Shown here one piece after another: positions 1-64,000 of a stretch of 64,000 nt of DNA. Made by a program: the position numbers and the translations under genes. The DNA is from Microbulbifer agarilyticus (GTDB lineage Bacteria; Pseudomonadota; Gammaproteobacteria; Pseudomonadales; Cellvibrionaceae): positions 2,967,001 to 3,031,000 of the forward strand of contig NZ_CP019650.1 of assembly GCF_001999945.1 (NCBI RefSeq), given 5' to 3'. The first letter of the stretch is position 1, and the number at the start of each line of letters is the position of its first letter. Under the pieces are notes generated by a model. It was not told where the DNA came from, made no database searches, and worked only from the letters and a program-made list of their open reading frames with translations.

Positions 1-59
1 GGTAAGCTGTCCCGCGGAGGCTCGTAGGGCCGTAGCTTTACTGCCTGTGATTGTTAGAA
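1..59 (-). repeat. attC site, cut by window edge
   Basis: On the minus strand the site opens with the core-like box TCTAAC at 53-58, just after the stop codon of the cassette gene at 61-564. The block GGTAAGCTGTCCCGCGGAGG at 1-20 recurs almost unchanged in the complete attC sites further right, which identifies the family. The rest of the site lies left of the window. Confidence 0.8.
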
Positions 60-60
60 A

Positions 61-564
61 TCAAATGGACTCTTTAAGTGGCACTAAGTCCTTTATAGCT
101 ACCTCTGTTTCCTTTTGGTAAAGCGCATGCGCACCAGAAGAAAACACATGAGTTCGACCAGCGCTTAATCCTAAGCCGACCTTTTTGATAGCAAGAGCAT
201 CATCAGTTACGTTGCCGCTAGTAAAAATGAACTCGTAAAAATACGTTTTTCCTGGCTCCGCAGTGAACTTGTATTCAATTAATCTAGGTCCCATGAAAGC
301 ATTAGTTTGAAGCGCTAACTCTTGCTCTCCGGGTGACACCTCCGCACGCAGAAACCCTTGCCCCCAAAGACATCCATGCTCCGCTTCGTTAAGTAAAAAT
401 TTAAGGCACGCGGTCACGCCATCATCTGAATATTTTTTGTATATATAAACAACAGATTTTGACTCTTTCGCTTCATCTAGCCCAGAGAATACTGGCCCTT
501 TCGCCACTGTCGATATACAACCGCTGAGAAGCATTGCAAGTATCGCTATCGCTAATTTCTTCAT
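61..564 (-). CDS. integron cassette lipoprotein, DUF2846-like
   Basis: Predicted 167-residue lipoprotein. The N-terminus has a basic start, a hydrophobic stretch and the lipobox LLSGC (Cys16), so export and lipidation are expected. The body, with VVYIYKKY near residue 40 and EPGKTYFYEF near residue 105, resembles DUF2846-type small beta-rich lipoproteins of unknown function. The ATG has a GAGG Shine-Dalgarno about 7 nt upstream. The stop codon sits 2 nt before the attC box at 53-59 and the start lies 26 nt from the attC at 590-733, the usual packing of a cassette. Base composition is more AT-rich than the core genes. Family assignment is by eye. Confidence 0.75.
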   Translation of the reverse strand: MKKLAIAILAMLLSGCISTVAKGPVFSGLDEAKESKSVVYIYKKYSDDGVTACLKFLLNEAEHGCLWGQGFLRAEVSPGEQELALQTNAFMGPRLIEYKFTAEPGKTYFYEFIFTSGNVTDDALAIKKVGLGLSAGRTHVFSSGAHALYQKETEVAIKDLVPLKESI

Positions 565-589
565 TTTTTTCCTCGATATTTCATTATAT

Positions 590-733
590 TTCTAACGCCC
601 GCAACAGGGGCGACCAATGCTATGCACCTTTTGTGCAAAAATGGGGTCGCAGCGACCAGCACAAAAGGTGCATAGCGTTGGGCGTCCCGCGGAGGCCCAG
701 AGGGCCGAAGCAACTTGCTTGCGCTTGTTATGC
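590..733 (-). repeat. attC recombination site, long form (144 bp)
   Basis: Outer core boxes are GTTATGC at 727-733 and TTCTAAC at 590-596 (plus strand). Between them is a long imperfect palindrome whose arms contain TATGCACCTTTTGTGC and its complement, plus the family block GTCCCGCGGAGG. Gene orientation on either side puts the site at the 3' end of the cassette gene at 737-1060. The palindromic arms differ in sequence from the other long sites but still pair. Confidence 0.85.
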
Positions 734-736
734 TTT

Positions 737-1060
737 TCAGAAGCTGTCATTGCACTCCCACAGATCCGGTACGCATCTTTCAATATCACTCATCTGGCAT
801 ATAGCCATCTTTCGTTCTGTAGATACTCTGTAGAAGAAAACATTCTCTTCTGGAGCAATGCCACACCTAAATGAAACTATATCGCCACATTGCTTTGGTT
901 TGACACATGCAGAGGCTGTAAATTCATGGTAAGCGGCACCAGTGAGGTCTTCTACAGCTATAGAGTTTGCGCGACGCTCTTGGACTCGATCATAAGGAAA
1001 TGGAGTACATGCAGATTGCATACAAACGAACACTAAGAGCGATACTAATCTACATGTCAT
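737..1060 (-). CDS. integron cassette lipoprotein, unknown function
   Basis: Small exported protein (107 residues from the ATG at 1060). The N-terminus MTCRLVSLLVFVCMQSACTP carries a short hydrophobic core and a lipobox-like QSAC. The mature part has several further cysteines and no fold I recognise. An in-frame ATG at 1081 overlaps the core box GCATAAC of the neighbouring attC and would add seven residues (MLRALFS). Neither start has a clear Shine-Dalgarno. The frame stays open further upstream but that part is attC sequence and was left out. The TGA at 737-739 lies 3 nt from the attC at 590-733. Confidence 0.65.
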   Translation of the reverse strand: MTCRLVSLLVFVCMQSACTPFPYDRVQERRANSIAVEDLTGAAYHEFTASACVKPKQCGDIVSFRCGIAPEENVFFYRVSTERKMAICQMSDIERCVPDLWECNDSF

Positions 1061-1077
1061 CGAAAATAGGGCCCGAA

Positions 1078-1172
1078 GCATAACGCCGCTAGCAGGGGCA
1101 GCCGGAGCGCAGCGTAGGTTGTCCCAGCCGAGCCCCGAAGGGGCTGGGCGATCCTGCCTAGCCTCGTTATTG
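1078..1172 (-). repeat. attC recombination site, medium form (95 bp)
   Basis: Bounded by GCATAAC at 1078-1084 and GTTATTG at 1166-1172 on the plus strand. The inner part holds CGCCGCTAGCAGGGGCAGCC next to the left box, shared with the long sites, but the central hairpin is different: CCCAGCC..GGCTGGG around CCCCGAAGGGG. It marks the 3' end of the cassette spanning about 1173-1454. Confidence 0.8.
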
Positions 1173-1237
1173 CGGCCGCACTCTGAACCCACTACTAGCA
1201 CTCTGCCAGCCACGGCTTGGCTGGCCACTGCCTAAAT

Positions 1238-1423
1238 TTACGAGGAAAGAATACCGCACTTCCCCCAACTATTTTTTATCTTACTGGCACTCCAGGGAAA
1301 TGCTCTGGATTGCCTTCCTCTACCGGGCCTGATCGAACACTCTAGGAACGAACATACTTGAATAGCAACCAGCCAAACTAGCTCAATGCCGGATGCTATT
1401 TTGAGGTAATGAAACTTCAGCAA
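1238..1423 (-). CDS. possible cassette ORF, 61 residues
   Basis: The only leftward frame of reasonable size in the cassette between attC sites 1078-1172 and 1455-1598. The product has a hydrophobic stretch (IELVWLVAIQVCSFL, residues about 13-27) followed by a basic, Trp/Ser-rich tail. I do not recognise it. The start lies 32 nt from one attC and the stop 65 nt from the next. No clear Shine-Dalgarno. The cassette might equally be non-coding or carry a promoter. Confidence 0.35.
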   Translation of the reverse strand: MLKFHYLKIASGIELVWLVAIQVCSFLECSIRPGRGRQSRAFPWSASKIKNSWGKCGILSS

Positions 1424-1454
1424 CCTCGAATAAACGAAAAAAACCTACCGGCAC

Positions 1455-1598
1455 CAATAACGCCGCCGGCAGGGGCAGCTTACCTTGTGCGCATTTTGCG
1501 CAAAAATGGGAGCAAAGCGACCTGCGCAAAAGGTGCACAAGGTAAGCTGTCCCGCGGAGGGCCGAAGGCCCGGAGCAAATTGCCCGGCCTTGTTATGT
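1455..1598 (-). repeat. attC recombination site, long form (144 bp)
   Basis: Core boxes CAATAAC at 1455-1461 and GTTATGT at 1592-1598. The inner palindrome pairs GGCAGCTTACCTTGTGCGC with the matching strand ending GCACAAGGTAAGCTGTCC. Same length as the site at 1880-2023 and nearly identical to it by eye, so these are paralogous sites of one array. The TAA stop of the cassette gene at 1593-1883 lies inside the right-hand core box. Confidence 0.88.
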
Positions 1599-1883
1599 GT
1601 GACCAACCACTCTTGCCAAAAGCGCAATGAAAGCCCAACCGACCAGCCCCCAAAAACTAAATTTTTGTACTTGAACAAGCAACCAAAATTTCTCAAATTG
1701 CTCTGGCACTATTCTTTCTCTAGCAGCGTCTTTATGCCAGATCGACCCTTTTATTACAAAGCGTGATCCTGGCTTTGAGAATGCCACGATGAAGAGCAAA
1801 ATCAGAAAAGACGAAACTCCCACCCCAAACACTAATACTTTAGGTATGTACTCATAAATCAAGGTGTAGTTTCCCTGACACAT
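1593..1883 (-). CDS. integron cassette membrane protein
   Basis: Predicted 96-residue inner-membrane protein with two hydrophobic segments: VLVFGVGVSSFLILLFIVAF (about residues 16-35) and FWGLVGWAFIALLARVV (about residues 77-93), joined by a charged loop. Function unknown. The ATG at 1883 lies inside the core box ACATAAC of the attC at 1880-2023, and the TAA lies inside the core box of the attC at 1455-1598, so the frame fills the cassette exactly from junction to junction. An alternative TTG start at residue 8 has a GGGA upstream and would keep both membrane segments. Confidence 0.6.
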   Translation of the reverse strand: MCQGNYTLIYEYIPKVLVFGVGVSSFLILLFIVAFSKPGSRFVIKGSIWHKDAARERIVPEQFEKFWLLVQVQKFSFWGLVGWAFIALLARVVGHT

Positions 1884-2023
1884 AACGCCGCCAGCAGGGG
1901 CAGCTTACCTTGTGCGCTTTTTGCACGAAAATGGGAGCAGAGCGACCTGCGCAAAAGGTGCACAAGGTAAGCTGTCCCGCGGAGGGCCGCAGGCCCGGAG
2001 CACATTGCCTGGCCTTGTTAGGC
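1880..2023 (-). repeat. attC recombination site, long form (144 bp)
   Basis: Core boxes ACATAAC at 1880-1886 and GTTAGGC at 2017-2023, the latter fitting GTTRRRY exactly. The long inner palindrome and the GTCCCGCGGAGGGCCG block match the site at 1455-1598. It closes the cassette carrying the SUKH-like gene at 2042-2407. Confidence 0.88.
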
Positions 2024-2041
2024 GTGACTGGGGAGCCCCCA

Positions 2042-2407
2042 CTAAAATTCGAGCCGGCCACTTATAACCCTGACATTCGCAGAGGATTCAACTTCTTTAG
2101 TTGACAAACTAGACTTAAAGCTAGCTGTATCTTCCCATTGAAACTCAATCTCTCGCGCATCATTTAGAGAAAGAATTTTCCCATCACTAATATCTAGGCA
2201 GTACAAATTATGCCAATCACCATAAAATGGAATGAGATTATCTGAAACTTGCCACTCATTTCTTTTTTCGATTCCATCCAGAACCTCATCCCAACTCCAA
2301 AAATTTAGAGTTAGCGAGACTAGAGTATCTCCCGCATAAATCGAATGATAATTTGCGGATACTACTCCGATAGTCGCCAAGAAATCCTCGTAGTGCTCGT
2401 CGCTCAT
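2042..2407 (-). CDS. SUKH (SMI1/KNR4)-like cassette protein
   Basis: 121-residue cytoplasmic protein. The pattern YEDFLATIGVV near the N-terminus, then LIPFYGDWHNLYCLDI (about residues 58-73), then an acidic strand and EFQWEDTASFKSSL looks like a short SMI1/KNR4 (SUKH) domain. Many SUKH proteins are immunity proteins against contact-dependent or polymorphic toxins, others have unknown roles. No toxin gene is next to it; it sits alone in its cassette, 20 nt before the attC at 1880-2023. Length is at the short end for the family and the usual N-terminal helix is reduced. The immunity role is inference. Confidence 0.6.
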   Translation of the reverse strand: MSDEHYEDFLATIGVVSANYHSIYAGDTLVSLTLNFWSWDEVLDGIEKRNEWQVSDNLIPFYGDWHNLYCLDISDGKILSLNDAREIEFQWEDTASFKSSLSTKEVESSANVRVISGRLEF

Positions 2408-2414
2408 TCTTACC

Positions 2415-2477
2415 GCCTAAAGATTAGCCAACGATCCCTGCGCTTTTCGCAGGGTATCGTTCGGCGACTTGTTAGAT
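2415..2477 (-). repeat. short diverged attC site (63 bp)
   Basis: Imperfect hairpin built on CGATCCCTGCG..CGCAGGGTATCG with unpaired extra bases, as attC sites have. Right box GTTAGAT (2471-2477) fits the core consensus. The left box reads GCCTAAA instead of ending in AAC, so the recombination base is altered. It shares no long similarity with the 144-bp sites. It separates the SUKH cassette from the stretch to its right. Confidence 0.65.
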
Positions 2478-2871
2478 TTTAGCCGGAGCGAACTGTATTC
2501 GTTTATCGCCATCTCCGGCCCTACTTGCCTCTGCTTAAGCAGAACTTAACGAACGGTATGAAAGTGGAGTTTCTACTGAAAGGGATAGTAGATGCGACAA
2601 AATTCCTTGCCGTGAAGAGAGGCTTACGTCCGCAACCACTCGTGCTTGCGTGCGGAAGCAGCGCTTCACGGTAACACGAAAAATTTTTGATCGTCATCTT
2701 CCTTTTAGAATAAATACCACTGTATATGTTTAGTTATTATTTCCATACTGTATTTACATACAGCTCGTAAAATACTTTATCATTAAAAGGCCAAGTACTC
2801 CGCCCCCGACCAAATCTAACAGTTTTATTCATAAGCCTTGGTCTTTTGTTGTAGATGGCTTCTATTTACAG
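2478..2871. other. cassette-like stretch without a convincing gene
   Basis: About 390 bp between two short attC-type sites, AT-rich on its right side (2690-2830). No frame looks coding. It holds an imperfect inverted repeat at 2610-2671: outer arms CCGTGAAG and CTTCACGG, inner arms TCCGCA and TGCGGA. The region could be a decayed or promoter-type cassette. Confidence 0.5.
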
Positions 2872-2939
2872 AGCTAACAAGACGCCAAAGAAGCTACCCC
2901 CTTTAAAATCAGAGAGTTAGCATTTGTTTGGCGTTATAC
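2872..2939 (-). repeat. attC-like hairpin (68 bp)
   Basis: Boxes AGCTAAC at 2872-2878 and GTTATAC at 2933-2939 flank an imperfect palindrome in which GACGCCAAAG..AGCTA faces TAGCAT..TTTGGCGT with unpaired bases between. Box sequences deviate from the consensus by one base each. Orientation cannot be fixed from the hairpin; minus is assumed from the array. Confidence 0.5.
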
Positions 2940-3030
2940 GCAAATACCAAAAGAAGTCCATGGCTATTATTTCCAGGATTCATCGGGCTCTTTTGTTGTT
3001 ATACATAGCCTTATAAATCAGACAGTTAGC

Positions 3031-3258
3031 CTACTTCAATCTGGAAATATAAGCCATAGGCTGCTGAACATGAGAACACCTAGAAATCATGCACAATGTT
3101 TGTGCATTATCGGGATTGCTTGCAACGTGATATTTGCGGAGGATCGCGTGTATAAAAGTAGGAGTTACCTTCCCTGGTAAGTCGCCTATCGTAATAAAGC
3201 CATTAAAATTTTTAATCGAGCAGCGCAATAGCGTTCTATTCGCTTTTTTGCATCCCAC
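3031..3258 (-). CDS. hypothetical protein at array edge, 75 residues
   Basis: Leftward frame between the last attC-like hairpin and the MscS gene. The product is basic, with five cysteines and no signal peptide or membrane segment; I do not recognise it. If real, it would be the cassette that ends at 2872-2939 and the array boundary would lie near 3260. The stop is 91 nt from the attC-like site, more than in the other cassettes. The start lies 18 nt downstream of the mscS stop. Existence as a gene is uncertain. Confidence 0.3.
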   Translation of the reverse strand: MGCKKANRTLLRCSIKNFNGFITIGDLPGKVTPTFIHAILRKYHVASNPDNAQTLCMISRCSHVQQPMAYISRLK

Positions 3259-3276
3259 ATTTCTTATTGGTTATCG

Positions 3277-4134
3277 TCAGTCAGTTTTCACCGTAGTTTC
3301 AGTCTGAGGCCCGCTGTACCAAAAATCGTAGAAGTCTTCAGTAACACGCTGCTCGATCTCATGTGCCTGTTCACGCGGGCAAAATATGGTGATGCTGACA
3401 ACATCGTGCCCATGTTCATTGGTAGCGATGCTTACCTTTGGGTCGGTTCCCGCAAGCTCCACACCGGTACGATGCTCAATCATCTGACAATAACGCGCTG
3501 CGACATCAATAAAGCTTTCACTGTATTCAAGAATACGTTCTTCTAGGAACCGCTTGGCGGCGAACGGGTTACCGCGGTTGTTTTCCCGTACGATGGAGAA
3601 ACTGTGCTCGATATAGCGGCGCATAAAGTTCAGGTTCTTTACCGGCTTGGTAAAGAACACATTGTTGGGCATATACAAGGTAATGCCGGTGTACCCATTA
3701 CCTAGCCCATGCGGGTCAATTTCGAGCAATGTGGTACTCAACCAGTCGCTATCAATGACTTCACCGAATTGGTCACCGACTTTTATCCAGTCGCCAACCT
3801 GAAAGGAACGCATACTCGCCTGGTAAATTTTACCGACGAGGCTCTGCACCAACTCTCTCAGTGCAAAAACGATCGCAACCGAAAATGCGGCGATGGAAAT
3901 CGCGAACTCACGGATTTCCGGCGCCCATACGATGATCACACCAATAACCAACAGCAGGTTGCTGAGGTTGTGTACGGTATTGATTCTGCGCCGACGGCTT
4001 TGTTTTTCCCACTGCCTTTGGCGTGAGAAGATCCAGCTCAAGGTAAATCGCAGCAACAGGATTACCGCGACCACCAGCGCAGAAATAACCAATTTGTTTT
4101 GCAGTAGCTGCTGCAACACGGGGAGTAGATTCAT
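3277..4134 (-). CDS. MscS-family mechanosensitive channel
   Basis: 285-residue inner-membrane channel that would release solutes on hypo-osmotic shock. Transmembrane helices are visible at about residues 15-35 (VISALVVAVILLLRFTLSW) and 58-75, followed by the pore-lining TM3-like helix (IAAFSVAIVFALRELVQSLVGKIY). Next come the beta domain (FQVGDWIKVGDQFGEVIDSDWLSTTLLE, about residues 115-142) and a C-terminal alpha/beta domain. The strand turning at IDPHGLGNGYTGITLYMPNN takes the place of the usual MscS 'vPN' segment. It is a short MscS type without long N-terminal extensions. It stands alone next to the cassette array; the fumarase terminator at 4221-4249 separates it from the upstream gene. 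Confidence 0.88.
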   Translation of the reverse strand: MNLLPVLQQLLQNKLVISALVVAVILLLRFTLSWIFSRQRQWEKQSRRRRINTVHNLSNLLLVIGVIIVWAPEIREFAISIAAFSVAIVFALRELVQSLVGKIYQASMRSFQVGDWIKVGDQFGEVIDSDWLSTTLLEIDPHGLGNGYTGITLYMPNNVFFTKPVKNLNFMRRYIEHSFSIVRENNRGNPFAAKRFLEERILEYSESFIDVAARYCQMIEHRTGVELAGTDPKVSIATNEHGHDVVSITIFCPREQAHEIEQRVTEDFYDFWYSGPQTETTVKTD

Positions 4135-4220
4135 TGTTTGGTCAAACCCAAAAGATAGTACTGAGTTAAGTCATAACGCCTAACCGCCATCGGGTTAGTG
4201 TTGTATGTGTATCCAGAAAT

Positions 4221-4249
4221 AAAAAAACGGCGCCCTAGGGCGCCGTTTT
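4221..4249 (-). terminator. intrinsic terminator after fumarase
   Basis: Perfect palindrome with arms AAAACGGCGCCCT and AGGGCGCCGTTTT (4224-4249), 27 nt past the fumarase stop. Read on the minus strand it is followed by a run of seven U (A-run at 4221-4227 on the plus strand). Confidence 0.9.
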
Positions 4250-4275
4250 CACGAAAGCGGAGAACCTTTTACGGT

Positions 4276-5784
4276 CTACACGCTACCCTCTTCGATCTTG
4301 TGCTTCCAGATAACTGGGCCGGTGTTGTGCACCGATTCGCCCTGGCTATCTACCGCAACGGTTACCGGCATGTCTTCTACTTCAAATTCGTAGATAGCTT
4401 CCATTCCCAGTTCCGGGAAGGCAATAACCTTGGCATCCTTGATCGCTTGCGCTACCAAGTATGCAGCACCGCCCACGGCCATCAGGTACACCGCTTTGTT
4501 ATCGCGAATCGCCTCGATGGCGGTGGGGCCGCGCTCGGCTTTACCGATCATGCCCAGCAGGCCGGTTTCTTCCAGCATGGTGCGGGTGAACTTGTCCATA
4601 CGGGTTGCGGTCGTTGGGCCCGCCGGGCCAACAACTTCTTCGCGTACCGGGTCAACCGGGCCCACGTAGTAGATAAAGCGGCCGGTCAGATCCACCGGCA
4701 GTTTCTCACCCTTGGCCAGGATGTCTACCATTTTCTTGTGCGCCGCATCCCGGCCGGTCAGCATCTTGCCGTTGAGCAGCAGGGTGTCACCGGGCTGCCA
4801 TTCCAGTACGTCTTCCGCAGTCACTTCGTCGAGGTTCACACGGCGAGTGTTACCGCCGGCTGCGCGGGTAATTTCCGGCCAGTCTTCCAGCTTCGGCGGA
4901 GTCTGATGCGCTGCACCGGAACCATTCAGGGTGAAGTGGGTGTGACGAGTAGCCGCGCAGTTCGGAATGATGGCAACCGCTTTGTTCGCCGCGTGGGTTG
5001 CGAAGTCTTTCACTTTCACATCCAGCACGGTGGTGAGGCCGCCAAGGCCCTGGGCACCGATGCCGAGCTTGTTGACCTTGTCGAACAGTTCCAGGCGCAG
5101 TTCTTCGGCACGATTAGAGGCACCGCGCTCCTGCAGGTCCTGGATGTCGATCGGGTCCAGCAGGGATTCTTTTGCCAGCAGCATGGCTTTCTCGGCGGTA
5201 CCGCCAACACCAATACCCAGCATGCCGGGCGGACACCAGCCAGCGCCCATCTTGGGCACCATTTCCAGTACCCAGTCCACCACGGAGTCGGATGGGTTCA
5301 GCATGGCGAATTTACTTTTCGCCTCACTACCGCCGCCCTTGGCCGCTACGTATACGTCGACGTTGTCGCCGGGCACGATTTCGTAGTGGATAACCGCCGG
5401 TGTGTTGTCGCCGGTGTTCTTACGGGCACCATCCGGGTCTTCCAAGATGGAAGCGCGCAGGACGTTGTCGGGGTTGTTGTAGGCGCGGCGCACACCTTCG
5501 TTGACCATGTCGGTCACGCTCATGTCCGCTTCCCACTGCACATTCATACCCACTTTCAGTTTCACGGTCACAATACCGGTGTCCTGACAGATGGGGCGGT
5601 GGCCCTGGGCACACATGCGGGAATTAATCAGGATCTGGGCCATGGCGTCTTTCGCCGCGGGATTGGCTTCTTTTTCGTAAGCCTGATTCAGGGCCTGAAT
5701 AAAGTCCTGTGGGTGGTAATAAGAAATGAACTGCAGCGCGTCGGCCACGCTGTCGATCAGGTCGTCCTGGCGGATAATCGTCAT
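4276..5784 (-). CDS. fumA: class I (Fe-S) fumarate hydratase
   Basis: 502-residue enzyme that interconverts fumarate and malate in the TCA cycle. It is the oxygen-sensitive [4Fe-4S] type: cluster cysteines are expected in CQDTGI (about residue 65), GWCPPGM (about 183) and IPNCAATRH (about 275). The C-terminal beta-domain begins around residue 340 (PGDTLLLNGKMLTGRDAAHKK). N- and C-terminal domains are fused as in FumA/FumB rather than split. The ATG at 5784 opens directly with the conserved family start. Neighbours are a coiled-coil membrane protein and sodB; proximity to SodB suits a superoxide-sensitive cluster. A strong terminator follows at 4221-4249. Confidence 0.95.
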   Translation of the reverse strand: MTIIRQDDLIDSVADALQFISYYHPQDFIQALNQAYEKEANPAAKDAMAQILINSRMCAQGHRPICQDTGIVTVKLKVGMNVQWEADMSVTDMVNEGVRRAYNNPDNVLRASILEDPDGARKNTGDNTPAVIHYEIVPGDNVDVYVAAKGGGSEAKSKFAMLNPSDSVVDWVLEMVPKMGAGWCPPGMLGIGVGGTAEKAMLLAKESLLDPIDIQDLQERGASNRAEELRLELFDKVNKLGIGAQGLGGLTTVLDVKVKDFATHAANKAVAIIPNCAATRHTHFTLNGSGAAHQTPPKLEDWPEITRAAGGNTRRVNLDEVTAEDVLEWQPGDTLLLNGKMLTGRDAAHKKMVDILAKGEKLPVDLTGRFIYYVGPVDPVREEVVGPAGPTTATRMDKFTRTMLEETGLLGMIGKAERGPTAIEAIRDNKAVYLMAVGGAAYLVAQAIKDAKVIAFPELGMEAIYEFEVEDMPVTVAVDSQGESVHNTGPVIWKHKIEEGSV

Positions 5785-5978
5785 TGCCGGCTCCGGTTGT
5801 CGTCTCGTCTCGAAGGCGGCGATTTTACACGAATTATCTTCGGGTGTTGGATAGGACGCAGGTAGGAGATGCGGAGAGCGAATTTCTTTGTGGAAATCCA
5901 GCGAGCCATATAGGAATGAGAACGATTAGCGGCGAAGAAGTTCGCCGCTAATCGCTGATTTTAAGCCGTTACCTCAGA

Positions 5979-6740
5979 TCAGGGTGCCGAGGCAGTGCTG
6001 GAGCTGGACTGCAGGCTCCGGATGGCGTCGCGCAGCTGGACCAGGTCCTTGTTCACGGTGCGGCGGTAGCTGTCGATGGACTCCACTGCTTCTTCGTTCG
6101 CGCCCACGCGCGCGGTCAGGTCAGAACGTACAGAGTTCAGCTGACGCTCCAGGCTGGCCACCTTGTCTTTGGTCTCGCGGGAAGCGTTCACCGTCGACGC
6201 CTTCAGGGTAGCAATCTCGGATTCCAGACCAACCAGTTTCTTAACTGTGGTCTCAACGCTACTGACTTTCTTGGCCAGTGCGTTTACTTCTTTCTTGGCA
6301 GAGGCTGCAGATGCCTTGTTAGCGGCAATGCTCTTACGGTTGGTATCGTAAGAAACACCCCACAGCTTGCGGATCTCGGAGGCGTTTTCTTTAACCTTCG
6401 CATTCAGTACTTCTACTGACGCGGCAGACTCTTCACCGGACATTTCAAAGCGCTTCTCCAGCTGCACGATACGGGCATCGGCATCTTTCAGCTGCGCGAC
6501 CGTGGCTTGCCACTGGGTATACAGGAAGCCCGCACCACCGAGACCGGCCAGTGCCAGCATCAGCGCAACAATGGCGAGGAACGAAGAACCGCCACCACCA
6601 CTGGCCTCTTCAGCAGGTGCCGCAGACGGCGCGGTCGGCTGGGCAGGGGCGTGTCGACGGCCACCAATGGGACCGTTCGGGATCTGAGGGTCCATAGAGG
6701 ATGAACTGTTGCCATCAAATGTGGGCTCTCTGCGTTGCAT
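5979..6740 (-). CDS. membrane-anchored coiled-coil protein, unknown
   Basis: 253-residue protein with a Pro/Ala/Gly-rich cytoplasmic start (residues 1-50), one transmembrane helix FLAIVALMLALAGLGGAGFLY (about 54-74) and a long Ala/Lys/Glu coiled coil (about 75-240) ending in a Ser-rich tail. Topology predicts a short cytoplasmic N-terminus and a periplasmic coiled coil. No enzymatic motif is seen. A position between fumarase and sodB is shared with some related bacteria in my recollection, but no function is known to me. Possible scaffold or envelope-spanning role is only a guess. Confidence 0.8.
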   Translation of the reverse strand: MQRREPTFDGNSSSSMDPQIPNGPIGGRRHAPAQPTAPSAAPAEEASGGGGSSFLAIVALMLALAGLGGAGFLYTQWQATVAQLKDADARIVQLEKRFEMSGEESAASVEVLNAKVKENASEIRKLWGVSYDTNRKSIAANKASAASAKKEVNALAKKVSSVETTVKKLVGLESEIATLKASTVNASRETKDKVASLERQLNSVRSDLTARVGANEEAVESIDSYRRTVNKDLVQLRDAIRSLQSSSSTASAP

Positions 6741-7091
6741 GCTGTTGTCCTGCGTTGGCTCGGTCTGGGCGACCGAATGTAAAGATGAAAACTGCGGCAG
6801 TTATACCAAAAATTGACGAAAAAGTAAGCGGGTCCAGTTATCAGAATAGGACATACCCGGAGGAAAACCCCGCCGTCGCACAATCCACGACCGAGCCGTC
6901 ATCGAGGCTCAATTGTGGTGAATTGGCTTATCCACAGAAAAATCGTCGTGTGTTAGACCCCAAATGCAGTCTTTTGACCTGCCCGATGGCTTAATAATGA
7001 CATCAAGCAGGTGTAGAATGCGGCCCATCAATAACTGACCTACTACCGTACTTGGGTCGGTATGGGTCCCAGACAAAGGAAGGAATACCAC
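6741..7091. other. divergent intergenic region with a DnaA box
   Basis: 351 bp between the coiled-coil gene and sodB with no coding frame. It must hold promoters for both. A perfect DnaA-box consensus TTATCCACA lies at 6928-6936. A weak -10 candidate TAGAAT at 7014-7019 with TTAATA at 6991-6996 (17-nt spacer) could serve sodB. The sodB ribosome site AAAGGAAGG lies at 7075-7083. Confidence 0.5.
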
Positions 7092-7673
7092 ATGGCACAC
7101 GTTCTGCCCGAACTCCCCTATGCTATGGACGCACTGCAGCCGCACATCTCCCAGGAAACCCTGGAATACCACTACGGCAAACACCACAAGACCTACGTCG
7201 ACAAGCTGAACGGCCTGCTGGACGGCACCCCGGAAGCTGACAAATCCCTGGAAGAAGTGATCAAGTCCTCCTCCGGTGGTGTTTTCAACAACGCAGCCCA
7301 GATCTGGAACCACACCTTCTACTGGAACTGCCTGAGCCCTAACGGTGGCGGCGCAGCCACTGGCGCCGTGGCTGAAGCCATTAACGCCGCTTTCGGTTCC
7401 TTCGACAAGTTCAAAGAAGAATTCACCGCAAGTGCTGTGAACAACTTCGGTTCTGGCTGGACCTGGCTGGTGAAGAAGTCCGACGGCTCCGTTGCCATCG
7501 TAAACACTTCCAACGCCGAAACCCCGCTGACCGACAGCAGCGTTACTCCGCTGCTGACCTGCGACGTTTGGGAACACGCCTACTACATCGACTACCGCAA
7601 CGCGCGTCCGAAGTACATGGAAGCGTTCTGGGCACTGCTGAACTGGGACTTCGTGAACCAGAACTTTGCCTAA
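7092..7673 (+). CDS. sodB: superoxide dismutase, iron type
   Basis: 193-residue cytoplasmic enzyme that disproportionates superoxide. Metal ligands are visible: His in HYGKHHKTY, His in [11 protein letters not shown], and Asp plus His in [11 protein letters not shown]. The sequence [19 protein letters not shown] and the lack of the Mn-type signatures point to iron. The chosen ATG has AAAGGAAGG 8-9 nt upstream; an in-frame ATG ten codons earlier lies before that site and is unlikely. An intrinsic terminator follows at 7701-7726, so it is a single-gene unit. It lies beside the Fe-S fumarase, a plausible client of superoxide protection. Confidence 0.96.
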
Positions 7674-7700
7674 TCACTGACTCAACCCAGTGATGCGAAA

Positions 7701-7726
7701 AACGGGCCTTAGGGCCCGTTTTTTTA
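7701..7726 (+). terminator. intrinsic terminator after sodB
   Basis: Stem AACGGGCC / GGCCCGTT (7701-7708 and 7713-7720) followed by T-run to 7726, 27 nt past the sodB stop. Confidence 0.92.
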
Positions 7727-7874
7727 TTTCCGATACACCCTTGCTCCCCCACTACCCTTCGCGCAAAAAGTGACCAGAACGCCACAAAAATTTGCAACTG
7801 GCGCCCCTTCTCGTTAAAACACTGAACGCTAAAAAATTCGTTCCACCCTTCATCCATTAACATTGAGACATACC

Positions 7875-9779
7875 ATGAAGCTCAAGCTGACTCTGCTGGC
7901 AGCCGCCATAAGCGCGCTGGCCATGACAGGTTGTGACCGTGAACAAGCCGGTCAACAGAAAAACACTGCCGCTAACGAGACCGCACAGGTAACCGAGCAG
8001 GCAGCTACCGAGAGCGCAGAAACTGCAACCAGTGCCGCGGCATCTGAGGGCGACGCCGAGGTTATCCAGCAGACCAATGAACTGTTTGAACAACAGTTCC
8101 AGACACACGTAAGCCGCAGCCCGGAATTCAAAACCTTCCTGGGCATGAAAGAGGATTACGGTAAGTGGGACGACCTCTCGCCAGAATTTGAGAAAGAAAC
8201 CCACGAGATCTATAAGAGCCAGCTGGAAGCGCTGAAGAAGATTGACCCGAACAAACTCGATAAGGCGACCCGCCTGTCTCTGGACCTTGCCATCCGCAAC
8301 CTGGAGCAGAATATCGAGGGCTGGAAGTGGCGACTGCACACTTACCCGGTAAACCAGATGTACGCCGCTCACACTAGCGTGGCATCCATGCTGATCAACC
8401 AGCATCGCATCGACGATGCGTCCGATGCGGAAGCCTACATCTCCCGCCTGAACGCCCTGCCCGCACACTTCGACCAGCTGATCGAAAACCTGCAGGCGCG
8501 CGCCGACAAGGGCGTGATCGTGCCCAAGTTTGTATTCCCGTACATTATCAGCGACGGTCAAAACCTGATCACCGGCGCGCCCTATGGCGATGGCGAAGAC
8601 AGCACCCTGTACGCCGACTTCAAGGGCAAGGTGGACAAGCTGGAAATCAGCGACGAGGAAAAAACTGCGCTGGTAGAACAGGCCAAAACCGCGATGCTCG
8701 ACAGCGTGAAGCCGGCTTATGAAAAACTCATCGGCTACCTGGGCGAACTGGAACAGAAAGCCACCACCGACGATGGCGCCTGGAAATTACCCGACGGCGA
8801 CGCTTTCTACCAGCACCGTCTGAACGTGTACACCACCACCGATATGACCGCCGAAGAGATCCACCAGAAGGGTCTTGAAGATGTGAAGCGCATTCACGAT
8901 GAAATGCGCGAGATCATGGCCAAGGTGAAGTTTGAAGGCACGCTGCAGGAATTCTTTGAGTTCATGCGTACCGACAAGCAGTTCTACTACCCGGAAACCG
9001 AGGAAGGCAAGCAGCGCTACCTGAAAGAAGCGACTGCGATGATCGACAACCTGAAAGGGCGCCTGGATGAGTTGTTCATCACCAAACCCAAGGCAGACCT
9101 GGTCGTAAAAGCGGTAGAGCCCTTCCGTGAAAAATCAGCCGGTAAAGCCTTCTACCAGCGTCCGGCGCCGGACGGTTCTCGCCCCGGTATCTACTACGCC
9201 AACCTGTACAAGATGAGCAGCATGCCGGTGTACCAGATGGAAGCGCTCGCTTACCACGAAGGCATTCCAGGGCACCACATGCAGCTGTCCATCATGCAGG
9301 AACTGGAAAACGTTCCGAGCTTCCGCAAGTTCGGTGGTTACACCGCGTACACCGAAGGCTGGGGTCTGTACTCCGAACTGGTGCCCAAGGAAATTGGTCT
9401 CTACCAGGACCCCTACTCCGACTTCGGCCGCCTGGCGATGGAACTGTGGCGCGCTGGCCGCCTGGTGGTGGATACCGGCCTGCACAGCAAGAAATGGACC
9501 CGCGAGGAAACCATTGATTGGCTGGCAGAAAACAGCCCCAACCCCAAAGAGGATGTAGTGAAAGCCATTGAACGCTACATCGTGATGCCTGGTCAGGCCA
9601 CCGCCTACAAGATCGGCATGATGAAAATCCTCGAGCTGCGCGAAAACGCCAAGCAGCAGCTGGGTGATAAGTTCGACATCCGCGAGTTCCACGATGTGGT
9701 GCTGGCCAACGGTGCCGTACCACTGGATGTGCTGGAAGAGCTGGTTACCGACTGGGTAAACAGCAAACAGGCGAACTAA
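7875..9779 (+). CDS. DUF885 family lipoprotein, putative metallopeptidase
   Basis: 634-residue exported lipoprotein. The signal peptide ends in the lipobox LAMTGC, followed by a Thr/Ala/Glu-rich linker to about residue 60. The rest is the alpha-helical DUF885 fold. The family metal-binding signature HEGIPGHH (residues 461-468) and the downstream YTEGWGLYSE glutamate are present, as is the RYIVMPGQATAYKIG motif near the C-terminus. Members are thought to be Zn peptidases; substrate unknown. Start chosen at ATG 7875 because it opens the signal peptide; a TTG four codons upstream is possible. A second, partial relative is at the right end of this window (63354-64000). Confidence 0.88.
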   Translation: MKLKLTLLAAAISALAMTGCDREQAGQQKNTAANETAQVTEQAATESAETATSAAASEGDAEVIQQTNELFEQQFQTHVSRSPEFKTFLGMKEDYGKWDDLSPEFEKETHEIYKSQLEALKKIDPNKLDKATRLSLDLAIRNLEQNIEGWKWRLHTYPVNQMYAAHTSVASMLINQHRIDDASDAEAYISRLNALPAHFDQLIENLQARADKGVIVPKFVFPYIISDGQNLITGAPYGDGEDSTLYADFKGKVDKLEISDEEKTALVEQAKTAMLDSVKPAYEKLIGYLGELEQKATTDDGAWKLPDGDAFYQHRLNVYTTTDMTAEEIHQKGLEDVKRIHDEMREIMAKVKFEGTLQEFFEFMRTDKQFYYPETEEGKQRYLKEATAMIDNLKGRLDELFITKPKADLVVKAVEPFREKSAGKAFYQRPAPDGSRPGIYYANLYKMSSMPVYQMEALAYHEGIPGHHMQLSIMQELENVPSFRKFGGYTAYTEGWGLYSELVPKEIGLYQDPYSDFGRLAMELWRAGRLVVDTGLHSKKWTREETIDWLAENSPNPKEDVVKAIERYIVMPGQATAYKIGMMKILELRENAKQQLGDKFDIREFHDVVLANGAVPLDVLEELVTDWVNSKQAN

Positions 9780-9790
9780 GCCCTGTGTGC

Positions 9791-9823
9791 GCTGCCGTCA
9801 CCCCACCGGGTGACGGTGGCAGC
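9791..9823 (+). terminator. stem-loop after DUF885 gene
   Basis: GCTGCCGTCACCC (9791-9803) pairs with GGGTGACGGTGGCAGC (9808-9823) across a CACC loop, 11 nt past the stop. There is no T-run, so it may act as a 3' end or stability structure rather than a classical terminator. Confidence 0.5.
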
Positions 9824-10058
9824 ACTGCCGACAAACTCCCATTTGTGACATTGATTCACACTCCCCTCGTCCCAATCATCCGTCCTTGCACTCTTTTTAC
9901 ACTTCTTGGGCACCTTAAGCGGTAGCACCCCCCTTCCCCTCTTTTATTTCCGTTGGCGCAATTTACAATGTGTCGCTTCGCGGTCGCGCTCTGCACTTCG
10001 CTGATAAGCCGCCACCGCCGCAGTACAACTCGATTGCTCTCACTGGGAATACACGCAA

Positions 10059-12080
10059 ATGGATTTTCGTCGTCTCAAGTTACCCCTTGCCCTGTCTGCT
10101 ATTTGCGGGCTCACGCTGACTGGCTGCACCCTCGCGCATAAATTCTTTGAACCCAATATCACCGAAGAACGTATTTCTGAGGTGCGCTATCTGGATCAGG
10201 GGTGGACGGACGAAGACCGCCAACTGTTTTACAACACACCACAGGGAACGGAACTGCAGGGGCTGCACTTCGAGTGGCTGCAGGCATTGGAACAACCATT
10301 TTCCAAAGAAAAGCTGGCCAGCGAAGAAAACATGCGAGGCTGGGGTTTTATTATCGACCCCACCTTCAGCCCCAAATCCAATGCTGGCAGTATTTACCCG
10401 GTGGGCATGGGCAGCCACACGAATATCTTTGACGATTCCGAGCGCCTGGACCTGGGCTGCGCCCTGTGCCACACCGGTGAGCTGCACTACAAGGGTACCG
10501 CGCTGCGTGTAGATGGCGGCCAGGCTATTCACGGCATGTCCACAAGTGCCCCCGGGGAATTCATTTTCTCCCTGGGCGCCACCACGCTGGAAACAGCGTT
10601 CAACCCCCTGAAGTGGTCGCGCTTTGCCGATGAAGTTGCCGGCGACGATAAACAGGCACGGGCGCAGCTAAAGCAGGACTTTTCCGCATACCGCAAACGC
10701 TTCTTTGAATTCGCCAAAGGCCCGGGGCGCGATGCAAACTTCCCGGTGGCCGAAGGCCGCGGCCGCACCGATGCGGTTGGACGTATCGGCAACGTGGTGT
10801 TCGGCTACAACCTGAATATTGAAGAGAATTATCAGCCGGCAGATGCACCGGTGAGCTACCCGTTTTTGTGGGACATCTGGCGTTTTGACTGGGTGCAATA
10901 CACCGGCTTTACCAACCAGGCCATGGCACGGAACGTGGGCGAAGGCCTCGGGGTGATGGCGCCAGTAAAACTGGTAGACGAAAAAGGGAACCTGCTTCCC
11001 GAGGGCGAATTCGGCCAAACCACCATCGATGTGAAGGGTATGCATTGCGTGGAAACCACTCTGCGCAAACTGCGACCGCCCAAGTGGCCGGAAGATGTGT
11101 TGGGTGAAATTGATCTCGCACAGGCCCGCGAAGGCAAGGAGCTGTTCGCCGACCAGTGTGCCCACTGCCACGGCCCGCACCCATCCAAACCTTACCAGTG
11201 GGCGGTCGCCGCCAATCCCGGTGACAACCCCACCAACCAGCGCGACGTAAACTGGCAGTGGGATATGTCGGGCCAGATCAGTTATGACGAACAAGACCAT
11301 CCCCTGCGTGAAGACTGGCGCGAGTCTATTTGGGCGGTGCCGTGGATTGATGTGGAGGTGATCGGAACCGACCCCACTGCAGCGAACAACTTCGTCGATC
11401 ACACCTACGATCCGGGTCCACTGGTGGCCAAAAACCCAAACGACCCGGACGACGCCGTTAACCGTCGTGTGAATGCCGGCGACGGTTTGCAATTGCTGAT
11501 CAATGAATTGGTACCGGTGCTTTACGAGAACAGCGGTATTTCCAGCGACGCCAATGGCGTCGCCGATTACGACGGGCTGAATGTGCCCTTCCGCATCGTC
11601 AATAAAGCGGCGTACAAGGCTCGGCCGCTGCACGGTGTCTGGGCCACGCCGCCCTTCCTGCATAACGGCTCGGTGCCCACTATTTACGACCTGCTCTCAC
11701 CGAGAGAGGTTCGCCCGGTACGTTTCGGTGTCGGCCACCGGGAATACAACCCACGGAAGCTGGGCTATATGACCGAGATGCGCCGCGGCAATTTCGAATT
11801 TGATACCACGCAAAAAGGTAACAGCAATAGCGGCCACCAGTTCACCGATGCCGATGTACCCGGCCGTATCGGCCGGCGCTTCAAAGAAGGCGAGCGACTG
11901 GCACTGCTGGAGTACCTGAAGATAATGGGCAACCCGGACTTCTCGGAACGTTTAGGTGGCGACCCGCAAAACTGGGATCAATACCCGGAGCCGCCGGCCA
12001 GCGCCATCGGCGACCAGGCCTGCGCGCCCTTCCGCCACGATGCTGCACCGCAACTGGTTAACAGCGAGGTAACACCATGA
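10059..12080 (+). CDS. RoxA-like dihaem cytochrome c lipoprotein
   Basis: 673-residue exported haem protein. Lipobox LTGC (Cys23). Two c-type haem sites: CALCH at residues 134-138 and CAHCH at 367-371. The long insertion between haems and the C-terminal block KARPLHGVWATPPFLHNGSVPTIYDLLSP (the PFLHNGS-type motif of dihaem peroxidase relatives) match the family that includes the rubber oxygenase RoxA and cytochrome c peroxidase-like proteins. Length is close to RoxA. It overlaps the catalase-like gene by ATGA, so the two are translated together and probably act together in the periplasm. Substrate unknown: lipid peroxides or polyisoprenoids are possibilities only. Confidence 0.82.
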   Translation: MDFRRLKLPLALSAICGLTLTGCTLAHKFFEPNITEERISEVRYLDQGWTDEDRQLFYNTPQGTELQGLHFEWLQALEQPFSKEKLASEENMRGWGFIIDPTFSPKSNAGSIYPVGMGSHTNIFDDSERLDLGCALCHTGELHYKGTALRVDGGQAIHGMSTSAPGEFIFSLGATTLETAFNPLKWSRFADEVAGDDKQARAQLKQDFSAYRKRFFEFAKGPGRDANFPVAEGRGRTDAVGRIGNVVFGYNLNIEENYQPADAPVSYPFLWDIWRFDWVQYTGFTNQAMARNVGEGLGVMAPVKLVDEKGNLLPEGEFGQTTIDVKGMHCVETTLRKLRPPKWPEDVLGEIDLAQAREGKELFADQCAHCHGPHPSKPYQWAVAANPGDNPTNQRDVNWQWDMSGQISYDEQDHPLREDWRESIWAVPWIDVEVIGTDPTAANNFVDHTYDPGPLVAKNPNDPDDAVNRRVNAGDGLQLLINELVPVLYENSGISSDANGVADYDGLNVPFRIVNKAAYKARPLHGVWATPPFLHNGSVPTIYDLLSPREVRPVRFGVGHREYNPRKLGYMTEMRRGNFEFDTTQKGNSNSGHQFTDADVPGRIGRRFKEGERLALLEYLKIMGNPDFSERLGGDPQNWDQYPEPPASAIGDQACAPFRHDAAPQLVNSEVTP

Positions 12081-13402
12081 AGTTGCCGCGCTCCTACACA
12101 GGTTTTATTGCACCAATACTCGCCGCAGTTTTTTGCGCTTCCACAACATTCGTCGCTACTGCTAAAGAAACCGCGCATGAAGTGAAGCCTGCCGAACTGG
12201 ATACACTGGGAATGGACATCTCCCCTGCCGAGCAGGCCGCCATTGCGTCGGCAATTCAGTCGGCAAGGGAGATTTCTAAAGCAGCGCACGCGCTCAACAG
12301 CCCCCAATACGGCGATCAGTATCGGAGAGATGCCCACGCCAAAGCCACCGGTTGCGTGCGCGCCGACTTCGAAATCAACGGCGATATTCCAGCGCAATTC
12401 CGTCACTCCATTTTCAGTGAACCCGGCCGCAGCTACCGCGCGTGGATTCGCTTCTCCAATGGCGACATGCAGGTACAGCCAGACGGGAAAGGTGACGCCC
12501 GTGGCATGGCGGTGAAAGTGATGAATACTCCGGGCACGCCCATTGCCCCGGAACTGGCCGATGCAGGCAGCACCAACCAAGATTTCATCATGACCAACAT
12601 GCCGGCGTTTTTTAATCGAAATATTTTCGATTACGCGGACAATATGCATTACCTCGCCAAGATGGATCGCGGCGGCTGGTTTATGGGCATATGGCCGCCG
12701 CGGCTGCACCCAATCGAAACCCTGCGTGCCTACCAGACCGTATCCTCAACCATCAATAATCCACTGCATGCGCAGTACTTTTCCATGCTGCCCTATCGAT
12801 TGGGGAATACCCCGGTAAAATTCTCCACACGCCCCTGTCCTGGCAGCCGCTACCCTGTCACCGTTCAGCAGAGTGACGACAATTTTCTTACCGAGCAGAT
12901 GGCCGACACCCTGAACACAGGCAGTGCCTGCTTTGAATTTATGCTGCAACCGAAAGTTGCAGAAGCGAGCGAGGCAGACATGCCGCTGGATGACGGCACC
13001 GTGATCTGGCAGGAATCGCAATCTCCATTTATTCCCGTGGCACGCGTACATATTCCACCGCAGGAATTTACCGGCGAAGCCCAGCAGACCTTTTGTGAAA
13101 ACCTATCGATGAACCCGTGGCGCGGTGTTGGCGAGTGGGAACCGCTGGGCAGTCTGAATCGGGCACGCCGACTGGTGTACAACGCGGTTTCCCAGTTTCG
13201 CCACCAGCGCAATGACGCACCGCGAGCGGAGCCGGGCAACTGGTGTTTGAACAGGGATGATCAAGCCTGCGACGAATCTCAGGGCTTGCGCATTCGCAAG
13301 CCACGCTGGCCGCTACCGCGGTGTTTCGATGGGCATTTCCGTCCAGAGGATGGCAGTGAGGTCAGCAGCCAATGTGAAGGCTACGGCGCGGTCAAATATT
13401 GA
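12077..13402 (+). CDS. catalase-like haem protein
   Basis: 441-residue catalase-superfamily protein with an N-terminal signal-like segment (residues 8-29, cleavage near VATA-KE), so probably periplasmic. Catalase core motifs: RRDAHAKATGCVRADFEI (His of the distal haem pocket, about residue 90), then YRAWIRFSNGD and GKGDARGMAVKVMN. The expected proximal Tyr lies in RARRLVYNAVSQFRH. The pattern fits the small catalase-related group rather than true catalases; members of that branch process fatty acid hydroperoxides in some organisms. Coupled to the upstream RoxA-like cytochrome through a 4-nt overlap. The 3' end overlaps hda tail to tail by 11 nt. Confidence 0.85.
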   Translation: MKLPRSYTGFIAPILAAVFCASTTFVATAKETAHEVKPAELDTLGMDISPAEQAAIASAIQSAREISKAAHALNSPQYGDQYRRDAHAKATGCVRADFEINGDIPAQFRHSIFSEPGRSYRAWIRFSNGDMQVQPDGKGDARGMAVKVMNTPGTPIAPELADAGSTNQDFIMTNMPAFFNRNIFDYADNMHYLAKMDRGGWFMGIWPPRLHPIETLRAYQTVSSTINNPLHAQYFSMLPYRLGNTPVKFSTRPCPGSRYPVTVQQSDDNFLTEQMADTLNTGSACFEFMLQPKVAEASEADMPLDDGTVIWQESQSPFIPVARVHIPPQEFTGEAQQTFCENLSMNPWRGVGEWEPLGSLNRARRLVYNAVSQFRHQRNDAPRAEPGNWCLNRDDQACDESQGLRIRKPRWPLPRCFDGHFRPEDGSEVSSQCEGYGAVKY

Positions 13403-14126
13403 GGACCTGCTTGACGAAAGGAATGGTGACTTTGCGCTGCGCCTGCAAAGAGGCGCGGTCGAGTTGCTCCAGGCAGGCGAACAGAGCGCGGGTATCCCGC
13501 GGCGCCCGGTGCAGAATGTATTGGGCCACATCCTCTGGCAGGTCGAACCCGCGCAACTTGCTGCGCTGGATCAGTGCGCCCAGCTTGTCGCTGTCGCTGA
13601 GGGGATGAAGCTGAAAGGTGAGGCCCCACTGCAGGCGGGACTGCAGGTCCGCCAGGGTAAGATTCAGGCCGCGCGGTGACTTACGCGCGCCCAACAGCAG
13701 CTGTCGGCCGCTATCACGCAGGCGGTTGTACAGGTGAAACAGCGCCGTCTGCCAGTGTGCGCCACCCTCGATCTCCTGCAGGTCATCGATACAGACGAGA
13801 TCCAGGTTCTCCAATCCTTCGACAATCTGCTCCGGGTCGGCGTGAATAAGATCCGTCAGCGGCAGGTACTGGAAGCGGCGCCCGGTGGCTTCAGCCACCT
13901 GACAGGCGGATTGCAGCAGATGCGTCACCCCACTGCCGGACTCCCCCCAGAGGTACATTGCCTGCTCCGGACTTTGCCCACTGGCAAAGGCCTGCAACAT
14001 ACCTACCACCTGACGATTGCCATCGTCCGGCGACTGGAAAAAGTTGGCAAAGGTGGCGTCGTCGCGCAGGGAAACTCCTAAAGGGAGTTGCTGCGGCACA
14101 CCACCGGATTGACTGCTACCTGCCAC
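13392..14126 (-). CDS. hda: Hda, DnaA regulatory inactivator
   Basis: 244-residue AAA+ protein that, bound to the DNA clamp, stimulates ATP hydrolysis on DnaA after replication starts. The N-terminal QLPLGVSL (about residues 13-20) is the clamp-binding motif. The nucleotide loop LWGESGSGVTH is degenerate as in other Hda proteins, Walker B reads LVCIDDLQEI, and an arginine-rich sensor region RAPRDTRALFACLEQLDRASL follows. Five nt separate it from the upstream DUF2066 gene, the arrangement common in gammaproteobacteria. A single DnaA box is seen upstream of sodB in this window, but no origin. Confidence 0.93.
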   Translation of the reverse strand: MAGSSQSGGVPQQLPLGVSLRDDATFANFFQSPDDGNRQVVGMLQAFASGQSPEQAMYLWGESGSGVTHLLQSACQVAEATGRRFQYLPLTDLIHADPEQIVEGLENLDLVCIDDLQEIEGGAHWQTALFHLYNRLRDSGRQLLLGARKSPRGLNLTLADLQSRLQWGLTFQLHPLSDSDKLGALIQRSKLRGFDLPEDVAQYILHRAPRDTRALFACLEQLDRASLQAQRKVTIPFVKQVLNI

Positions 14127-14131
14127 GAATC

Positions 14132-15226
14132 TTACTGCCAGCTGTATCGCAACGGATTCTGTGCACTGCCCAGCGGCGCGCGGTAGCCGGAGAGGTCGAC
14201 CAGCCCGTCGTCTCGGGCCGACTGCAGGTTGCGGTTCAGGGAGAGGAGATTCTGCAGGGTTTGCAGCTGAGTACTGGTGGTCAGAGCCAGAGTCAGGCGG
14301 TCGCCATGCACAGCAAGCACGTCTGCGCTGCTGACCTGGGCCAAGCCGTGCAGGTAGGAAGTCGCCGCGGAGTACTGGGCGAAGCTGCGAATGCCGGAGA
14401 TTTCTACCAGCACCGCGCTGGTTACGCCGGTATCAGAACTACGCACCGCGTAGCGCTCAGCCAGCAGATTGGCCGCACCGTTCACACCGCGCAGAGCCAC
14501 TTCTTCCATAGAGCTACCACTGGCGTCGAAGGCATAGCTGCGACCGCCGTGGATCAACAGCCAGTTGGCTTGCCAGCGCTGGCCAGAAGTCTGGAGCAGG
14601 CGCCCCATCAGGGTGGCATCCGGGCGGTAGCGCACGCCGGCGCGCTCGGCCGCACCTTCATCTTGTGCCCACAGGCTGCCCAGTGGCATGTTGCGTTGGT
14701 CATTCAAATCCATGACGGGAAAGTCGAGAGGCAGGCCGCGCTCCATGGCGAGACCGTCAAGCAGGCCGAACAGCTCCGGGTAGTCTTCCTGGCGCAGGGA
14801 GTCGCGTCCGCCCTGCAGGGTATCGACCGCCATCCACACCAGAGTACCCGGGCGGTTGTTGGGCCACAGCGGCAATTGCAGCTTGTGCACCAGGTCGCCC
14901 ACCGCCTGCGGGTCAAACGCCAGGTTCAGGTAGAGCTGGTTGCCGTCGCTTTCATAGCGGTAGCTCTGCACCAGCTTCTGGGATTGCTGGAGCACCGGTG
15001 CGATCTTGGGATCTTGGGCTATTTCCAGGTCACCGGTTACCCGGATAAATACGCGTTCCAGGCCGCGCGCCGTGGCACTCGCCCGGTCGCTGGCGCCGCG
15101 GCTGGCAACCGCCTCGCTGACATCGTAGAGGTCTGGCATCACGCGGGCCGAAGCAGGCAGGGCCAGCAGTACCGCCAGCATGAAAGCGAAACAGAGTAAT
15201 ACCCGGGGGGTTATGATCGATGGCAT
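14132..15226 (-). CDS. DUF2066 family exported protein
   Basis: 364-residue protein with a signal peptide (hydrophobic VLLCFAFMLAVLLALPASA, cleavage after ASA). The conserved DUF2066 start RVMPDLYDVSEAVASRGASDR follows, then RVFIRVTGD near residue 60. The ATG at 15226 was chosen because GGGGA lies about 10 nt upstream and it opens the signal peptide; a start 14 codons earlier is less likely. Cotranscribed with hda, divergent from purM. The function of the family is not known to me; conservation of its place between purM and hda is the best clue. Confidence 0.85.
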   Translation of the reverse strand: MPSIITPRVLLCFAFMLAVLLALPASARVMPDLYDVSEAVASRGASDRASATARGLERVFIRVTGDLEIAQDPKIAPVLQQSQKLVQSYRYESDGNQLYLNLAFDPQAVGDLVHKLQLPLWPNNRPGTLVWMAVDTLQGGRDSLRQEDYPELFGLLDGLAMERGLPLDFPVMDLNDQRNMPLGSLWAQDEGAAERAGVRYRPDATLMGRLLQTSGQRWQANWLLIHGGRSYAFDASGSSMEEVALRGVNGAANLLAERYAVRSSDTGVTSAVLVEISGIRSFAQYSAATSYLHGLAQVSSADVLAVHGDRLTLALTTSTQLQTLQNLLSLNRNLQSARDDGLVDLSGYRAPLGSAQNPLRYSWQ

Positions 15227-15527
15227 TGGCTCGCGGTCCCCTTTTACCTCTATATATGTCACAGACACTGTTTAGTCACAGACGTTAATACTGGTCCAGA
15301 CATGTTATTACATATTAGGCGCACATTTGATCGCTATCTCTCAGCAGAATTCTCTGCCGCGGAGGGCAATCGCGCAGTGCGTTCCCACGCCGAAGACGAA
15401 CCTCGGCAGTCAATTACCGGCTATTGTATCAGTGTCGGCTGTTTCTCCCAGCCTTCAGTTCGCACATTCAGGTAAATTTCTACTAGAATACGCGCCCTTC
15501 TTATCTAGGCCCTTATCAGGTTGAACC
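15227..15527. other. divergent promoter region, DUF2066/purM
   Basis: 301 bp without a coding frame. A -10-like TAGAAT lies at 15484-15489, 39 nt before the purM start, without a good -35. I see no PurR operator of the E. coli type. Confidence 0.4.
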
Positions 15528-16589
15528 ATGAGCGACTCCAAGCCCAACTCCTCCACAAGCCCTTCTCTCAACTATAAAGACGCCGGTGTCGATATCGACG
15601 CGGGTAACGCTCTGGTTGAGCGTATCAAGCACGTGGCCAAGCGCACCACGCGCCCGGAGGTCATGGGCGGCCTGGGCGGCTTCGGCGCCCTCTGCCAGCT
15701 GCCGAGCGGTTATAAAGAGCCGGTACTGGTGTCCGGCACTGACGGTGTCGGCACCAAACTGCGCCTGGCTATGGATCTGGGCATCCACGACAGCATCGGT
15801 ATCGATCTGGTCGCCATGTGTGTCAACGATCTGGTAGTGGCCGGCGCAGAACCTCTGTTCTTCCTGGACTACTACGCCACCGGCAAACTGAACGTCGACA
15901 TTGCAGCCGACGTAGTCACCGGCATCGGCAAAGGCTGTGAACTGGCCGGCGCGGCACTGGTGGGCGGCGAGACCGCTGAAATGCCCGGCATGTACGAGGG
16001 TGAAGACTACGACCTGGCAGGTTTCTGTGTGGGCGTGGTAGAAAAATCCGAAATCATCGACGGCAGCAAGGTTAAGACCGGCGACAAGCTAATTGGCCTC
16101 GGCGCCTCTGGCCCGCACTCCAACGGCTACTCCCTGATCCGAAAGGTGCTGGAAATCAGCGGTGCGGACCTGAACAAGGACCTCGAAGGCAAATCCCTGG
16201 CCGAATCCCTGATTGCGCCGACCCGTATCTACGTGAAGAGCCTGCTCGCCCTGATGAAGGAAGTGCAGGTTAACGCGCTGAGCCACATTACCGGTGGCGG
16301 CCTGCTGGAAAATCTGCCGCGGGTACTGCCGGACAACGCCCGTGCGGTTATCGATACCAAGAGCTGGGACCTGCCTCCGGTATTCCGTTGGCTGCAGGAA
16401 GCCGGCAACATTGAAAGCCGCGAGATGTACCGCACCTTTAACTGTGGTGTGGGCATGGTGATCTGTGTGCCCGCTGAGCAGGCAGACAAGGCCGTTGCCA
16501 AGCTGCAGGAACTGGGCGAAGACGCCTTTATCGTCGGCAGCATTGAAGCAGCCGACGGTGGCGAAGCGGTTGAGCTGGCGGGCCTGTAA
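15528..16589 (+). CDS. purM: phosphoribosylformylglycinamidine cyclo-ligase (AIR synthase)
   Basis: 353-residue cytoplasmic enzyme that closes FGAM to AIR with ATP in de novo purine synthesis. Family motifs in order: [13 protein letters not shown] (residues 15-27), [25 protein letters not shown] (about 68-82), [38 protein letters not shown] and [17 protein letters not shown]. Length and start agree with the family. Only 6 nt separate it from purN, so the two form an operon. Confidence 0.97.
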
Positions 16590-16595
16590 TCTCAT

Positions 16596-17261
16596 ATGTC
16601 TGCCGATTCCTCTTCTCCAACGCGCAAGTGCCGCGCCGTAGTCCTTATCTCCGGCAGCGGCAGCAACCTGCAGACGTTCCTCGATGCAGCGGCAAACGCG
16701 GAATGCGAATACGCCGTTGAAGCCGTCATCAGTAACAAAGCCGATGCCTACGGGCTCACCCGCGCGCAAAATGCGGGTGTATCGACCGAGGTTCTGAGCC
16801 ACAAGGACTTCGCCGACCGCGACAGTTTCGACCGGGCCATGGTCAAGCTCATCGACAGCTATGAACCGGACCTGGTCATACTGGCCGGGTTTATGCGCAT
16901 CCTTACCCCGGACTTTGTACGCCACTACAGTGGACGGCTATTGAACATTCATCCATCTTTGCTGCCAAAGTACCAGGGCCTGCACACGCACAAGCGTGCA
17001 CTGGAAGCGGGTGACGATGAACATGGCGCCACCGTGCACTTTGTCACCGAGGAGCTGGATGGTGGCCCGCCTATTTTGCAGGCTGCCGTCCCCATCGAAA
17101 CCGGTGATACGCCAGAGTTGCTTGCACAACGGGTGCTGGTGCAGGAACATAAAATCTACCCGCAGGTGGCCCAGTGGTTTGCCCAAGGGCGTCTTCGCAT
17201 GGTCGGCGACCGCGCCGAATTCGACGGAGAGCTACTACCTCGCAGCGGGTTGCGGTTGTAG
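16596..17261 (+). CDS. purN: phosphoribosylglycinamide formyltransferase
   Basis: 221-residue enzyme that formylates GAR with 10-formyl-tetrahydrofolate, the third step of purine synthesis. Visible are the substrate loop VLISGSGSNLQTFLDA (about residues 17-32), the folate region LAGFMRILTPDFVRHYSGRLLNIHPSLLPKYQG with catalytic Asn/His (NIHPSLLP), and GATVHFVTEELDGGPPI with catalytic Asp. The first ten residues are an unconserved extension. Follows purM by 6 nt. Confidence 0.96.
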   Translation: MSADSSSPTRKCRAVVLISGSGSNLQTFLDAAANAECEYAVEAVISNKADAYGLTRAQNAGVSTEVLSHKDFADRDSFDRAMVKLIDSYEPDLVILAGFMRILTPDFVRHYSGRLLNIHPSLLPKYQGLHTHKRALEAGDDEHGATVHFVTEELDGGPPILQAAVPIETGDTPELLAQRVLVQEHKIYPQVAQWFAQGRLRMVGDRAEFDGELLPRSGLRL

Positions 17262-17331
17262 GGCCGGTACAACTTCCGGTCTGAGACCATCCATATAGAT
17301 GGAAGTCCAATAACAGGCCGGAGGTTATCTC

Positions 17332-18108
17332 TTGAATCGTTGCGCCCGCACTATTGCGTCCACTTCTTTCCTTTTACCTTTTTTCACAACCGTCCTCGCC
17401 TCCTTCCTGCTAGGCAGCCTGGCGAGTGTTGCCGAGACAAGCGCTCAACCTGCAGCGCCCCGCGTCCTACTCCCCTTCACCGCCACCTACGAAGCCAAGT
17501 TCAGCGGTTTTGCCGTCAAGGCGGAGCGCACCCTCAGCGGCAACCCGCAAAGCTGGCGCCTGGATTTTTCCGCACACTCCATGTTCGCGAAAATTGAAGA
17601 GTACTCCCGCTTCGCACAGAAAGGGCTGCGCCTGATCCCGCAACACTACGATTATCAAAAATCCGGCCTCGGCCGCGATCGTCACACCGCGCTCAGTTTT
17701 GAAGATGACGGAAAACGTGTCGTCAATATTTACAACAAGTCCCGCAGCATTGAAAAAGCACCGGAAAATATTCAAGACAAGATAAGTTATCAGATGCAAT
17801 TGGCCATTGACGTTGCCAATGGAAAACAACCATTGAAGTATCTGGTGGCCGACGGAAAAAAAATTCGTGAGTACGAATTTGAAGTGGCGGGCAAGGAAAC
17901 CGTCAAAACACCAATGGGCGAGATTGAAACAATAAAGGTGCAACGCATTCGCGACGAAGGTGCACAGCGCGTCACAAACATATGGTTCGCGCCAGAGTGG
18001 AACTATGCACTCGTAAAACTGATGCAACGCGAAGAAAATGGCAAAAGCTACCAGATCACCCTGACAAAATTACTCATTGATGGAAAAGAAATTTCCATCA
18101 AAAAATAA
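17332..18108 (+). CDS. DUF3108 family exported protein
   Basis: 258-residue protein with an N-terminal signal segment (FLLPFFTTVLASFLLGSLASVAET). The body, from FTATYEAKFSGFAVKAERTLS near residue 48 to ITLTKLLIDGK at the C-terminus, fits DUF3108, a beta-rich periplasmic family of unknown role often found downstream of purN. Start is a TTG at 17332: GGAGG lies 9 nt upstream and no ATG offers a full signal peptide. It probably belongs to the purMN transcription unit; the gap is 70 nt. Confidence 0.82.
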   Translation: MNRCARTIASTSFLLPFFTTVLASFLLGSLASVAETSAQPAAPRVLLPFTATYEAKFSGFAVKAERTLSGNPQSWRLDFSAHSMFAKIEEYSRFAQKGLRLIPQHYDYQKSGLGRDRHTALSFEDDGKRVVNIYNKSRSIEKAPENIQDKISYQMQLAIDVANGKQPLKYLVADGKKIREYEFEVAGKETVKTPMGEIETIKVQRIRDEGAQRVTNIWFAPEWNYALVKLMQREENGKSYQITLTKLLIDGKEISIKK

Positions 18109-18196
18109 TTTTTAAAAATTTCCCACACTCTCCAAAAAAATTACGTCAAAGCGTAGATTTTTCCGCAATTCGTCTCTATAAAGACGCCGCATTTAT

Positions 18197-18236
18197 CTAG
18201 TAGGTAAATTTGACACTGCTAGACTCCATCTACTAG
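18197..18236. promoter_or_regulatory. dyad upstream of the FadL-type gene
   Basis: CTAGTAG at 18197-18203 and its complement CTACTAG at 18230-18236 flank a stretch containing TTGACA (18209-18214). The dyad could be an operator over a -35 element, about 110 nt before the gene. No regulator can be named. Confidence 0.3.
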
Positions 18237-18343
18237 GAACATGTTTGCTGTATGCAAACTTTTTCCGGAATAGATTCTCAGCCAAGTTTCGGAGTGGGCT
18301 TCCACACCAACTGGCATTCTTTTCAGTAATTGAGTGGGACCTC

Positions 18344-19810
18344 ATGAACACTAAAACTCTGCGTAAAGCCGCATTAGCCGCAGCGATCTGTTCCGTAACC
18401 GCCGGTACTTATTCGAGTGGCGCATTTGCAGCTGGTTTCGCCCTCCAGGAATCCAGTACCTCCGGTTTGGGCCGCGCGTTTGCCGCGGAAAATGCCATTG
18501 GTGATAACGCCGCCATTCTCGCTCGCAACCCGGCAGGTTCTGCGCTGTTCAATGAAATGGCTTTCTCCGTAGGCGTGACCTACGTAAACCCGGAAATTGA
18601 TGCCGCGGGCACCACAGACTACTACCTGCTGACCCAGCAAGGCCCGGTGCTGGCCGCGTCTGTATTCGATACAGCAGACGACTACGCCAGCTCCGCATTC
18701 GTACCCAATGCCTACCTGGCGATTCCGGTAGACGACTGCTGGTCATTCGGTATTGCCATGAATACCGACTACGGCCTGGAGACCGATTTTAATTCCAGCT
18801 GGCCGGTAACCCACATCTCCGACAAAACTGAGCTGCTGTCTGTCACCATCGCGCCGTCTGTTGCGTTTGACTTCAACAACCAGTTCAGCATCGGGCTGTC
18901 TGCGAACTTCCTGTATGGCGACGCCACACTGAAGACCAAAGTCCCGAACAACTTCGTACTGGAAGATGCTGCGGAGCAGCTGCTAGGTTTCCCTGTCTCC
19001 AACGCCAAAATCCTCGACGCCGATGGCGATGACTGGTATGTAGGGTGGAGCATCGGCGGTCTGTGGCGCAGTGCAGACGGCCACACCCACGTGGGCGTTT
19101 CCTATCAGTCCGAGCTGCGCCCTGAGATTGATGCAGACGTAAATTCCGATCTGCTGCCTTCCTTTGTCGATGGACGTCCATTTGACAATGAGCGCGCTCG
19201 ACTGACTCTGGACCTTCCCGACACTCTGGAAATCGGCATCTACCACCGCTTCGATGAGCACTGGGGCATCGCCATGGGCGCCCTGTGGACCGACTGGGAC
19301 GACTTCGAGCGCCTGCAAGCCTTCTTCCCGGATCAGCGTATCAACGATGAGCCTGTAGATCGTTACAACCCACTGCTGATCAAAGAAGAAAACTTTCAGA
19401 GCGGCTGGCGCTACAGCCTGGGTGCGGAATACTACCCGTGTGAAGAAATCACCTGGCGCGTGGGCTACGCCTACGACAACGGTGCAGCACGCGATGGTCT
19501 GAACGAAGATGGCCGCATCGAATCCGCTGCTGTGGGCCTGAATGGCGGCTTGGGTCTGCCGGTAACCTGGCGCACCCTGTCCATTCCGGACGCGGATCGT
19601 CAGTGGGTTACCTTCGGCGGCACCTACAAGTTCAACGACCAGCTGAGCGTCGATGGTGGTCTGGCTTACATCTGGGGTGATGACGAGCCCATCCAGGAGT
19701 TCCAGGCTCTGCCGCTGACTCCAGACATCGGTCTCGGCACCTACTTTAACGGTGGCACCACCAACCTGGAAGCCTGGCTGGTAGGTGCATCTCTGAACTA
19801 CAGCTTCTAA
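18344..19810 (+). CDS. FadL/OmpP1-family outer membrane transporter
   Basis: 488-residue outer membrane beta-barrel for long-chain fatty acids or other hydrophobic compounds. Signal peptide MNTKTLRKAALAAAICS.. ends near AFA (residue 27), followed by the FadL plug start FALQESSTSGLGRAFAAENA and the signature ARNPAGSALF (about residues 61-70). The C-terminus ends in Phe (SLNYSF), as barrel proteins need for insertion. Start chosen at the ATG that opens the signal peptide; the frame is open upstream but that part has no signal character. A terminator follows at 19836-19866. Closest relatives likely import fatty acids, but the true substrate is unproven. Confidence 0.9.
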   Translation: MNTKTLRKAALAAAICSVTAGTYSSGAFAAGFALQESSTSGLGRAFAAENAIGDNAAILARNPAGSALFNEMAFSVGVTYVNPEIDAAGTTDYYLLTQQGPVLAASVFDTADDYASSAFVPNAYLAIPVDDCWSFGIAMNTDYGLETDFNSSWPVTHISDKTELLSVTIAPSVAFDFNNQFSIGLSANFLYGDATLKTKVPNNFVLEDAAEQLLGFPVSNAKILDADGDDWYVGWSIGGLWRSADGHTHVGVSYQSELRPEIDADVNSDLLPSFVDGRPFDNERARLTLDLPDTLEIGIYHRFDEHWGIAMGALWTDWDDFERLQAFFPDQRINDEPVDRYNPLLIKEENFQSGWRYSLGAEYYPCEEITWRVGYAYDNGAARDGLNEDGRIESAAVGLNGGLGLPVTWRTLSIPDADRQWVTFGGTYKFNDQLSVDGGLAYIWGDDEPIQEFQALPLTPDIGLGTYFNGGTTNLEAWLVGASLNYSF

Positions 19811-19835
19811 TCCCTCGATTAGTACTGGAACGTTC

Positions 19836-19866
19836 AAAAGGCCGGGTGGCAACACCCGGCCTTTTT
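19836..19866 (+). terminator. intrinsic terminator after FadL-type gene
   Basis: Perfect stem AAAAGGCCGGGTG / CACCCGGCCTTTT around a GCAA loop with trailing T residues, 25 nt past the stop. The A-run on the other side could make it work in both directions. Confidence 0.93.
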
Positions 19867-20275
19867 ATTTCCCGGTCAACCATTCAGACAAAATCTGACG
19901 AGAAATGTACAGTGAGTATGCATTCGCACCAAAACAACCCCACCCGCGCACCGTTTAAGCCTCTCCCCACTCAATAGCCTGCACCAAATCTATCCCCACA
20001 TTCACCACCCTGCACTGAAACGGTCGTCTGAGCCAAACCGGCCAAAGCCCCGATCACACATAACTCCAGGCGCAGTGGCGCAGCATTCCCTTTGCCTGAA
20101 TAGCGTAACAAGCTGGACCGACGGCCCTTTGTCGCCAATTAGTTTTCGCTGCATGCAGTTCAGTAAACCTTATAAAAACAGGGGCTTTGGCGAATGTGAG
20201 TATTTCCTCACCCCATATATACCTCCCCCATAAACCACCAAACTCCCGACTGGGCAAACACATCTCAGAAAAAGT
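19867..20275. other. intergenic stretch upstream of nitrate promoter
   Basis: About 400 bp with no frame I would call a gene; a leftward 97-codon frame at 20054-20347 runs across the promoter and looks random. Binding sites for an NtrC-type activator would be expected here; I see no clear NtrC dyad by eye. Confidence 0.4.
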
Positions 20276-20291
20276 TGGCACGGAGTCTGCA
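20276..20291 (+). promoter_or_regulatory. sigma-54 promoter of nitrate operon
   Basis: TGGCACGGAGTCTGCA matches the -24/-12 consensus (TGGCAC-N5-TTGCA) with one mismatch. The invariant GG (20277-20278) and GC (20289-20290) are exactly 10 nt apart. It points at the nrtA leader and predicts a start near 20302, about 270 nt before the first gene. It implies control by an NtrC-like activator. Confidence 0.82.
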
Positions 20292-20301
20292 ATGGTGAGA
20301 G

Positions 20302-20482
20302 TGAGCGCGTAACAAACCACGCGCACCACAAATGACCGGCCGCTCACAGTCAGCTGCCCGTCGACGAGCTACAAGTAGCTCACAAAAAATTAGTCAGGCA
20401 ACGCACCTAGGTGCTTGTCTTAGAGCAGAGGCGCTCACCGATCCCGTCGAACGTAACGGGCAGTCGGTGAGCGCTTTTTTTT
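20302..20482 (+). promoter_or_regulatory. structured leader with transcription attenuator
   Basis: Leader RNA between the sigma-54 promoter and nrtA. Stem-loops seen in order: GCGCGT/ACGCGC (20315-20334), GAGCTA/TAGCTC (20366-20381) and GCAC/GTGC around CTAG (20403-20414). Then comes a long hairpin starting GCGCTCACCGA (20431) and ending TCGGTGAGCGC, followed by eight T (20475-20482), an intrinsic terminator 88 nt before the first codon. A small alternative hairpin GAGC-AGAGGC-GCTC (20423-20436) has a six-base loop with A at 1 and G at 4, as ANTAR antiterminator targets have. It uses the 5' strand of the terminator, so the two exclude each other. The partner hairpin of an ANTAR target is not clear. 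Confidence 0.6.
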
Positions 20483-20569
20483 GGCCTGAATTGCAGTCAC
20501 CAGATTCACTGGCCGCTCAACATAGAGTTTTACAACTACATCGCTGACAAAACTTGGAGCAAACTAACC

Positions 20570-21946
20570 ATGACCTGGAACAAGCCATTTAAAACTCTTG
20601 CAGCGTCTCTAGCGCTGGCAGTGGGCTTCAGCATTTCGCCCGCTACCGCCGAGGAGCTGGGCTACCCGGAAAAAGAAGAACTGACGTTTGGTTTTATCAA
20701 GCTGACCGATATGGCCCCCATCGCCATCGCTTACGAAAAGGGCTACTTCGAAGATGAAGGCCTTTACGTAACCATCGAAGCGCAGGCCAACTGGAAAGTA
20801 TTGCTGGACGGCGTAATCGATGGACGCCTGGACGGTGCCCACATGCTCGCAGGCCAGCCAATCGCCGCGACCATGGGCTTCGGCACCAAAGCCGAGATCA
20901 TCACTCCCTTCTCCATGGACCTGAACGGTAACGGCATTACCGTTTCCAATGCCATCTGGGAAGAGATGAAGCCAAACATTCCCAAACAGGCGGATGGCAA
21001 GCCGGTACACCCGATCAAGGCAGACGCGCTGAAGCCGGTTGTTGAAAAATACAAAGATGAAGGTAAGCCCTTCAACATGGGTATGGTATTCCCAGTATCC
21101 ACGCACAACTATGAGCTGCGCTATTGGCTCGCCGCTGGCGGTATCCACCCGGGCTACTACGCACCGCATAAAGGCGACATCTCCGGCCAGATTGATGCAG
21201 ACGCCCTTCTGTCCGTAACTCCGCCACCGCAAATGCCAGCCACTCTGGAAGCCGGCACCATCTACGGCTACTGCGTAGGTGAGCCCTGGAACCAGCAGGC
21301 GGTATTTAAAGGCATTGGCGTACCGGTAGTAACCGACTACGAAATCTGGAAGGACAACCCGGAAAAAGTCTTCGGCATCACCAAAGAGTTTGCTGAAAAA
21401 TATCCGAACACCACCGTTCGTGTTACCCGCGCTCTGATTCGTGCCGCTATGTGGCTGGACGAGAACAACAACGCGAACCGCCCGGAAGCGGTGAAGATTC
21501 TCTCCCAGTCTAACTACGTGGGCGCCGACTACGACGTAATTGCCAACAGTATGACCGGTACTTTTGAGTACGAAAAAGGCGACAAGCGCGAAGTACCAGA
21601 CTTCAACGTATTCTTCCGCTACAACGCGACCTACCCCTACTACTCCGACGCTATCTGGTACCTGACTCAGATGCGCCGCTGGGGCCAGATCTCCGAAGAC
21701 AAGCCTGACGACTGGTACAAAGAACTGGCAGCCAAGGTATACCGCCCTGACATTTACCAGGCAGCCGCCAAGTCCCTGATTGAAGAGAAGCTGGCTACTG
21801 CAGCGCAATTCCCAGACTTCGAAACCGAAGATGGCTTCCGCAACCCGCAGACCCACTTCATCGACGGTATCGTCTACAACGGCAAAGAGCCAAATGCTTA
21901 CATCGAGAAATTCGATATTGGCCTGAAGTCCGGACAAAAACTGTAA
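20570..21946 (+). CDS. nrtA: nitrate-type ABC transporter substrate-binding protein
   Basis: 458-residue periplasmic binding protein of the NrtA/CmpA family, which delivers nitrate, nitrite or bicarbonate to an inner-membrane ABC transporter. Signal peptide with cleavage near ATA-EE (residue 27). Family features: [26 protein letters not shown] (about residues 39-64), [25 protein letters not shown] (about 77-101), [18 protein letters not shown] and [17 protein letters not shown]. There is no lipobox. First gene after the attenuator leader; a stable stem-loop lies right after it. Nitrate is favoured over bicarbonate because of the sigma-54 promoter and the P-box protein downstream. Confidence 0.9.
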
Positions 21947-21960
21947 TCAAGCCTCGAAAA

Positions 21961-21987
21961 GCACTGGCCTGTGATACAGGCCAGTGC
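21961..21987 (+). other. intra-operon stem-loop between nrtA and nrtB
   Basis: Perfect 11-bp stem GCACTGGCCTG / CAGGCCAGTGC with loop TGATA, 15 nt after the nrtA stop and with no T-run. Such structures often protect the upstream mRNA, which would give more binding protein than permease. Confidence 0.7.
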
Positions 21988-22054
21988 CCTCCTCAAAACA
22001 ATAATACTTTCAGGCTCATAACTAACGCTCAACTCGTGTGCTGAGGTAACAGGA

Positions 22055-23044
22055 ATGAATACCGCTACTGTAATCGCCACAAAATTCAGCGGCCTAAAGC
22101 TGCCGCAACTGGACGGAACCTTTTTCAGCAATGCCATCCGACTGGTGGCACTGCCCGCCGCAGGCATACTCGCTTTCCTGCTGCTATGGTCCGTCACTGC
22201 ACAGAATATTGATACATCATTGGGTAAGTTTCCCGGTCCCGCTGCAGTCATGGAGCAGTTCAATGCCCTGCATGATGAGCACCAGCGCTCCCGCGAAAAA
22301 GAGCAGGCCTTCTATGAGCGCCAGGAAAAGCGCAATGCGGAACGTGTAGCAAAAGACCCAAACTACCAGCCCAAAATCCGCGCCTACACAGGTAAAGAAA
22401 CCTTCTTGGATCAGATCATTACCAGTCTGGTAACCGTCATGAGCGGCTTCCTGCTGGCAGTAGCTATCGCCATTCCACTGGGTATCACCATTGGTTTGAG
22501 CCAAGCGCTGAACAACGCAATCAATCCGATCATTCAGATCTTCAAGCCGGTATCGCCACTGGCCTGGCTGCCGCTGGTGACCATGGTGGTCTCCGCACTG
22601 TATACGTCGCCAGACCCACTGGTAGCCAAATCGTTTCTGAATTCACTCATCACAGTAACCTTGTGCTGCCTGTGGCCAATGGTTATCAACACCGCGGTCG
22701 GTGTTGCCGGTATTGATAAAGACTTGGTGAATGTGAGTAAAGTACTGCGCCTGCCCGCCCTGCGACACGTGCAAAAAATTGTTCTGCCAGCCTCCGTACC
22801 CATGATCTTTACCGGCATGCGTCTCTCCCTCGGCGTGGCCTGGATGGTACTCATCGCAGCGGAAATGCTGGCACAGAACCCCGGCCTCGGAAAATTCGTA
22901 TGGGACGAGTTCCAGAATGGTAGCTCCGACTCCCTGGCCCGCATCATGGCCGCAGTACTGGTCATCGGCTTGATTGGCTTCCTGCTCGACCGCGGCATGC
23001 TGGCCCTGCAAAAACTGGTTTCCTGGGACAAAACAGCGAACTAA
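22055..23044 (+). CDS. nrtB: nitrate-type ABC transporter permease
   Basis: 329-residue inner-membrane permease of the NrtB/SsuC type. First membrane helix at about residues 30-50 (LVALPAAGILAFLLLWSV), then a charged periplasmic region rich in Glu/Arg/Lys (about 70-115), then the permease core from TSLVTVMSGFLLAVAIAIPLGITIG. The EAA-like cytoplasmic loop is seen around KVLRLPALRHVQKIVLPASVPMIFTGMRLSLGVAW (about 230-265). The charged insert between helix 1 and the core is longer than in E. coli SsuC. It follows nrtA by 108 nt and precedes the ATPase by 41 nt. Confidence 0.92.
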   Translation: MNTATVIATKFSGLKLPQLDGTFFSNAIRLVALPAAGILAFLLLWSVTAQNIDTSLGKFPGPAAVMEQFNALHDEHQRSREKEQAFYERQEKRNAERVAKDPNYQPKIRAYTGKETFLDQIITSLVTVMSGFLLAVAIAIPLGITIGLSQALNNAINPIIQIFKPVSPLAWLPLVTMVVSALYTSPDPLVAKSFLNSLITVTLCCLWPMVINTAVGVAGIDKDLVNVSKVLRLPALRHVQKIVLPASVPMIFTGMRLSLGVAWMVLIAAEMLAQNPGLGKFVWDEFQNGSSDSLARIMAAVLVIGLIGFLLDRGMLALQKLVSWDKTAN

Positions 23045-23085
23045 TCCCGGTACCAGGTGAAACAATTTTTAAGGAGAACGAGACA

Positions 23086-23964
23086 ATGAGCGTACTTCTA
23101 GATATCAGCCATATCGATATGGAATTCCCGACCCCGAATGGTCCCTTCACCGCCTTGCGCGATGTGGACCTGAAGATTTCCCAGGGCGAATTCGTATCGC
23201 TGATCGGCCACTCCGGCTGCGGTAAATCCACCGTCTTGAATGTTGTAGCAGGCCTTTATCAAGCAACCCGTGGCGGCGTTATCCTGAACGGGAAAGAAGT
23301 GACCGAGCCGGGCCCGGAGCGGGCTGTTGTATTCCAGAACCACTCCCTGCTGCCTTGGCTTACCGCGTATGAAAACGTGGAGCTGGCGGTAAAGCAGGTG
23401 TTTGGCAAAAACAAATCCAAAGCCGAAATGCGCGAATGGATCGAACATAACCTCGATCTCGTACACATGAGCCACGCCATGCACAAACGGCCGGACGAGA
23501 TTTCCGGTGGAATGAAGCAGCGTGTCGGTATCGCCCGCGCCCTGGCCATGCAGCCAAAAGTTTTGCTGATGGATGAGCCATTTGGCGCACTGGACGCACT
23601 GACCCGTGCACACATGCAAGACTCACTGATGGAAATTCAGGCAGAACTCAACAATACCGTGATCATGATCACCCATGATGTGGATGAGGCAGTGCTACTT
23701 TCCGATCGCATCGTAATGATGACCAACGGCCCGGCCGCCACCATAGGTGAAATTCTGGAGGTGGATCTGGAACGCCCGCGCCATCGACTGGAACTGGCAG
23801 ATGACCCGCTCTACAACCAATACCGGGCCAAGGTACTGAAGTTCCTGCACGAGCGACACAGTAAACCGGACGTGCCGACCAAGAAGTCTGTACCGGCAAA
23901 ATCAAATACTGCACCAGCGCAAACAGCCGGGGATATCAAAGAAACCGTCGATAACGCGGCCTGA
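23086..23964 (+). CDS. nrtD: nitrate-type ABC transporter ATP-binding protein
   Basis: 292-residue ATPase. Walker A GHSGCGKST (about residues 42-50), Q-loop FQNHSLLPWL, signature SGGMKQRVGIARA (about 142-154), Walker B VLLMDEPFGALD and switch ITHDVDEAVLLSDR. The core is of NrtD length; a 45-residue Lys/Pro/Ala-rich tail replaces the CmpA-like regulatory domain that NrtC carries. AAGGAGAA lies 6-8 nt before the ATG. Forms the transporter with nrtA and nrtB. Confidence 0.92.
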   Translation: MSVLLDISHIDMEFPTPNGPFTALRDVDLKISQGEFVSLIGHSGCGKSTVLNVVAGLYQATRGGVILNGKEVTEPGPERAVVFQNHSLLPWLTAYENVELAVKQVFGKNKSKAEMREWIEHNLDLVHMSHAMHKRPDEISGGMKQRVGIARALAMQPKVLLMDEPFGALDALTRAHMQDSLMEIQAELNNTVIMITHDVDEAVLLSDRIVMMTNGPAATIGEILEVDLERPRHRLELADDPLYNQYRAKVLKFLHERHSKPDVPTKKSVPAKSNTAPAQTAGDIKETVDNAA

Positions 23965-23997
23965 GTCCGCTCGGCAACATTACAGAAGTTTCGCTTT

Positions 23998-24028
23998 CCC
24001 ACTCACACTTTTGCAGTGCGTGAGTGGG
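23998..24028 (+). other. stem-loop between nrtD and the porin gene
   Basis: CCCACTCAC (23998-24006) pairs with GTGAGTGGG (24020-24028), without a following T-run. Probably an mRNA stability or partial termination element inside the operon. Confidence 0.5.
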
Positions 24029-24106
24029 AGCCCAAAAGTTAACACGCGGTAACGTTTCCTCAGGGCAATAACCAAACACTTTTACTCTCCTTGACAGGAA
24101 CACAAT

Positions 24107-25330
24107 ATGAAAAACCAAAAAACTTCCACCCAACCGCTTCTGACCAAAAGCCTGCTGGCCCTGACCATGGGCGCCCTGATCGCCTCACCGGCCTTCTCCC
24201 AGGAAATGACCGAAGAGCAGGCGCCCCAAGTTGCGAGCTTTGCCGACGCACTGGCCCAGGCTGACGTCACTCTGGGCCTGCGCGCGCGCACCGAAATGGT
24301 TGATGTCGACGGCGTCGATTATGACCTCACCAGTGTGCAAACCCGACTGACCTTTTCCTCCGCATCTTACGAGGGTTTCAGCACTCTGATTGAGATGGAT
24401 GATGTAGCCCACATCACCGATTTCGAAGGTGGCGTTGCAGACCCGGAAGGCACCGAGGTGAACCAGGCCTATCTCGCTTATACCACTGGTGCCACCACAG
24501 CGAAGTTTGGTCGCCAGCGTATCTTGCTGGACAACCAGCGTTTTGTTGGTGGTGTAGGCTTCCGTCAGAATGAGCAGACGTACGACGCCTTCAGCGTAAC
24601 CAACACCAGCCTGGAAGACACCACCCTGTTCCTGGCACACGTAAATAACGTGAATCGTATTTTTGGTGAAGACAGCCCGCTCGGCGACCACACCAACAAC
24701 ACCGTCCTGCTGAACGCTAAATATGCAGGCCTTTCCGCTGGCACGCTGAGCGGCTACGCCTACCTAATCGACAATGAAGATGCCACTCACTTTTCTACCG
24801 ACACTTACGGTGTGCGCTTTGCCGGTGGCCAGGGCGGCCTGAAGTACGCGCTGGAGTACGCCATGCAATCCTCCGCAGCGGATAACCCGGCTGACTACGA
24901 CGCGGACTACCTGCTGGCGGAAGGCAGCTACAAAGTAGGTTCTGTAAACATCTCTGGTGGCTACGAAGTACTGGGTGCTGACGGCGCCGACGGCCAGTTC
25001 ATCACCCCTCTGGCCACCCTGCACAAGTTCCAGGGCTGGAATGACAAGCTGCTCGGCGGTGGTACCGGCAACATTGCCGGCGGTGTTGAAGATGTTTATC
25101 TGTCCGTGGGCACCAGCCTGGGCGCTGTGAAACTGGCGTTCAACTACCACCAGCTGAGCTCCAATGATAGCGGCATATCCGGTATGGACAAGCTCGGTAG
25201 CGAAGCTGGCTTCCTGGTTGCAGGCAAACTGGCCGGTGTAAACCTGAGCATGAAGTACAGCAACTACACCGCTGACGACTTCAGCGTAGACACCGACAAA
25301 CTGTGGCTGACCGCTGCAGCTAAATTCTAA
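24107..25330 (+). CDS. alginate-export-type outer membrane porin
   Basis: 407-residue beta-barrel protein. Signal peptide with hydrophobic LLALTMGALIASPAFSQ, cleavage near AFS. The motif KFGRQRILLDNQRFVGGVGFRQNEQTYDAF (about residues 137-166) is typical of the alginate-export (AlgE-like) porin family, and the protein ends in Phe (AAAKF). It follows the ATPase gene by 142 nt, and the nitrate module gives it a likely job: passage of nitrate or nitrite across the outer membrane. It could instead be a general anion porin. Downstream hairpins at 25346-25376 and 25424-25448 mark the end of the unit. Confidence 0.83.
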   Translation: MKNQKTSTQPLLTKSLLALTMGALIASPAFSQEMTEEQAPQVASFADALAQADVTLGLRARTEMVDVDGVDYDLTSVQTRLTFSSASYEGFSTLIEMDDVAHITDFEGGVADPEGTEVNQAYLAYTTGATTAKFGRQRILLDNQRFVGGVGFRQNEQTYDAFSVTNTSLEDTTLFLAHVNNVNRIFGEDSPLGDHTNNTVLLNAKYAGLSAGTLSGYAYLIDNEDATHFSTDTYGVRFAGGQGGLKYALEYAMQSSAADNPADYDADYLLAEGSYKVGSVNISGGYEVLGADGADGQFITPLATLHKFQGWNDKLLGGGTGNIAGGVEDVYLSVGTSLGAVKLAFNYHQLSSNDSGISGMDKLGSEAGFLVAGKLAGVNLSMKYSNYTADDFSVDTDKLWLTAAAKF

Positions 25331-25345
25331 GACGGCCTTTCAGGT

Positions 25346-25376
25346 GGCTCCGTATGCTCAACATGAATGCGGAGCC
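25346..25376 (+). terminator. stem-loop after porin gene
   Basis: GGCTCCG (25346-25352) pairs with CGGAGCC (25370-25376), 15 nt past the porin stop. No strong T-run, so partial termination or RNA protection is likely. Confidence 0.5.
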
Positions 25377-25423
25377 CGCCTTTGATTTGACTATTGGGTT
25401 CATACCCACACGTTGAGCACTTA

Positions 25424-25448
25424 CCCGGCCGCAAGGCCGGGGCTTTTT
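25424..25448 (+). terminator. terminator between porin and P-box protein
   Basis: Stem CCCGGCC / GGCCGGG with loop GCAA, then GCTTTTT. It lies 35 nt before the next start, so the P-box gene is expressed by read-through or from its own promoter. Confidence 0.75.
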
Positions 25449-25482
25449 CTCCCACTCAAACCTCCGTTTCAGGAAAGTGATT

Positions 25483-26310
25483 ATGAAATACGCTTTATCC
25501 CTGATCCTGCTCGTTATTTTCAGCGGTGCCGAACTCGCGGCAAGTGCAGATCCCGAGTACGCAACGTCAACGCCAGGATTCAATATGGGCGATGCCATCA
25601 ACATCGCCGGCAGACAGCGCATGCTTTCGCAGCGCATCACGCAAACCTATATCCTGCAGGGCATTCAGCCCTCCGTAGAAAAGCACCGTCAGGTATTCGA
25701 GCGTTCGATGTCAGAGTTTGAGCGCAATCTGAACCAGCTGGCAAACTTTAAACCGGCTGCCCCGGTAACCAGTACGCTCCGTCTGGTACAGGAGGAATGG
25801 AAGGGTTTTGCGGAAATTGCGCGCGAACCCGTGAGCAAGTTCAACGCGGCAGAATTATTTCGACGCAGTAATACGCTGCTGCCGGCGGCGCACACCTATG
25901 TGATGCGGCTGCAGGCGCTAGCCAACCACAGCAGTGCCGAATTGGTAAACGTTTCCGGCCGCCAGCGTATGTTATCCCAGCGTATCGCAAAGAATTATGT
26001 GGCCCAGTACTGGGGTGTGGCAGGCAGCGAGGGCACGCGCTTACTGTACGAGGACCTCGCGGAATTTGAACAGATGCTGAGCTTCTTGCTCGACAGCCAA
26101 CTCAACACGACTGAGATTACCCGCAACCTGCTGAAGACCCAGGGACACCTGAGTTATGCAAGCCGCGGGTTCGATGGGGAGATGCAGATGTCGGAATCAC
26201 GCCAGATTCATGTGATTACTGGCACCACCGACATTATGCTGCGCAATATGAATGTCGTTACGGGCCAGTACGCAGAACTGCTTAACGCAGTAGAGGTAGC
26301 AGCCCGCTAA
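25483..26310 (+). CDS. secreted tandem PilJ/NarX-like P-box protein
   Basis: 275-residue exported protein with a signal peptide (cleavage near AASA, residues 19-22) and no transmembrane helix, histidine kinase or chemotaxis signalling domain. It has two four-helix-type units. Each carries a P-box-like motif: INIAGRQRMLSQR at residues 39-51 and VNVSGRQRMLSQR at 155-167. These belong to the PilJ N-terminal domain and resemble the nitrate-binding P-box of NarX/NarQ, whose pattern is IN.AG..RM.S.R. The Arg of each motif (46 and 162) corresponds to the nitrate-binding Arg. ATG 25483 has AGGAAAG upstream. Next to nitrate uptake genes, a periplasmic nitrate or nitrite binder is the natural guess; unproven. 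Confidence 0.8.
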   Translation: MKYALSLILLVIFSGAELAASADPEYATSTPGFNMGDAINIAGRQRMLSQRITQTYILQGIQPSVEKHRQVFERSMSEFERNLNQLANFKPAAPVTSTLRLVQEEWKGFAEIAREPVSKFNAAELFRRSNTLLPAAHTYVMRLQALANHSSAELVNVSGRQRMLSQRIAKNYVAQYWGVAGSEGTRLLYEDLAEFEQMLSFLLDSQLNTTEITRNLLKTQGHLSYASRGFDGEMQMSESRQIHVITGTTDIMLRNMNVVTGQYAELLNAVEVAAR

Positions 26311-26323
26311 CGGAGACTGGGGG

Positions 26324-26800
26324 CTACTTGGGGCTTGCCATATATTCAATCAGCGCCACGTAGTCCTCATCGGTACAGCTAAAGCACAAGCCCGCCGGCG
26401 GCATCGCCTTGAAACCATCCCGGGCATGAGCAACCAGCGTGTCCATACCTTTCGCCATACGCGGCTTCCAGGCCTCAACGTCGCCAGTCCGGGGCGCGCC
26501 TACCAGGCCTCTCTCGTGGCAGCTGCCACAAGTCTGCTGATACATTTCCAGATGCTTTTGAGAAACCTGACCCGGTTTCGCTTTGGCTGCGGGCTGACTA
26601 GCCGTCTCACTGCCCCCCGACGCTGCCATTTCCTCAGCCACAATTTTCTGGCCTGCAGTCTGAGTTTCGGCTGCCGACGTTTCAGCAGTCGGTGTGGAAG
26701 TTTTTTCACTACAACCCAATGCAAATACACTGAGCGCAAAGATCGCGACAACGCGAGGCAGTGAGTGGAAAAGTGAACGGGGCAGAGGATGATTCAACAA
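26324..26800 (-). CDS. cytochrome c5-type lipoprotein
   Basis: 158-residue monohaem cytochrome c. Lipobox ALGC near residue 30, then a low-complexity Ser/Thr/Ala/Glu linker to about residue 75 and the haem domain. Haem motif CGSCH lies at about residues 95-99, and the axial Met in AMPPAG at about 133. The pair of cysteines in GLCFSCTDEDY is the extra disulfide typical of cytochrome c5. An electron carrier anchored in the envelope. It faces the P-box gene tail to tail with a 13-nt gap and precedes thiF on the same strand, so the latter may share its transcript. Confidence 0.88.
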   Translation of the reverse strand: MLNHPLPRSLFHSLPRVVAIFALSVFALGCSEKTSTPTAETSAAETQTAGQKIVAEEMAASGGSETASQPAAKAKPGQVSQKHLEMYQQTCGSCHERGLVGAPRTGDVEAWKPRMAKGMDTLVAHARDGFKAMPPAGLCFSCTDEDYVALIEYMASPK

Positions 26801-26843
26801 GAGGAGCTCCCTATCATTATTAGGTATTCCTCTTTTTTACTGG

Positions 26844-27608
26844 TTATCCGCACACGGGGCAAGTACTGTTTTGCGATAGCCCCAGAGAACGCCACTCAAG
26901 GCTGCCGGCCTCGAACAGCTGCAATTGGTTCAAGCTGGTGAACGGCAAGCCCACAATAGACTTGATTGCCTCCAACGCCTGAGCGCTGCCAATCATGCCC
27001 AGCGCGGGCCCGATCACGCCTACGGTTGCGCAGTTCTCCGCCTCGGGCAAGTCCGTTGTTTCGCCAGCCGGCGGAAACAGACAGGCGTAACAGGGGGAAT
27101 CTGAACTTCGAAAATCGAAGCTGACAAGCTGCCCCGAAAAACCCCGCACCGAAGCCATCACCACGGCTACCTTCTGTGCCCGGCACACACGATTAATGAT
27201 ATGGCGAATATTCAGGTTGTCGGTACAGTCCAGCACCACATCAAAGTTCTGCTCGGACAACAACGCTGACAGCCAGGCTTCATCGGCCATACGACTGTGG
27301 GCGTGCACACGGACCTCAGGGTTGGTTGCCGTCAATTGCTGCGCGGCAACCACAGCCTTGTCCTTATCCCGGTGATTGGTCTTGTACAGTACCTGACGCT
27401 GGAGATTAGAGATATCCACCTGGTCGCCATCCACCAGATGTAGTTCACCGATACCGGCCGCAGCAAGGTATAGCGCGGCGGGACTACCGAGACCGCCCAG
27501 CCCAATAATGAGCACACGTGCCGAACCCAGCTTCTCCTGACCGGTTTCACCGATCTGCGGCAACATGATCTGCCGGCTGTAGCGCTGTAGTTGTTTACGA
27601 CTCAACAC
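26844..27608 (-). CDS. thiF: ThiF/MoeB-type sulfur-carrier adenylyltransferase
   Basis: 254-residue E1-like enzyme that adenylates the C-terminal Gly of ThiS before sulfur transfer. Nucleotide motif IGLGGLGSPAALYLAAAG (about residues 34-51), then VDGDQVDISNLQRQVLY and Asp in VLDCTDN. Zinc cysteines are CYAC (about 173-176) and CPVC at the C-terminus (about 250-253). A conserved Cys sits in NCATVGVIGPALG. MoeB is a near relative; the thi operon context supports ThiF. Last gene of the operon, 47 nt after thiDE. Confidence 0.9.
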   Translation of the reverse strand: MLSRKQLQRYSRQIMLPQIGETGQEKLGSARVLIIGLGGLGSPAALYLAAAGIGELHLVDGDQVDISNLQRQVLYKTNHRDKDKAVVAAQQLTATNPEVRVHAHSRMADEAWLSALLSEQNFDVVLDCTDNLNIRHIINRVCRAQKVAVVMASVRGFSGQLVSFDFRSSDSPCYACLFPPAGETTDLPEAENCATVGVIGPALGMIGSAQALEAIKSIVGLPFTSLNQLQLFEAGSLEWRSLGLSQNSTCPVCG

Positions 27609-27655
27609 GGGCTCGACTCCAGTGAACCAGATTATTCACGTAACTATTCACATAA

Positions 27656-29221
27656 CTATTCAATAACAGCGCGCAGTTGCGTAACTGCGGCTTGGTAATC
27701 GGGGGCCTGGGTAATCGCAGTTACCACAGCAATACTGCCGACGCCGCTCGCCGCAACATCCGGTGCGCGCTCGACATTGATCCCGCCAATCGCCACCAGC
27801 GGGTAATCTGGCAGAAGCGTCGCCATACGCGCAAGCTTTCTCGGCCCCTGCAGCTGCCCGCTCATATCTTTAGTGTTGGTGGCATAGATGGCGCCGGTCG
27901 CCAGATAACTGGGACGGTACTGCCAGGCATACAGCATTTCGAAAAAGCCGTGCGTACTGATACCTAGCTTCAACCCCGCACGCTGAATCGCCTGCAGATC
28001 AGCAGCCTGCAAGTCTTCCTGCCCCAGGTGCACACCGTAGGCACCACACTCGATCGCCAACTGCCAGTAATCATTGATAAACAGACGCAGATCAAATTTC
28101 CGGCCGATAGCTACCGCGCGTTCAATCTGCTCACGCAGGTCATCGCCAGGATTCTTGATCCGCAACTGCAGCGTCCGTACGCCCTCACGGGCTAGCTTTT
28201 CAATCCACTCCACCGTTTCCACAACCGGATACAGTCCCAGACGGGTGGTGTCGGGCTGCACAAATTCAGCGGCATAATTTTCTGCTGCGGCTGCGTCAAA
28301 GGTTGCATAGTGTTTGGCTCGCTCGCTTCCAGCGACGAGCACTTCCGGAAAATCCTGCAGTTCATTCGGCCAGCCGCAATGCCCTACCGGCCCCGGTCCT
28401 TCACCAATTTGTGAACTATTACCCAGGCGTAACCCACGGCGCACATAGGCATTGGCTACCACGCAAGCGTCTTTGAGCGGATATCCCTGCGCAAGTATCG
28501 CAGCAACCGCTGAAGAATAAGTGCAGCCGGTGCCGTGAGTATCGCGGGTATCGATTTTCCTGCCGATCAACCAGTCGCTAGTGATGCCGGTCTCACCGGG
28601 AACACATAGCAGGTCTGCGGTGGTTCCCGGCTCAATATCGAAATGCCCACCGGTTACGGCGAGCGCAATTTCATTGGCCCCGGCGAGTTTTTTTGCGGCG
28701 ATCAAGATGTCGCCGGCACTGTCTACCTCGGCCGACGCCAACCACTCCAATTCCACACGGTTGGGAGTGAGCACATCACACAGGGGTAATAGTTCGCTCA
28801 CCACCGCTGCACCAGTACTGCCTTCGGTCATCGATGCACCACTGCTGGCAACTGCAACCGGATCGTACACCACAGGTACTTGGCAACCCTGAGCCCGCAA
28901 CCCGCGCAAAAAGTCCGCCACAATGTGAACCTGGGCAGTATTGGCTAACAAACCGATTTTAATGGCCAACGGTGGCAGATCACTGAGCAGCGCATCCAGC
29001 TGTGATTGCAAAGCGGACTCTGGCAATGGATTGATCGCGGCTACGGTCAGCGTGTTTTGCGCAGTATTTGCGGTGATGGCGCTACAGCCATGGACACCGA
29101 GATCGTGAAATGTCAGCAGATCGGCCTGAATACCGGCGCCGCCACCGGAATCACTGCCGGCAATCGTCCACACAACCGGACGTGTTTGCATTGGCAATGA
29201 CATTGGCACAGCCTCGCTCAT
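27656..29221 (-). CDS. thiDE: fused HMP(-P) kinase / thiamine-phosphate synthase
   Basis: 521-residue bifunctional protein. Residues about 12-270 are ThiD: ribokinase-like, start [18 protein letters not shown], anion-hole motif [15 protein letters not shown]; it phosphorylates hydroxymethylpyrimidine phosphate. Residues about 310-521 are Thi[38 protein letters not shown] and [20 protein letters not shown]; it joins the pyrimidine and thiazole phosphates. In ThiE the usual VQLR..DW substrate region reads INDYWQLA, with Tyr-Trp in place of the usual Asp-Asn/His turn. Overlaps thiG by 4 nt, so the two are translationally coupled. Confidence 0.93.
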
Positions 29222-30027
29222 GCGTTTTCCCCCGCAGTCACGGTTTGCTGCCAGAACGGCATATCCAGGGTTGGGGTGCTCGGGCTGGCGGTCTGGCGCT
29301 TGAGCATCAGTCCCGCGTTGCGCGCGGCGCGCCCGGATTCAATGGCCAGCTTGAACGCCTGCGCCATCAATACCGGGTTCTGGGCTTTGGCGATGGCGGT
29401 ATTCAGCAGCACCGCATCAAAACCCATTTCCATCGCCTCACCGGCCTGCGAAGGCGCGCCAATACCGGCGTCGATAATCAACGGCGTATCCGGCAAGCGC
29501 TCGCGCAGGGTCTGCAGATTGTATTTGTTCATCAGGCCACGACCGGTGCCGATGGGGGAACCCCAGGGCATCAGTACTTCACAGCCAACTTCCAATAGTT
29601 TGCGACACACCACCAGATCGTCGGTGCAATATGGGAGCACTTTAAAGCCGCGCTTGACCAGCTCACGCGCCGCTTCGATCAAACCATAAGGGTCCGGCTG
29701 CAGATTGTAGTCATCACCGATGACCTCCAGCTTGAGCCAGTCAGTTGCGAAAATCTCGCGGCTCATTTCTGCAAGGGCAATTACTTCTTTCGGGGTCTTG
29801 CAGCCGGCGGTATTCGGCAAAAGCTGGCAGCCGGACTCCTGAATGTAATCCCAGATCATCTTGCCCTGCTGCTGCTCCGGATTCTGGCGGCGCAGGGACA
29901 AAGTAATAATTTGTGAGCCTGATGCGCTCACCGATTCGCGCATGACCGCAGGCGACGGATACAGTGCGGTACCTACCAACAGGCGACTATCGAACTCTTT
30001 GCCGTACAGTTTGAGTTTATCCGTCAT
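29218..30027 (-). CDS. thiG: thiazole synthase
   Basis: 269-residue TIM-barrel enzyme that builds thiazole phosphate from deoxyxylulose phosphate, dehydroglycine and ThiS thiocarboxylate. Schiff-base Lys in [10 protein letters not shown] (about residue 98), phosphate loop [35 protein letters not shown], and [28 protein letters not shown]. It starts 2 nt after thiS and overlaps thiDE by 4 nt. Confidence 0.96.
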
Positions 30028-30029
30028 GC

Positions 30030-30230
30030 TTAACCTCCCACCACTGGCGCAACAATATCCAGCTGGTCACCAGCGCTCAGGGTTGTTGCGTCATAGGTCG
30101 CACGGGGAACGAAGTCACCATTGACTGCCACCGCAAAAGTTTCACCGGTGTAACCAAGCTGCTGCAACAGCGCGGCAACCGAAGCGCCGTCATTCAAATT
30201 TACATTCTCGCCATTGACCAGTAATTGCAT
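30030..30230 (-). CDS. thiS: sulfur carrier protein ThiS
   Basis: 66-residue ubiquitin-like carrier with the essential C-terminal Gly-Gly (VAPVVGG). It receives sulfur as a thiocarboxylate after ThiF adenylation and gives it to ThiG. Start ATG at 30230 overlaps the last base of the thiO stop (TGATG). Confidence 0.95.
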
Positions 30231-31338
30231 CAGGTCACCTGTTCCGTTTCTTGGGTTAATTTGGACAACGCATCCTCGACCTGCAGCACCAGCGCCGGCG
30301 CCAGCAGATAGCCGTGGCGAAAGAGGCCATTCACGCGTATCAGCCCTGGCTCACTTTCCACGACAGGAAGGTTGTCCATGGTGGCCGGCCGACAGTTCAC
30401 ACGGGTTTCGATCACCCGCGCTTCAGCAAACGCCGGATGGATCGAATACAGTGCACTGGAAAGCTCCATACTGGAACGCAGCGAAATCGGGCTCATATCC
30501 TCGCTCTCGATCTCGGTCGCGCCGATCACCGTTTGGTGGTTCGCACGAGGTACTGCGTAAAGCTGGTAACGCGGGTGTAGCAACCGCACTGGGCGCTGCA
30601 GCTGTACCTCTGCGGTTTCCACCACCATCACTTCACCGCGCACGCCGCGCAGGCCATGGATAGCACCATTGGCGCCGAGGCCACGGGCGTCTATCACCAG
30701 GTCAAACGCTTCGCTACCACGTGCCGTAAGCACTTCGTTCGGGGCGCATTCGACGGCAGTATGCTCGTACAGCCTTACCCCGTTTTGCATCACCGCCTGT
30801 AGTAATGCCGGAAGCAGCTTGCGGTTATCCACATCCGCTTCCGAGGCTAAAAACAAGCCTTGCTCGAAGCGATCCAGCTCCGGTTCCAGCGCACTCAGGC
30901 CACGGCTATCGAGCCAACGCAACTGGTCACCGCCTGCACCACCCAATTTGGCCGTCAGCTCCTGCTGAAACTGCAGCAATTCACTGCGGTCCTGCGGGTG
31001 GGCGACCAGCACACTACCGGATTGACGGTAATCAACACTCACCCCCACTTCCTGCTCCAGCTGTGCCACCCAACGCGGCCAGTTTTGCAGGCTGTGCATA
31101 CCAAGCTCGTAGATAGGGAGCGGGCAGTGAAACAGCTCGGAGAGTGGGGAGATCATGCCGGCCGCGGTGTGACACGCGCCCGAGGGGTTATCCAGGCTAC
31201 CGGCGTCAAACAAGCTGACTCGATAACCCTCTGTGGATAACCGCCAGGCCAGCAGGCGCCCCATCAAACCGGCGCCTGCAATTGCGATATTTAATTCAGC
31301 GTGTGCCACAACTTCCTTCCGAACCGGCAACTGGGGCA

Positions 31339-31339
<1 letters not shown>
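30230..31339 (-). CDS. thiO: glycine oxidase
   Basis: 369-residue FAD enzyme that supplies dehydroglycine for the thiazole, the oxygen-dependent replacement for ThiH. FAD motif IAIAGAGLMGRLLAWRLS (about residues 18-35), conserved GACHTAAGMISPLSE (about 53-67) and C-terminal RVNGLFRHGYLLAPAL. Start ATG at 31339 shares a base with the thiC stop (TAATG). An ATG near the FAD motif is absent, so the first 17 residues are likely real. Its presence instead of thiH suggests an aerobic lifestyle. Confidence 0.92.
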
Positions 31340-33276
<1,937 letters not shown>

Positions 33277-33401
33277 TCATTAGCTGACGCTTGTTTCCAT
33301 TTAATGGTATCCGTGAATGGAATATCGGGGTGCAGAAAGGGAGAGAGAGGCTCGAGCGTGGAGAGTGGTTCCAGCGCACGAAAAGTAGCGAATTCAGATC
33401 T

Positions 33402-33482
33402 TGTTCCCTACGCAGGGGTTACCCTGATCAGGTTCAACGGATCTCGCGACAGCGATCTCAGCCCAAAAGGCACTCCGACAAG
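33402..33482 (-). promoter_or_regulatory. TPP riboswitch (THI box)
   Basis: On the minus strand the conserved aptamer blocks are all present in order: GGAGTGCC, GGGCTGAGAT, CCGTTGAACCTGATC, AGGGTAA, CTGCGTAGGGAA. It lies 140 nt before thiC and will repress the operon when thiamine diphosphate is high. No clear intrinsic terminator follows, so control is more likely at translation start or by Rho. Confidence 0.95.
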
Positions 33483-33622
33483 TTGGCGCTGAGTATAGGG
33501 GATGAGGCCGGGTTTGAACAGAAACCGAGGTGACGTTTCGCGACTTGTAACTTCCGTGGAGTCGCCCAGCTCTGACCACAGAGCACCCTCTGATGCCTTT
33601 TTCGCCACCTTATACTGGCCCC

Positions 33623-33925
33623 ATGAAGCCAGATACCAGCACCGTGATGCGCAACATCATCTCAGAAGTACGCGCCACCCTGCCTTTCACCATGCCGGCC
33701 GCCGAACTCTGCGCCGGCCCCTGTCAGGGGTGTGCGAAGAAACTGCTGGAATATCTGGATCAGGAAATCGACGAGTGGGAACACCGGCTGGATGCGGATG
33801 AAAAACCGACAATTGGGGAAGTGGCGAAGTTTGGCAAAACCTGCAGTCGGATTCACAAGGCCATCGCCGCAAACGGCTTGATCACGTCAGATCGAGAACC
33901 GGGAAAAAATACAGATGCTAAATGA
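33623..33925 (+). CDS. small conserved-type protein, unknown function
   Basis: 100-residue cytoplasmic protein. The segment ELCAGPCQGCAKKLLEYLDQEIDEWEHRL (about residues 24-52) has three closely spaced cysteines and a helical, acidic stretch; a fourth Cys is in KTCSRIHKAI near residue 75. The cysteines might bind a metal. I recall similar small proteins in Pseudomonas and relatives but cannot give a function. Divergent from thiC. Start chosen at ATG 33623, as the ten upstream codons look like leader. Followed by the palindromic repeat at 33936-34032. Confidence 0.7.
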   Translation: MKPDTSTVMRNIISEVRATLPFTMPAAELCAGPCQGCAKKLLEYLDQEIDEWEHRLDADEKPTIGEVAKFGKTCSRIHKAIAANGLITSDREPGKNTDAK

Positions 33926-33935
33926 GAAGGCGAAT

Positions 33936-34032
33936 TGTCGGGCAGGGCTTTTCAGGATCGTCGCAAACAGGATGTTTGCGACGAAGCGCCCAGGGATGGG
34001 TCTACAGCGGTCCTGAAAAGCCCTGCGCGACA
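33936..34032. repeat. dispersed palindromic repeat, copy 1
   Basis: 97-bp element between the small gene at 33623-33925 and accA. The outer arms of 22 nt, TGTCGGGCAGGGCTTTTCAGGA (33936-33957) and its complement at 34011-34032, pair with one mismatch. Inside is a perfect 11-bp hairpin TCGTCGCAAAC / GTTTGCGACGA (33958-33984), then CGCCCAGGGATGGG. The core is shared with copy 2 at 39010-39106. Confidence 0.85.
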
Positions 34033-34087
34033 GTTTGCCGCCACAGAATCAATTCAGAACCACCTAAGGCCTTAGAGAGGCCAAAAA

Positions 34088-35044
34088 TTAGCTAACAACG
34101 TTGCCGTAGCTCATAAGACGCTGGTAACGCTTCTCCAGCAGCTCATCCAGAGGAACAGCACTCAGCTTATCCAGCTGCTCAGACAGACGATCGCGCAGAC
34201 GCGCTGCCATCAGGTCCGGATCGCGGTGCGCACCACCGAGAGGCTCAGGCAGGGTTTCATCCACAATGCCGAGTTCCTCAAGCACACTGGAAGTTACACC
34301 CATGGCCTCGGCCGCCAGCGGCGCCTTCTCCACAGTCTTCCAAATAATATTCGCGCAACCTTCCGGGGAAATCACAAAGTAAGTGGAGTACTGCAGCATG
34401 TTCAGCTGGTCGCCCACACCGATCGCGAGTGCGCCACCGGAAGAGCCCTCACCAATCACCGTACAGATAATCGGCGTACGCAGACGGGACATTACCGCCA
34501 GGTTCTTGGCAATCGCCTCGGAAATACCGCGCTCCTCACTATCGATACCCGGGTAGGCCCCCGGAGTGTCGATCAGCGTCAGCACCGGCATCTTAAAGCG
34601 CTCCGCCATCTCCATCACGCGCTGCGCCTTGCGGTAACCTTCCGGCTTCGGCATACCAAAGTTACGCTTCACCTTCTCGTTTACCGAGCGGCCCTTCTCC
34701 TCACCAATCACCGCCACCGGGCGGCCTTCCAAACGGCCGATGCCAGCGATGATCGCCTTGTCATCACCAAAGTGACGGTCGCCGTGGAGTTCATCCCAAT
34801 CGGTGAAAATACGCTCAATGTAATCCTTCGCATAAGGACGCTGAGGATGACGGGCTACCTGGACGATCTGCCAGGGAGAGAGGTCGGAATACAGGGATTC
34901 GGTGAGCTTCTCGCTCTTTTCCCGCAGGCGGGTGATCTCTTCAGCAATATTGAGGTCATTGTCGTCCCCGACGTGCTGAAGCTCCTTGATCTTGCTTTCC
35001 AGTTCCGCAATCGGCTGTTCAAACTCGAGAAAACTGAAGTTCAT
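34088..35044 (-). CDS. accA: acetyl-CoA carboxylase carboxyltransferase, alpha subunit
   Basis: 318-residue subunit that, with AccD, transfers carboxyl from biotin to acetyl-CoA in fatty acid synthesis. Start [19 protein letters not shown] and length (E. coli 319) fit the family. An ATG 12 codons upstream is in frame but adds unconserved sequence. Crotonase-type core with [24 protein letters not shown] and [15 protein letters not shown]. Downstream of dnaE with a 263-nt gap. The usual next gene tilS is not present; the palindromic repeat follows instead. Confidence 0.96.
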
Positions 35045-35307
35045 GTAATTCGCGCCTTGATAATTCTGTGGGCCTGCCAAATGTTGGAAAATGCGACCAA
35101 AATACCCCGAACGGTCGCAAACAGGCCTCGTCTACTGAAAATGGCCGCTAGCTTACCGGGCCAGGACCAGCCAGTCGAGTGCACAGCGCACTAACCGGCA
35201 TCTCCTGTGTCCAATATGCCTATGTTGCTGGCGAGGTTGCTGGAGCGTGAGCAAAGAGAAACTGGCGACAGCGAATTCTCCCCTGCAACCAAGGCGGCAG
35301 GCCTAAT

Positions 35308-38300
35308 TTACTGCCGCTGATTGTAGTTGAGCTGTACCCGCTCCCGCCCAACTACCTCGCGCAGCGACTGAATCAACTGATCGTTGGGTTCCACTTTCCA
35401 CTCATCCGCCAGACGGAAAGTACCCTTCGCATCACTGCGCTCCACCTCGACCATCACCGGGCAGCTGCCACCCACGTAGGGGCGCAGGCAGGCACTAAGG
35501 CGTTGGCCCATCTTCGGCATCGCCTGAGCGCTGTCGATTTTCAAGGTCACGCCGATCACGCTGCCACTGCGCAGGTCATCCAGAGTGGACACGTTGTTCA
35601 CGCTCATCTTCAAGCCACCACTGTAATCGTCGTGGGAGATAGAGCCTTCCAGCACCAGCAGTGAATCCTTCACCAGCTTCTCGCGGTGTTCGCCAAAAGC
35701 CTCGCTGAACACCGCTGCCTCAATACGCGCACTGCGGTCATCGAGGGAAACAATGGCCATGGAATCACCGCGCTTGGTCTTCATCACACGCATGCCCACC
35801 ACCAGGCCGGCCACCTTCTGGTTTTCCCGTCCGGGCTTCAGGTCGGCGATGCGCGCATTCACCAGGTGCTTCAATTCTTCTTCGTATTCGTCGATAGGGT
35901 GGCCGGTGAGGTACAGGCCAAGGGTGTTTTTCTCCCCTTCCAAACGCTCGCGAATACTCCACGGACGTGCGCCGCGGAAATCTTCGTACACATCACCGTC
36001 GGACGCAGAGCGCACCACCTCACCGAACAGATCCATCATGCCGGCGCTGTCGTTTTTGCTCTGCTGTTCTGCAGACTTCACCGCCTCGTCCAGCGCGTTG
36101 AACAGCACCGCGCGGGAGTAGTCGAGGCCATCGGCACTGTTGGTATCCGGGCCGATGCTGTCCAGCGCACCGGAACGCACCAGCGCTTCCAGCGCGCGCT
36201 TGTTGACCTTGCGCGGGTCGATACGCGAGCAGAAGTCGAACAGGTCTGTAAACGGACCGCCGCTTTCACGCTCGGCGATGATGTTATCGATCGGGCCTTC
36301 ACCCAGGCCCTTGATCGCACCCAGGCCATAGATGATGCGGTTATCCACATCCACCGAGAACTGGTAGCTGCCCAAGTTTACATCCGGCGGCACCAGGTCC
36401 AGGCCCATGGCCCGGCACTCTTCAATGAAGATTACGACCTTATCGGTCTTGTCCATGTCCGAAGACATGGTGGCCGCCATAAACTGCGCCGGGTAATGGG
36501 CCTTCAGCCACGCGGTTTGGTAGGAAACCAGTGCATAGGCAGCGGAGTGCGATTTGTTAAAACCGTAACCGGCGAACTTTTCCACCAGGTCAAAGATCTT
36601 AATCGCCAGATCGGGATCTACCCCCTGGTCCTTGGCACCCTCTTCGAAGGTGGCCCGCTGCTTGGCCATTTCTTCGGGCTTTTTCTTACCCATGGCCCGG
36701 CGCAGCATGTCTGCGCCACCCAGGGTATAACCCGCTAGTTCCTGGGCGATCTGCATTACCTGTTCCTGGTAAACAATAACGCCGTAGGTCGGTTCGAGAA
36801 TTGGCTTCAGTTTTTCGTGCTGATACTTGGCATCCGGATAGGCCACCTGCGCACGGCCGTGCTTCCGGTTAATGAAGTCGTCCACCATGCCCGACTGCAG
36901 CGGGCCCGGACGGAACAGGGCCACCAGGGCGATCATGTCCTCGAGGTTATCTGGCTGCAGACGTTTGATCAGGTCCTTCATACCGCGGGATTCCAGCTGG
37001 AACACCGCGGTGGTTTCGGCACGCTTGATCAGTTTGAACGTCTCGGTATCGTCCAGCGGCAACGCCTCGATCACCAAAGGTTCTTTACCCTCACGCGCGC
37101 GTTGCTCGTCCACCATCGCCTTGGCCCAGTCGATGATGGTCAAGGTCCGCAGACCCAGGAAGTCGAACTTCACCAGACCCGCGTCTTCCACGTCGTTCTT
37201 ATCGAACTGGGTAACCAGACCGGCACCGGTCTCGTCACAGTACAGCGGAGCAAAATCGGTGAGCTTGGTCGGGGCGATTACGACACCACCGGCGTGCTTA
37301 CCCACGTTACGTGCAACACCCTCGAGCTGCAGCGCCATCTCCCAGATTTCCTGGCCTTCCTCGTCGTTCTCGAGGAATTCACGCAGTATTTCTTCCTGCT
37401 CGAAGGCCTTTTGCAGGGTCATGCCCACATCAGCGGGGATCATCTTGGACAGTTTATCGGCCAGGCCGTAAGACTTGCCCTGCACCCGCGCCACGTCCCG
37501 CACCACCGCCTTCGCGGCCATGGTACCGAAGGTAATAATCTGGCTTACCGCGTTGCGGCCATAGTTTTCCGCAACGTAGTTGATCACCCGGTCGCGTTTC
37601 TCCATACAGAAGTCAACGTCGAAGTCGGGCATGGAAACCCGTTCCGGGTTCAGGAATCGCTCAAACAGCAGATCGTACTGCAGCGGATCGAGATCGGTAA
37701 TTTTTTGCGAGTAGGCAATCAGCGAGCCCGCACCGGAACCCCGCCCCGGGCCAACCGGAATATCGTGATCCTTCGCCCACTGGATAAAGTCCATTACGAT
37801 CAGGAAGTAGCCCGGGAATCCCATCTGGATAACGATATCCAGCTCAAAGCGCAGGCGGTCTTCGTATTCTTTCTTACGCGCCTCGTAGTCGGGCGCGGAC
37901 TTATCGAGGATATGCTCAAGGCGCTCGTAGAGGCCGTCGAAAGAAATCTTCTCGAAGAACTGGTTTTCGGTCATGCCCTCCGGAATCGGGAACTGGGGCA
38001 GGAAGTATTTACCGAGCTGGATGGGCGAAGAACAACGACGGGCTATCTCTACCGTGTTTTCCAGCGCTTCCGGAATATCCTTGAACAGCTCGCACATTTC
38101 TTCCGGAGTACGCAGGTACTGCTCGGCAGAATAGCGGCGTTCGCGGCGCGGATCGTCCAGTGCACGGCCTTCACGAATACACACGCGTACTTCGTGGGCT
38201 TCAAACTCGCTGTCTTCGATAAAACGAACATCGTTGGTAGCCACCACCGGCAGGTTCATCTTGCCGGCCAGCTCCACCGCCGCATGCAGGTACTCTTCAT

Positions 38301-38826
38301 CACCCGCGCGCCCGGTGCGCTGTAACTCCAGGTAATAGCGGCCCGGGAAAATGCTGGACCACTCCTGAGCCAGTGCCTCGGCCTGCGAAGTTCGCCCGGC
38401 AACCAGCGCGCGGCCTACATCACCGTACTTGGCACCGGACAACATCAAAACGCCTTCCGACGCTTCCTTGATCCACTCCCGCTCCACAAATGCGTGGCCA
38501 TGGTATTGCCCTTCCATCCACGCGCGGGAAATCAGCTCGGTAATATTGCGGTAGCCGTCGGCATTCATTGCATACAGTGATACCAGCGTCGGCTGCTCTT
38601 CACCACCTTCTTTCAGCCAGAAGTCGGCGCCGGTGATCGGCTTGATACCGGCACCCATACAGGCTTTATAAAACTTAACCTGTGCATAGAAGTTGGTTTG
38701 ATCGGTGATCGCCACCGCCGGCATTTCCAGCTCCGCAACGCGGCCGATCAGCGGCTTGATACGTACCAGGCCGTCAATCAGGGAGTATTCGGAGTGGACT
38801 CTTAAATGTACGAAGGGTTGGGTCAT
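35308..38826 (-). CDS. dnaE: DNA polymerase III alpha subunit
   Basis: 1172-residue replicative polymerase. PHP domain at the N-terminus (HLRVHSEYSLIDGLVRIKPL), polymerase core with GPGRGSGAGSLIAY (about residues 361-374) and catalytic Asp residues in MPDFDVDFCMEKRD (about 398-411). Then the fingers region RRAMGKKKPEEM, helix-hairpin-helix near IYGLGAIKGLGEGPI, an OB-fold around KVAGLVVGMRVMKTKRGDSMAIVSLDD (about 1000-1026) and a C-terminal tau-binding region. Length is close to the E. coli protein (1160). Upstream lies a 325-nt gap containing repeat copy 2. Confidence 0.98.
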   Translation of the reverse strand: MTQPFVHLRVHSEYSLIDGLVRIKPLIGRVAELEMPAVAITDQTNFYAQVKFYKACMGAGIKPITGADFWLKEGGEEQPTLVSLYAMNADGYRNITELISRAWMEGQYHGHAFVEREWIKEASEGVLMLSGAKYGDVGRALVAGRTSQAEALAQEWSSIFPGRYYLELQRTGRAGDEEYLHAAVELAGKMNLPVVATNDVRFIEDSEFEAHEVRVCIREGRALDDPRRERRYSAEQYLRTPEEMCELFKDIPEALENTVEIARRCSSPIQLGKYFLPQFPIPEGMTENQFFEKISFDGLYERLEHILDKSAPDYEARKKEYEDRLRFELDIVIQMGFPGYFLIVMDFIQWAKDHDIPVGPGRGSGAGSLIAYSQKITDLDPLQYDLLFERFLNPERVSMPDFDVDFCMEKRDRVINYVAENYGRNAVSQIITFGTMAAKAVVRDVARVQGKSYGLADKLSKMIPADVGMTLQKAFEQEEILREFLENDEEGQEIWEMALQLEGVARNVGKHAGGVVIAPTKLTDFAPLYCDETGAGLVTQFDKNDVEDAGLVKFDFLGLRTLTIIDWAKAMVDEQRAREGKEPLVIEALPLDDTETFKLIKRAETTAVFQLESRGMKDLIKRLQPDNLEDMIALVALFRPGPLQSGMVDDFINRKHGRAQVAYPDAKYQHEKLKPILEPTYGVIVYQEQVMQIAQELAGYTLGGADMLRRAMGKKKPEEMAKQRATFEEGAKDQGVDPDLAIKIFDLVEKFAGYGFNKSHSAAYALVSYQTAWLKAHYPAQFMAATMSSDMDKTDKVVIFIEECRAMGLDLVPPDVNLGSYQFSVDVDNRIIYGLGAIKGLGEGPIDNIIAERESGGPFTDLFDFCSRIDPRKVNKRALEALVRSGALDSIGPDTNSADGLDYSRAVLFNALDEAVKSAEQQSKNDSAGMMDLFGEVVRSASDGDVYEDFRGARPWSIRERLEGEKNTLGLYLTGHPIDEYEEELKHLVNARIADLKPGRENQKVAGLVVGMRVMKTKRGDSMAIVSLDDRSARIEAAVFSEAFGEHREKLVKDSLLVLEGSISHDDYSGGLKMSVNNVSTLDDLRSGSVIGVTLKIDSAQAMPKMGQRLSACLRPYVGGSCPVMVEVERSDAKGTFRLADEWKVEPNDQLIQSLREVVGRERVQLNYNQRQ

Positions 38827-39151
38827 ATTTTTCTATTTAATTTGGTTCCGGGGCTCTTACAGCGCTCTGTTCCGGCAATACATCAAGGGGAAACAGCCCC
38901 TCTATGTACAAAATATTTTGATCAATAACTTCTTCTCAAGCCCACATCATTTCATGGACTTGGCAGGCAAATTCTATAGCGAAGTAAAGTGGTCGCTGCG
39001 CAGGTGGAGCAGTGGGTACGAGTTTTCAGGAGCGTCGCAAACAGGAAGTTTGCGCCGCAACGCCCAGGGATGGGTTCACAGTGGTCCTGAAAACTCGTAC
39101 CCACTGATCCGCCGCCTCAAACGGACAGACAAAACGAAACCAGGTCGAGGT
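38827..39151. other. intergenic region upstream of dnaE
   Basis: 325 bp with no gene. It contains the palindromic repeat (39010-39106) and an AT-rich part at 38880-38990 that should hold the dnaE promoter; no clear -35/-10 pair was picked out. Confidence 0.5.
39010..39106. repeat. dispersed palindromic repeat, copy 2
   Basis: 97-bp element with perfect 22-nt outer arms: CAGTGGGTACGAGTTTTCAG plus GA at 39010-39031, complement at 39085-39106. The inner hairpin CGCAAAC / GTTTGCG and CGCCCAGGGATGGGTT match copy 1. The inner arm TTTTCAGGA is shared, but the outer 13 nt differ completely from copy 1 and yet pair perfectly. Confidence 0.85.
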
Positions 39152-39394
39152 TCAGTCAGTCCACCAAACCCGCTTCATCTCAACAGCCCGCTCCTGGCAC
39201 TTACTCAGCACCTCACGCTTCTGGGCGTTGTTCATCTTCCCCCACTGGCTGATCTCCGTACCGGAACGAAAACACCCCTCACAGATGTCCTCACTGTTCA
39301 ACGCACACACGGAAACGCACGGAGACTTTACTGGAAACTCAAACATCGGCTCAGGCTCTTTATCCTTTACGCGGCTCCAGTCACTCTCAGACAT
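39152..39394 (-). CDS. DUF1289 family small Cys-rich protein
   Basis: 80-residue cytoplasmic protein. The DUF1289 pattern is clear: SPCVSVCALNSEDICEGCFRSGTEISQWGKM (about residues 24-54) with four cysteines that probably bind a metal or Fe-S cluster, then a helix and a C-terminal W-W. Function unknown. Starts 3 nt after the gamma-carbonic-anhydrase-like gene, so the pair is an operon. Confidence 0.88.
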   Translation of the reverse strand: MSESDWSRVKDKEPEPMFEFPVKSPCVSVCALNSEDICEGCFRSGTEISQWGKMNNAQKREVLSKCQERAVEMKRVWWTD

Positions 39395-39397
39395 GAC

Positions 39398-39919
39398 TCA
39401 GACCTCAACCAGCTCTTCCGCAAAGCGCTGGCCGTTCGCCACATACACATCACTACTCAATTTCAGCAACTCAAACGTCGACTCGTCCAACGTCTTCATC
39501 ACCTTGGCGGGGCTACCCAGTACCAGCGAAAAATCTGGAATCTCCATATTTTCCTTCACCAGCGCATTCGCCCCAATGATGCAACAACGCCCAATCTTGG
39601 CCCCATTCAACACCACCGCGTTCATCCCCACCAGGGAATATTCGCCAATCTCGCAACCGTGCAAGGTCACATTGTGCCCCACGGTCACACCAGTACCGAT
39701 GGTCAACGGTTTGCCCGGATCGTTGTGCAGCACCGAGCCATCCTGAACGTTGGCCCGCTCGCCGATGGTAATTAGCTCGTTATCGCCGCGGATCACCGCG
39801 TTAAACCACACCGAACTGTGGGGCATCATCAGCACATTGCCGATTACCCGCGCGCCGGGCGCGACATAATGGCCTTCACCCTCAAGCTGTGGCTGTTTAT
39901 CGCCCAATCTGTACAGCAT
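39398..39919 (-). CDS. gamma carbonic anhydrase family protein (YrdA-like)
   Basis: 173-residue left-handed beta-helix protein made of hexapeptide repeats, from [27 protein letters not shown] to [13 protein letters not shown]. Metal-site histidines are present: His of SVLHND (about residue 64), and the pair in [12 protein letters not shown] (about 81 and 86). These are the three zinc ligands of gamma carbonic anhydrases. Whether the enzyme hydrates CO2 or has another role is open, as for E. coli YrdA/CaiE relatives. Cotranscribed with the DUF1289 gene. Confidence 0.92.
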
Positions 39920-40032
39920 GCGACCTCCGGCAATCAGTGCTACGTCGTTGAAATAAGCCGCGTATTATCCCGCCCGCCGGGTTGGATTGCCACCCTCAGG
40001 GCACCCCAGCCACCCGTGACCAGCCAGACAAA

Positions 40033-40515
40033 TCAGCCAATCAGAACCCCTTCCAGCGCCAACAGCCGCGCCTTCATCTCGATGCCCCCCGCATACCCGG
40101 TCAGCGACCCGTCGGCGCCGATGACCCGATGGCAGGGAACGACGATGGAAAGCGGGTTGGCACCATTGGCCCGGGCCACTGCGCGCACCGCTTTGGGGTT
40201 GCCAATCGCCTCTGCCAGCTCGCGGTAACTACGGGTCTCGCCAAAAGGGATCGCACACAGTGCGCGCCACACGGACTGCTGAAATGGTGTGCCCGCGGCA
40301 CCCTGCGGGAGATCAAAAGACTGCAGCTCGCCGGCGAAGTACGCCTCGAGCTGCTCAAACGCCAAATCCGTATGCGGTGTCGACGCTTGTAACCAGCCTT
40401 CTCGCACCGGTAAGGGCCGCTTGCCAGCCTGCAGGTCAATACCCACAAGCCCCGCTTCGCTCGCAGCAATACCAAGTTCGCCAAAGGCACTGGGATAAAT
40501 TTGGTACCAGATCAT
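40033..40515 (-). CDS. ogt: methylated-DNA-protein cysteine methyltransferase
   Basis: 160-residue suicide repair protein that moves methyl groups from O6-methylguanine to its own cysteine. Active site VVPCHRVI (Cys about residue 127), DNA-binding helix GETRSYRELAEAIGNPKAVRAVARANGANP. Start ATG 40515 overlaps the end of the Ada-AlkA gene as ATGA; the frame is open 23 codons further but that part lies inside the upstream gene. Translationally coupled repair pair. Confidence 0.95.
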   Translation of the reverse strand: MIWYQIYPSAFGELGIAASEAGLVGIDLQAGKRPLPVREGWLQASTPHTDLAFEQLEAYFAGELQSFDLPQGAAGTPFQQSVWRALCAIPFGETRSYRELAEAIGNPKAVRAVARANGANPLSIVVPCHRVIGADGSLTGYAGGIEMKARLLALEGVLIG

Positions 40516-42017
40516 GTTGAGGAGTTCTCTTTGGTCTTCAGTTTGAGGGACTGCCACAGCAGCAATGCCCCGTAAGCACGCCAAGGCCGCCAGGATTCTG
40601 CCCGCGCCAGCGCCTGTTTGGGGGTCGCTTTTTTCTCACTATCACCAAGCGCGATTAAAATCCCCAGATCTGACGCGGGAAAGGCATCCGGCATCGAAAG
40701 GCCGCGCATCGCCGTATAGTGCGCAGTCCAGTCGCCGATACCAGGGAGTGCCGTCATCTGCCGGCAAAACGCCTCCAGCTCCGGCTCATCAAAATCGACA
40801 TCCCCGGCCAAGGTGGCGGCGACAAAATTACGCAACGTGGCGGCGCGAGTACGGGTTACCCCGATATCGGAAAAATCGGCATCGCGCAGCTGTTCTGCAC
40901 TGGGGAATAACAGCTGCTCACCACTTGGGCCGGTAAACGCTTCGCCATACCCCCTGGCCACACGCCCGGCAATGGTGGTCGCGGCGGCAACGGAGATCTG
41001 CTGACCGATAATCGCCCGCAAGGTGTATTCAAACGGGTCCCAGGCGCCGGGTAAACGCACGCCCGGCGTTGTGCCCAGCACCTGCCGCAACAGCGGGTCC
41101 GCCTGCAAGTGCTCACGGATCTCCTCACTGTCCGCATCCAGGTCGAATAGCCGCCGCAATTTTTCCCGCAGCGGGTACAACACAGCACCACAACCTTCAG
41201 TGCCGCCTTCGCCAAAGACGCCCACCCGCAGGCGGCACTTTTCAGGCTCGTGCGCAACGCGCAGCACACCGCGCTGACCGTGCAGCGCGAAACTGCGCTG
41301 GTATTCTCCCTGTTCCGGATCCTCCGCCGCTATCACCTGCTCCACACCGGGCAGCGCGCGGGCAGCAAAAAACGCCAGCAGCGCGGGCCAGTCGAAGGGC
41401 GGGCGATAACTCAGATAAATCTGCACTCCGTTACCAGAATCCGACTGCTGAGCGCGCTTGGTCGATTCCCGACGTACTTCGCTCGGCGTGCGGTGATAAA
41501 TGGATTTGAACACCCCATTGAAGCGACGTAGGCTATTGAAGCCCGAGGCAAAGGCAATGTCGGCTACCGGTAGGTAGGTATCCCGCAGTAGCCCGAACGC
41601 AAACAACGCGCGCTCCGTCTGCCACACCTGCAAGGGGCTCAGCCCGATATGTTCGGCAAAGAGTTTGCGCAAATAGCGGCTAGTAATCCCCAGACGCTCG
41701 GCAAGCTGCTCAATGGACTGCGCTTCACGCTCCGCGCGCATCAACGCCAAAGCGCGCTGCACGGTGGTGGATACAAGCCCCCAGGCGGCACTGCCCGGAG
41801 CCGCGTCCGGTCGACAACGCAGACACGGGCGATAGCCCGCGGCGGTGGCTTCCGCAGCGGTGTTGAAGTATTCGACGTTCTTCTCCAACGGCGGCCGCGC
41901 CGGACAGATCGGACGGCAAAAAATACCGGTGGTCTTCACCGCAGTGAAGAAGCGCCCATCGAAGCGCTTGTCGCGCGCAAGACGCGCACGGTTACAAATG
42001 ACCGGATCTGGCTGCAC
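40512..42017 (-). CDS. Ada-type regulator fused to AlkA DNA glycosylase
   Basis: 501-residue fusion. Residues 1-80: Ada metal-binding domain with the four Zn cysteines in GIFCRPICPARPP (about 33-38) and RPCLRCRPD (about 63-70); one of these Cys accepts methyl groups from phosphotriesters in Ada. Residues about 85-190: AraC-type double helix-turn-helix (LAERLGITSRYLRKLF.., DIAFASGFNSLRRFNGVFK). Residues about 200-500: AlkA N-domain and HhH-GPD glycosylase, hairpin MTALPGIGDWTAHYTAMRGLSMPDAFPASD with catalytic Asp. It removes alkylated bases and may regulate its own operon. The O6-methylguanine transferase part of Ada is supplied by the coupled ogt gene. Confidence 0.93.
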   Translation of the reverse strand: MQPDPVICNRARLARDKRFDGRFFTAVKTTGIFCRPICPARPPLEKNVEYFNTAAEATAAGYRPCLRCRPDAAPGSAAWGLVSTTVQRALALMRAEREAQSIEQLAERLGITSRYLRKLFAEHIGLSPLQVWQTERALFAFGLLRDTYLPVADIAFASGFNSLRRFNGVFKSIYHRTPSEVRRESTKRAQQSDSGNGVQIYLSYRPPFDWPALLAFFAARALPGVEQVIAAEDPEQGEYQRSFALHGQRGVLRVAHEPEKCRLRVGVFGEGGTEGCGAVLYPLREKLRRLFDLDADSEEIREHLQADPLLRQVLGTTPGVRLPGAWDPFEYTLRAIIGQQISVAAATTIAGRVARGYGEAFTGPSGEQLLFPSAEQLRDADFSDIGVTRTRAATLRNFVAATLAGDVDFDEPELEAFCRQMTALPGIGDWTAHYTAMRGLSMPDAFPASDLGILIALGDSEKKATPKQALARAESWRPWRAYGALLLWQSLKLKTKENSST

Positions 42018-42174
42018 AGTATGCTCACAAATTAAACCGTATACCGGCAGTCTATGATCTCGCCGCGCAGAAGACTAGTCAGATTCGGAACTGACAAGAA
42101 GACCCAGATATGGGCAAAGAATTAGCGGGGTTTACCGATACCCGCTGGAAGTGAAGTAGCGCGATAAACGATTG

Positions 42175-42606
42175 CTACAGGGTACCCCAGACTTTCTGCA
42201 GAACCAGGAACAGAAAGGCGGTAGAGCATCCAAAAATCAGTAGCCCGTTAACGGCCAACAGCGGCCCTAACATGCGCCAGGGTGGTTTCAGCACCACATC
42301 ACCATAACCCAGGGCAGTAATCGATGAGGTGGCAAAGTACACCCCTTCGACAAAATTCGGCACCAGGCGCTTGCGCCAGAAAAACAAACCCCACAGGGCG
42401 GCTTCAATCACGTGGGTAATGAATAACGAAACAAAACAGAGTGTTACCAGTACTGTGTCCGCCCTACCGCTGCCCAGAACATCGGCAAACCACTGATGCA
42501 CACGCGACATATGATGGGCAAATTCCAGCAATACCGCAGCGTGAAACAGAAACGTGGTTACCGCCAGTATCAGCGCCGTTGCGAGCACATGTGGCCGGTG
42601 GCTCAT
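42175..42606 (-). CDS. two-pore-helix-type K+ channel protein
   Basis: 143-residue membrane protein with three hydrophobic helices (about residues 8-28, 52-76, 112-138) and a pore loop YFATSSITALGYGDVVL (about 91-107). The selectivity filter reads TALGYGD, close to the K+ channel TVGYGD. It lacks a cytoplasmic RCK domain. Start overlaps the end of the outer-membrane-factor gene by 4 nt, so it is the last gene of a coupled operon with an efflux-type OMF, an HlyD protein and DUF3302. Ion selectivity is inferred. Confidence 0.82.
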   Translation of the reverse strand: MSHRPHVLATALILAVTTFLFHAAVLLEFAHHMSRVHQWFADVLGSGRADTVLVTLCFVSLFITHVIEAALWGLFFWRKRLVPNFVEGVYFATSSITALGYGDVVLKPPWRMLGPLLAVNGLLIFGCSTAFLFLVLQKVWGTL

Positions 42607-44054
42607 TTACTGCCTCCCGGGCCTGGCGCTGCCAGCGCGACCGCTTCAAACCCACCACCCAGCGCCAGGTGCAAGCGAATCCGATTGGCTACACGCGCAT
42701 TGCGCAAGCGGATTACATTTGACTCCACCAGCAACTGCTCCGCCTGAAGCTCACCCACCCACAACAAATCCCGCTTGCCTGCGCGGTACTGTTCGATTGC
42801 GATTTCCACTGCGCGGGTGCGGTCCTGCAACGCACGCTGCGCGTAATACAGCTCGCTGGCTAACAGTGATTCACTGGCCAATAGCGTTTCTACTTCGCGG
42901 AATGCGTTCAATACAACGCTGCCATAATTGGCCACCGCCTGCGCCTGTTCCGCGGTGGCGATCCGCACGTACGCACACAGGGCACCACCTTCGTAAATCG
43001 GAATGGTTGCGCCCACTTCCGCAGATGCCCAGTAAGGACTCAAGCGGAGGATTTTCAACAAGTGATCACCGAGACGCTCGGCAGTGAGTTCCAGAGAAAA
43101 GTCTGGCAACAGTGTCAGGCGCGCGGATTCTTCCTTGCGAAAGGCAGCCAGAACCAGATATTCAGCAGCAATAACATCCGGGCGGCGTTCCAACAGTGTC
43201 ACGGGTAGCCCCGCCGATACTGGTGGTGGCAGCGGCGGATACTTCTCGGCACCACGAAGTTCCGCTGATGGGTAACGTCCAAGTAGCACTTCAAGCGTGC
43301 GCACCAGCTCGCCGTAATTAATCTTGGCCTTTTCGCGTTCACTTTCCGCATTTTGTAGACGCGCACGTGAGTCCACCACGTCCAGCTGCGAACTCTTGCC
43401 ACTCTGGTTACGCACTTCCGACAGCTCGAACAACTGGGAGTAAATACGCACAGCGTCGTCCGCAAGCTGAATCAACTGCAATGCCTCGGTCACCAGATAC
43501 CAGTTCAGCGCCACCGTTGCGGCAAGGGACTGGCGCGCGTATACGAGATCAAATTCACTGGCCTCGTAGTCGGCGATGGCAGCCGCGCGATTCGCGCGCA
43601 GCTTGCCCCACAGGTCCATCTCCCAGGTCACCCCGAGCCCGGCGATGGTATGACTGAAGGTATGTTTGAAACGATCATCGTCACCGAAGTCGTGGGTTCG
43701 CTTGGCACCGATTTTCCCGCCCACTTGCGGTTTCAGCGGAGCACCGGCCACAACCACCAGCTGCCGTGCAATTTCCACATCTGCTATGGCCTGGTGTAAA
43801 TCCAGGTTGTTGGCCATGGCTTCCGCGACCAGCGCAGTCAACACCGGATCATCGAAGGTCCCAAGCCAGTTATCCACAACCGGCAAATTGCTGGTGCGCG
43901 CCACCCACTCCAGGGGCACCTCGGTCTCCGGTGGCAGGGCAGCGTCGAGATTTTCTACGGGCGACGGTGGTGTACGTAACGCACAGCCCTGTGCAGCCAG
44001 GCCTAGCACCAGAGCCAGCAGCAAGTAGACGAGTGGAAGCGTGCGACTGTTCAT
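42603..44054 (-). CDS. TolC/NodT-family outer membrane efflux lipoprotein
   Basis: 483-residue outer membrane factor. Lipobox AAQGC (Cys about 24) then two repeats of the OEP fold, e.g. LVAEAMANNLDLHQAIADVEIARQLV and YARQSLAATVALNWYLVTEAL in the first half, and VNFREVETLLA-type helix NAFREVETLLASESLLASEL in the second. It should form the outer membrane duct for the HlyD-type protein encoded 5' of it. Overlaps both neighbours by 4 nt. Confidence 0.9.
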   Translation of the reverse strand: MNSRTLPLVYLLLALVLGLAAQGCALRTPPSPVENLDAALPPETEVPLEWVARTSNLPVVDNWLGTFDDPVLTALVAEAMANNLDLHQAIADVEIARQLVVVAGAPLKPQVGGKIGAKRTHDFGDDDRFKHTFSHTIAGLGVTWEMDLWGKLRANRAAAIADYEASEFDLVYARQSLAATVALNWYLVTEALQLIQLADDAVRIYSQLFELSEVRNQSGKSSQLDVVDSRARLQNAESEREKAKINYGELVRTLEVLLGRYPSAELRGAEKYPPLPPPVSAGLPVTLLERRPDVIAAEYLVLAAFRKEESARLTLLPDFSLELTAERLGDHLLKILRLSPYWASAEVGATIPIYEGGALCAYVRIATAEQAQAVANYGSVVLNAFREVETLLASESLLASELYYAQRALQDRTRAVEIAIEQYRAGKRDLLWVGELQAEQLLVESNVIRLRNARVANRIRLHLALGGGFEAVALAAPGPGGSK

Positions 44055-45205
44055 CCGGCGAAGGGGTACAGATAGTTTGCCCAGGAGTAGGCGCGGATAC
44101 CGATCTTGCGCAGTATCACGAAGCCGCTGGATGTATCGGTATAAATGGCCGCGCGCCCCTGAGTGCCAATGGGGAATTTGGACTGATCGTCCCCGTCCAT
44201 ACGGATAGCGACGACAAACTGCCCCTGCGGCATCTCCAACGGCCGGAAATGAAACTTGGGCAACTTGCCGCTGGGAAGCAACTGGCCATGTCCACTGCCA
44301 CGCCAGATGGCCTCTACCTTGCCGGTAAAAATCTGCCCCGGGTACAGGTCGAGGGCGACTTCCACCACCTGCCCTTCCTCCACATGTTTCAGGTTCTCCT
44401 GAAAATAATTCGCCAGCAGATAACGGTCAGACTCGCACACAAAGGTTGCGATGGCGCCGATACGAAAAGAGCCGGCAACCATGCCCGGGCGCACCTGCAG
44501 GTTCATCACATGGCCGTCTTCCGGGGCGGTCATCAAGGTATTGTCGAGATAGAACTGGGCCAGATCGAGTTTCGCCTGAATCGTGGCTACGGTGGTATTG
44601 ACCCCATCAATGCGCGAGTTGTATTCGAGTTCCGCTCGCTCGACTTCGGCCATGGCCTCGCGAATACCGGCTTCACTGGCAACGACACGGGCGCTCCATT
44701 TTTCCACATCTTCCTGGGGGCCGGCGCCGGTGCGCGCGAGTTTCTCCGACAGCGCAAGTTCATAGCGCGCATACACCAGCTCGGCCTCCTTCTGCACCAC
44801 TTTCTGCGACGCCAACTGAATGTCTGCTTCCAGTACCTTTACATTTTGTTTGGCCTTCGCCAGTTCCGCTTCATATTCCCGCACCTTGTATTCGTACGGG
44901 CGGCGGTCAAACTGAAATAGCGGCTGGCCTTTTTTGACCAACACATTCGGCTCCACCAATACATCGGTCACCAGCGTTGGTTCATTCAAGCGCGGGGTCA
45001 GCTGAATGGTGTGCTGGATCATGCGTGCATTGGTGGAATACGGGGTAATAAAGCGCAACCCGATCAGGAAAATCAGCAACAGATGCAGGCCCACCGACAG
45101 GGACACAATGCCCCAGGCGATATTGAACTTCATCCATTTAAATTTAAAAAACGTCAGCCAGACGGCGACGATGTAGACGAACAGTATGACGAAGCCCAAC
45201 AGCAT
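44051..45205 (-). CDS. HlyD-family secretion protein (YiaV-like)
   Basis: 384-residue membrane fusion protein. N-terminal transmembrane segments at about residues 2-20 and 28-52, lipoyl/barrel half LTDVLVEPNVLVKKGQPLFQFD-like region (about 80-100), long coiled-coil hairpin (about 110-205), second lipoyl part YLDNTLMTAPEDGHVMNLQVRPG, and beta-barrel to the C-terminus. Two N-terminal helices and the DUF3302 partner match E. coli YiaV/YiaW. No dedicated inner membrane pump gene lies in the operon. Confidence 0.9.
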   Translation of the reverse strand: MLLGFVILFVYIVAVWLTFFKFKWMKFNIAWGIVSLSVGLHLLLIFLIGLRFITPYSTNARMIQHTIQLTPRLNEPTLVTDVLVEPNVLVKKGQPLFQFDRRPYEYKVREYEAELAKAKQNVKVLEADIQLASQKVVQKEAELVYARYELALSEKLARTGAGPQEDVEKWSARVVASEAGIREAMAEVERAELEYNSRIDGVNTTVATIQAKLDLAQFYLDNTLMTAPEDGHVMNLQVRPGMVAGSFRIGAIATFVCESDRYLLANYFQENLKHVEEGQVVEVALDLYPGQIFTGKVEAIWRGSGHGQLLPSGKLPKFHFRPLEMPQGQFVVAIRMDGDDQSKFPIGTQGRAAIYTDTSSGFVILRKIGIRAYSWANYLYPFAG

Positions 45206-45217
45206 TAATGCGGCCCC

Positions 45218-45601
45218 TTAAGCGTCTGTATCGCCATTATTGTGCGGGGGAGTGTCATGCGGGGGATTACCACCGGATGATCTCTTCTTTTTGTCGCCCT
45301 CATCCCCTTTCAAACGCGCGATATTTTCATCGATTGCCTGCGCCTCTTCTTCGGGCAACCGGCGAATATCGATGGTATCGGTCGGTTTAAACGCCCAGAT
45401 GAATGCATTGATCCACGGCACCACGGCGAGGAAACCCGCGTACCCCATTATGCGCACCGCTTCTGCGTCCGGGTGCTTGCGGGCAATGGCAATGCGACCG
45501 GGCAACCCGGCGATCCACAGCAAAATCACGAGAATACACAGGCAGGCGCCGATAATGACGAGGAAGGTCAGGTAGTCCCAGTGATCAAGCTTGAATCCCA
45601 T
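45218..45601 (-). CDS. DUF3302 inner membrane protein (YiaW-like)
   Basis: 127-residue protein with two transmembrane helices (about residues 10-32, LTFLVIIGACLCILVILLWIAG, and 50-70, GYAGFLAVVPWINAFIWAF) and a hydrophilic His/Asn/Pro-rich tail. The family, YiaW in E. coli, accompanies YiaV-like HlyD proteins; its role is unknown. First gene of the four-gene operon, 12 nt before the HlyD gene. Confidence 0.88.
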   Translation of the reverse strand: MGFKLDHWDYLTFLVIIGACLCILVILLWIAGLPGRIAIARKHPDAEAVRIMGYAGFLAVVPWINAFIWAFKPTDTIDIRRLPEEEAQAIDENIARLKGDEGDKKKRSSGGNPPHDTPPHNNGDTDA

Positions 45602-45956
45602 AGAAAATCCTCTTCTGCCGACTCAGCCGCGGGCGCAGAGAAATGATCTTCTTCCCGGAATCTGCACCACGTAGAAGGCTGCCCGAGAATTATTAATCAC
45701 ACTATTGCACTTAAATTGCTTTTAAATTCATTTAAGTGCTCTTGGTAGGCGTCCATGAGATTGTAGAGTACTGGCGGTCAAACGCTGCTAGCGAGAACAC
45801 TACTGGCACTCGAGTGTTCAAGAAAAGCGGATATGCCGACACGCTTTGACGCATCCCAAAATAGCTGGAACAGGGACCGGATTAGGAGTGGGAATAAGCA
45901 AGTATTTACCACGCCTGATCAATGCACCCCGGCGCAGGCAACATATACTGATTTCA

Positions 45957-47138
45957 ATGACTTATCGCCGCCGTGGCACTCAAGTGTGCAGCGACGGAAT
46001 TGCCGCAAGCGCACTTGACCAACAACGATATCGAGCCAACTTCACGCTGGACCACTTCATGGCAGAACTGGAGAAAAAGCCGCACGCTGACTGGCGACGC
46101 TACATCGAAAAACCCCTACCGTTAGCAGAAGCCCACGACCTCATTATTCCGGGCTCCGTACCGTCGCTCAGTTTCTACCTGATGATGACCGCGTCCACGG
46201 TCATCGCCACCCTCGGCTTACTCGCCGACAGCGCTGCAGTAATTATCGGCGCAATGCTCGTGGCACCCTTGATGGCGCCGATCATTTCCCTCGCCTTCGG
46301 TGTCGTTTCCTGGGACGGGCACTTGATGCTGCGCTCGGTATTGATCGCAATCTCCGGGAGCCTGCTGTGTATCGTCATCGCATACCTGACGACCCATGCC
46401 ATCGGCTATCAGATGGCGGGCCCAGAGATTGTCGCGCGCATGCGCCCTAGTATGCTCGACCTCGACGTTGCCATTGCCGCGGGTGCGGCGGCGGCCTATA
46501 CCCTCACCCGCCCGAGCACCTCTGCGACTCTGGCGGGAATTGCCATTGCCGTGGCCCTGGTCCCGCCTCTGTGCACGGTAGGCATTGCCCTTGCACTGGA
46601 CAATGAGGCCAGCATCGAGGTGGGCGTGGCGTGGGACTACCTCAGTGCAAAACGCCCATTTATCCTGTTCTTAACCAATCTGGTGGGTATTGCCTTTGCG
46701 GCAACGGTGGTTTTCTTCCTACAGTATTTTCGCAAGCAACCCAGAGCGATTGCCGCGCTTGCTGCTGCCTTTGTCAGCCTATTAATCGTCGTCCCCTCCC
46801 TCACCCACGGCCTGGAAGAACTGCTGGTGCGCAATATGGTCCAGCGTTCACTGATCTCCGAAAGTCACGAAATTATTGGTACCGATGCGGAGCTCCGCTT
46901 CACCAGTATCACCACACGTTTTGACGAGGACAGTATTGTGATCCGCGTCGATGTGGTGGATGGCGCAGAGGTGATTACGCAGGAATTTGCTGATGCTTTG
47001 CAACGGCGCATGGGGGAACTGGCCGAAAGGCCCGTGCAACTCGAAATCGGGGTCATGCCCGAGCTCATACTTCGCAGCCAGGGAACGGATCTGGATGTAT
47101 CGGGATCACCCGGAGTATCTGGCGATAGCGCCCGCTAG
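45957..47138 (+). CDS. DUF389 (TIGR00341-type) membrane protein
   Basis: 393-residue inner membrane protein. After a hydrophilic start to about residue 60, six or more helices follow: FYLMMTASTVIATLGLL, SAAVIIGAMLVAPLMAPIISLAFG, SVLIAISGSLLCIVIAYL, LAGIAIAVALVPPLCTVGIALAL, PFILFLTNLVGIAFAATVVFF, and AIAALAAAFVSLLIVVPSL. The GAMLVAPLMAPI and VALVPPLCTVG motifs define the family. A hydrophilic C-terminal domain ends the protein. Function of the family is not settled. The start is uncertain: ATG 45957 is chosen, while a TTG at 45846 would add 37 residues; neither has a good Shine-Dalgarno. Confidence 0.82.
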   Translation: MTYRRRGTQVCSDGIAASALDQQRYRANFTLDHFMAELEKKPHADWRRYIEKPLPLAEAHDLIIPGSVPSLSFYLMMTASTVIATLGLLADSAAVIIGAMLVAPLMAPIISLAFGVVSWDGHLMLRSVLIAISGSLLCIVIAYLTTHAIGYQMAGPEIVARMRPSMLDLDVAIAAGAAAAYTLTRPSTSATLAGIAIAVALVPPLCTVGIALALDNEASIEVGVAWDYLSAKRPFILFLTNLVGIAFAATVVFFLQYFRKQPRAIAALAAAFVSLLIVVPSLTHGLEELLVRNMVQRSLISESHEIIGTDAELRFTSITTRFDEDSIVIRVDVVDGAEVITQEFADALQRRMGELAERPVQLEIGVMPELILRSQGTDLDVSGSPGVSGDSAR

Positions 47139-47156
47139 GTAATGCCTCTGCCGCAA

Positions 47157-47190
47157 AATAAAAAGCCCCGCTCTTGGCGGGGCTTTTTAT
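47157..47190. terminator. bidirectional terminator
   Basis: AAAAAGCCCCGC and GCGGGGCTTTTT form a perfect stem around TCTTG between the convergent DUF389 and M49 peptidase genes. A-run on one side and T-run on the other suit termination from both directions. Confidence 0.92.
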
Positions 47191-47248
47191 TAGGGTTCTA
47201 TATTGGGGCTCTTTAGTAGAACTTAACAGAAGCTCAGAAGCTTTCGAC

Positions 47249-48991
47249 TTACTGAATACCGAGGATTTCCTTGCCCTGAATAAAAGTCACATCCACGGGA
47301 ATATTCGCGGCTTTCAATCGATCCAGATCAGATTGCAGCTCTGCGCCAACCACGCCCATTTCCTCCAGTAGCGCTTTGGACTTTTTATAGTCGCCATCGC
47401 CTTGGATGGTGAGAATCAGGTTCGACAACTTCGCCATGGCTTCCTGCATTTTTTCGAAGTCCACGCTGTACAGGCCAGATGCTTCATCGCGGGTAAAGGC
47501 ACCTTCCTGCTTGAAGAAGTTGAAGCGCATCATATTCGCCTTACCGTGGGCACTGGCCGCGCCGAAACGCACGCTGCGGAAAATACCGGCCAGGAAGGTC
47601 ACGTAGTTATCCATCAGCTCGCCGTCTTCCAGTTCACCTTTTCCGTGCAGTTCGGTGATCATGTACAGGCCGAGAATATCCGCCTTGCCCTCTTCCAACG
47701 CAGAGGAGGTTTCCTTTAGCGCCTGACGCACATTGGCGCCATCGGTAACCGTTTTCTTGATCCCCAAGCCATGCGCCACTTCGTGGAACATGGTATTGGC
47801 AAAGAAGGCATCAAAGGTAATGTGTTTGCGCTGATCTTCGGCAATCAGAACGCCACCAATCGGCACCAGGATCTGGTCGAACTTCGCGCGCATGGCATTT
47901 TTTAGCTGCAGGCGGCGAGTCCCTTTTTTCAGCTGTACTTCTTCGTCATTCGGCAAGTTGATTGCAATGGTCTTGGAGCCAGCATTACTGTCACCTGCGT
48001 AATACAAGACGTCGTAGGCGTTCAGGTCAGAGTCGGTGCCCGGGGTTTCCGACTTGTACTTTTCATCCACCGGTAAACCGCGCTGCAGTTCTGGTAAGAA
48101 CGCGGCAAACTTCGCCAGTTTTTCGCTCCATACCATGTCTTTAAGCAATACATACGATGAGTAGGCCGTGCGATAGGCAAACAGCTTATCCTCGTAGTTT
48201 TCGATGGGGCCGATCACCACGTCGATGCGGTTGTTTTTCATATCCATCCACGCCATATCACTTTCGCGGAACTCGTCATTTAACAACGCATCGGCACGCA
48301 AATTCAGATAACCGGCAAACTCGGCGTCTTCTGCCAGCGCGGCTGCTTCACGCAATAGCGTGGCCGCTCTTTCCAGTTCCGCCTTATAGGCTTCGTGGTA
48401 CGGAGTGAGGGTCAGGTTGCCGTTCTCATCGCGGCGCACCAATGAATAGAGGCCGTCTTTGCCCGGCTGCTGCCACGCATCAAACTCCTGCTTGGTCATG
48501 TCTTCCGGGTAGAACTCGGCACCCAGCGGTTTATCACCATAGCCGGCAATAAACGGCTTGTTGTCGTTCAAGCGATCCCAGGGGCCATAATTAATTTCAG
48601 CGAATTTTCGCGCGGCACTATCGTCGATGCCGCTCAGCAGCTCCTGTGCAGGGCCGTAAGACTGCAACCAGAACAACTGATCCATGATCTTGCTCGCATC
48701 GATCAGTTTGCCAATCAACTGGCGCTGGTTGTCCGACAGGGAAGACAAGTCGGCGTTCAGTTCCACCGGTGCATAAATATTGAAACGGGCGGGATCCACC
48801 CCCTCCGCGATACCGCCGGCCTGTGGACCGGTGGCGGGCTGCACGGTTTGCTGTGCTGGATCCACAGCCTGTTGCGCAGTCGTATCTGCAGGCGCATCCT
48901 GCTTCGTGGTGGAGGAGGATTTATCGCCGGAAGAACAACCGGCAGCAAGAACAAGCGCCAGTGCCGACGCAGCAAAGAATACAGGTTTCAT
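47249..48991 (-). CDS. M49 (dipeptidyl-peptidase III)-related lipoprotein
   Basis: 580-residue exported protein. Lipobox LAAGC (Cys about 19), Thr/Gln/Pro-rich linker to about residue 65, then the peptidase. Zinc motif HEVAHGLG (about residues 399-406) lies where M49 enzymes have HELLGH, and the second part EEGKADILGLY (about 435-445) supplies the third ligand Glu and conserved Asp. The His-x-x-x-His spacing here is the HExxH type, as in the bacterial short M49-like group. Lipidation places it in the periplasm or on the outer membrane, unlike cytosolic DPP III. Monocistronic. Confidence 0.88.
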   Translation of the reverse strand: MKPVFFAASALALVLAAGCSSGDKSSSTTKQDAPADTTAQQAVDPAQQTVQPATGPQAGGIAEGVDPARFNIYAPVELNADLSSLSDNQRQLIGKLIDASKIMDQLFWLQSYGPAQELLSGIDDSAARKFAEINYGPWDRLNDNKPFIAGYGDKPLGAEFYPEDMTKQEFDAWQQPGKDGLYSLVRRDENGNLTLTPYHEAYKAELERAATLLREAAALAEDAEFAGYLNLRADALLNDEFRESDMAWMDMKNNRIDVVIGPIENYEDKLFAYRTAYSSYVLLKDMVWSEKLAKFAAFLPELQRGLPVDEKYKSETPGTDSDLNAYDVLYYAGDSNAGSKTIAINLPNDEEVQLKKGTRRLQLKNAMRAKFDQILVPIGGVLIAEDQRKHITFDAFFANTMFHEVAHGLGIKKTVTDGANVRQALKETSSALEEGKADILGLYMITELHGKGELEDGELMDNYVTFLAGIFRSVRFGAASAHGKANMMRFNFFKQEGAFTRDEASGLYSVDFEKMQEAMAKLSNLILTIQGDGDYKKSKALLEEMGVVGAELQSDLDRLKAANIPVDVTFIQGKEILGIQ

Positions 48992-49184
48992 GCAGATTCA
49001 CGCCCAAGGGTTTTCGTTATTTGTGCGCGCCACATTAAATATGGCGTCTGAAGATGTCCACAGTACCGGAGGCTCACCTCCGGCACCGGATATTCGACTG
49101 CAATTATGGGCAAATTAAGAAATTTACGTGGCGTGAACAGGTGAGAGAAAAAACAATTCACGCCAAGAAGTGAACAGTGGTTCG

Positions 49185-51005
49185 TCAGGGTGAGGAGGTC
49201 ACGCTCTCGGCGCCTTGTTCACGGGCACGCTCCTGTTGTTGCATGCGCCACAGGGCGGCGTAGTGGCCATCGGCTTCGATAAGCTGCCGGTGATTCCCCT
49301 GCTCAACCACACGCCCCTGATCCATTACCAGAATCTGATCCGCATCCACCACGGTGGACAAGCGGTGAGCGATCACCAGCGTGGTCTGCTCCTGGGAAAT
49401 TTCCTGTAATGCGCGCAAGATGCCCTGCTCGGAATGGCTATCCAGACTGGAGGTCGCCTCGTCAAACACCATAATCGGCGGGTGCTTGAGGATTGCCCGG
49501 GCAATCGCCACGCGCTGTTTTTCACCCCCGGAGAGTTTTAAACCGCGCTCACCCACAACCGTATTCGCGCCTTCCGGCAACTGACGGATAAAGTCGTCCA
49601 ACTGTGCGTGGCGAATCGCGTCTGCCACGTCTTCGTCACTGGCGTCGACGCGACCGTAACGTACGTTCTCATGGATAGACTGATTGAACAGCACCGTATC
49701 CTGGGGCACAACGCCGATCGCCCCGCGCAGCGAATCCTGACTGACTTCGCGAACATCCTGTCCATCCACAAGGATGCTGCCTCCGGTGACGTCATAGAAT
49801 CGGAACAGCAGTTTGAACAGAGTCGATTTACCCGCGCCACTGGCGCCAACAATGGCGACCTTTTCTCTGGGCGCGACACGAAAGCTGACACCTTTGAGGA
49901 TTTCCCGGTCGGCGCCATAGCCAAAATGCACATCGCGGAATTCAATACCGCCCTGCTGTACATCGAGGTTCGCGGCCGAAGGTACATCCTCAATCGCCGG
50001 CTTTACGTCGAGAATGGAGAACATCTTTTCGATATTTGCCAGGGCACCCTTCATCTCCCGATACACAAAACCGAGGAAATTCAGTGGGATAAAGATCTGC
50101 ATCATGATGGCGTTGATCAGCACAAAATCACCAATGGTCATGGTGCCATTGGTGACATTCACCGCCGCCATTACCATGGCGCCACACATGGCCGCTGCAG
50201 TGATAAATGCCTGACCAGCATTCAGCCCAAATAACGACAGGCGATTCTTGCGCCGCGCCTGCTCCCAGGCGGCCAGCTCGTGATCGTAATGTTGTGCCTC
50301 ATGCCGCTCATTGCCGAAGTACTTCACCGTTTCGTAATTCAACAGGCTGTCTACCGCGCGGCTGCTGCTCTGGGATTCGGCCTGATTCAATTCACGCACA
50401 AAGCGCGTACGCCACTCTGTAGCGACGACGGAAAAGCTGATGTAAGCCACAACCGCACCCAGCACCAGCAAGGCGAAACTGGCGTTGTAGTTCCACCACA
50501 ACAGGCCCACCACCATCAGGATTTCTACCAGTGTGGGAACTATGTTGAACACCATAAAGCGCATCAGGAAGCCGATGCCGGAATTACCGCGTTCAATATC
50601 CCTAGACAAGCCGCCGGTGCGGCGATTGAGGTGGTAGTCGAGGTCCAGCTTGTGCAGGTGCTGGAACACTTCGAGTCCGACGCGACGCTGCGCGCGTTCG
50701 GTGACACGGCCGAAGATGGTGTCGCGAAGCTCACCGAACAGAACCGATGAAAAACGGACAAATCCGTAGGCGAGCAATAGCCCCAGAGGCAGGGCAATCG
50801 CCGCGGCCACGCCACCGGCCTGATCCAGATCGTCAACGATATGCTTCAACAGGAAAGGCAGGCCGACACTGGCGGCCTTGGCGCCCACTAGGCACATCAA
50901 CGCCAGTATTACCGGGCGTTTGAACTCTAACAGATAGGGGAATAGTGTTTTCAGGGCGCTCCAGTGGACATCTTCCAGAGCGACGGCGGACTTGGGTCTG
51001 GGCAT
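49185..51005 (-). CDS. Atm1-like ABC exporter (fused TMD-NBD)
   Basis: 606-residue half-transporter. Membrane domain with about six helices (residues 30-340), then ATPase with Walker A GASGAGKST (about 398-406), signature LSGGEKQRVAIARA (about 502-515) and Walker B IMVFDEATSSLDSHSEQ. The start MPRPKSAVALEDVHWSALKTLFPYL and the DLDYHLNRRTGGLSRDIERG loop are typical of the Atm1/HMT1 group that exports glutathione conjugates or related thiols. ATG 51005 is chosen; a longer frame upstream runs into the Nudix gene. Follows the Nudix gene by 67 nt. Confidence 0.9.
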   Translation of the reverse strand: MPRPKSAVALEDVHWSALKTLFPYLLEFKRPVILALMCLVGAKAASVGLPFLLKHIVDDLDQAGGVAAAIALPLGLLLAYGFVRFSSVLFGELRDTIFGRVTERAQRRVGLEVFQHLHKLDLDYHLNRRTGGLSRDIERGNSGIGFLMRFMVFNIVPTLVEILMVVGLLWWNYNASFALLVLGAVVAYISFSVVATEWRTRFVRELNQAESQSSSRAVDSLLNYETVKYFGNERHEAQHYDHELAAWEQARRKNRLSLFGLNAGQAFITAAAMCGAMVMAAVNVTNGTMTIGDFVLINAIMMQIFIPLNFLGFVYREMKGALANIEKMFSILDVKPAIEDVPSAANLDVQQGGIEFRDVHFGYGADREILKGVSFRVAPREKVAIVGASGAGKSTLFKLLFRFYDVTGGSILVDGQDVREVSQDSLRGAIGVVPQDTVLFNQSIHENVRYGRVDASDEDVADAIRHAQLDDFIRQLPEGANTVVGERGLKLSGGEKQRVAIARAILKHPPIMVFDEATSSLDSHSEQGILRALQEISQEQTTLVIAHRLSTVVDADQILVMDQGRVVEQGNHRQLIEADGHYAALWRMQQQERAREQGAESVTSSP

Positions 51006-51072
51006 GGGCAATCTCGGTAAATCAGGCGCGCAGTATACCCAATCAACCGACTCAAGGTTGGGAGAACTCGTG

Positions 51073-51699
51073 TTACGAGTCTTCGTTCTCGCTGAGGGCT
51101 CTGACGGGCACGTCATCTCTGCGCCCAATGGGCGCATCCAGTACGCGCACCAGGAATTCTGTCAGAACCCCGGCGGTAAACCCCCAGATTTCATAGCCCT
51201 CGTAGTTATAGGCGGGCAGGTAGATACGGCGCTTATCGATGGTAATACGGTCGGTACGAATGCGCGGATCATCAAAAAACCACGACAGGGGAACCCGAAA
51301 AATCGCGTCCAGTTCACCCGGGTTGGGTGTCAGGGATGCATCGGCGGGCACAATGCCGAGCCACGGCGTAACTTCTACCTGCCAGCGGGTGGTGCGGGTC
51401 CACAGCGGGCCGAGTATACGGACCTGGTCTGCGGGCAGGCCAATTTCCTCGTGTGTCTCGCGCAGCGCGGTGTATTCGAGGGATGGGTCGGTATCATCCC
51501 AGCGACCACCGGGAAGGGATACTTCACCGGAATGACTGGATAGATGCTGGGAACGCAGAGTCAAAATGACCTGAGGGTCTTTTTCATCGGTCAGCGCGAG
51601 TAAGACAGCTGCGTGACCATGCAGGTTCGAGCCGCTCGGCACCTGGGCGTGCAGCTCATCTTTGATTTTGGCGAAGCGTTTTTCGATAAGATCCAACAT
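51073..51699 (-). CDS. CoA pyrophosphatase-type Nudix hydrolase
   Basis: 208-residue hydrolase. Nudix box GGRWDDTDPSLEYTALRETHEEIG (about residues 65-88) with the Glu residues in place, preceded by the CoA-enzyme motif RSQHLSSHSGEVSLPGG. Likely cleaves CoA and derivatives to 4'-phosphopantetheine and adenosine 3',5'-bisphosphate, as NudL does. First gene of a two-gene unit with the ABC exporter. Confidence 0.9.
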   Translation of the reverse strand: MLDLIEKRFAKIKDELHAQVPSGSNLHGHAAVLLALTDEKDPQVILTLRSQHLSSHSGEVSLPGGRWDDTDPSLEYTALRETHEEIGLPADQVRILGPLWTRTTRWQVEVTPWLGIVPADASLTPNPGELDAIFRVPLSWFFDDPRIRTDRITIDKRRIYLPAYNYEGYEIWGFTAGVLTEFLVRVLDAPIGRRDDVPVRALSENEDS

Positions 51700-51784
51700 G
51701 CTTGTACGATTTTCGCCGTACCGGCGTACTCCTGCTTACCGCTCTATCCACACTATACGCGTTACTGCGCCGACCTACACCTGC

Positions 51785-54700
51785 TCAGGTCGCAGAATCT
51801 TTGCTGTCCCTCTGTTCACCAGCACCGGTGTGGCCGGTGAACTTCTCGCGCACAGACTGTACCAGTGCGAAATAAATCGGCACCAGGAAGGTGGAAACAA
51901 TACTCGCCGCGAGCATACCACCGAATACCGCGAGCCCGAGGGATACACGGCTTGCCGCACCTGCCCCGGTGGCAACCACCAACGGGAAGATCCCCAGCAC
52001 AAATGCCAGCGCCGTCATCAGCACCGCGCGAAAACGTAGGCGCGTGGCTTCCAGTGCCGACTCTTCGATACTTTTACCCGAGGCGCGCTGCACCGCAGCG
52101 AATTCCACCATCAGGATCGCGGTCTTGGCAGAAATACCAATTAGTAGAACCAAGCCAATCTGCGTGTAGAGGTCGTTGTTATGTCCCATGATAAAGTTGG
52201 CAAACAGGCCACCGGAGATCGCCACAGGAATCGCCAGCAATACTGCGACCGGAATACTCCAGCTCTCGTACTGAGCCACCAGAAACAGGTAGGCAAACAA
52301 TACCGCCAATGAAAACAGAATCGGCGCTAGATTACCGGCACTGATTTCTTCCAGACTCTGCCCGGTCCACTCATAGGCGTAACCATCGGGCAGTTGGCTG
52401 CCGATGTCCTCCATGGCATCCATGGCTTCACCACTGGAATAGCCCGGCGCCGGTCCACCATTGATGGTGACACTGTTGTACATGTTGTAGCGCTGTACTG
52501 TCTGTGGTGCGACGACCGGTGCAACTTCGGCAACAGAACTAACGGGAACCAGTCCGCCACTATTGGCTCGTACAAAGAATCCGGTGAGGTCGTCCTCGCT
52601 GTCGCGAAATTGCGAGTCAGCCTGCGCCAGCACCTGAAATACCTTGCCGTAGCGATTGAAATCATTGATGTAATAACTGCCCAGATAGGTTTGCAAGGTG
52701 AGATACACATCGGACAACCGCAGGCCGAGGATATGCGCCTTGTCTTTATCGACTTCGAGCTCAAGCTGTGGCGAGGCGGCCTGATAAGTGGTGAATGCCT
52801 CGGCAATTTCCGTACGCTGATTCGCCTCACCCAACACCGCATAAAGCACGCCGGCCAGTTCCTGAATATCCCGGCCCTGTAAATCTTCCAGTACGAATTC
52901 AAAGCCACCAATGGTACCCAGCCCCGGAAGGGCCGGTACCGGGAATGCCTGGACTTGCGCTTCGGCTATCCCGGCACCCATTTTTTGCACTTTATCGAGA
53001 ATCACAAACTGGTTGAGCTCTGGCGCCTCACGCTCGTCCCAGGGGTGAAGAATCACGATCATAAATGCCGTGTTTGACGAGAGGCTATTGGACAACAGGC
53101 TGTATCCGGGCACCGCCATGACATGCGCCACACCATCCAGCTGACGAATATCTTCACTGAGCTTTCTTACTACAGGTGCCGTTCGCTCCAGAGAAGCGCC
53201 ATCGGGCAACTGTACGTTCATCATGAAATAACCCTGATCTTCGTCAGGGATGAAAGCGGTGGGCACGGCAGAAAACAGCCAGAAGCAGAGCGCGCCCAAA
53301 CCAAAGATTGTACCGAGACCGATTAAAGGCCTACGCACACAGAAGCGGACAATTTTTACGTACAGGTTTGTGGAACCATGCAGAAATTTATTAAAGAAGC
53401 CAAAGATGCCACGATTCTTTTCGCCATGCTTCCCGCCACCTTTTGGGGGGCGCAATAGGATTGCGCTTAACGACGGGCTAAGGGTCAGTGCATTCACACT
53501 GGAAATAAACACCGAGATGGCGATGGTGATCGCAAACTGCTGATACATTTTGCCGGTCAAGCCGGGCATCAACATCACCGGCACAAATACCGCGAACAAC
53601 ACGGCGGTGGTGGCAACCACTGGCCCGGTCACCTCACGCATGGACTCCATCGCCGCCTCTTTCGGCGCGAGCCCCTCGCCCAGCAATCGCTGAGTGTTTT
53701 CCACCACAATAATCGCATCATCCACCACAATGCCGATGGCGAGGATCAGCGCAAATAGCGTCACCGTATTGATGCTCATCCCCAATGCGAGCATCACCGC
53801 AAAGGTACCCACCAGTGATACAGGAATGGCAACGGCGGGAATCAAGGTTGCGCGCCAGTCCTGCAAAAATACGAATACCACAATGATTACCAGCAGCAGC
53901 GCAACAACCAGCGTGATGACCACTTCCTTAATCGACTCGCTGACAAATGTAGTGGTGTCATAAATGATCTTCGCCTGCAGACCGTCGGGAAAGCGCTCGG
54001 ATAATTCGTCAACTTTTGCGCGAATATTTGTCGCCACATCCATGGCGTTGGCATCGGGCAGCTGGTAAACCGCGATTACCGCGGACGGCTTGCCGTCCAG
54101 CTCACCAAACGCGCTGTAACTGGCACTGCCAAGCTCAACCCGCGCGATATCCTTCATGCGCACGATGCCGCCTTCGGGAGAAGAGCGGAGGCTGATATTT
54201 TCAAATTCTTCCGGGTCGACGAGACGCCCTTCGGCGAGGATGCTGTACTGGAATTGCTGATCCGAGCGGATAGGAGGCGCGCCGATTTTACCCGCCGCCA
54301 CCTGCAAGTTCTGCGCTTCTACCGCCGCAATGACATCATTCGCGGTCACGTCCAGTGCCGCCATCTTGTCCGGATTTAGCCACAGACGCATGGCGTATTG
54401 CTGAGAACCCAAAATCTCGACGCTACTCACGCCGTCGATTCGCGTTAACTCATCACGGATAAATATTTCTGCGTAGTTGGACAGGAACAGGGATTCGAAC
54501 TCCCCTTCCTCGGACACAAGGTTCACCACCAGCAAGATGGTATTGGACTTCTTCTCGACGGTGACACCGCTGCGGTTCACCTCCGCGGGCAAACTCGGTG
54601 TGGCCTGTTGCACCCGGTTTTGCACGTTTACTTGGGCAATATCCCCGTCGTAGCCGCTCTCAAACGTCACCGTGAGGCTATACGTACCGTCATTACTACT

Positions 54701-54946
54701 GGTGGAGGTCATGTAGGTCATACCCTCAACCCCATTGACCTGCGACTCGATGGGAATGGCGACACTGTCGCGCATGACCTCGGCACTGGCGCCGGCGTAG
54801 TTGGCGGTCACCACCACCGTGGGCGGAGAGATCTCTGGATACTGGGCGATTGGGAGCAGAGGTAACGAGAGAATCCCCGCCAGGGAGATCAGAATAGAGA
54901 TCACCAGCGCGAAGCGTGGACGGCGAATAAACGTCGCGCTAATCAC
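51785..54946 (-). CDS. RND multidrug efflux transporter (HAE1 family)
   Basis: 1053-residue proton-driven inner membrane pump of AcrB type. Start MISATFIRRPRFALVISILISLAGILSLPLLPIAQYPEI (helix 1), porter domain, helices 2-6 with charged residues GIVVDDAIIVVEN (about 401-413, proton-relay Asp pair), second porter domain and the GSYYINDFNRYGKVFQV segment, and helices 8-12. An extra stretch of Gly/Lys (PPKGGGKHGEKNRG) lies in the central loop near residue 500. The gene is coupled to the adaptor gene 51 nt upstream. No outer membrane factor is adjacent; the one at 42603-44054 belongs to another operon. Confidence 0.95.
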   Translation of the reverse strand: MISATFIRRPRFALVISILISLAGILSLPLLPIAQYPEISPPTVVVTANYAGASAEVMRDSVAIPIESQVNGVEGMTYMTSTSSNDGTYSLTVTFESGYDGDIAQVNVQNRVQQATPSLPAEVNRSGVTVEKKSNTILLVVNLVSEEGEFESLFLSNYAEIFIRDELTRIDGVSSVEILGSQQYAMRLWLNPDKMAALDVTANDVIAAVEAQNLQVAAGKIGAPPIRSDQQFQYSILAEGRLVDPEEFENISLRSSPEGGIVRMKDIARVELGSASYSAFGELDGKPSAVIAVYQLPDANAMDVATNIRAKVDELSERFPDGLQAKIIYDTTTFVSESIKEVVITLVVALLLVIIVVFVFLQDWRATLIPAVAIPVSLVGTFAVMLALGMSINTVTLFALILAIGIVVDDAIIVVENTQRLLGEGLAPKEAAMESMREVTGPVVATTAVLFAVFVPVMLMPGLTGKMYQQFAITIAISVFISSVNALTLSPSLSAILLRPPKGGGKHGEKNRGIFGFFNKFLHGSTNLYVKIVRFCVRRPLIGLGTIFGLGALCFWLFSAVPTAFIPDEDQGYFMMNVQLPDGASLERTAPVVRKLSEDIRQLDGVAHVMAVPGYSLLSNSLSSNTAFMIVILHPWDEREAPELNQFVILDKVQKMGAGIAEAQVQAFPVPALPGLGTIGGFEFVLEDLQGRDIQELAGVLYAVLGEANQRTEIAEAFTTYQAASPQLELEVDKDKAHILGLRLSDVYLTLQTYLGSYYINDFNRYGKVFQVLAQADSQFRDSEDDLTGFFVRANSGGLVPVSSVAEVAPVVAPQTVQRYNMYNSVTINGGPAPGYSSGEAMDAMEDIGSQLPDGYAYEWTGQSLEEISAGNLAPILFSLAVLFAYLFLVAQYESWSIPVAVLLAIPVAISGGLFANFIMGHNNDLYTQIGLVLLIGISAKTAILMVEFAAVQRASGKSIEESALEATRLRFRAVLMTALAFVLGIFPLVVATGAGAASRVSLGLAVFGGMLAASIVSTFLVPIYFALVQSVREKFTGHTGAGEQRDSKDSAT

Positions 54947-54997
54947 AAGCGCTTTCCCTGTTCACTTTGTTGCTATTCACTCTCCAATGGTCGGTAT

Positions 54998-56341
54998 TCA
55001 CTTACCGTCATAATAGGCGTCAGGCTCTTTGGATTTATCCTTACCCTCTCCCTCTGCCCCGCGGCGCATTTCTTCCCGCAGCTGATCGATATCCGCACCG
55101 TCGCGCGCGCCCCCTTCGCGTCGTTCTTCGGGGGGAATATCTCCCGAGCGAATCTGATCGAGCGGGCTTTCCACCTGGGGTGGTTTCTCTACCTTGAGGT
55201 TTTTGTATGGATCAAGCGCCGAATTTTGTGGGGTTACCGGTTTGTCGGGACTCACCCGCTGCAACCCATTCACAATAACCCGCTCGCCGGCCTTGAGGCC
55301 CTTCTCCACCGCCCACAGCTCATTTTCCCGCTGCCCAAGTTCCAGATAGCGCTTATGAGCGATGTTGTTATCGTCCACCACGTAAACAAAACGCCCCTGC
55401 ATGTCTTCCAGAACCGCTGCCTGCGGTACCAGGGGTTTGATTGCATCGGCGCCGGCAAACACGCTGATCACCACCCGGGCAAATTGCCCTTGCACCAGCA
55501 AACGCTCGGGGTTGGGGAAGCGTGCACGCACCAGAGCCGAGCCCGTAGCCTGGTCAATCTGGTTGTCGACAAACACGATGATGCCCGGGTAGGGATAAAA
55601 CTTACCGTCGGGCTGTTTGATCTGAATTTCCCGCTCGACGGGTCTCTCACCCGTCTGACGGCGGCGCTCCTGTTCTTCCTGCACAGCAAACAGGCGGTTT
55701 TCCGGCACCTCGAAGGTCACGTAAATCGGGTCCATGCGCACTATGGAAGTAAGGGGATCGGTGGCGGGCCCCACCAGAGAGCCTTCGGTGAATTCCGAGC
55801 GGCCAATCAGCCCCGTTAGCGGCGCCCGGATCTGGGTATAGGAAAGGTTGAGTTGCGCAGCTTCCAGGTCTGCCTGGGCGGCGGCCACGGTAGATTCGGC
55901 TGCTTCAAAGTTGCCGGTGAGTTCATCCATCTGCACCTGGCTGATGGCGCCGGTCTTTACTAGTTGCAGCCCCCGGCGATAGTTGCGCTCCGAGACACGC
56001 AACGCCGAGCGGGCCTGAGCGAGGTTTGCCCGCTGGTTGTCCAGCGCCGCGATATAGGGTTTGGGGTCGATTTGATACAGCAGTTCGCCCTTTTGCACCA
56101 ACTGCCCTTCCACAAAGTCGCGGCTTTCAATGTAGCCCTCTACCCGCGGCCGCACCTTGAATTCATCAGTCGCCTCTACCCGCCCAACATATTCATAGCG
56201 GGGTACGACTTGATGCTTGCGCACGGCGAGCACCTCCACCGGCGGCGCCTTGGGAGCGGCTTCTTCCTCCTTCTTCGAACAGCTTGCCGTCGCGATCGCG
56301 AGCATCGAAACCGACAGGAAAACCACAAGAATACGCGCCAT
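54998..56341 (-). CDS. RND efflux periplasmic adaptor lipoprotein
   Basis: 447-residue AcrA-type adaptor. Signal with lipobox ATASC (Cys about 21). Lipoyl half near VVPRYEYVGRVEATDEFKVRPRVEGYIESRDFVEGQLVQKGELLYQIDP, coiled-coil hairpin (about residues 100-165), lipoyl part TQIRAPLTGLIGRSEFTEGSLVG, barrel and membrane-proximal domain. The C-terminal tail from about residue 380 is charged and Glu/Arg-rich. Start ATG 56341; the frame is open 11 codons further without signal character. First gene of the adaptor-pump operon. Confidence 0.93.
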   Translation of the reverse strand: MARILVVFLSVSMLAIATASCSKKEEEAAPKAPPVEVLAVRKHQVVPRYEYVGRVEATDEFKVRPRVEGYIESRDFVEGQLVQKGELLYQIDPKPYIAALDNQRANLAQARSALRVSERNYRRGLQLVKTGAISQVQMDELTGNFEAAESTVAAAQADLEAAQLNLSYTQIRAPLTGLIGRSEFTEGSLVGPATDPLTSIVRMDPIYVTFEVPENRLFAVQEEQERRRQTGERPVEREIQIKQPDGKFYPYPGIIVFVDNQIDQATGSALVRARFPNPERLLVQGQFARVVISVFAGADAIKPLVPQAAVLEDMQGRFVYVVDDNNIAHKRYLELGQRENELWAVEKGLKAGERVIVNGLQRVSPDKPVTPQNSALDPYKNLKVEKPPQVESPLDQIRSGDIPPEERREGGARDGADIDQLREEMRRGAEGEGKDKSKEPDAYYDGK

Positions 56342-56444
56342 GGAACAACGACCACCGCTTACTGCAAAAAACATCTCCTAAACACTATAGAAGTCCCGGC
56401 AGCGTCAGGCTGGCACTCCCGCACGGCGCGGGTATACTTGCGCC

Positions 56445-56981
56445 ATGAAATTTTGCAGCCACTGTGGCCACTCCGTTGTATTCGAAATTCCCGAAGGGGA
56501 TGACCGCCCACGGCACCTGTGCCACGATTGTGGCGCCATTCACTATGTGAACCCGCGAGTAATCGTCGGTGTCCTGCCTTACCTCGGTGAGCAAGTTCTG
56601 TTGTGCAAGCGCGCCATCGAGCCGCGCCACGGGCTGTGGACCCTGCCGGCTGGTTTTATGGAAAACGGTGAGACCAGCGAACAAGGTGCGCTGCGCGAGT
56701 CATGGGAAGAGGCACGCGCCAGTATCCGCGTGGACGAGCTCTTCTCGGTCTACGACATTCCGCATATCAATCAGGTCTACCTGCTCTACCGCGGTGAGCT
56801 GACCGACACCAACTTCGGCCCCGGGCCTGAATCCCTGGAAGTGGAACTGTTTGATGAAAAGGACATCCCCTGGCGGGAAATGGCCTTTCCGGTGATGACA
56901 CAGACACTGAAGCACTACTTCAGCGATCGTGAAAAAGGAAACTACGGCCTGCACCGCGGTATCATTGAACGCAAGCTGTAA
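56445..56981 (+). CDS. zinc-ribbon Nudix hydrolase
   Basis: 178-residue hydrolase. N-terminal zinc ribbon with CSHCGHSV (residues 4-7) and CHDCG (about 26-29), then Nudix box GFMENGETSEQGALRESWEEA (about 65-85). The architecture resembles NudC-like NAD(H) pyrophosphatases but is shorter and lacks their N-terminal domain; ADP-ribose or NADH are possible substrates. Divergent from the efflux operon with about 100 bp between starts. Confidence 0.88.
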   Translation: MKFCSHCGHSVVFEIPEGDDRPRHLCHDCGAIHYVNPRVIVGVLPYLGEQVLLCKRAIEPRHGLWTLPAGFMENGETSEQGALRESWEEARASIRVDELFSVYDIPHINQVYLLYRGELTDTNFGPGPESLEVELFDEKDIPWREMAFPVMTQTLKHYFSDREKGNYGLHRGIIERKL

Positions 56982-56999
56982 CGCACGCCGGCCCAGAAC

Positions 57000-57182
57000 T
57001 TATTCCTGCTGCCGGCGCTGCTTGAGTAACCAATCGTAAATATCCTGCCCTTCGTAAACCCGCCGCCACACATCGTGGGCCATATCTTCGTGAATGGTGA
57101 AACGCACTTCCGCGTCACTTTCCTGTTCCAGCTTATTTAAGAAAAACCCGCAAATCAGCAGAAACGCCGCCCCGCATGTTTG
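57000..57182 (-). pseudogene. 3' remnant of an alpha/beta-hydrolase (esterase) gene
   Basis: A leftward frame of 60 codons, closed upstream by an in-frame TAG at 57183-57185, reads GAAFLICGFFLNKLEQESDA, then VRFTIHEDMAHDVWRRVYEG and DIYDWLLKQRRQQE. This matches the C-terminal end of periplasmic esterase/phospholipase-type hydrolases, where His of HDVW is the catalytic His and YDWLL closes the fold. The upstream two thirds of such a gene are absent; the stretch 57183-57331 shows no similarity to it. No start codon fits. It looks like the leftover of a deleted gene. Confidence 0.65.
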
Positions 57183-57331
57183 CTATGAGTATCCGAGTCA
57201 CTGTAACTCAGTGGCGCCTGAAGGTCTTTAAAATTGTGTCACGGCGCACAACTTTCACGGGGGCCACTTGGAGCGATTCCAATGCGGTGGTTTAAACTCG
57301 CTTGTACAAGAACGATAAAGAGCCAAACGCG

Positions 57332-59065
57332 ATGAAACACCTGTTCCTGAAGAATTTCTGGTTGTCGGTAAAGTTCGCTCTCCTTGCATTATTGTCACTA
57401 TCGATCTGCGCCTGTGGCGACAAAACCCCAACAAGTAATGCCACATCTACAGCACAAACTGAACAGATTGTCGCGAGCGTGGGCGGCCAGCCGATTTATC
57501 TGCATGAAGTGGATACGGCCATTCGGATTCAGCACTACGACCTGCTCCTGTCCGAGTATGAAATGCGCTTTGCCCAACTCACCCAGATGGTGAACGCCAA
57601 GCAAGACCAGATTGGCGGCGACGTCGAATGGCTACTGGAGTATCCCGAGCCGCCGCGAATCGAAATAAATACGGGGACGCGTCCGGTACGGGGAAATCCG
57701 CAGGCACCCGTGGCACTTACGGTTTTCTGCTCCTACCAATCGGTACACTGCGCCCAGGTTCACCCCCACCTGCTGGCACTCTTGGATGCTTACCCGGGTT
57801 GGGTTTCATTGCAACATGTCGATTACCCCATGCACTTTCACCGCGAGGGGCGCAACGCCGCCCGTGCCGCACGCTGTGCTGCCAGACAGGGCTCACCCTG
57901 GGCCTATGCCGACGGTCTCTACGCGCGAGCGCGCCATCTCGATAGCGGAGTCTATCCCCTGCTGGCCAAACAGCTTTCCCTGAAAGCCGAAGATTTAGCG
58001 ACCTGTATGCAGGAACCGGAGGTGTCTGCGCTGGTGGAGTCTGACCTTGCGTTAGCCAAGGAGCAGAGCTTTGGTAATGTCCCCGTCGTTCTGATCAATG
58101 GACTGTATACCCGCGGCCCCAAATCTTATGAGCATTACGCAATGTGGGTAGTGCGAGAACTGCAGCGCAACGGAATCGCTCCTGGCAGTATTCACCCGCA
58201 AGCGGATAGATATTCCACAGGTGGTGAACCGCAACTTCAGCACACCCAATTGCCCTTGCGCCTGGAGGGCACCAGTCTTTCAACCGCTGCAGAGAACTCG
58301 AGCGCGCTGATCGCTATTGAGGACAATGAGGCTGTGCGGTTTGCCACAGGCGCCTCGCTGCTCCAGAAGGTGCGGATAGCCTACATCCACAAAGATCATG
58401 TGATTCTGAACAATGATGGCGTCATCGAGCGATTAAATCTGCGCGGCGAACTAAGCGAGTCCACCGATCTGCCACCATTGACGAGCCGTACACCACGCGA
58501 CTCCGCAACCATGCAACGTATTGAGCAACCCGCCGGTGAGACCCGCAAACTTATCCCAGCGGATGGCGTTTTGCCATTGGGGCAAGAGTGGCTGCGCCAA
58601 CAGCTGTTGGAGCGCGAGGAATTGGCGAAAAAATTTGTCCTCGCGGAACACGAGGTAGATGGCTACAAACTGCTGCGACTGGAAGGTATTACCGACAGCG
58701 AATTTTTTGCCGCGCTGGGACTTGAAGAAGGCGATGTCGTGTTACGTGTTAACGACGAATGGGTGCACAGCGGCCAGAACCCATTGTGGGATGCACTGGT
58801 GAGCGGTGAAGTGACGGACGTAACCTTTATGCGCAATGGGTTACCTCAGCGCCTGCAATATACCGTGGCAGAGACGGGCTACTTCGACGACCTGGACAGC
58901 GCACCGGGGAATACCAACAACGCGGGTAACAATAGCAGCGACGGCGAGGCAGCCGGGGAAAGTGGTAGCGAAAAAGATAAGAGTGACGATGAAGAGGATT
59001 CTGATCCGGATACCGATAAGGATGAAGATGAGGATGAGGATGAGGATGAGGATGACGGTGCGTAG
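57332..59065 (+). CDS. lipoprotein fusing degenerate DsbA-like domain, GspC-like region and PDZ
   Basis: 577-residue exported protein. Lipobox ICAC (Cys28). Residues about 45-95 resemble the helical start of SurA-type chaperones (ASVGGQPIYLHEVDTAIR). Residues about 118-285 are a DsbA-like thioredoxin fold (NPQAPVALTVFCSYQSVHCAQVHP; cis-Pro in GNVPVVLING). The CxxC site is S137-V-H-C140, with another Cys at 133, so it is not a normal oxidase. Residues about 323-375 read like the GspC homology region (VILNNDGVIERLNLRG), and 435-512 like a GspC-type PDZ domain (GLEEGDVVLRVNDEWV). The tail (about 545-577) is almost pure Asp/Glu, encoded by six GATGAR/Y hexamers (59021-59056). No secretion genes are nearby. 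Start ATG 57332 opens the signal peptide. Confidence 0.75.
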   Translation: MKHLFLKNFWLSVKFALLALLSLSICACGDKTPTSNATSTAQTEQIVASVGGQPIYLHEVDTAIRIQHYDLLLSEYEMRFAQLTQMVNAKQDQIGGDVEWLLEYPEPPRIEINTGTRPVRGNPQAPVALTVFCSYQSVHCAQVHPHLLALLDAYPGWVSLQHVDYPMHFHREGRNAARAARCAARQGSPWAYADGLYARARHLDSGVYPLLAKQLSLKAEDLATCMQEPEVSALVESDLALAKEQSFGNVPVVLINGLYTRGPKSYEHYAMWVVRELQRNGIAPGSIHPQADRYSTGGEPQLQHTQLPLRLEGTSLSTAAENSSALIAIEDNEAVRFATGASLLQKVRIAYIHKDHVILNNDGVIERLNLRGELSESTDLPPLTSRTPRDSATMQRIEQPAGETRKLIPADGVLPLGQEWLRQQLLEREELAKKFVLAEHEVDGYKLLRLEGITDSEFFAALGLEEGDVVLRVNDEWVHSGQNPLWDALVSGEVTDVTFMRNGLPQRLQYTVAETGYFDDLDSAPGNTNNAGNNSSDGEAAGESGSEKDKSDDEEDSDPDTDKDEDEDEDEDEDDGA

Positions 59066-59142
59066 TTTTTCACAGTAAAAACACGAGAGCGGGTACTGTC
59101 TATACCCGCCCGTTCACCGTATGCGTTTCAGAACGTTAAGTC

Positions 59143-60072
59143 TTATTTGTCCGGGTTACCATTCCACATCAGGTCGGCAACGGTATTTTGCCCGGCAACA
59201 CTTGGGTGGAAGCAGTCGCCACCATCAATATCGTTTTTTCCGAACTGGAAAGTACCGGTGCTAGGCTGCGATTCCCCAGCATACTCTGCGATAACTTCGA
59301 TGCCGTTAGTGCCATTGTATGCACCGGCCTCTTCCTGCAGGATTTCGTTATAGCGTTGTTGAGCTGCAGTAATACCCGCCTGACGGGTTGCGAAGCTCTC
59401 ACCATTCATCGTACCGCCATCGGTAGCGATTCGGCATATCCCAAAGGTTGACCAGACACTTTCACAATTTACTCGCCAGTTGCCGGACTGTTTGGCTAGG
59501 CCTGCGCCACGCAGATCTTGAATGCGCGGTACGGAACCAAGCACAACCGTGGACCCCGTAGGCAGCCCATTAACCAGCTTGTCCATACCCGCGCGGACCG
59601 CACCGCGCCATTGTGCGTCGGTGTACAGCGGGTCTCCACAGTTGGCACCATCAACGCAACCACGATTACAGATATCGTTGCCGCCCAGCACAACTTCTAC
59701 GTGATCGGCAACGGTGGTCTCGGCCAGAACCCGATCTGCCTGAATACTGAAGCTATCACCGCCTCCTCGCATTTCCGCACCAGAGCGAGCGGCACCTTTG
59801 TTGGCGGCTACGCCCGGATCAAGCGCCTTGTACTTGTCGTGGACACTGTTGACGCTGGAATCCCAGCCATCAAACCAGCTGTGCTCGGGCTGGTCTCCAC
59901 CCAGAAGACAAAAGAAGCCACCGGTGAAAAATGTATTACCAGTACAGTCGGCGGCAAACCCCATGGTGATACTGTCACCTGCGGCGGTGGCTTTTGCTGG
60001 CGTGGCTAGAACTTGGTTCGCTGAAAAAGAAAAGAACAACAGGAGGGAAGCAAGCAGTTTGAACTTCTGCAT
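59143..60072 (-). CDS. secreted SGNH/GDSL-type hydrolase
   Basis: 309-residue exported enzyme. Signal peptide with cleavage near VLA-TP (residue 24). SGNH blocks: AAGDSITMGF (catalytic Ser, about residue 33), ANKGAARSG (block II Gly), VVLGGNDICNRG (block III Asn) and the catalytic Asp/His in GGDCFHPSVAGQ near the C-terminus. Eight or more cysteines suggest disulfides, as expected outside the cell. Probably an esterase or lipase acting on polysaccharide or lipid esters. Stands alone; RBS near the ATG at 60072 (GGAGAA). Confidence 0.9.
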   Translation of the reverse strand: MQKFKLLASLLLFFSFSANQVLATPAKATAAGDSITMGFAADCTGNTFFTGGFFCLLGGDQPEHSWFDGWDSSVNSVHDKYKALDPGVAANKGAARSGAEMRGGGDSFSIQADRVLAETTVADHVEVVLGGNDICNRGCVDGANCGDPLYTDAQWRGAVRAGMDKLVNGLPTGSTVVLGSVPRIQDLRGAGLAKQSGNWRVNCESVWSTFGICRIATDGGTMNGESFATRQAGITAAQQRYNEILQEEAGAYNGTNGIEVIAEYAGESQPSTGTFQFGKNDIDGGDCFHPSVAGQNTVADLMWNGNPDK

Positions 60073-60494
60073 GATGAATTCTCCGTTCGTGGTTTTTATC
60101 AATTATTCGAATTTGCTATCACGGTGAACCGCCCAAGTGTTGTGCACGCAACGCCCCATTACCAACCAGATTCGAATGACTAATTAGTCCATGACCAAAA
60201 TTGGGAATATGGTCGCAAGTCGGTCGCAAAAACCTCTGCACAACAAACGGGAAGCGATCCAAAAAAGTGCGCTGCGCCCCAGCTCACAACGGGTTGCGCC
60301 GCTATCCAGGGGATGCAGAAAGCGTCAAATGAACGATCTAAAGGGAGATTTAGACAAGAGGCGAGGGAGTAAAAAAGGAACTGTACGAGCGGAGGAAGGA
60401 TAAAAGACCTGACGCATTTTTTATTTTGCGATCAATGCGCCTGCGCGAGACGCGTCGCGGGAACGGCAAAAGACGAGCGCCTCACATGAGACGC
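60073..60494. other. intergenic region, no gene seen
   Basis: About 420 bp. It holds the promoter of the SGNH hydrolase gene and an inverted pair ATTCGAAT-like (60103-60111 and 60170-60178). A 70-codon rightward frame at 60191-60403 is Arg/Lys/Ser-rich without features and was not accepted. Confidence 0.4.
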
Positions 60495-60812
60495 TCAGCC
60501 ACAGCGATCATCCAATCGCCAGAGGTCAAACGCGACCTCTTCATAGGGGTGTGCGCGACGCATGGCCGCAAGTACCTCGTCTACCACATCATCCGCGCAG
60601 ACGGTTTCTACGCGGTACTCAGTCACCTGCTCTACCTGCCCGCGCTTGCCAATAAACGGCTGGCTATCATCGAGCGGGCGAAACTGGCCGGTGCCAAGCA
60701 CCTGCCAGCAACAGCGATCGTAGTCGCCAATTCGACCCGCACCGGCATCGAAAATAGCTTCTTTCAGTGGTTCCAGATGTGTCTCGGGAACGTAGATACA
60801 CAGTTTGAACAT
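60495..60812 (-). CDS. NIF3/PII-like small protein (YqfO-type domain)
   Basis: 105-residue cytoplasmic protein that resembles the PII/CutA-like insert domain of NIF3 (YqfO) proteins as a free-standing unit: FKLCIYVPETHLEPLKEAIFDAGAGRIGDYDRCCWQVLGTGQFRPL (residues 2-47) and MRRAHPYEEVAFDLWRL (84-100). The GxGRIGxYxxCxW pattern and HPYEEVA are the family hallmarks. The NIF3 metal domain itself is absent. Role unknown. It lies 22 nt after cnoX. Confidence 0.88.
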   Translation of the reverse strand: MFKLCIYVPETHLEPLKEAIFDAGAGRIGDYDRCCWQVLGTGQFRPLDDSQPFIGKRGQVEQVTEYRVETVCADDVVDEVLAAMRRAHPYEEVAFDLWRLDDRCG

Positions 60813-60834
60813 GGTGCAGGCTCGAGGTCTGGCT

Positions 60835-61689
60835 TTAGAACATCAACGTCATCAGCTTGCGCTGATACGTGGTCGCGACGGGGTCGCCGGCGCCCAGCGT
60901 TTTCACGATATCCAGGAAGGCCTGCTTGGCAGCACCATCGGCAAAACCGAGGTCTTTGCGCAGCAGTTTGAGCAAGATTTCCAGAGCCTCTTCCTGGCGT
61001 TCTGCCTGGCTCAACTGAATCGCCAGCTTGTAGGCTGACTCGTTGTCGTCCGGGTTCTCCACCAGCGCCTGTTGCAGGGCTTTGATTTCCGGCGATTCGG
61101 CGGCGGCCTGCTTCAGCTCCAGCTGTGCCATCAGTTGCTGGTAGTCGGCATCCTGATCGGCCATCAGAATCTTGCTCAGTACCTCTTCCGCTTCCTTGGC
61201 GCGATTCTTCTCCAGCAATACCGCGGCGTACTGTTTGGCGATATCGGCGCGCTCGCCGGAATCCCCGTAGGCTTGGCGCAGCAGCGGCAGTGCCTGATCC
61301 AGTTCGCCTTCCCCTACCAGTTTCTGCGCCTGCTGGAATTGCAGGTCCCAGGTCTTGGGCAGGTACTTGTCCAACATGTCGCGAATTTCTTTCTCCGACT
61401 GCACACCGGCAAATCCATCTACCGGCTGGCCTTCCTTCAGCAGCATCACCGTGGGCAGGCTGCGCACCCCCAGCTGGCCTGCCAGGGCCTGTTCCGTGTC
61501 GGCATTCAGCTTCGCCAGCAGGAACTGACCAGCATATTCCGCGGCCAACTTCTCCAGCACCGGCATCAGCTGTTTACAGGGCTCGCACCAGTCCGCCCAC
61601 ACATCGACCAGCACCGGTCGCTTCATGGACTCTTCGATCAGTACCTGCTGTGCGTTCTCTGCCGTCACCTCGACGATAAATTCTTCCAC
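60835..61689 (-). CDS. cnoX: CnoX (YbbN) chaperedoxin
   Basis: 284-residue thioredoxin-TPR protein, the same length as E. coli CnoX, which holds oxidised clients and hands them to GroEL or DnaK. Thioredoxin domain residues 1-110 with WADWCEPCKQLMP; here the active site is a full CxxC (C-E-P-C), while E. coli CnoX has a changed one. TPR region from about 115 (WDLQFQQAQKLVGEGELDQALPLLRQAY) to the end. Start is the GTG at 61689: GGAG lies 5 nt upstream, and the product then begins like family members. The frame is open 33 codons further but without family similarity. Confidence 0.9.
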   Translation of the reverse strand: MEEFIVEVTAENAQQVLIEESMKRPVLVDVWADWCEPCKQLMPVLEKLAAEYAGQFLLAKLNADTEQALAGQLGVRSLPTVMLLKEGQPVDGFAGVQSEKEIRDMLDKYLPKTWDLQFQQAQKLVGEGELDQALPLLRQAYGDSGERADIAKQYAAVLLEKNRAKEAEEVLSKILMADQDADYQQLMAQLELKQAAAESPEIKALQQALVENPDDNESAYKLAIQLSQAERQEEALEILLKLLRKDLGFADGAAKQAFLDIVKTLGAGDPVATTYQRKLMTLMF

Positions 61690-61840
61690 GATTACTCCTG
61701 TTGTTCTGCTGACGGGCCACCGCACGGGGGCGGCCATCGGATGGGCGCATGATACCCGATTGGTTACCAATTGCGTTTCCTCCGCCAATAATTGGGGGTA
61801 GAGTGCGACCTTTCAATCTCAATGAGCTTTACAACGCGCT

Positions 61841-62614
61841 ATGGGCACACAAATTGACATGGATACACCGATCCGCAAGGTTTCTCTGCTGTTTGCCATG
61901 GAGGAAGAAGCGCGTCCGGTGATTGATGCACTGGGGCTGAGCGCGGATAGCCGGCTCCACGACCGGGACCTCCCCTTTGTGACCTACCGCGGGGAATCTG
62001 CCGGGCTGGCAATTTCCGCCACTGTGAGCGGTCACGACCACCGCTACGCGGTAGACAATATCGGGCCGGTCGCCGCGACCCTGATGGCCTACACCACAGT
62101 GGATCACTTTACCCCCGACCTGGTGATCAGCGCCGGCACCGCCGGTGGCTTTTCCGCCCGCAGCGCCGATATCGGCACCGTCTACCTGAGTGATGACCGC
62201 TTTGTATTCCACGATAGGCTGGTGCCCCTACCCGGCTTTGATGAATCCGCAGTTGGCCATTACCCCGCGTTTAACGTGCGTCGTATGGCCTCGGCACTGC
62301 AGTTACCCACCGGTGTGGTGTCGTCCGGAAGTTCACTGCAAAAACACCCGCGGGATGTGGAAGTGATCGAACAATTCGGCGCGGTTGCCAAGGAGATGGA
62401 AGCGGCAGCGGTGGCCTGGGTGTGCATGTTGAAAAACACACCGCTGGTGGCGGTAAAATCGATTACCAATCTGCTGGATGAGCCGGGGACGTCCGAGGAA
62501 CAGTTTCTGCGCAACCTTGCTACGGCCTCGCAATCCCTGCAGAAGCAACTGCTGAGAGTACTGCAGTATCTGCCGGGGAAAACCCTGGCGCAACTGTCGG
62601 GACACGAAAGCTAA
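61841..62614 (+). CDS. MTA/SAH nucleosidase-family protein
   Basis: 257-residue phosphorylase-fold enzyme. Motifs: VSLLFAMEEEARPVIDAL (residues 14-31), DLVISAGTAGGFSARSADIGTVYLSDD (about 92-118), and the purine-site segment AVAKEMEAAAVAWVC (about 183-197) with catalytic Asp expected in VKSITNLLDEPG (about 205-216). In MtnN this last motif reads RAISDKA; here the Asp is replaced by Asn (SITN), so activity on MTA/SAH is not certain. Two possible ATGs (61841, 61859); no strong Shine-Dalgarno for either. Confidence 0.85.
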   Translation: MGTQIDMDTPIRKVSLLFAMEEEARPVIDALGLSADSRLHDRDLPFVTYRGESAGLAISATVSGHDHRYAVDNIGPVAATLMAYTTVDHFTPDLVISAGTAGGFSARSADIGTVYLSDDRFVFHDRLVPLPGFDESAVGHYPAFNVRRMASALQLPTGVVSSGSSLQKHPRDVEVIEQFGAVAKEMEAAAVAWVCMLKNTPLVAVKSITNLLDEPGTSEEQFLRNLATASQSLQKQLLRVLQYLPGKTLAQLSGHES

Positions 62615-62617
62615 GTG

Positions 62618-63298
62618 TTAGAACAGACTCTGTGACGTACCCGGTGGTACGTACTGATTTACCTGCTGGGCCTCGCCGGTGTACTCCAACCCCATGGCTT
62701 TGTGGAGCGGCTGCACCAGCAAGTCCGCACCGTCAAAGCGAATATCGGGGTGCAGATAGGATTCAAACGCCTGGGTGTCTTCCCCACCATCGAGCCATTG
62801 ATCGACAAAGGCCGGGTCCGCCGGCGCAATCATCGGAAAACTTTTCTCATGGAAGCGGGTGGTATCCGGGTGCGCGGCCAGGGTGATGATCGAGCAGCTC
62901 AACAAGTCACCCCAGGTTTTGTACAGGCCACAGAAAAAGAACGGGCGATCAAAACGGAACTCCACCGGGTTCTTGCCGTGCTGACTTTCTACCCAGGCGG
63001 TTGCGGGAATCAGGCAGCGTGATTTCCGGTATTCCGGCCGCTGCCCGAGCTTTTTCCAGTTACTGTTTATGGACCAGTATTTTTTGTGCGGCTTCCAGGT
63101 ATCGCCCTGCTTTTCCAGATACAGGTGCCAGATGGCATTTTCCAGCTGATGCACGCCGTGGCGACCAGTAACAATACTCACCCTGGTTGTGGGGCGCCGC
63201 CGGCGGCCAAAAATCATTTCCCCTTGATGTTCGACCCCATACTCATCGAGGAAACGCTCAAAGCCGGCCTCATCATCGACATCAAAAACACTGCACAT
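62618..63298 (-). CDS. SRAP (HMCES/YedK)-family protein
   Basis: 226-residue protein that links covalently to abasic sites in single-stranded DNA through its N-terminal cysteine. Start ATG 63298 gives Met-Cys (MCSVFDVDD), the essential Cys2 after Met removal. Further motifs: IPATAWVESQ (catalytic Asn replaced region, about residues 99-108), FFFCGLYKTWGD and TTRFHEKSFPMI with the catalytic His in HEKSFPM (about 157-163). The frame is open 46 codons upstream across tandem repeats; that part is not coding. Convergent with the nucleosidase-like gene, 3 nt apart. Confidence 0.93.
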   Translation of the reverse strand: MCSVFDVDDEAGFERFLDEYGVEHQGEMIFGRRRRPTTRVSIVTGRHGVHQLENAIWHLYLEKQGDTWKPHKKYWSINSNWKKLGQRPEYRKSRCLIPATAWVESQHGKNPVEFRFDRPFFFCGLYKTWGDLLSCSIITLAAHPDTTRFHEKSFPMIAPADPAFVDQWLDGGEDTQAFESYLHPDIRFDGADLLVQPLHKAMGLEYTGEAQQVNQYVPPGTSQSLF

Positions 63299-63314
63299 GG
63301 CTATTCGACTATTC

Positions 63315-63359
63315 GTTAAGTGACTACCAGTTAAGTGACCGCTAGTTAAGTGGTTACCA
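63315..63359. repeat. three 15-bp tandem repeats
   Basis: Units GTTAAGTGACTACCA (63315-63329), GTTAAGTGACCGCTA (63330-63344) and GTTAAGTGGTTACCA (63345-63359). They lie between the SRAP gene start and the DUF885-like gene; the stop codon of the latter falls inside the third unit. Confidence 0.85.
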
Positions 63360-64000
63360 ATGTAGTGAAGACGGCAAGCGCGGCGAGGACAGCAGGCGAC
63401 TAAATTTTTGCCAGCGCGCCTGTGGGGTGTCTGCATCAGCCTCGATATACTCTTTCACCAGCGCCTTGCCCCAGTTGTAATTAATCACGTAGGCACCGTA
63501 GGTATCGACAAATTTTACCCGCTGCTCCGCTTTTTCCGGGCTCATCGCCGTGTATTTCTGAAAGCGTTTTACCGCTTCCGCACGATCGATTTCTCCGTCG
63601 ATGTATTCGCGGGCAACAATATTTTCCGCGAACTTCAGCTGTGCCAGTAGATCCAGTACACGCTGGTATTTTTCCGCAGTAGCGGGATCGAGCCCAGCCA
63701 GGGGATACAGGGTTTCCTGTTCAAAGCGGGTTTTCTCTTCCCCCGGGAACGCGAGTTCAATACCGTAATTCGCCGTACCTTCGGCAATGAGCGACTGGGG
63801 ACTAAACAACGGGTAAACACTGTACTCAACCCACCCCTTATCCTTTACCAGCTTTTCCTCAAGCAACGCATTATAGGTGTGGTGCCCGGGATACCCTTCG
63901 TGGCAGCCGAGGTCCACGGCGCGGTCAATATGAATGGGAAGGCCAGAGTTGATCTGAATCAGGCTGTGAGAGTCCCCCTGATACCAATTGTAACCACTCC
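63354..64000 (-). CDS. DUF885-like metallopeptidase, 3' part only
   Basis: The C-terminal 215 residues of a larger protein that continues past the window end. The frame reads through position 64000 with SGYNWYQGDSHSLIQINSGL then the metal motif CHEGYPGHHTYNALLEEKL, in which His and Glu of HEGYPGHH match the DUF885 signature. A downstream SLIAEGTANYGIELAFPGEE supplies a further Glu. It differs from the DUF885 lipoprotein at 7875-9779 in the second half, which is shorter here. The start and any signal peptide are not visible. Confidence 0.85.
   Translation of the reverse strand, partial: SGYNWYQGDSHSLIQINSGLPIHIDRAVDLGCHEGYPGHHTYNALLEEKLVKDKGWVEYSVYPLFSPQSLIAEGTANYGIELAFPGEEKTRFEQETLYPLAGLDPATAEKYQRVLDLLAQLKFAENIVAREYIDGEIDRAEAVKRFQKYTAMSPEKAEQRVKFVDTYGAYVINYNWGKALVKEYIEADADTPQARWQKFSRLLSSPRLPSSLHW

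Follow-up and report, generated by a model that had tools for sequence, protein, structure and literature searches.

Two copies of a palindromic element in the chromosome of Microbulbifer agarilyticus (4.26 Mb, one contig) raise the question of what kind of object is maintained there: a structured RNA, a REP-type protein-binding site or a mobile palindrome, all of which an earlier note on this DNA had put forward. Both copies lie in a stretch of 64,000 nt (contig NZ_CP019650.1, positions 2,967,001 to 3,031,000; hereafter the window). Palindromic copies are indeed present where they had been placed, at 33936-34032 in a gap between convergent genes and at 39010-39106 in a gap between two genes of the - strand, but their limits had been drawn too tightly. 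According to the covariance model and the alignment, copy 1 spans 33924-34046 and copy 2 spans 38998-39120, both on the + strand and both 123 nt long.

As read off the aligned structure, each copy consists of a basal stem (P1) and a head of two hairpins (P2 and P3), all given here on the + strand. In copy 1, the P1 arms lie at 33929-33957 (5') and 34011-34039 (3'), followed and preceded, respectively, by P2 (33958-33984, loop GGA at 33970-33972) and by P3 with its closing pairs (33986-34008, loop GGA at 33994-33996), so that the second GGA lies 24 nt downstream of the first. In copy 2, the corresponding parts are the P1 arms at 39003-39031 and 39085-39113, P2 at 39032-39058 (loop GGA at 39044-39046) and P3 with its closing pairs at 39060-39082 (loop GGA at 39068-39070). 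The 5' edge of copy 1 overlaps the stop codon of a + strand ORF without Pfam match (33647-33925), and 42 nt separate its 3' edge from the 3' end of accA (- strand, PF03255). Copy 2 is flanked by dnaE (PF07733, PHP) and a DUF1289 gene (PF06945), both on the - strand, and is thus antisense to both. The AccA protein encoded in the window matches that of Microbulbifer agarilyticus DP4N21-6 at 99% identity, and that strain carries both element copies at the same positions. On the + strand, the fold of either copy is far better than that of dinucleotide shuffles (z -10.9 for copy 1 and -9.6 for copy 2; 0/200 shuffles as good), and the sense strand fold is more stable than the antisense fold in both.

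The two copies belong to a large family. A blastn search of the own genome gave 35 matches, two of which are copy 1 against its own opposite strand. A covariance model (R1) built from 30 copies, the kind of search from which the earlier note had expected further copies, returned 103 rows in the own genome; after removal of 31 opposite-strand echoes and one weak 85-nt match, 71 places remain, which makes at least 71 home copies, given that the best 150 of 1894 candidates were scored. Seventy of them are 120-139 nt long and one is 100 nt long, and all 71 are intergenic according to our own simple gene caller. In 25/71 home copies, a motif near TTACGAAGTA precedes the model start by 21-22 nt; at a cut-off of at least 8/10 bases, 26/71 upstream flanks match a TTACGAAGTA-like motif, compared with about 3 among shuffled flanks.

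First, we focus on the stem, because its arms are where the copies differ and still pair. The 30 aligned home copies share an architecture of 46 pairs (29 in P1, 10 in P2, 5 in P3 and two closing pairs), in which 97.8% of cells pair and 33 of the 46 pairs show changes on both sides. This combination of pairing and covariation is reached by none of 500 shuffles, and slid controls give 37-44%. Outside the genus, 57 matches at 43 loci pair in 95.5% of cells, with both-sided changes at 44/46 pairs, values biased towards the structure by an alignment that follows the model and by loci chosen as its best matches; the complementarity of the arms is nevertheless visible directly in the aligned sequences. 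Without five opposite-strand echoes, these matches amount to 52 copies, whose P1 columns mostly have an entropy of 1.5-2.0 bits (range 0.84-1.99) and whose P1 cells comprise 1396 Watson-Crick pairs, 49 G-U, 10 A-C, 27 other combinations and 26 gaps. Hence, 97.5% of the scored P1 pairs form despite a near-random sequence of the 29-bp stem: the stem itself is maintained, with little constraint on its sequence. This is what had been proposed for the window copies, namely that selection keeps the stem and not the sequence, and the outer arms of the other copies pair, at home as well as outside the genus. The accompanying statement that the outer arms are unrelated between copies needs to be narrowed: the arms do pair within each copy, but in the own genome they align to a loose family consensus, and their sequences approach randomness at the level of the class. 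We are nearly certain that the object is a dispersed intergenic element of ~124 nt in Gammaproteobacteria, and that one of its strands forms a ~29-bp stem, free in sequence, capped by two hairpins with GGA loops 24 nt apart.

Equal numbers of G-U and A-C mismatches would be expected from a double-strand palindrome or a repair process. In the home copies, 87 G-U pairs stand against 2 A-C, or 30 against 2 without three fixed wobble pairs (p ~3e-7), and P1 of the 52 outside copies shows 49 against 10 (p ~3e-7); the contrast is weaker in P2 and P3 of the outside copies (5 vs 4 and 22 vs 11). The excess of G-U over A-C thus points to one particular strand, as RNA or ssDNA, as the most likely folded object; ssDNA folding would likewise prefer G-T over A-C. 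Together, the strand-specific G-U pairs and the two kept GGA loops argue for a folded single strand rather than a site bound as double-stranded DNA. The same strand specificity speaks against a DNA cruciform or a chromosome-organizing site concentrated in the origin half, an explanation that draws on the distribution of the copies along the chromosome. With dnaA, recognized from its ORF, taken by us to be position 1, 67/71 home copies lie within 65% of the half-chromosome measured from dnaA (binomial p 5e-9). A similar origin trend is seen in six other one-contig genomes (KS p 0.003 to 0.09, below 0.03 in 5/6), based on 7-17 copies each among the matches listed and, for three of them, on rounded genome lengths. 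The core genome also tends to be origin-proximal, and a cruciform or organizing site seems to us very unlikely.

The earlier note had also singled out for checking the position of the copies relative to gene ends. Of 71 home copies, 68 adjoin the 3' end of at least one gene; 30 lie in tandem gaps in sense and 23 in antisense orientation, 15 in convergent and 3 in divergent gaps. Gaps of more than 40 nt in the window, as defined by the same gene caller, number 26 tandem, 3 convergent and 6 divergent, and divergent gaps look under-used by the element in this small sample. Orientation relative to tandem genes is unbiased (30 sense vs 23 antisense, p 0.41). Such a placement might reflect a transcript-end element, i.e., a bidirectional terminator, an attenuator or an RNase barrier at gene 3' ends that acts through stem stability alone. 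The very stable folds of both window copies would suit this role, as would the missing orientation bias, given that a palindrome works both ways. Stem stability alone, however, leaves the two-GGA head and the strand-specific G-U pairs unexplained, and the 3' flanks inspected by eye contain no general T run; a pure transcript-end function is improbable.

How widely is the element distributed? Model matches occur in 37 of 40 Microbulbifer genomes including the own one, with 1 to 89 matches each (echoes counted). Under filters stricter than those of the genus search, 37/115 genomes and 30/83 genera have matches at the order level, 26/143 sampled genomes at the class level and 13/200 genomes at the phylum level, all 13 of which are Gammaproteobacteria. 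Searches of plasmid, phage and E. coli collections with one consensus-like head as query gave no match, and the one pattern match in viral contigs (L336) was not confirmed by the model.

Comparison of fixed sites shows how copies change in place. At the dnaE site, 30 Microbulbifer loci were examined, out of 39 matching genomes. The first copy is present in 13 of the 30, with arms that differ by compensating changes, and 8 of these 13 also contain a partner in opposite orientation. The partner, as judged by position, is also present in two more distant loci that lack the first copy (L293 and L304), and the remaining dnaE-site loci gave no element match. In L291, the dnaE gap looks like the product of a deletion between CACCG repeats. 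Other sequences are found at this site as well: in two species (L280 and L289), the P2 loop of the copy on the dnaE side contains a GC-rich hairpin of ~29 nt, and the dnaE gap of L290 holds three near-copies of TGCAATTCTG in tandem where other species carry the element.

A broader view is provided by a relative (G032) with flanks 88-95% identical to those of the own genome (G000). Within the compared 400 kb, both flanks were available for 16 G000 loci, and G032 has a copy at every one of them. Among the 20 G032 copies in the compared 400 kb, 18 are at shared loci, one is opposite a head-less remnant in G000, and for one (C1:1311997) no G000 counterpart was found. One site has its copy in opposite orientation in the two genomes, a single copy takes the place of one inverted pair in G032, and the accA site is replaced in G032 by an unrelated segment of ~4 kb. 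None of the 17 loci compared with G032 is a clean empty site, and no target-site duplication was readable. Such a duplication, together with the terminal inverted repeats of a known transposon, would be expected of a MITE; the search for a parent transposon covered Y1 transposases. Because no locus is cleanly empty and the arms belong to the element, extension of a mobile element into flanking inverted repeats is unsupported. The identities put forward at the outset, a structured RNA, a REP-type site and a mobile palindrome, are still live. Insertion into pre-existing inverted repeats was rejected on account of the head-less remnant and the gap in L291.

Seventeen pairs of copies from G000 and G032, with the flipped site and the inverted-pair site left out and the dnaE site added, allow stem changes to be counted. 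While 375 stem pairs are equal, 73 are changed on both sides and still paired, 44 are changed on one side (29 still paired, 15 broken) and 1 is changed on both sides and broken; thus both-sided changes that keep the pair outnumber one-sided ones at shared sites (73 vs 44). When copy 1 is compared with its counterpart in the nearest relative (L136), its stem differs by one-sided changes, which counts against instant arm-to-arm correction. Two adjacent G032 copies have 20/21 outer arm bases and a like 14-15-nt insert in common, and their sequences suggest exchange between copies. Hairpin-like inserts of ~14 nt (GGGGGGCGCCTAGC type) were also observed at the P3/P1 junction in L027, L028, L029, L278, L281 and others. 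The inserts recur at this junction in copies from several species, subtype copies included, and look like a separately spreading mini-hairpin.

These data bear on a close rival of the CsrA-based reading developed below, a REP/BIME-like non-autonomous mobile hairpin. Here, a transposase-like enzyme would recognize folded ssDNA; copies would have moved formerly, and old ones would persist in gaps. The large copy number, the exclusively intergenic location with few copies in divergent gaps, and the arrangement of neighboring copies less than 600 bp apart (12 inverted, 0 direct) fit this idea, as does the preference for G-T over A-C expected of ssDNA. The unpaired foot GAAG, found in 28/30 aligned copies, recalls the GTAG tag of REPs, and the conserved loops together with the foot GAAG/CGCCAC might serve as recognition features. 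Inverted dimers, G-T pairs and unidirectional or convergent placement are also reported for REPs in passages of PMC3733652. However, a GTAG or CGTC tag is missing, a replication-strand bias is absent (35/71 home copies co-directional), there is no clean empty site among the 17 loci, and the searches of the plasmid, phage and E. coli collections with a single head came back empty. Mobilization by a RAYT was rejected, as the element is abundant in all three genus genomes that have no PF01797 match (14, 42 and 52 model matches, echoes possibly included). The single PF01797 match of the own genome is ~47 kb from the nearest element listed and is not flanked by copies. We grant a REP-like origin a serious but minority chance.

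The head offers a more specific clue. In the alignment of outside copies, GGA occupies the P2 loop in 49/52 and the P3 loop in 52/52, and a separate hairpin scan detects two GGA loops in 68/71 home and 49/52 outside copies. The spacing between both GGA motifs has a median of 24 nt (range 22-51 at home and 4-57 outside), and CANGGANG occurs at least once in 69/71 home and 52/52 outside copies. According to passages of PMC7652899, CsrA bridges two sites 10-63 nt apart, and its SELEX consensus is RUACARGGAUGU. Judged by GGA/ANGGA hairpin loops with two sites 10-63 nt apart, 68/71 home and 49/52 outside copies look like CsrA/RsmA targets. The exact SELEX consensus is present on the sense strand of 4/71 home and 8/52 outside copies, in neither window copy and not once on the antisense strand of the 71 home and 52 outside copies. 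In 273,651 bases of the own genome (element surroundings and window), it occurs four times, 4/4 inside sense elements. A csrA gene was found in all 25 element-bearing genomes tested, but csrA is widespread in Gammaproteobacteria and its presence therefore tests little; in the own genome, the match covers 32/53 positions and is interrupted by masked bases. One genome of the same order (G106) has eleven CsrA-family matches, along with 12 element model matches.

Since the two-GGA head and its 24-nt spacing fit the published CsrA site and range, a dispersed two-site RNA element that binds CsrA/RsmA is our preferred mechanism, held tentatively and at somewhat less than even chances. Transcription from neighboring genes would read through a copy in sense direction, and inverted pairs would present one sense copy whichever way transcription runs. 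The RNA of a sense copy might then form a two-site docking platform for a CsrA/RsmA dimer, and the copies would act as distributed CsrA sites at gene ends that titrate CsrA or alter the stability of the host RNA. The stem arms would change together via mutation and selection, aided by exchange between copies, with pairing alone being important. PMC7937890 describes RNAs to which RsmA, RsmE and RsmI bind in vivo in Pseudomonas putida; a 'long palindromic region' is among them, as are related intergenic sites.

Several features argue against a CsrA-binding element. There is no orientation bias in tandem gaps, so that many copies would need antisense transcription or transcription of their own. 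P2 has a stem of 10 bp, compared with at most 4 contiguous pairs in most SELEX hairpins (reported in passages of PMC7652899), and its loop is short, with no base between A and GGA in 24/30 aligned home copies. Exact consensus matches are confined to a minority of copies, and a different protein, acting on ssDNA, might equally well recognize the conserved GGA loop. The wider proposal, that two-site CsrA docking elements are scattered over many gammaproteobacterial chromosomes, with dozens of them in many Microbulbifer genomes, and form a position-conserved sponge or landing-pad system whose stem arms are rewritten in step around a fixed two-GGA head, is rather unlikely. Interspersed palindromic repeats have been known for decades with no agreed function, and the present family combines unusually strong structural evidence with a loop motif that points to a specific protein partner open to testing. 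Should CsrA bind, a large share of its cellular RNA pool could sit in repeats ignored by annotation. If it does not, the family would be a clear case of a single-strand-fold repeat without RAYT.

How does the element relate to known systems? A literature search, mainly of open-access journals, returned no description of the family, and none of the 4227 Rfam models exceeds its gathering threshold on six element loci. The best sub-threshold matches at these loci are two miRNA models (37.9 of 72 and 35 of 83 bits), followed by Ysr224 on the antisense strand (33.2 of 70). An identity with an Rfam RNA was thus rejected; the sole above-threshold family in the window is a TPP riboswitch (RF00059, 77 bits) at 33388-33487 on the - strand, away from the element. 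The weak match to the Yersinia sRNA Ysr224 (RF02770, 33 of 70 bits, E 3e-4) covers 1691-1787 of L035 on the element antisense strand, and a related two-hairpin layout may exist in Yersinia. The TwoAYGGAY candidate RNA (Weinberg 2010), whose name points to two hairpins with AYGGAY loops, is not known to have a variable paired basal stem. It is absent from the Rfam matches up to E 10 on the six element loci. A table in PMC2864571 reports it from gammaproteobacteria among others.

REP, BIME and REPIN sequences resemble the element in their intergenic setting, in inverted dimers, mostly 20-100 bp apart, with G-T pairs, and in their unidirectional or convergent gaps, as far as passages of PMC3733652 describe them. 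REPs and BIMEs are, however, palindromes of 20-40 bp, whereas the element has ~124 nt, a two-hairpin head and a variable 29-bp stem. Their foot tag is GTAG or CGTC, compared with GAAG in most aligned copies of the element and GCAG in the other 2 of the 30. A RAYT accompanies GTAG-family REPs, CGTC families are reported without one, and no RAYT association was found for the element. YPAL/RU-2 of Yersinia is likewise a long intergenic repeat with a stable fold, and its targets span or adjoin dyad symmetry; its length of 168 bp and the reported target duplications and empty sites (passages of PMC2229807) set it apart, by description only.

CsrA-titrating sRNAs of the CsrB/RsmY type share several GGA hairpin loops with the CsrA consensus (parts of PMC7652899 and PMC7937890). 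The element differs from them in having two sites per copy, dozens of scattered copies and a long basal stem. The long palindromic Rsm-bound regions near ISPpu8 of P. putida KT2440, likened here by description only, combine a palindrome in a gap with RNA that co-purifies with RsmA, RsmE and RsmI (sections of PMC7937890). REP, BIME, YPAL and the CsrA-titrating RNAs do not fit the element fully, yet each of them comes close to it in some respect.
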